Shown here piece after piece: positions 1 to 22,095 of a stretch of DNA of 22,095 nucleotides. Numbering within the stretch: the first letter of the stretch is position 1; each line of letters opens with the position of its first letter. The notes beneath the pieces are model-generated. The model was given only the letters and a program-made list of their open reading frames with translations, was not told the DNA's origin and did not search any database. Made by a program: the position numbers and the translations under genes. Source of the stretch: a virus; IMG/VR virus record IMGVR_UViG_3300033571_009783, positions 1-22,095 of that record; one strand, written 5' to 3'.

Positions 1-2801
1 AGTAGTCCTGTTACAGTATCGCGTGCGCCAGGACTGAATGAGCCTAAGCCACCGCTGACACTTAAACTGTCAGAATACAATGCATTTGCACTCATGAAAA
101 TGTTGCTGCCACTGGCACTAACAACATAAGTTCCTGCTGGGAAAAATGTTGACACAGACACTAATGGCTCATCCATGAACACATAATTTGCTGCAATATT
201 ACCAATAGTTAATGGATTGCCTTTTAGATCCTGTATGTTTGATACACCAGTGATTACATTACTGCCGGCTGTAACTGTGCCATCCAGCACAATTGTTTTT
301 AGTTCGCCACTGCCACTGTATGTTAAGAATGGAGGATCATTGTAGAATGTGGTTGTTACATGTAAACCATAACCTGCACCAGCAATATTTGCACTGTCTG
401 TGATAACAGCATTGCGTTGACGTGCGCGGATTCTAACTGGATCCTCAGAAATTAATACTAGATCTTGACCAGTCTCTGTGCTGATGCTGTTGATGTTGGC
501 AAGGCTGTTGCTCATGCCAATGATACCAGTACTGTTGCTGTAAGTTAAGTTCTCACCAACACTGATATTGCTGCGCACTCTTGCCGCAGTAAAGTATAAG
601 TTTGTGCCTTCAGCCAAGTCAGTGGTGCTTGTGGGAATTGGATAGTATGTTGTGCCATCATTGGTAAATTCCCAGCGTGTGCTTTGTTCATTCCATTTTA
701 GTTCTGTGCTGGTTGCAGTAGGACGATTAGAAATAATCTGCACATTTGAGTTTGTGGCAGCATTGCTGTTTAGTGTGATCTTTTGATCGGTTACATACAA
801 GTCAGTGACGTTTTGATAATTCAAGTTACCTGTGGCATTGATGTTGCCATTTACAGTTAAGTTGCCACCAACTGTTAGAGGCACTGTAGCAATATAACTT
901 ACAACACCTGTGTTTGAAGCGATACCTGACAGTAAACTACCATCACCTAAGAAATATTGGTCTGTTTGAATGTTGCCACTGGGTGCATAGATTGCTAATC
1001 CACCACTGTCTGTGCGGATTTGACCATCTGTTTCTAATCCACCTTTGGTATTGATATCACCTGAACTTGCACGAACATAGAATGTTCCTGTGATGTTTGA
1101 TGCATCATTAGTTCCAACATATAGATCACCTGTCACACGAGTGCCACATAATGGTGATAGCGTGCCTGAGTCGGGACCAACTTGGAACAACACACTGCCA
1201 TCGCGATCATTAATTACACGGAAACTGTCATCACCGGCTGTGCTACGGTCAATTGCAATTGTAACACCATCGCCTTGAATATATAAATCATCACCGGCAT
1301 TTTCTGCGGTAATGAGCGCATTTGCAGCAAGTGGGTTAAGAATTAATGATCTAACTTCTGCATTGCCAGTAAAGATATTACCAGTTGTAGTAATAGTATT
1401 GCTACCAAAACCATTGGCTAAGAAGTCGGCAACATTGGCATTGCCATATTGTGTTGCAACACCAGTTAAGAATGCACCATTACCTAAAATATAACCACCG
1501 CTGATATTACCTGTTGTGGTAATATTTGCTGTGCCGCTTAAGCCAATTGCACCTGTCCCACTGTTATAGGTAATTGGGCTTGTTGCACTCAATGCACTGC
1601 GAATTTCTGCGTCGCTGGCACCAGTGTAAGTAAATGCACCAGTACCACTGTTATAGGTAAATGAACCTGCACCTCCGGCATCTACAGCACTAACATTGCC
1701 GCGCACACGGGCGGCTGTAAAATATAAGTTGTTGCCTTCTAGTAAATCTGTGGTGCTGGTTGGTAACTTGTAATAAGTTCCACTTGTGTCATTAGCAAAT
1801 TTCCAAACACCATCTTTGCCTGTTTCATTTGCATCATTAGCATCATATACAAGTTGACCTGCGGCAGATTCACTGCCACCTGCACCATATGCAGTGATAG
1901 GTTTATCATTGCTGGTATTTGGTGTTCCCAAATACAATTGTGGTGTTACCACATATGTGTTTGATGTAATAATACCATTTGCAAATACAGTTGTATTGCT
2001 GCTGATACTTTCAGCAGTAAGCGCACCATCAACAGTGAGATTCTGTTGCATGGTAATGTTTGCAAGGAAGTTAGTGATATTACCGCTACTGCCTAATTCA
2101 AATGTTTGACCATTAATAATAATATTACTGTTGGCCAATTGGCTGTTGGTAATAATAGTTGTGTCAAAGGAACCTACTGCGGCAAAATATTTTGTGCCAT
2201 CATAGGTAACACTGATTGCAGTGTAGGTATTTGGATCTAATGCAAGTGATTCATTTTCACCAACAAACAACCAATTGTTCCAACTGCTGTCTGTTGTAAT
2301 CAAATGTCTATGACCAATTGGGTCTTGACGTAAGATAATTGTAGCACTGCCACCAGCACTTAAATTACTAAAACTAATTTGACTTAGGTTTGCACCCAAT
2401 GTTGCGGTATGGATAGTACCATTTGAAATATTGACACTTAGTGTGCCGCTGGTAACATTACCATGATTGTAAACAGTTTCTTGGAACTGCTTTAGTGTAA
2501 TATTGCCATTGAGAATTGCGTTAGCAATGTTAATGCTATCTTCGTCAATGCTGATGATACCATTGGTTACATCATATAGAATTGGAAATACATTGCTGAT
2601 AGCAGCACGGATTTCATTGTTACTAACTGCAACACCTTGTGCAACAGTGATGTTGCTTTGTGTTGTAGTAACATTAACAGTATTTGTGGTTGTGCTAACA
2701 TTAAAACTAACATTAGTTTCCGAATCAGTAACCGTAATGTTACTGATGGATGTAGTTACATTTACATCTGACGGAGTAGCCGTTACAACGATATTTGCCA
2801 T
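1..2801 (-). CDS. Large tail fibre protein, 3' end missing (runs off left edge)
   Basis: An open frame runs from an ATG at 2801 to the left edge with no stop (at least 933 codons); I checked the frame at several points. The start is supported by a strong GGAGGG ribosome binding site about 6 bases upstream, directly after the preceding stop. The protein is rich in Asn, Thr, Ser, Gly and Val, with short beta-type repeats (such as YNSGTGAFTYTG) and almost no Cys, as expected of a trimeric beta-structured fibre. Two copies of a roughly 35-residue unit containing TSTTDL-EG-NLYFTAARVR lie near residues 333-367 and 710-743. This unit is well known in fibres of marine phages. By position, last after the tail tip and adhesin genes, it is most likely a receptor-binding side or tail fibre. 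The C-terminal receptor-binding tip is outside the window, so specificity cannot be judged. Confidence 0.85.
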   Translation of the reverse strand, partial: MANIVVTATPSDVNVTTSISNITVTDSETNVSFNVSTTTNTVNVTTTQSNITVAQGVAVSNNEIRAAISNVFPILYDVTNGIISIDEDSINIANAILNGNITLKQFQETVYNHGNVTSGTLSVNISNGTIHTATLGANLSQISFSNLSAGGSATIILRQDPIGHRHLITTDSSWNNWLFVGENESLALDPNTYTAISVTYDGTKYFAAVGSFDTTIITNSQLANSNIIINGQTFELGSSGNITNFLANITMQQNLTVDGALTAESISSNTTVFANGIITSNTYVVTPQLYLGTPNTSNDKPITAYGAGGSESAAGQLVYDANDANETGKDGVWKFANDTSGTYYKLPTSTTDLLEGNNLYFTAARVRGNVSAVDAGGAGSFTYNSGTGAFTYTGASDAEIRSALSATSPITYNSGTGAIGLSGTANITTTGNISGGYILGNGAFLTGVATQYGNANVADFLANGFGSNTITTTGNIFTGNAEVRSLILNPLAANALITAENAGDDLYIQGDGVTIAIDRSTAGDDSFRVINDRDGSVLFQVGPDSGTLSPLCGTRVTGDLYVGTNDASNITGTFYVRASSGDINTKGGLETDGQIRTDSGGLAIYAPSGNIQTDQYFLGDGSLLSGIASNTGVVSYIATVPLTVGGNLTVNGNINATGNLNYQNVTDLYVTDQKITLNSNAATNSNVQIISNRPTATSTELKWNEQSTRWEFTNDGTTYYPIPTSTTDLAEGTNLYFTAARVRSNISVGENLTYSNSTGIIGMSNSLANINSISTETGQDLVLISEDPVRIRARQRNAVITDSANIAGAGYGLHVTTTFYNDPPFLTYSGSGELKTIVLDGTVTAGSNVITGVSNIQDLKGNPLTIGNIAANYVFMDEPLVSVSTFFPAGTYVVSASGSNIFMSANALYSDSLSVSGGLGSFSPGARDTVTGL
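573..674 (-). repeat. Fibre repeat unit, copy 2
   Basis: This encodes fibre residues 710-743, with the core PTSTTDLAEGTNLYFTAARV. It matches the copy at 1701-1805 closely in protein and is clearly diverged at DNA level, so selection is on the protein fold rather than recent duplication. Confidence 0.75.
1701..1805 (-). repeat. Fibre repeat unit, copy 1
   Basis: This encodes fibre residues 333-367, with the core PTSTTDLLEGNNLYFTAARV. It is followed by a short YNSGTG-type beta repeat, and a similar sequence (YSNSTG) follows copy 2. The two copies lie 376 residues apart. Confidence 0.75.
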
Positions 2802-2813
2802 TGGTGGCCCTCC

Positions 2814-3575
2814 TTAGATTGTTGAACTTACTGTGATTAAAATGTCAGGTGCGCCGCCGCTACCCAGTTGACTGTCTCTAATAGTAATTGTTTCTGCTGG
2901 CAAGTAACCAACACCACGCCCTGCAATCTTGACTGTGGTGCCACCTGTTGCACCAACAACAATTTCAAATGTTGCGCCATCACCATTTCTGCTGCTTAGG
3001 CCACCTACTGTGTATGTGCCTTCAACACGCGAAGCATTGCTGCTGGCGTTTGATGTAATTGCAGCAATTGAGCCAACACCCATGCGCACAAAGTTAGTAT
3101 CTAAAGTTGGATCACCGATTGTAACACCTGGTTCCCAACGCTCTACTACAGCCCAACGATGCATGTCCTTTCTTGGAGGACTAGTTGCATCTTGCCATTG
3201 AAATGCTACCACGCTCATTACAACATTTTCGCGTGCATTAGGCATAATGGTGCCTGTGTATCTATCGCTGGGAATAGTAAACTCTACAATGCCAGTATTG
3301 GATTGGCTAGTATTGATATATGTAGCGGCTACAATGTTTGCAGTGTTTTGGAAGTAACCAATAACATTTGTGTCAGTGAACACAATATTGCCAGTGGCTC
3401 TGTCATATGAAACAGTATCGAGCACAATGGTTTGAACATCGGCGCTGAAAGTGTATGTGCTTACATTTGAACCAAAGTTGTAAACAAAACGCTTTTGTTG
3501 TCTTGGGAACATTTCGATGACTTCGACATCGTCTGGACCCCCGAGATATTGACTAAAATCTAATAATTTACCCAT
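2814..3575 (-). CDS. Fibre-associated structural protein (253 aa)
   Basis: The ATG at 3575 is preceded by AGGAGG with 8-base spacing. No catalytic motif is visible. The N-terminal part (about residues 1-170) is beta-rich and includes the stretches YTFSADVQTIVLDT, VIGYF, IPSDRYTG and VERWEPGV. From memory these resemble structural proteins of T4-like marine cyanophages, but I could not verify this by search. Residues about 185-250 form a separate module, GTYTVGG...ATFEIVV...GxGYLPAETITI...LGSGGAPDI. This is a beta-module pattern common in marine phage virion proteins. The gene lies between the Gly-rich adhesin and the long fibre and is the first gene after the TATAAATA leader, so it is probably a tail-tip or fibre-base component. 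Its exact function is unknown. Confidence 0.65.
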   Translation of the reverse strand: MGKLLDFSQYLGGPDDVEVIEMFPRQQKRFVYNFGSNVSTYTFSADVQTIVLDTVSYDRATGNIVFTDTNVIGYFQNTANIVAATYINTSQSNTGIVEFTIPSDRYTGTIMPNARENVVMSVVAFQWQDATSPPRKDMHRWAVVERWEPGVTIGDPTLDTNFVRMGVGSIAAITSNASSNASRVEGTYTVGGLSSRNGDGATFEIVVGATGGTTVKIAGRGVGYLPAETITIRDSQLGSGGAPDILITVSSTI

Positions 3576-3599
3576 TGTGATCGCCTCCTAAGGGAACTT

Positions 3600-3622
3600 C
3601 CCAATGACTAAGGCCAATTGGG
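3600..3622 (-). other. Possible stem-loop in the leader of the 253-aa fibre gene
   Basis: CCCAAT at 3600-3605 and ATTGGG at 3617-3622 form a 6-bp inverted repeat with an 11-base loop, in transcript orientation between TATAAATA and the ribosome binding site. No U-run follows, so it is not a terminator. An RNA-stabilising or translation-modulating hairpin is possible. A stem this short could arise by chance. Confidence 0.25.
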
Positions 3623-3634
3623 CGTTATTGTTTA

Positions 3635-3642
3635 TATTTATA
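3635..3642 (-). promoter_or_regulatory. Putative T4-type late promoter (TATAAATA)
   Basis: The octamer TATAAATA reads on the minus strand in the 96-base gap upstream of the 253-aa fibre gene, about 60 bases before its ATG. It matches the T4 late promoter consensus exactly. No TTGACA-like box lies at the distance a host sigma70 promoter would need, which fits a late promoter lacking a -35. The only other exact copy I found on this strand is in the other long gap, upstream of the portal. Confidence 0.4.
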
Positions 3643-3671
3643 TGATTGACTGAAAAACCACCTAGATATGG

Positions 3672-4937
3672 CTATGTAAAGTATCTAAATGACCCAACAT
3701 CTGGATAAGATACAATAACAACGCCACCGCCACCTACAGCATTAGCACCACCACCACCACCTAAGCCGTTGGTTCCTGCTACGCTGGTATTACCACCACC
3801 ACCTAATCCACCAATAGCAGTTAATACTGTGGTATTGCTAAGCCAACGGCCACTGCCTGCACCACCACCAGCATAATAAACAGCATTACCAGTGATTGTA
3901 CTGATATTACCATTACCACCTGGTCCTGGCACAATTGTTGATCCTGAGATGGTTCCGGTGGTTCCAGCGGTATTTGCACCACCTCCACCACCTCCTACAA
4001 ATGTGCCAAATGCACCACTGGCACTACGACGACCAGCACCACCAGAATTAGTTCCAGCACCACCACTAATAGTAACATTAGGTGTGTCAAATGCACCAGC
4101 ACCTGCACCGCCGCCGGCGCCACGGTCTAGGCCACCAGTTTTACTTGCACTACCAGTACTGGTTCCACTACTTGGATATCCACTACCACCGGTGCCGCCA
4201 CCTGTTACAACATTAGACCCAAAACTACTGTTTCCGCCGCCTTGTAACGAACTACCAAAATCGGATACAATACCACCGGCGCCAACAGAAATATTATATG
4301 TACCTAATCCCATATCGGTTACAACAGTATTAGATTGATAGAATCCGCCACCGCCACCACCACCGCCGGCAATATATGATGTGCTTGCAGTTCTGCCGCC
4401 GCCTCCACCTCCACCAACAATAAGTGTGCGGAAGTAATCTGTGAGTGCCCAACCATAATTACCAAAACTGCTGATAGTAAATGTAGTGTTACCTGGTGTG
4501 TCAAATGTATGAATTTTAAATCCAGATATTGAAGAAATATTACCACCGGTTGCAGTAATATTAGTTTGACTTTGAATTGTTACATTATCGCCAACATCTA
4601 CTACAGTGCCATCAATACCACCAGTGCGTAATTGAAATTGGAATGTATTGGTATTTCCAATATCATGATATACATTGCAATTTAAACTTACAGTTGCACT
4701 GCCAAAACTGTTTACTGCAAACGAACCACTTATACCGCCAGTGGTAAAGTTTTGATTGGTTACATTGCCTAAAAGCGTGTAATACAATGTTTGTTCTTCG
4801 GTAAGATTTGTGTTTACTAGATATTGCACAGTGCTGCTATTCAATACAGTGGTCACACTGAATGTAGGTTCAGGCGTTTGTGTTACCGGTGAACCACCAT
4901 TTGGATTTTTAAACTTTGTTATCCCACCACTGAACAT
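3672..4937 (-). CDS. Glycine-rich adhesin-like tail protein (421 aa)
   Basis: The ATG at 4937 has an AAGGAG box directly upstream. Residues 1 to about 130 are Thr/Asn-rich and beta-like, containing NLTEEQTLYYTLLGNVT. From about residue 140 comes the signature of the glycine-rich domain found in phage adhesins: HTFDTPGNTTFTISSFG, then LIVGGGGGGG, a long poly-Gly region with short polar turns (about 175-405), and an ending of GGGGVVIVSYP. Domains of this type (Pfam glycine-rich domain) are known from marine phage fibres, and poly-Gly packing is known from the adhesin of Salmonella phage S16. I infer a receptor-binding or tip-decorating role. The extreme codon bias creates a long Pro-rich shadow frame on the other strand, which is not a gene. 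Confidence 0.7.
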   Translation of the reverse strand: MFSGGITKFKNPNGGSPVTQTPEPTFSVTTVLNSSTVQYLVNTNLTEEQTLYYTLLGNVTNQNFTTGGISGSFAVNSFGSATVSLNCNVYHDIGNTNTFQFQLRTGGIDGTVVDVGDNVTIQSQTNITATGGNISSISGFKIHTFDTPGNTTFTISSFGNYGWALTDYFRTLIVGGGGGGGRTASTSYIAGGGGGGGGFYQSNTVVTDMGLGTYNISVGAGGIVSDFGSSLQGGGNSSFGSNVVTGGGTGGSGYPSSGTSTGSASKTGGLDRGAGGGAGAGAFDTPNVTISGGAGTNSGGAGRRSASGAFGTFVGGGGGGANTAGTTGTISGSTIVPGPGGNGNISTITGNAVYYAGGGAGSGRWLSNTTVLTAIGGLGGGGNTSVAGTNGLGGGGGANAVGGGGVVIVSYPDVGSFRYFT

Positions 4938-4946
4938 AGTGACTCC

Positions 4947-5105
4947 TTAGGTTACAGGACCTTCATCTGCAATAGTATATTCTAATGCAGGATTTTGTTC
5001 TAATGCAGCATCTACTTGTGCCATACACGCAGTGCGATCTGCACCTGTGTGTTCTACTTCGTTGCTTAGTCTACCAAATTTGTAAATTACTAACATTCTA
5101 TACAT
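4947..5105 (-). CDS. Small unknown protein (52 aa)
   Basis: A short ORF, MYRMLVIYKFGRLSNEVEHT... to ...TIADEGPVT, starts at ATG 5105. It has a good AAGGAG box 7 bases upstream that overlaps the stop of the previous gene, and it ends 10 bases before the next start. It fills an otherwise unexplained gap between two tail genes and has ordinary composition, so I accept it as real. No family is recognised. The N-terminus (MLVIYKFG) looks like a beta strand, with a polar, acidic C-terminus. Confidence 0.65.
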   Translation of the reverse strand: MYRMLVIYKFGRLSNEVEHTGADRTACMAQVDAALEQNPALEYTIADEGPVT

Positions 5106-5115
5106 CTCGATCTCC

Positions 5116-5505
5116 TTATACCGGTGGTGTGGGCCATGCTACATCAGCAAAACTATTTACACCGCCTTGATCATCTGGTAAGTCACGCAAGGCCTGTCTA
5201 TAAGCGGCCCATTCTGCACGCTTTGATTCAGATAGTGGACTGTCTGGCATCTGTGTCCAATCACTGTTGGCTAACAATCGTTTGCGTCGGTCTCGGATCA
5301 ACAATGGTATATTTTCTGCAGGTGGTGCAACACGCATAAGTTTTTTAGTAAGTGTATCAACACGAATATTGGTAACACCTTTGGTATACAAGTTGATGTA
5401 ATCCCAATCAGCATTCTCAGATAATTTTGCCTGCAACAATGCATCATTGTATTTTTGACAAGTAACAATTTCACCTGTTATTTTATTATAGATAGTTCTA
5501 AACAT
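5116..5505 (-). CDS. Tail (fibre) assembly chaperone-like protein (129 aa)
   Basis: The C-terminal part (about residues 92-129) has the pattern SPLSESKRAEWAAYRQALRD, then LPDDQGG, then VAWPTPPV. This is characteristic of the phage tail assembly chaperone family (Pfam Phage_tail_APC type), in which a helix ending WxxYRQALRD is followed by a Pro-rich W-P-xPP tail. The N-terminal part, starting MFRTIYNKITGEIV, resembles the start of several such proteins. Members are typically encoded next to tail fibres and help fold or attach them. The position between the J-like tip protein and the adhesin or fibre genes fits. The ATG at 5505 follows the preceding stop by 5 bases with only a weak upstream GAGAT, so coupled translation is likely. 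Confidence 0.7.
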   Translation of the reverse strand: MFRTIYNKITGEIVTCQKYNDALLQAKLSENADWDYINLYTKGVTNIRVDTLTKKLMRVAPPAENIPLLIRDRRKRLLANSDWTQMPDSPLSESKRAEWAAYRQALRDLPDDQGGVNSFADVAWPTPPV

Positions 5506-5510
5506 TGCAA

Positions 5511-8075
5511 TTATCTCTCTGAGTTGGTTACTTTGAACATGTTGTGTTTGATATCACCAAATAGTCGCGGTGTTGATCCATCTTCATCTAATGTGCTGTA
5601 ACCTTGACTCCATACATTGGCTTGAATCGGTACCATGTTTGTTGCAACACCAGGGAATATTGCATTTAATTGTACTGCGTCTAGAATAATTTCATTGTTA
5701 TCAAACACAATAGGTGGTGGTGTGCCTGCAGGTGTTTGTTCAAACAATACTCCTGCACCGCCATAGTTTACATATACAGTATTGGTTGTATTTGCCCATT
5801 CCACACGCACATTGGTTCTAAACGCAACATCATAATCATTCAATCCATACAGGCCTCCGGTAAGTGCGCTACTGTCAATGCTGTATACGCCTTGTTCAAC
5901 ACCTTCTAGATTATATGAAGCGGTAGCAATATTAGCATAGGTTGTGCTGTTGGCAACATCAGTGGTTATACCGGCTTCAATGAATTGACCACCTGCACCA
6001 AATGCTGCAACCTGTTTGTGATCAATGATATTCTGCACATTGATAGGTATTGTTGCTGTGGTTACAACATTGCTCTTTGTTTTGCTTACACTATCTTCCA
6101 AATGGATTTGCAGTGCAAAATCATCACCACCATTTAGGTTTGTGAAGTTTCTTATATCACGCACAAAGTTAAATGTGCCACCTGGATCAAAGTATCTGCT
6201 TTCACCTGGTGGTCTAATAATTGTTGTAGTAATACCATTGTCTGTGTTGGTGTTACTGGTGTTGTCATTAACTACTTCGATAACCACAGTATCAAATGTT
6301 GTATTTGCAGGAATGGTTACAGGAATGTTGATCCATGGCACTGTGTTACCAAAGTTGATGTTGGCTGCTATCAATGCTGCATCAATGTCGATATTAGCAA
6401 CTACAGTACCATTGCTGGGATTGTAGATGTTGGCATTGCTACCATACACTACATTGTCTGCTACAGTGATGTTACCAATGGTAATATTAGCATTGTTATT
6501 AAACATCCACCAATTGGAGATTTCAGTATTGCCTGGTGGTGTATCACTGTTTTCGACTGTATGCGTATACACACTGTCATCATATTCTAATAGCGTAACA
6601 TCCACGCTGAGCATGCCATCTGAATCTTCAATTTCAACTGTGCGCATTACGCGGAATAATTTATCTGTAAAATCATAGGTTTCATTGGTTACTTTAACCA
6701 CATCACCTACATCTACTTGCAGTGCTTGATAATCTGCTCTAAATTGTAACACTGTGCTGAAGCGACCTTGTCGCAGATCAATGTTAGCAAGATTAATTGC
6801 TCGCGCACGGTCATTGACCATGTCTAATCTAAAGGTTAATTTGTTATCTGGTTCATTGGGATTGCGATCACCGCTGGGTGTTTCAATAAACACTGTGTCA
6901 GTTTGATCTCGCTGAATAACACTGGGATATTCTGCTTCCAATTGGTTGTATAGACTAAACAAATCAGTACTGCTTACTGTTATCTTACTAACAATGTTAT
7001 CGTCATTGAACACATATGCATTGGCTTGTTCACCTGCTGTAGCAGCACGGTTAACCACAATACCAAATTTACCATTCTTATTGTTATAGGTTAAGAATGC
7101 ACCGCCTGCTTGACAGATCTTGTTAATATTTGTTTTTACAGGATCAAATGTATTGATAGCACCATCCACACTGTATCTTGTGTGGCTTACTGTGGTGTTA
7201 CTACTATCAATATACTGCACGCTGGTGTTTGCATAGGTATTCCAAGTATTGAAACTGTCAGTGTCAATGAATGTATTGGCTAAGTTTACACCATAGCGGT
7301 CGTTGCGCAAATAATCCAACAACACATTGCTGGGTTCACTGAGGGCATTGTTAATATCAAATGTAACAGCGTCTAGACCCAAAATGTTATTGTCTGGGTC
7401 ATAGTCGCATTCGAATACAGCAAATACGAGATCTTCCATGGTATTTGCACTGGACCAATTTAAAAACTGACCAGAGCCACTGCCATATGCATCTACCGCT
7501 GTTACACCGCCACCAGGAACGGGAAAAATTTGATTTGCAGCGGCACTGCCGCCGGCATACACTCTACAACGCAATCTACCATTTGGATACTTGGCTTTCT
7601 TACCAGAGTCGATACCAATTGCGTTAGTGCTGGTGCTGTTAGGGTCAATACCACTAACAACAATATGTGCTTGTGAACTGCTACCAAATACTAATTCGGT
7701 ATCACCACGATATATTTTGTTTATGCTCCATGTTTCGCCGGCTTTGTATTCACTGAGTACCAATGCGTAAGCCATGGTTTTGTTTTGATTTTTAATTTCT
7801 GCATCTATGATTATGCCACCAGTAAAGTTACGACCATAGAGTTTTTGTATCTTGTTGTTTGTGGCAGGAGGTAATTGAATTTTGATACCATTGTCACTGG
7901 CAGTGGGAACTTTGCCGCCCATGGCCTTTGCAGTAGCAACAGTTAGACCAGCAGCAATTGTGCCGGCAACCAATGCACCTGCAATACTAAGTTGTGCGCC
8001 TAACAGACCTACTGTGATTGTGCCGGTTAGACCAATCGCACTTGCAATGGCTGCACCAATTGTTACGAATGCCAT
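5511..8075 (-). CDS. Central tail tip / host-specificity protein, J-like (854 aa)
   Basis: The start is ATG 8075, preceded by a GGAGAAG box and adjacent to the upstream stop. Residues 1 to about 52 form long Ala/Gly/Ile/Val-rich hydrophobic stretches, like the N-terminus of lambda gpI-type proteins. The following region contains NKIQKLYGRNFTGGIIIDAEI, SINKIYRGDTELVFG, and LLDYLRNDRYG near residues 270-285. The middle has KICQAGGAFLTYNNKNGKFGIVVNR and QFRADYQALQVDVGDVVKVTNETYDFTDKLFRV, typical of phage tail-tip proteins of the putative phage tail protein (Phage-tail_3/J) class. The C-terminal third is Asn/Thr-rich and beta-like. By order it is the tip protein that contacts the host. The hydrophobic leader may be fused from a separate I-like gene, as no such gene occurs separately. 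Confidence 0.8.
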   Translation of the reverse strand: MAFVTIGAAIASAIGLTGTITVGLLGAQLSIAGALVAGTIAAGLTVATAKAMGGKVPTASDNGIKIQLPPATNNKIQKLYGRNFTGGIIIDAEIKNQNKTMAYALVLSEYKAGETWSINKIYRGDTELVFGSSSQAHIVVSGIDPNSTSTNAIGIDSGKKAKYPNGRLRCRVYAGGSAAANQIFPVPGGGVTAVDAYGSGSGQFLNWSSANTMEDLVFAVFECDYDPDNNILGLDAVTFDINNALSEPSNVLLDYLRNDRYGVNLANTFIDTDSFNTWNTYANTSVQYIDSSNTTVSHTRYSVDGAINTFDPVKTNINKICQAGGAFLTYNNKNGKFGIVVNRAATAGEQANAYVFNDDNIVSKITVSSTDLFSLYNQLEAEYPSVIQRDQTDTVFIETPSGDRNPNEPDNKLTFRLDMVNDRARAINLANIDLRQGRFSTVLQFRADYQALQVDVGDVVKVTNETYDFTDKLFRVMRTVEIEDSDGMLSVDVTLLEYDDSVYTHTVENSDTPPGNTEISNWWMFNNNANITIGNITVADNVVYGSNANIYNPSNGTVVANIDIDAALIAANINFGNTVPWINIPVTIPANTTFDTVVIEVVNDNTSNTNTDNGITTTIIRPPGESRYFDPGGTFNFVRDIRNFTNLNGGDDFALQIHLEDSVSKTKSNVVTTATIPINVQNIIDHKQVAAFGAGGQFIEAGITTDVANSTTYANIATASYNLEGVEQGVYSIDSSALTGGLYGLNDYDVAFRTNVRVEWANTTNTVYVNYGGAGVLFEQTPAGTPPPIVFDNNEIILDAVQLNAIFPGVATNMVPIQANVWSQGYSTLDEDGSTPRLFGDIKHNMFKVTNSER

Positions 8076-8534
8076 TTATGCTTCTCCCATTACATAGTGT
8101 TGTTGAATATTTTGCCAACCCCAGCGGTCCATGCCCTTGATCGGACTATTAGTCAGTGTTGCTAATGTACCGTAATTGATAATATCTTTTTCTTTTAATG
8201 TTTCAATTACTTCCATGTAGCGGCGAATTAATTTATATCCCATTGTGGTTTTTCTATGTGCGGGTTCTACCCACCATGCTATTTCTCTAAGAACTTTTAT
8301 GTGTGGCAACCAAAGGTCCTGCTCAATGGCTGCAATAATCATGCCTTGTGCCACACCATCTGCATCATCGGCAACAATGATACAACCATTGCGTATGATA
8401 CGCATCAATGAATTCTTCACAGTTCTTTCATTGTATACAGGATCATGATAGATATTCAATGGACTTGCATTTGCAAAGTTTTTCATCATATCTATAATTC
8501 TATCAAAGTCGTCCATGCTTGCATATCTAATCAT
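8076..8534 (-). CDS. GNAT-like acetyltransferase-fold protein (152 aa)
   Basis: The protein begins MIRYASMDDFDRIIDMMKNF, the usual first strand and helix of GNAT proteins. It then has GCIIVADDADGVAQGMIIAAI (strands 2-4) and REIAWWVEPAHRKTTMGYKLI (strand 4 and the acetyl-CoA loop), ending with NSPIKGMDRWGWQNIQQHYV, like the GNAT C-terminus. Its length is normal for the family. The acetyl-CoA loop (RKTTMG) departs from the usual R/QxxGxG/A, so activity is uncertain. The gene sits between a tail hub gene and the tip gene, where lambda has the K peptidase and I. It is therefore more likely a virion or assembly-related protein than a metabolic enzyme. The start is ATG 8534, and the stop is adjacent to the next ATG. 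Confidence 0.7.
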   Translation of the reverse strand: MIRYASMDDFDRIIDMMKNFANASPLNIYHDPVYNERTVKNSLMRIIRNGCIIVADDADGVAQGMIIAAIEQDLWLPHIKVLREIAWWVEPAHRKTTMGYKLIRRYMEVIETLKEKDIINYGTLATLTNSPIKGMDRWGWQNIQQHYVMGEA

Positions 8535-8536
8535 GT

Positions 8537-15978: not shown

Positions 15979-16872
15979 TTATCTCCTTAGTTTATTGGCT
16001 TGTGCGGCATATCCTACTAAGCCTTTCTCAGCAGTTGATGCTCGCACGGTTTTTTCTAGATGATTACGGATCATAGTATCAGTGATATCACTTCTACTTA
16101 ACCCAGGGTTTCTGTCTCGCAACGAAACATATGCACTGCGATAAGATGGGTCTGATTTCAGTCTTGTGTCATCAACGCCCTTCTTAACATTTGCATCTGC
16201 AGGTGTTTTATCCGCTGCGTCAAATGTTGCTACACCAGTTTTAGATAGAGGTAAACCCAATGTTTTGCCCACTGTGGTTACAGCAGCAGCATAGTCCGGC
16301 CTTTCTCCACTTTCATCAACAAACACTGTGTCTGCATTACGAATGGCAAATGTTTCACCTTCTAGATGCAGCATGTTACGAGCCTTCATGAGATCCACTA
16401 CGGCAGTGCGTTGATCAGCGTTCCAACTTGCAGGCATTGCTGCATGTAGTTGTGTAAGATGATCTTTCAATACCATATCAGTTTTAACTCGTTGAAGTTC
16501 TGCTCTCAACTCTTCCACTGTTTGTTCTTTTTTCTTTACTGCTTCGCGTAGATTCTGCACATTGAGAGTTGGTTCTTCTGAAACATTTCTCAATTGGCTT
16601 ACAACAGTCTTGATTTGATCAAAACTATCTACTTCAAATTCACCAAGAAGTCGTGATTCCACTTCTTTCTTAGCATTAGCCGCAATACGATTGGTATCAT
16701 CTCGACTGTAGACGCGAACGCCATCGATGTAATACTTTCCGTCTCGCAACTCTACACGAGGTGTAGCAGTTGATTCAGATTTTTCTGCGTTATTGACCGC
16801 ATCAGCATCTGTGTTTGCTGGTTGTATGTTATCACCTACAACTGGTGTTCCGGTAATGACTTCATCAGTCAT
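15979..16872 (-). CDS. Capsid scaffolding protein (297 aa)
   Basis: The gene lies just before the major capsid gene and encodes a polar, acidic and coiled-coil-rich protein. The clearest coiled coil is NLREAVKKKEQTVEELRAEL (about residues 107-134). The C-terminal part is basic (NHLEKTVRAS, AQANKLRR), as in scaffolds that bind capsid protein through a basic tail. There is no protease signature. Two in-frame ATG codons are 6 bases apart: GGAG is 2 bases from the first (16878) but 8 bases from the second (16872), so the second is preferred. The segment GKYYIDGVRVYSRDDTNRIAANAKKEVESRLL is typical of phage scaffold proteins of this kind. Confidence 0.75.
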   Translation of the reverse strand: MTDEVITGTPVVGDNIQPANTDADAVNNAEKSESTATPRVELRDGKYYIDGVRVYSRDDTNRIAANAKKEVESRLLGEFEVDSFDQIKTVVSQLRNVSEEPTLNVQNLREAVKKKEQTVEELRAELQRVKTDMVLKDHLTQLHAAMPASWNADQRTAVVDLMKARNMLHLEGETFAIRNADTVFVDESGERPDYAAAVTTVGKTLGLPLSKTGVATFDAADKTPADANVKKGVDDTRLKSDPSYRSAYVSLRDRNPGLSRSDITDTMIRNHLEKTVRASTAEKGLVGYAAQANKLRR

Positions 16873-16920
16873 GTTCATATCTCCTTGTTATCGTAAGAAG
16901 TAAACGCTATAGTCAAGATA

Positions 16921-18975
16921 TTAGAAACCATTGTCTGTTGTACTGGCCTTGAACAACTGTTCCAGTCTCTGGCGTATCTTGTCACGCATCTCCTGTTTGA
17001 ACTGTTGATTAATCAACTGTTCTTCTCTGTTTGCAGAACCATTTTCTGTTTCTGTTTCTGCGGCTTCAATGGCACCACTCATTGGTGCATTTGAATCTGT
17101 GATTGGTCCACCTGTGATCCAAGCATCGCAGGTTCTGTTGCTGGCGCACTTGAAGTCAAATGCTTCGCAGTAACCTAGGTCACCTGCGGCAACTGTATCC
17201 CACTCGCTGCCTGTTGCTCCACCCGCGGCTAAGCCAGTGTCAATGCACTGTAGCATCTTGGAGGTTTGGATAAATGCAGCACAATTGCCACAGCGTGATT
17301 GCTTGGCTTGATCAACTGTAACACTCCACTTATCTGCTAGGCGCTCCCAGAACTCATCGTTGGGTTGTGAGGGATTTAGAGGACCATATGCTGCACCATC
17401 GATAGCACTTTGACGATTCTTAAGATTTACGCTTACGTCTTGTGTTGCTACTGGGCATGCAGCACCCGTGGCATATTCTTCGGCTTCCATGCCTTCATTG
17501 GCATATTCTTCTTCTTCGGATTCATCCTCGGACTCGCCGGTTAGTTCTTCATATTTTTGCAGTGTCTGCATCATTAGATCAACTTCTTTGAGTTCGATCT
17601 CTAGTGCGCGACGATTGTATTGACGATTGTAACTGATACTGAAATCTTCGGGCTTGATCATGTTCAACCAATCAAACCAAATGTCCCAAAGTTTGGCTTC
17701 ACCATTCTCTAAGTTGGTGGCCTTACGACGAATCATTGCGCTGAGTTTGTCATCAAAGATTTCAATTTGTGCGCCACTGTTGGCAGCACGGATTAGGTCT
17801 TCACTGCGCAACATGGCAATCTGACTTAGTTTTTGCACCATGTTGTCAATTAGATCGCGTATCTCGCTGATAGCATCTAGTGGTGGTGCTTTGAATTCGT
17901 ATACATGGGTTGGTGTGCCTGTTAGGCTGGCCTGCACCTTAACCAATGCACCTGGCTCTGCACCCACTTGACCATCATTGAGTTGGTGTGTATTCTCGTC
18001 GACCACAAGTGTGGGATGACTTCCGTAAGCAATAGCACTGTAAATTTCTGCGTTATGGCTGTAGATACTGCGTTGGATCTGTGCAATGTCTTGAATAACT
18101 GTAGTACCAATGTTATTGTATACTTTGGTGCTTTGATAGAATGTCTTAACAGGAATGTAACCTAGTTCATTGATTTGAACAATGCGGAAGATACCGTCAT
18201 CTAATTGTTCCAATGCCGGACTATCCACTGGAGGAGCATAATCTTTGCGGTTTTCACCTTTGCCCACAAACACAGTTTCTACTGTGGCGTCTGTGAAGTA
18301 TCTATACACAGTGTGAAGATCTGAATCATCCACACGCACCACAAGGCGGCGTAGTTTTAGATTGCCATCAACGTCAAAAAAGTATTCCCAGTTAGTAACA
18401 TCTAATGGAGTATGAATTCTCCATTTTGGAATGTCACTGCCCACTGGCTTGATGCAACTTACATGGCATACACCAAAGATGGTTGTATACATGTCTACCA
18501 GGCTCATGAATTCATTGATTGATTCACCTTCGCCCGAAACATCACTTAAGAATTCTTCTACTTCAGGTGTTTCTGGTAATGTACGCTGTGGTGGATTGCG
18601 GAATAGGATCGCATTGTATTCTGCTACAATCAGTTTAACAAAATTGTATAATGCAGTGTTGTCTAACTTCTCACCATAGAAGTTACCAGTGGTGCTGACA
18701 TCTTGACCATAGCGCACAGCATTTTCACTGTTGCTGTAAGATGTTTTAGCAATTTGACTTTTGTATTTTGCAACTATGCTGCCATCACTGGCAAGGTCAT
18801 AGGTGTTTATTGTCTCACTGGGAGTGGCCAAGTCCGCTGCATAAGCGCGAAGATACTTGGCTCTTTTGTATTCAGTGCCGCCCAACCAACTGTTGTAGCA
18901 CACTAACCAATCACTGCTATAACGATCGTATAGGCTATGATTGGTCGTAATAAAGTTTATATAGGGGTCAGCCAC
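16921..18975 (-). CDS. Portal protein with Cys-rich C-terminal extension (684 aa)
   Basis: It starts at GTG 18975 with an AGGAG box 8 bases upstream. The core (about residues 30-480) is portal-like: YKRAKYLRAYAAD, LYNFVKLIVAEYNAILFRNPP, YFFDVDGNLKLRRLVVRV, a helix-rich stem TTVIQDIAQIQRSIYSHNAE, IRDLIDNMVQKLSQIAMLRS and KLWDIWFDWLN. An acidic linker (ESEDESEEEEYANEG, about 485-505) is followed by an extra domain with six Cys at 562, 565, 577, 603, 610 and 616 (CGNC, LQC, LGYC, DFKC, RTC), ending in AWITGGPI. This resembles the Cys pattern of HiPIP-like iron-sulphur modules and is discussed under findings. The far C-terminus is a charged helix (EEQLINQQFKQEMRDKIRQR). The portal forms the DNA channel and packaging motor docking site. 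Confidence 0.88.
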   Translation of the reverse strand: MADPYINFITTNHSLYDRYSSDWLVCYNSWLGGTEYKRAKYLRAYAADLATPSETINTYDLASDGSIVAKYKSQIAKTSYSNSENAVRYGQDVSTTGNFYGEKLDNTALYNFVKLIVAEYNAILFRNPPQRTLPETPEVEEFLSDVSGEGESINEFMSLVDMYTTIFGVCHVSCIKPVGSDIPKWRIHTPLDVTNWEYFFDVDGNLKLRRLVVRVDDSDLHTVYRYFTDATVETVFVGKGENRKDYAPPVDSPALEQLDDGIFRIVQINELGYIPVKTFYQSTKVYNNIGTTVIQDIAQIQRSIYSHNAEIYSAIAYGSHPTLVVDENTHQLNDGQVGAEPGALVKVQASLTGTPTHVYEFKAPPLDAISEIRDLIDNMVQKLSQIAMLRSEDLIRAANSGAQIEIFDDKLSAMIRRKATNLENGEAKLWDIWFDWLNMIKPEDFSISYNRQYNRRALEIELKEVDLMMQTLQKYEELTGESEDESEEEEYANEGMEAEEYATGAACPVATQDVSVNLKNRQSAIDGAAYGPLNPSQPNDEFWERLADKWSVTVDQAKQSRCGNCAAFIQTSKMLQCIDTGLAAGGATGSEWDTVAAGDLGYCEAFDFKCASNRTCDAWITGGPITDSNAPMSGAIEAAETETENGSANREEQLINQQFKQEMRDKIRQRLEQLFKASTTDNGF

Positions 18976-19019
18976 AGGCGTGCTCCTGACATGTCATGTT
19001 TGTAACCGGTTTGCGATAT

Positions 19020-19063
19020 ATCATTACTATTTATGTCTTTGATGTCAAAAGGCGGTATTTATA
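19020..19063 (-). promoter_or_regulatory. Promoter region upstream of portal: TATAAATA and TTGACA boxes
   Basis: Within the 83-base leader before the portal lie a perfect TATAAATA (19063-19056, overlapping the stop of the upstream small gene), a perfect TTGACA (19048-19043), CATAAATA (19035-19028), and AATGAT (19025-19020) at 17-base spacing from TTGACA. The first and third fit the T4-type late consensus (NATAAATA). The TTGACA/AATGAT pair fits a host sigma70 promoter with a weak -10. Either could drive the head gene transcript. Confidence 0.5.
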
Positions 19064-19226
19064 GTCTAATTACGGCTGAATCAACTACATCATCAGGCAA
19101 TGGCTGTGCAATCACAGGCACACGCGGTCCTTTATACACTGCGTTCTTGCGTGCTTGATTTCTCCGAGTTCTCTTTTGCTGCAATCTCTTTTGCCTCTGC
19201 AATCCTTTTGCGGATAATTTCTTCAT
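19059..19226 (-). CDS. Small highly basic protein, nested start (55 aa)
   Basis: This is a short gene overlooked by length cut-offs. The start is ATG 19226 (an in-frame ATG at 19229 is too close to the box), with GGAGG 6 bases upstream. The first 95 bases overlap the preceding gene in another frame. The N-terminal half is very basic (KGLQRQKRLQQKRTRRNQAR) and the C-terminal half is hydrophobic/acidic (VPVIAQPLPDDVVDSAVIRL). The layout suggests a nucleic-acid-binding segment followed by a structured tail. No family is recognised. It directly precedes the portal leader. The strong ribosome binding site and coherent composition make it likely real. Confidence 0.6.
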   Translation of the reverse strand: MKKLSAKGLQRQKRLQQKRTRRNQARKNAVYKGPRVPVIAQPLPDDVVDSAVIRL

Positions 19227-19422
19227 CATATACCTCCATTATGCATTCTGCGTTGTATGATCCTGTCTTAAGACCATAGTATCTTACGATTCGTTGTGCA
19301 TCATCTTGATCACGGCAAGGCCATGCTCGCACAACATGATATAATTGTTTTGTCTTAGGCCATATATAATCAAATTTGGCCTGCACATACAATTCACCGT
19401 TCTTTAGGTTCTGTAACCACAT
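19132..19422 (-). CDS. Unknown protein with long C-terminal helix (96 aa)
   Basis: I chose ATG 19422 because AGAGGAA lies about 8 bases upstream; the longer frame (to 19476) has no comparable signal. The N-terminal 65 residues look globular and contain GELYVQAKFDYIWPKTKQLYHVVRAWPC and DDAQRIVRYYG, a beta-strand-rich small domain. The C-terminal part is a charged helix (EEIIRKRIAEAKEIAAKENS). The gene overlaps the 49-aa gene by 29 bases and the basic 55-aa gene by 95 bases. I do not recognise the family. Its place in the operon between terminase and portal suggests an accessory role in packaging or host takeover. Confidence 0.6.
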   Translation of the reverse strand: MWLQNLKNGELYVQAKFDYIWPKTKQLYHVVRAWPCRDQDDAQRIVRYYGLKTGSYNAECIMEVYDEEIIRKRIAEAKEIAAKENSEKSSTQERSV

Positions 19423-19543
19423 CTTTAGGTTCCTCTTTTGGTTTCTTACCAAATATTTTGTCCCAGTTATCTTCAAACTGTTTCTTATCTTCTATGGGCC
19501 GCGGCCGGCTGCCCTTACCGCCGTGTGTGGCTTTATACCCCAT
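19394..19543 (-). CDS. Small protein with WDKIFG motif (49 aa)
   Basis: ATG 19543 lies inside the end of the upstream glycosyltransferase gene (11-base overlap), with a GGAGAA box. The sequence runs MGYKATHGGKGSRPRPIEDK, then an acidic/aromatic stretch DNWDKIFGKKPKEEP. Small phage proteins with G-K-G-x-x-x-R-P near the start and W-D-x-I-F-G near the end are, from memory, common in tailed phages near terminase or portal genes, with unknown function. The C-terminal Lys/Glu tail is likely disordered. A second protein in this window shares the WD(K/R)IFG motif. Confidence 0.65.
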   Translation of the reverse strand: MGYKATHGGKGSRPRPIEDKKQFEDNWDKIFGKKPKEEPKDVVTEPKER

Positions 19544-20243
19544 GCTGTTCTCCTAAACGCATCATTGTTTGTAATCTGTTGGCACTGCCTCTGCTGCCAT
19601 GCACATGCACTGCACATGCTTGGGCTATGTCAATGCCGTTAAAACTGTTATTAAAATTTATGTCATTGCTGAGGTATTGATAGGCTAATACAGGCTGTAA
19701 GAAGTCCGCAACATTGCTGCTTTGACTCCACTGCATGGCATTGTAGATCACTTGCTCCGAATCCCAACGATTCCAATCAAAGTTTTCTAACATACGAAAA
19801 CCCAAATCCCATGTGCTCTCACTCATGGTCTGTGGATAGTAGCGTATGCCACAGTTGAAGAAGTGTGGTAGATCTAGTTGGTAATGATGATCGTAGGTGG
19901 CAGTGGGTTCAGTGTAGTTGAACATGCTGAAATGGTTTGTGGTGCCAAACACAGTGTAGGCATTAACGAACACTACATCTAGGTCTGCGTAAAGTATGTT
20001 GTGACCTTCACGCCATAGATCATATATTTCTTTAAAGTTCTCAACAAACACAGTTCTAATATTATCCGCAGTGCCGGTGAACACATGCACACCATCTAGA
20101 TCCACAATATGCTGCCCCGCAGTTGCAGTCATGATCTGTTGCATTTGATCATAATTGGCCACAAGGTTGGCTTCACCAGATCTATTGTTATACCAACGGC
20201 TGTGATCCTGCACAGTGTAATTTTTAGTTACTAATATGTTCAT
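19533..20243 (-). CDS. Glycosyltransferase-like protein, GT-A fold (236 aa)
   Basis: The protein has the layout of a nucleotide-sugar transferase of the GT-A type. It has NILYADLDVVFVNAYTVFG with a DLD metal/sugar-nucleotide motif at residues 87-89, then FFNCGIRYYP (128-137) and RWDSEQVIYNAM (159-170), the usual acceptor-side D-x-EQ motif. A late His motif, VHVHGSRGS (212-220), is consistent with the second metal ligand. Its length is short but complete for the catalytic domain, and there is no membrane segment or signal peptide, so it should act in the cytoplasm. The donor and acceptor are unknown. The gene overlaps its neighbours on both sides, so it is part of the late operon and not a loose insertion. 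Activity is inferred. Confidence 0.7.
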   Translation of the reverse strand: MNILVTKNYTVQDHSRWYNNRSGEANLVANYDQMQQIMTATAGQHIVDLDGVHVFTGTADNIRTVFVENFKEIYDLWREGHNILYADLDVVFVNAYTVFGTTNHFSMFNYTEPTATYDHHYQLDLPHFFNCGIRYYPQTMSESTWDLGFRMLENFDWNRWDSEQVIYNAMQWSQSSNVADFLQPVLAYQYLSNDINFNNSFNGIDIAQACAVHVHGSRGSANRLQTMMRLGEQHGV

Positions 20244-20400
20244 TGCTGTTTACTGGATTGTTCTTGCGTGCTAACAGTCGATAGCGTCGTACACGGCGAT
20301 ATAATTCACTGTTGCTTAACATATGTTCAATGCGTTGATCATCACTGAGGCTGTGCCACTGTTGACGCCAACTTATACCGCGTTTAATTGTTGTAGTCAT
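20224..20400 (-). CDS. Small unknown protein (58 aa)
   Basis: Start ATG 20400 overlaps the methyltransferase stop by 17 bases; the longer reading from 20460 would lie deeper inside that gene without a better ribosome site. The protein is basic and helical: SWRQQWHSLSDDQRIEHMLS, then SELYRRVRRYRLLARKN. It ends inside the start of the glycosyltransferase gene (20-base overlap), so translation of the three genes is probably coupled. The only upstream box is a weak GTGGA. The function is unknown. It may be a small partner of the two enzymes on either side. Confidence 0.55.
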   Translation of the reverse strand: MTTTIKRGISWRQQWHSLSDDQRIEHMLSNSELYRRVRRYRLLARKNNPVNSNEHISN

Positions 20401-21001
20401 TATTGTCCACAAAGATATAATTTTCGCCAACTTGCTCACTGAGGCGATAGTTCCAATCAACCAATGTTTTTAAAATATTGTTGCGGATCAAAAATGGTGT
20501 AGCATTCAGTATCTCAATCATCAACACTGGGCGTGATCCAAGGATAGTTTGTTCTGCGCCACGCAATACCTGTAACTCATGACCTTCGACATCAATCTTA
20601 ATTAGATCGACATTGGTTAAACCATAACTGTCCAGTGTAGCACAAGGAATGGTTATGCCTGAATCTGTAACACGGCTCATGCCACTGTTGGCAATCGCAG
20701 GACTAAAGTTAACAGTACCCCGATGATCACTGAGTGCAACTGTGTGTATGGTGCAGCGGTTATTGAATACATTTACTGCCAAACACTGTGCGTGCTCACT
20801 GTGTGCTTCAAATGCAACCACAGCATCGAAGTCTAGAACCAAACGCTGACTCCAATAGCCCACATGTGCGCCTATGTCAACTGCAACACGATTGTTATGC
20901 ACATGATCCATCACACGATTGTAATCAAATTGTTCATATCCAGGTCGCGTGGTAAAAAATTCATCACCATCAGGTAACCACATACCATTACTCTTTTTCA
21001 T
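20384..21001 (-). CDS. FkbM-family methyltransferase (205 aa)
   Basis: This is an S-adenosylmethionine-dependent methyltransferase of the FkbM class. The SAM-binding motif VAVDIGAHVGYWS spans residues 39-51, followed by VVAFEAHSEHAQCLAVNV (61-78). The family signature IKIDVEGHELQVLRGAE lies at 134-150, then RPVLMIEI. FkbM proteins usually O-methylate sugars or polyketides. I chose ATG 21001 (MKKSNGMWLPDG...), with AAAGG upstream and a 14-base overlap with the previous gene. The frame reaching 21064 lies mostly inside that gene and is less likely. In context with the glycosyltransferase downstream, a role in modifying a glycan is the best inference. A metabolic or protein substrate is not excluded. 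Confidence 0.82.
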   Translation of the reverse strand: MKKSNGMWLPDGDEFFTTRPGYEQFDYNRVMDHVHNNRVAVDIGAHVGYWSQRLVLDFDAVVAFEAHSEHAQCLAVNVFNNRCTIHTVALSDHRGTVNFSPAIANSGMSRVTDSGITIPCATLDSYGLTNVDLIKIDVEGHELQVLRGAEQTILGSRPVLMIEILNATPFLIRNNILKTLVDWNYRLSEQVGENYIFVDNNDYNN

Positions 21002-21212
21002 CTTCAGTGCCTTTATTTCCAAATATTCTATCCCAACCATCTTTGTAAGCATCGCTGGCGCCACCTACTCTGCTGCCACTGCTCACACTGCCCCGTCCAC
21101 TGAAACCTTCGCTGATATCGCGTGCTTGTTTAAGCACTGGCGTTTCATTGATTATCTTTTCATTCTTTTTCCATTGTGCAGAATTTTTTGGTGGTGGTGG
21201 TGCGCCCTTCAT
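20988..21212 (-). CDS. Small protein with WDRIFG motif (74 aa)
   Basis: ATG 21212 overlaps the upstream stop (ATGA). The protein starts MKGAPPPPKNSAQWKKNEKI, has a Gly/Ser-rich low-complexity middle (GFSGRGSVSSGSRVGG), and ends in DAYKDGWDRIFGNKGTEDEKE. The WDRIFG segment matches the WDKIFG of the 49-aa protein at 19394-19543. No enzymatic motif is visible. The Pro/Gly/Ser content suggests a mostly disordered protein with one short binding motif. It follows the terminase operon start, so an accessory packaging or capsid assembly role is possible. Confidence 0.6.
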   Translation of the reverse strand: MKGAPPPPKNSAQWKKNEKIINETPVLKQARDISEGFSGRGSVSSGSRVGGASDAYKDGWDRIFGNKGTEDEKE

Positions 21213-21418
21213 GCATGTGCTCCTGTAGGTACTGGCATATAGTGTGTGGTCATGTGTATGACTCTGGTGCCAGGTTGTGTGTGTTGATCTAAGTGTTCTT
21301 CAGCCAATTGTTTGCAGTGTTCTAGGTTTGAACCTATGAAACTTTTAACATAAGCATCTCCCTCAGGTGGGAAAATCTTTAACATCATTTTTACTGATCT
21401 GTGTAGTATTTTGCTCAT
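21209..21418 (-). CDS. Small unknown protein (69 aa)
   Basis: The ORF overlaps the terminase stop (ATGA at 21415-21418) and the next start (ATGA at 21209-21212), so it is translationally coupled on both sides. It encodes MSKILHRSVKMMLKIFPPEG, then AYVKSFIGSNLEHCKQLAEEHLDQ and a beta-like end RVIHMTTHYMPVPTG. It is a small mixed alpha/beta protein with no recognisable family, membrane segment or signal. Confidence 0.6.
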   Translation of the reverse strand: MSKILHRSVKMMLKIFPPEGDAYVKSFIGSNLEHCKQLAEEHLDQHTQPGTRVIHMTTHYMPVPTGAHA

Positions 21419-22095
21419 CGGTGCATTACCTTGCCCATTTGTCTATATGATTTACCACTGCTCATGCTGTTAAGCATTTTAAGTGGATAGTTCTTGTGAA
21501 CCAAATATCTCAGTGCGTCTGCCATATGGTCATAACCACTGTCTTTGTCAGGCACTCGTGTGTCGGGCTTGTATACATACTTGTGCATGACTTCGCGTAA
21601 CCGTTTACATTTTGGATCAACTAATAAATTGCGTTGACCCGATCCATTGCACAACAAGGCGTTTACGCTGGCAATGGTATCTGCCACCGGTGGATTGGCT
21701 GCATCTGTGATTACTTTGAATCCGGCATTGTGTAGAATAATGTGATCACTGACACCGCCACTGTTGGTGTTTAATCTTTTGCCGGTAGCATCTGGATACA
21801 TGAATATGGGTCGTTGATATCCATAGCGTGTTCTTATTTCTGCACACATCTCGTTGGTATTGCTGCTGTGTATTTCTATTTCATCAAATACATGCAAACC
21901 TGCAGCAGTCTTTGTAGCAATAACACATACCAGCGGCGTGACGTTGAAATCAATTCCGCAATGTATAGGTGTGCCAGCATCAATGCCTGGATGTGGTACC
22001 ATGTTTGCTTCTGTGTAAGAATAAAATATCACACCAGCATAGTTTACAAACTTGGCTTCAAACTCTTGTTCAAACTCACGCTCACCCATGTCGCG
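21415..22095 (-). CDS. Terminase large subunit, C-terminal nuclease part (5' end missing)
   Basis: The frame stays open to the right edge, so the ATPase half lies outside the window; the Met at 22089 is internal. The visible part is the RNase H-like nuclease domain that cuts DNA during packaging. Counting from the internal Met at 22089, it has HCGIDFNVTPLVCVI (first acid, D47), IFMYPDATGKRLNT (second, D100) and the C-terminal GYDHMADALRYLV (D187, D191), the usual DH-x-x-DAL-R-Y motif. Other family marks are LHVFDEIEIHSSNTNEMC and VDPKCKRLREVM. The segment before, EREFEQEFEAKFVNYAGVIF, is the usual link from the ATPase domain. The following genes overlap it by ATGA. Confidence 0.92.
   Translation of the reverse strand, partial: RDMGEREFEQEFEAKFVNYAGVIFYSYTEANMVPHPGIDAGTPIHCGIDFNVTPLVCVIATKTAAGLHVFDEIEIHSSNTNEMCAEIRTRYGYQRPIFMYPDATGKRLNTNSGGVSDHIILHNAGFKVITDAANPPVADTIASVNALLCNGSGQRNLLVDPKCKRLREVMHKYVYKPDTRVPDKDSGYDHMADALRYLVHKNYPLKMLNSMSSGKSYRQMGKVMHR

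Follow-up and report, generated by a model that had tools for sequence, protein, structure and literature searches.

Only a few systems are known in which phages glycosylate virions or surfaces. The serotype-converting gtr clusters of temperate phages consist of the flippase GtrA, the bactoprenol glucosyltransferase GtrB and the membrane protein GtrC, and cell-surface glycan pathways typically have FkbM enzymes and sets of a sugar epimerase and a C-methyltransferase. FkbM enzymes act in the known cases on sugars or related hydroxyls, and glucosylation of phage DNA is also known. Virion glycosylation, affecting capsid and tail proteins, has been described for the mycobacteriophages Che8, Corndog and Myrna (PMC12363180), and a glycosyltransferase together with a methyltransferase has been read likewise as virion glycosylation in Rhodococcus phages (PMC13313380).

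The stretch analysed here (the window) is a virus contig of 22,095 bases that encodes a lambda-like siphovirus structural module with terminase, portal, capsid, tape measure (Tape_meas_lam_C) and Phage-tail_3 proteins. An FkbM-family methyltransferase, a 58-aa ORF and a glycosyltransferase (GT) all lie on the minus strand, with the terminase large subunit on one side and the portal on the other (Table 1). FkbM overlaps the 58-aa ORF by 17 bases and the 58-aa ORF overlaps the GT by 20 bases, as the initial annotation had described, although it had missed p49 at the 3' end of the GT. Both FkbM and GT are considered real genes because their homologues at 31-59% identity stay open across many contigs; a promoter scan did no better than chance. 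We suggest, with roughly even confidence, that FkbM and GT form a two-enzyme sugar-decoration module within a variable-gene hotspot, in which sugar transfer would be followed by O-methylation, preferentially on a virion acceptor, and which would be mobile between phages. The locus shares a phage-encoded glycosyltransferase with the mycobacteriophage systems, but belongs to uncultured phages of another lineage. Like the gtr clusters, it consists of phage genes with a predicted effect on a surface glycan; however, neither a GtrA flippase nor GtrB nor a membrane GtrC was recognised in the window interval, which hence does not qualify as a gtr cluster.

Table 1. Genes of the terminase-portal interval of the window and its two borders
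Feature	Position	Strand	Evidence
Terminase large subunit, C-terminal part; upstream hotspot border	21415..22089	-	PF17289 7.8e-07, phrog_10250 2.2e-28
p74, small conserved gene adjoining FkbM upstream, 14-base overlap	20988..21212	-	tblastn hits, 52 loci
FkbM-family methyltransferase, 205 aa	20384..21001	-	PF05050, phrog_8156, TIGR01444, motifs, homologues in same interval
58-aa basic protein	20224..20400	-	phmmer hits in L131 and L058, iterated profile
GT-A-fold glycosyltransferase (GT), 236 aa, clade I of unnamed family	19533..20243	-	AlphaFold, Foldseek, conserved residues over 24 clusters
p49 (GGKGSRPRP...DNWDKIFGKK), 49 aa, overlaps GT 3' end	19394..19543	-	tblastn hits, 52 loci
p114 homologue, small conserved interval gene; 96 aa from ATG, 114 aa from upstream TTG	19132..19422	-	tblastn hits, 13 loci
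p56, small conserved gene, lysine/arginine-rich	19059..19229	-	tblastn hits, 16 loci
Portal protein; downstream hotspot border	16921..18975	-	phrog_145 1.3e-32

The methyltransferase clearly belongs to the FkbM family, in accordance with the initial annotation, since it matches the curated models above their cutoffs (PF05050, 2e-16, 61 bits against a cutoff of 22.7; TIGR01444, 6.8e-24, 84.9 bits against 37.7) as well as phrog_8156 (5.7e-30). Its SAM motif (DIGAHVGYW at residue 42) and FkbM signature (IKIDVEGHE at residue 134) are both intact, and it differs from other members of the family solely in its recurrent pairing with the GT family. Because the FkbM tree is poorly resolved, we compared these enzymes by pairwise identities. 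The nearest homologues (56-59% identity) come from L065, L078 and L174, related phages that carry them in the same interval; no GT of the window's family was found there. Identity to the FkbM enzymes beside the nearest relatives of the GT is only 31-42%. The window FkbM thus most resembles the FkbM already resident in its phage family, and the FkbM-GT pair therefore looks assembled in the window phage. Among 80 loci checked after a scan with FkbM, none had a family GT; as the GT table used for scoring covered the loci known at that stage, and the search patterns missed the FkbM of the UvdE locus described below, this result shows only that FkbM without a family GT is common.

The GT could not be assigned by sequence searches. 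No match was found in Pfam, PHROGs, NCBIfam, PDB sequences, 50,697 phage records or GTDB genomes; in Pfam nothing appeared at E values up to 10, which leaves the protein outside GT8 (PF01501), and PF03407 was weakly matched by two of 16 family members (best E 0.025). Likewise, tblastn searches of named phages gave nothing for the GT or for three relatives, neither the GT nor the portal led to a host or prophage in GTDB, and the window GT on its own retrieved no relatives from viral contigs. We therefore used the portal as an anchor, which gave 80 related loci, three of them encoding GT homologues in the same interval; an alignment of these first homologues recovered further relatives from metagenomic virus contigs, giving 24 clusters at 90% identity. 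The family had hence been missed by the standard libraries and by isolate phage records, and it was metagenomic contigs that revealed it.

An AlphaFold model built from a 16-sequence alignment shows a GT-A fold (pLDDT 92.6, pTM 0.90), in agreement with the GT-A-like enzyme previously proposed; it replaced a single-sequence model that was useless (pLDDT 38.3). Foldseek returned 209 PDB matches at E <= 0.001, of which the best 50 are glycogenin, GT6 or GT8 enzymes, with glycogenin (GT8) and the GT6 alpha-1,3-galactosyltransferases ranked highest. These enzymes share with the window GT the fold (E about 5e-06, TM about 0.5-0.6), the DXD motif, an asparagine-glycine turn and a C-terminal histidine motif, but sequence identity is only 9-14% and the Pfam GT8 match is absent. 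In a viral structure library, the top match comes from an uncultured Caudovirales phage; this protein is uncharacterised, shares 33% identity and is probably of the same family. The next matches are nucleotide-diphospho-sugar transferases and family 8 GTs. The conserved motifs of the window GT are DLD (87-89), FNCG (129-132), WDSEQ (160-164) and HVHGSR (213-218). Two DLD triplets are present, and it is the one at 87-89 (ADLDVVF), not that at 48-50, that lies in the conserved active-site motif. Across the 24 clusters D89, N130 and Y135 are invariant, and H213, H215, S217 and R218 are conserved wherever covered. The last Asp of the DXD motif is retained in all 24 clusters and the first in 14.

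The family falls into two main clades. Clade I comprises 13 clusters including the window and carries DLD, FNCG and WD[S/C]EQ, while clade II mostly carries GPD, FNAD and WNTEQ; three deep-branching members (L151, L153 and L155) have intermediate or variant motifs. In contrast to the GT8 and GT6 enzymes, the first Asp of DXD is missing from clade II, and an Asp instead stands two residues past the conserved Asn, in place of G132, an apparent shift of a single acidic residue. Clade II need not be inactive, because metal-independent GT6 enzymes with altered DXD motifs are known (PMC3961637), and the switch may point to another donor.

Members of both clades are found in two unrelated settings, the siphovirus terminase-portal interval and a UvdE-hydrolase locus that belongs to a phage lineage with larger genomes (contigs up to 92 kb). 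In 8 of the 13 clade I clusters, the first enzyme gene met upstream of the GT is FkbM. At the UvdE locus FkbM directly precedes the clade I GT in seven sequence clusters (L140, L159, L161, L164, L167, L171 and L173), overlapping or abutting it with nothing in between, and in L160-L162 it is fused to a sulfotransferase domain. For instance, the ORF at L160:5409-6722, which immediately precedes the GT, joins FkbM to a Sulfotransfer_2 domain (0.00011) and so links the partner enzymes by a natural fusion. Other clade I members have an upstream Methyltransf_24 enzyme (L169) or an upstream sulfotransferase that is itself preceded by a Methyltransf_24 enzyme (L166 and L113); only L158 and L163 (2/13) have no methyltransferase within two genes upstream and no sulfotransferase. 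In clade II, an epimerase and a C-methyltransferase (Methyltransf_13/14 domains) are followed by the GT both in the siphovirus interval (L070, L143 and L156) and at the UvdE locus (L144, L146, L149 and L157). A C-methyltransferase directly precedes the GT in no clade I member, and does so in the clade II members with readable upstream sequence in both settings. The deep-branching L153 also has a C-methyltransferase; its cluster contains two tandem copies of the GT family (L153:1506-3016) together with C-methyltransferase-like, FkbM-like and epimerase-like genes.

The partner type thus follows the GT clade rather than the setting, although the loci share ancestry and the association is therefore not a count of independent events. 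In the GT tree, the window member nests in a group otherwise composed of clade I members from the UvdE locus (95/96), and a single clade for all siphovirus GTs is rejected (p-AU 4e-66), which indicates that the GT has moved between phage settings. We consider the methyltransferase-GT partnership real. It seems unlikely to us that FkbM and GT are instead independent cargo with different substrates that became neighbours by chance, since this fits poorly with the overlapping or abutting FkbM-GT pairs of seven clusters in an unrelated locus and with partners that track the clade in both settings. The points in its favour are that FkbM occurs without the GT in the three related phages named above, that the GT occurs without FkbM in the same interval (L113, L070, L143 and L156), that a resident small gene separates the two in the window, and that the window FkbM is of local origin. 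The proposed unit of sugar transfer and methylation is hence upheld as a recurrent partnership, but not as an obligatory one, as the genes also occur singly.

The third gene does not belong to this unit. Its product is basic (pI 11.2), as previously stated, and matches small proteins in L131 (1.8e-4) and L058 (1.2e-3) by phmmer; since relatives exist, the ORF is probably a gene. An iterated profile, the later rounds of which are partly circular, places its family (W..L...H.LSNSE.Y) in more than twelve related contigs that lack both FkbM and GT, so the family is not specific to these enzymes. No other locus was found to contain all three genes, and the FkbM-GT pairs of the UvdE locus lack the 58-aa protein. 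The idea of a long-standing three-gene unit is consequently abandoned, and from its distribution we read the 58-aa protein as a small protein resident in the window's phage family.

A survey of 58 terminase-portal intervals (47 clusters) shows that p74, p49, p114 and p56 recur while the remainder is variable, with cargo consisting mainly of epimerases, methyltransferases, glycosyltransferases and sulfotransferases. Among 64 cargo proteins scanned, some of which match several models, we found NAD-dependent epimerases (8), Methyltransf_11 (10), Methyltransf_24 (5), C-methyltransferase domains (3), Sulfotransfer_2 (2), Sulfotransfer_1 (1) and GT8 (2). Such a richness in methyltransferases raises the chance of FkbM and GT becoming adjacent by accident, and makes the hotspot a place to look for more phage sugar-modifying genes. 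The products of p74 and p49 share a C-terminal tag, (Y/F)xDxWDxIFGxK, encoded at 21047-21021 and 19477-19451 (-), and cargo genes begin just past a tag of this type in several relatives. The idea that the repeated IFGKK-coding tags guide cargo insertion was examined and not established.

Based on fold and motifs, the GT would be a soluble and probably metal-dependent GT-A enzyme that uses a nucleotide sugar as donor and transfers its sugar to an acceptor. Inserted with it as a module into the hotspot, FkbM would then O-methylate this sugar or a neighbouring one of the same glycan, as their recurring partnership suggests; we only infer that they share a substrate, since both also occur apart and the window FkbM differs from the FkbM of the GT's relatives. 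The acceptor may be a phage virion protein, a target we favour weakly because the two enzymes seem to be soluble, lack an accompanying partner for membrane export and are encoded with the head genes. Such a target would agree with the capsid and tail glycosylation of mycobacteriophages (PMC12363180) and with the interpretation of the Rhodococcus phage genes (PMC13313380). In bS21 phages judged late-stage, an FkbM-domain gene is among the most transcribed, alongside the capsid gene (PMC9723584). The expected expression with virion genes is, however, not obligatory, because the FkbM block in L065 and other sugar-gene blocks in L079 and L083 run opposite to terminase and portal, which weakens the argument from co-expression.

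The same strand reversals would suit a serious rival, namely that the module acts late in infection to decorate a host surface polysaccharide, which would keep released or incoming phages from binding the doomed cell or its debris. FkbM and the epimerase and C-methyltransferase sets fit surface glycan pathways, and the FkbM of L140 weakly matches Vibrio cholerae RfbT (2.4e-05, below the curated cutoff), an O-antigen methyltransferase. We nevertheless find this possibility less likely than a virion target, given that the neighbours of the pair showed no membrane glycosyltransferase, flippase or polyprenol-phosphate enzyme, that strongly hydrophobic segments are absent from FkbM, GT and the small proteins around them (no 19-residue stretch above 1.22, Kyte-Doolittle), and that the window pair is placed with the head genes. 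Modification of the phage DNA with glycosylated and methylated bases against host nucleases seems highly improbable: it has a precedent in phage DNA glucosylation, and DNA methylases are found in the same interval of some relatives, but no gene for modified-base synthesis was recognised within the window, which is part of a genome, the GT fold is of the glycogenin kind, and the known FkbM enzymes use sugars or related hydroxyls.

Returning to a virion-decorating module, pairs of this kind would move between unrelated phages. The clade I GT would mostly act with a methyltransferase or sulfotransferase working at or after transfer, and the clade II GT would use a dedicated donor sugar, built by a C-methyltransferase usually together with an epimerase. 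As such a pair is also found in a phage lineage unrelated to that of the window, it appears that phages exchange small kits with which a surface is decorated with modified sugars. More broadly, and tentatively, we propose that these GTs make up an undescribed phage GT-A family whose two active-site types, DLD/FNCG and GPD/FNAD, each go with their own set of sugar-modifying genes. Unrelated tailed phages would swap these sets as cartridges for glycan decoration, so that related phages come to differ in their surface sugars. Phage glycan decoration itself is already known; the new part is the GT family and the rule that links clade to partner. As the active-site type is tied to the partner enzymes, the two clades are predicted to transfer different sugars, which makes the donor specificity of these GTs directly testable.

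Several other features of the window were observed. The portal contains a cysteine-rich insert (CGNC..C..GYCEAFDFKC..C; residues about 505-640, 17480-17060 (-)) that is present in the portals of L056 and L058 and absent from those of L059, L060 and L002. It gives no match to Pfam HiPIP and is 58% identical to a protein annotated as 'high potential iron-sulfur protein' and encoded beside capsid proteases in the Actinomycetia phage DSL-LC01. A GNAT-like acetyltransferase (phrog_1249, 4.2e-17) lies among the tail genes at 8534-8076 (-). A glycine-rich protein at 4937-3672 (-) (Gly_rich_2, 0.00013) and an asparagine/threonine-rich ORF of 933 aa at 2801-3 (-), which runs past the contig end, are probable tail-tip or fibre proteins.
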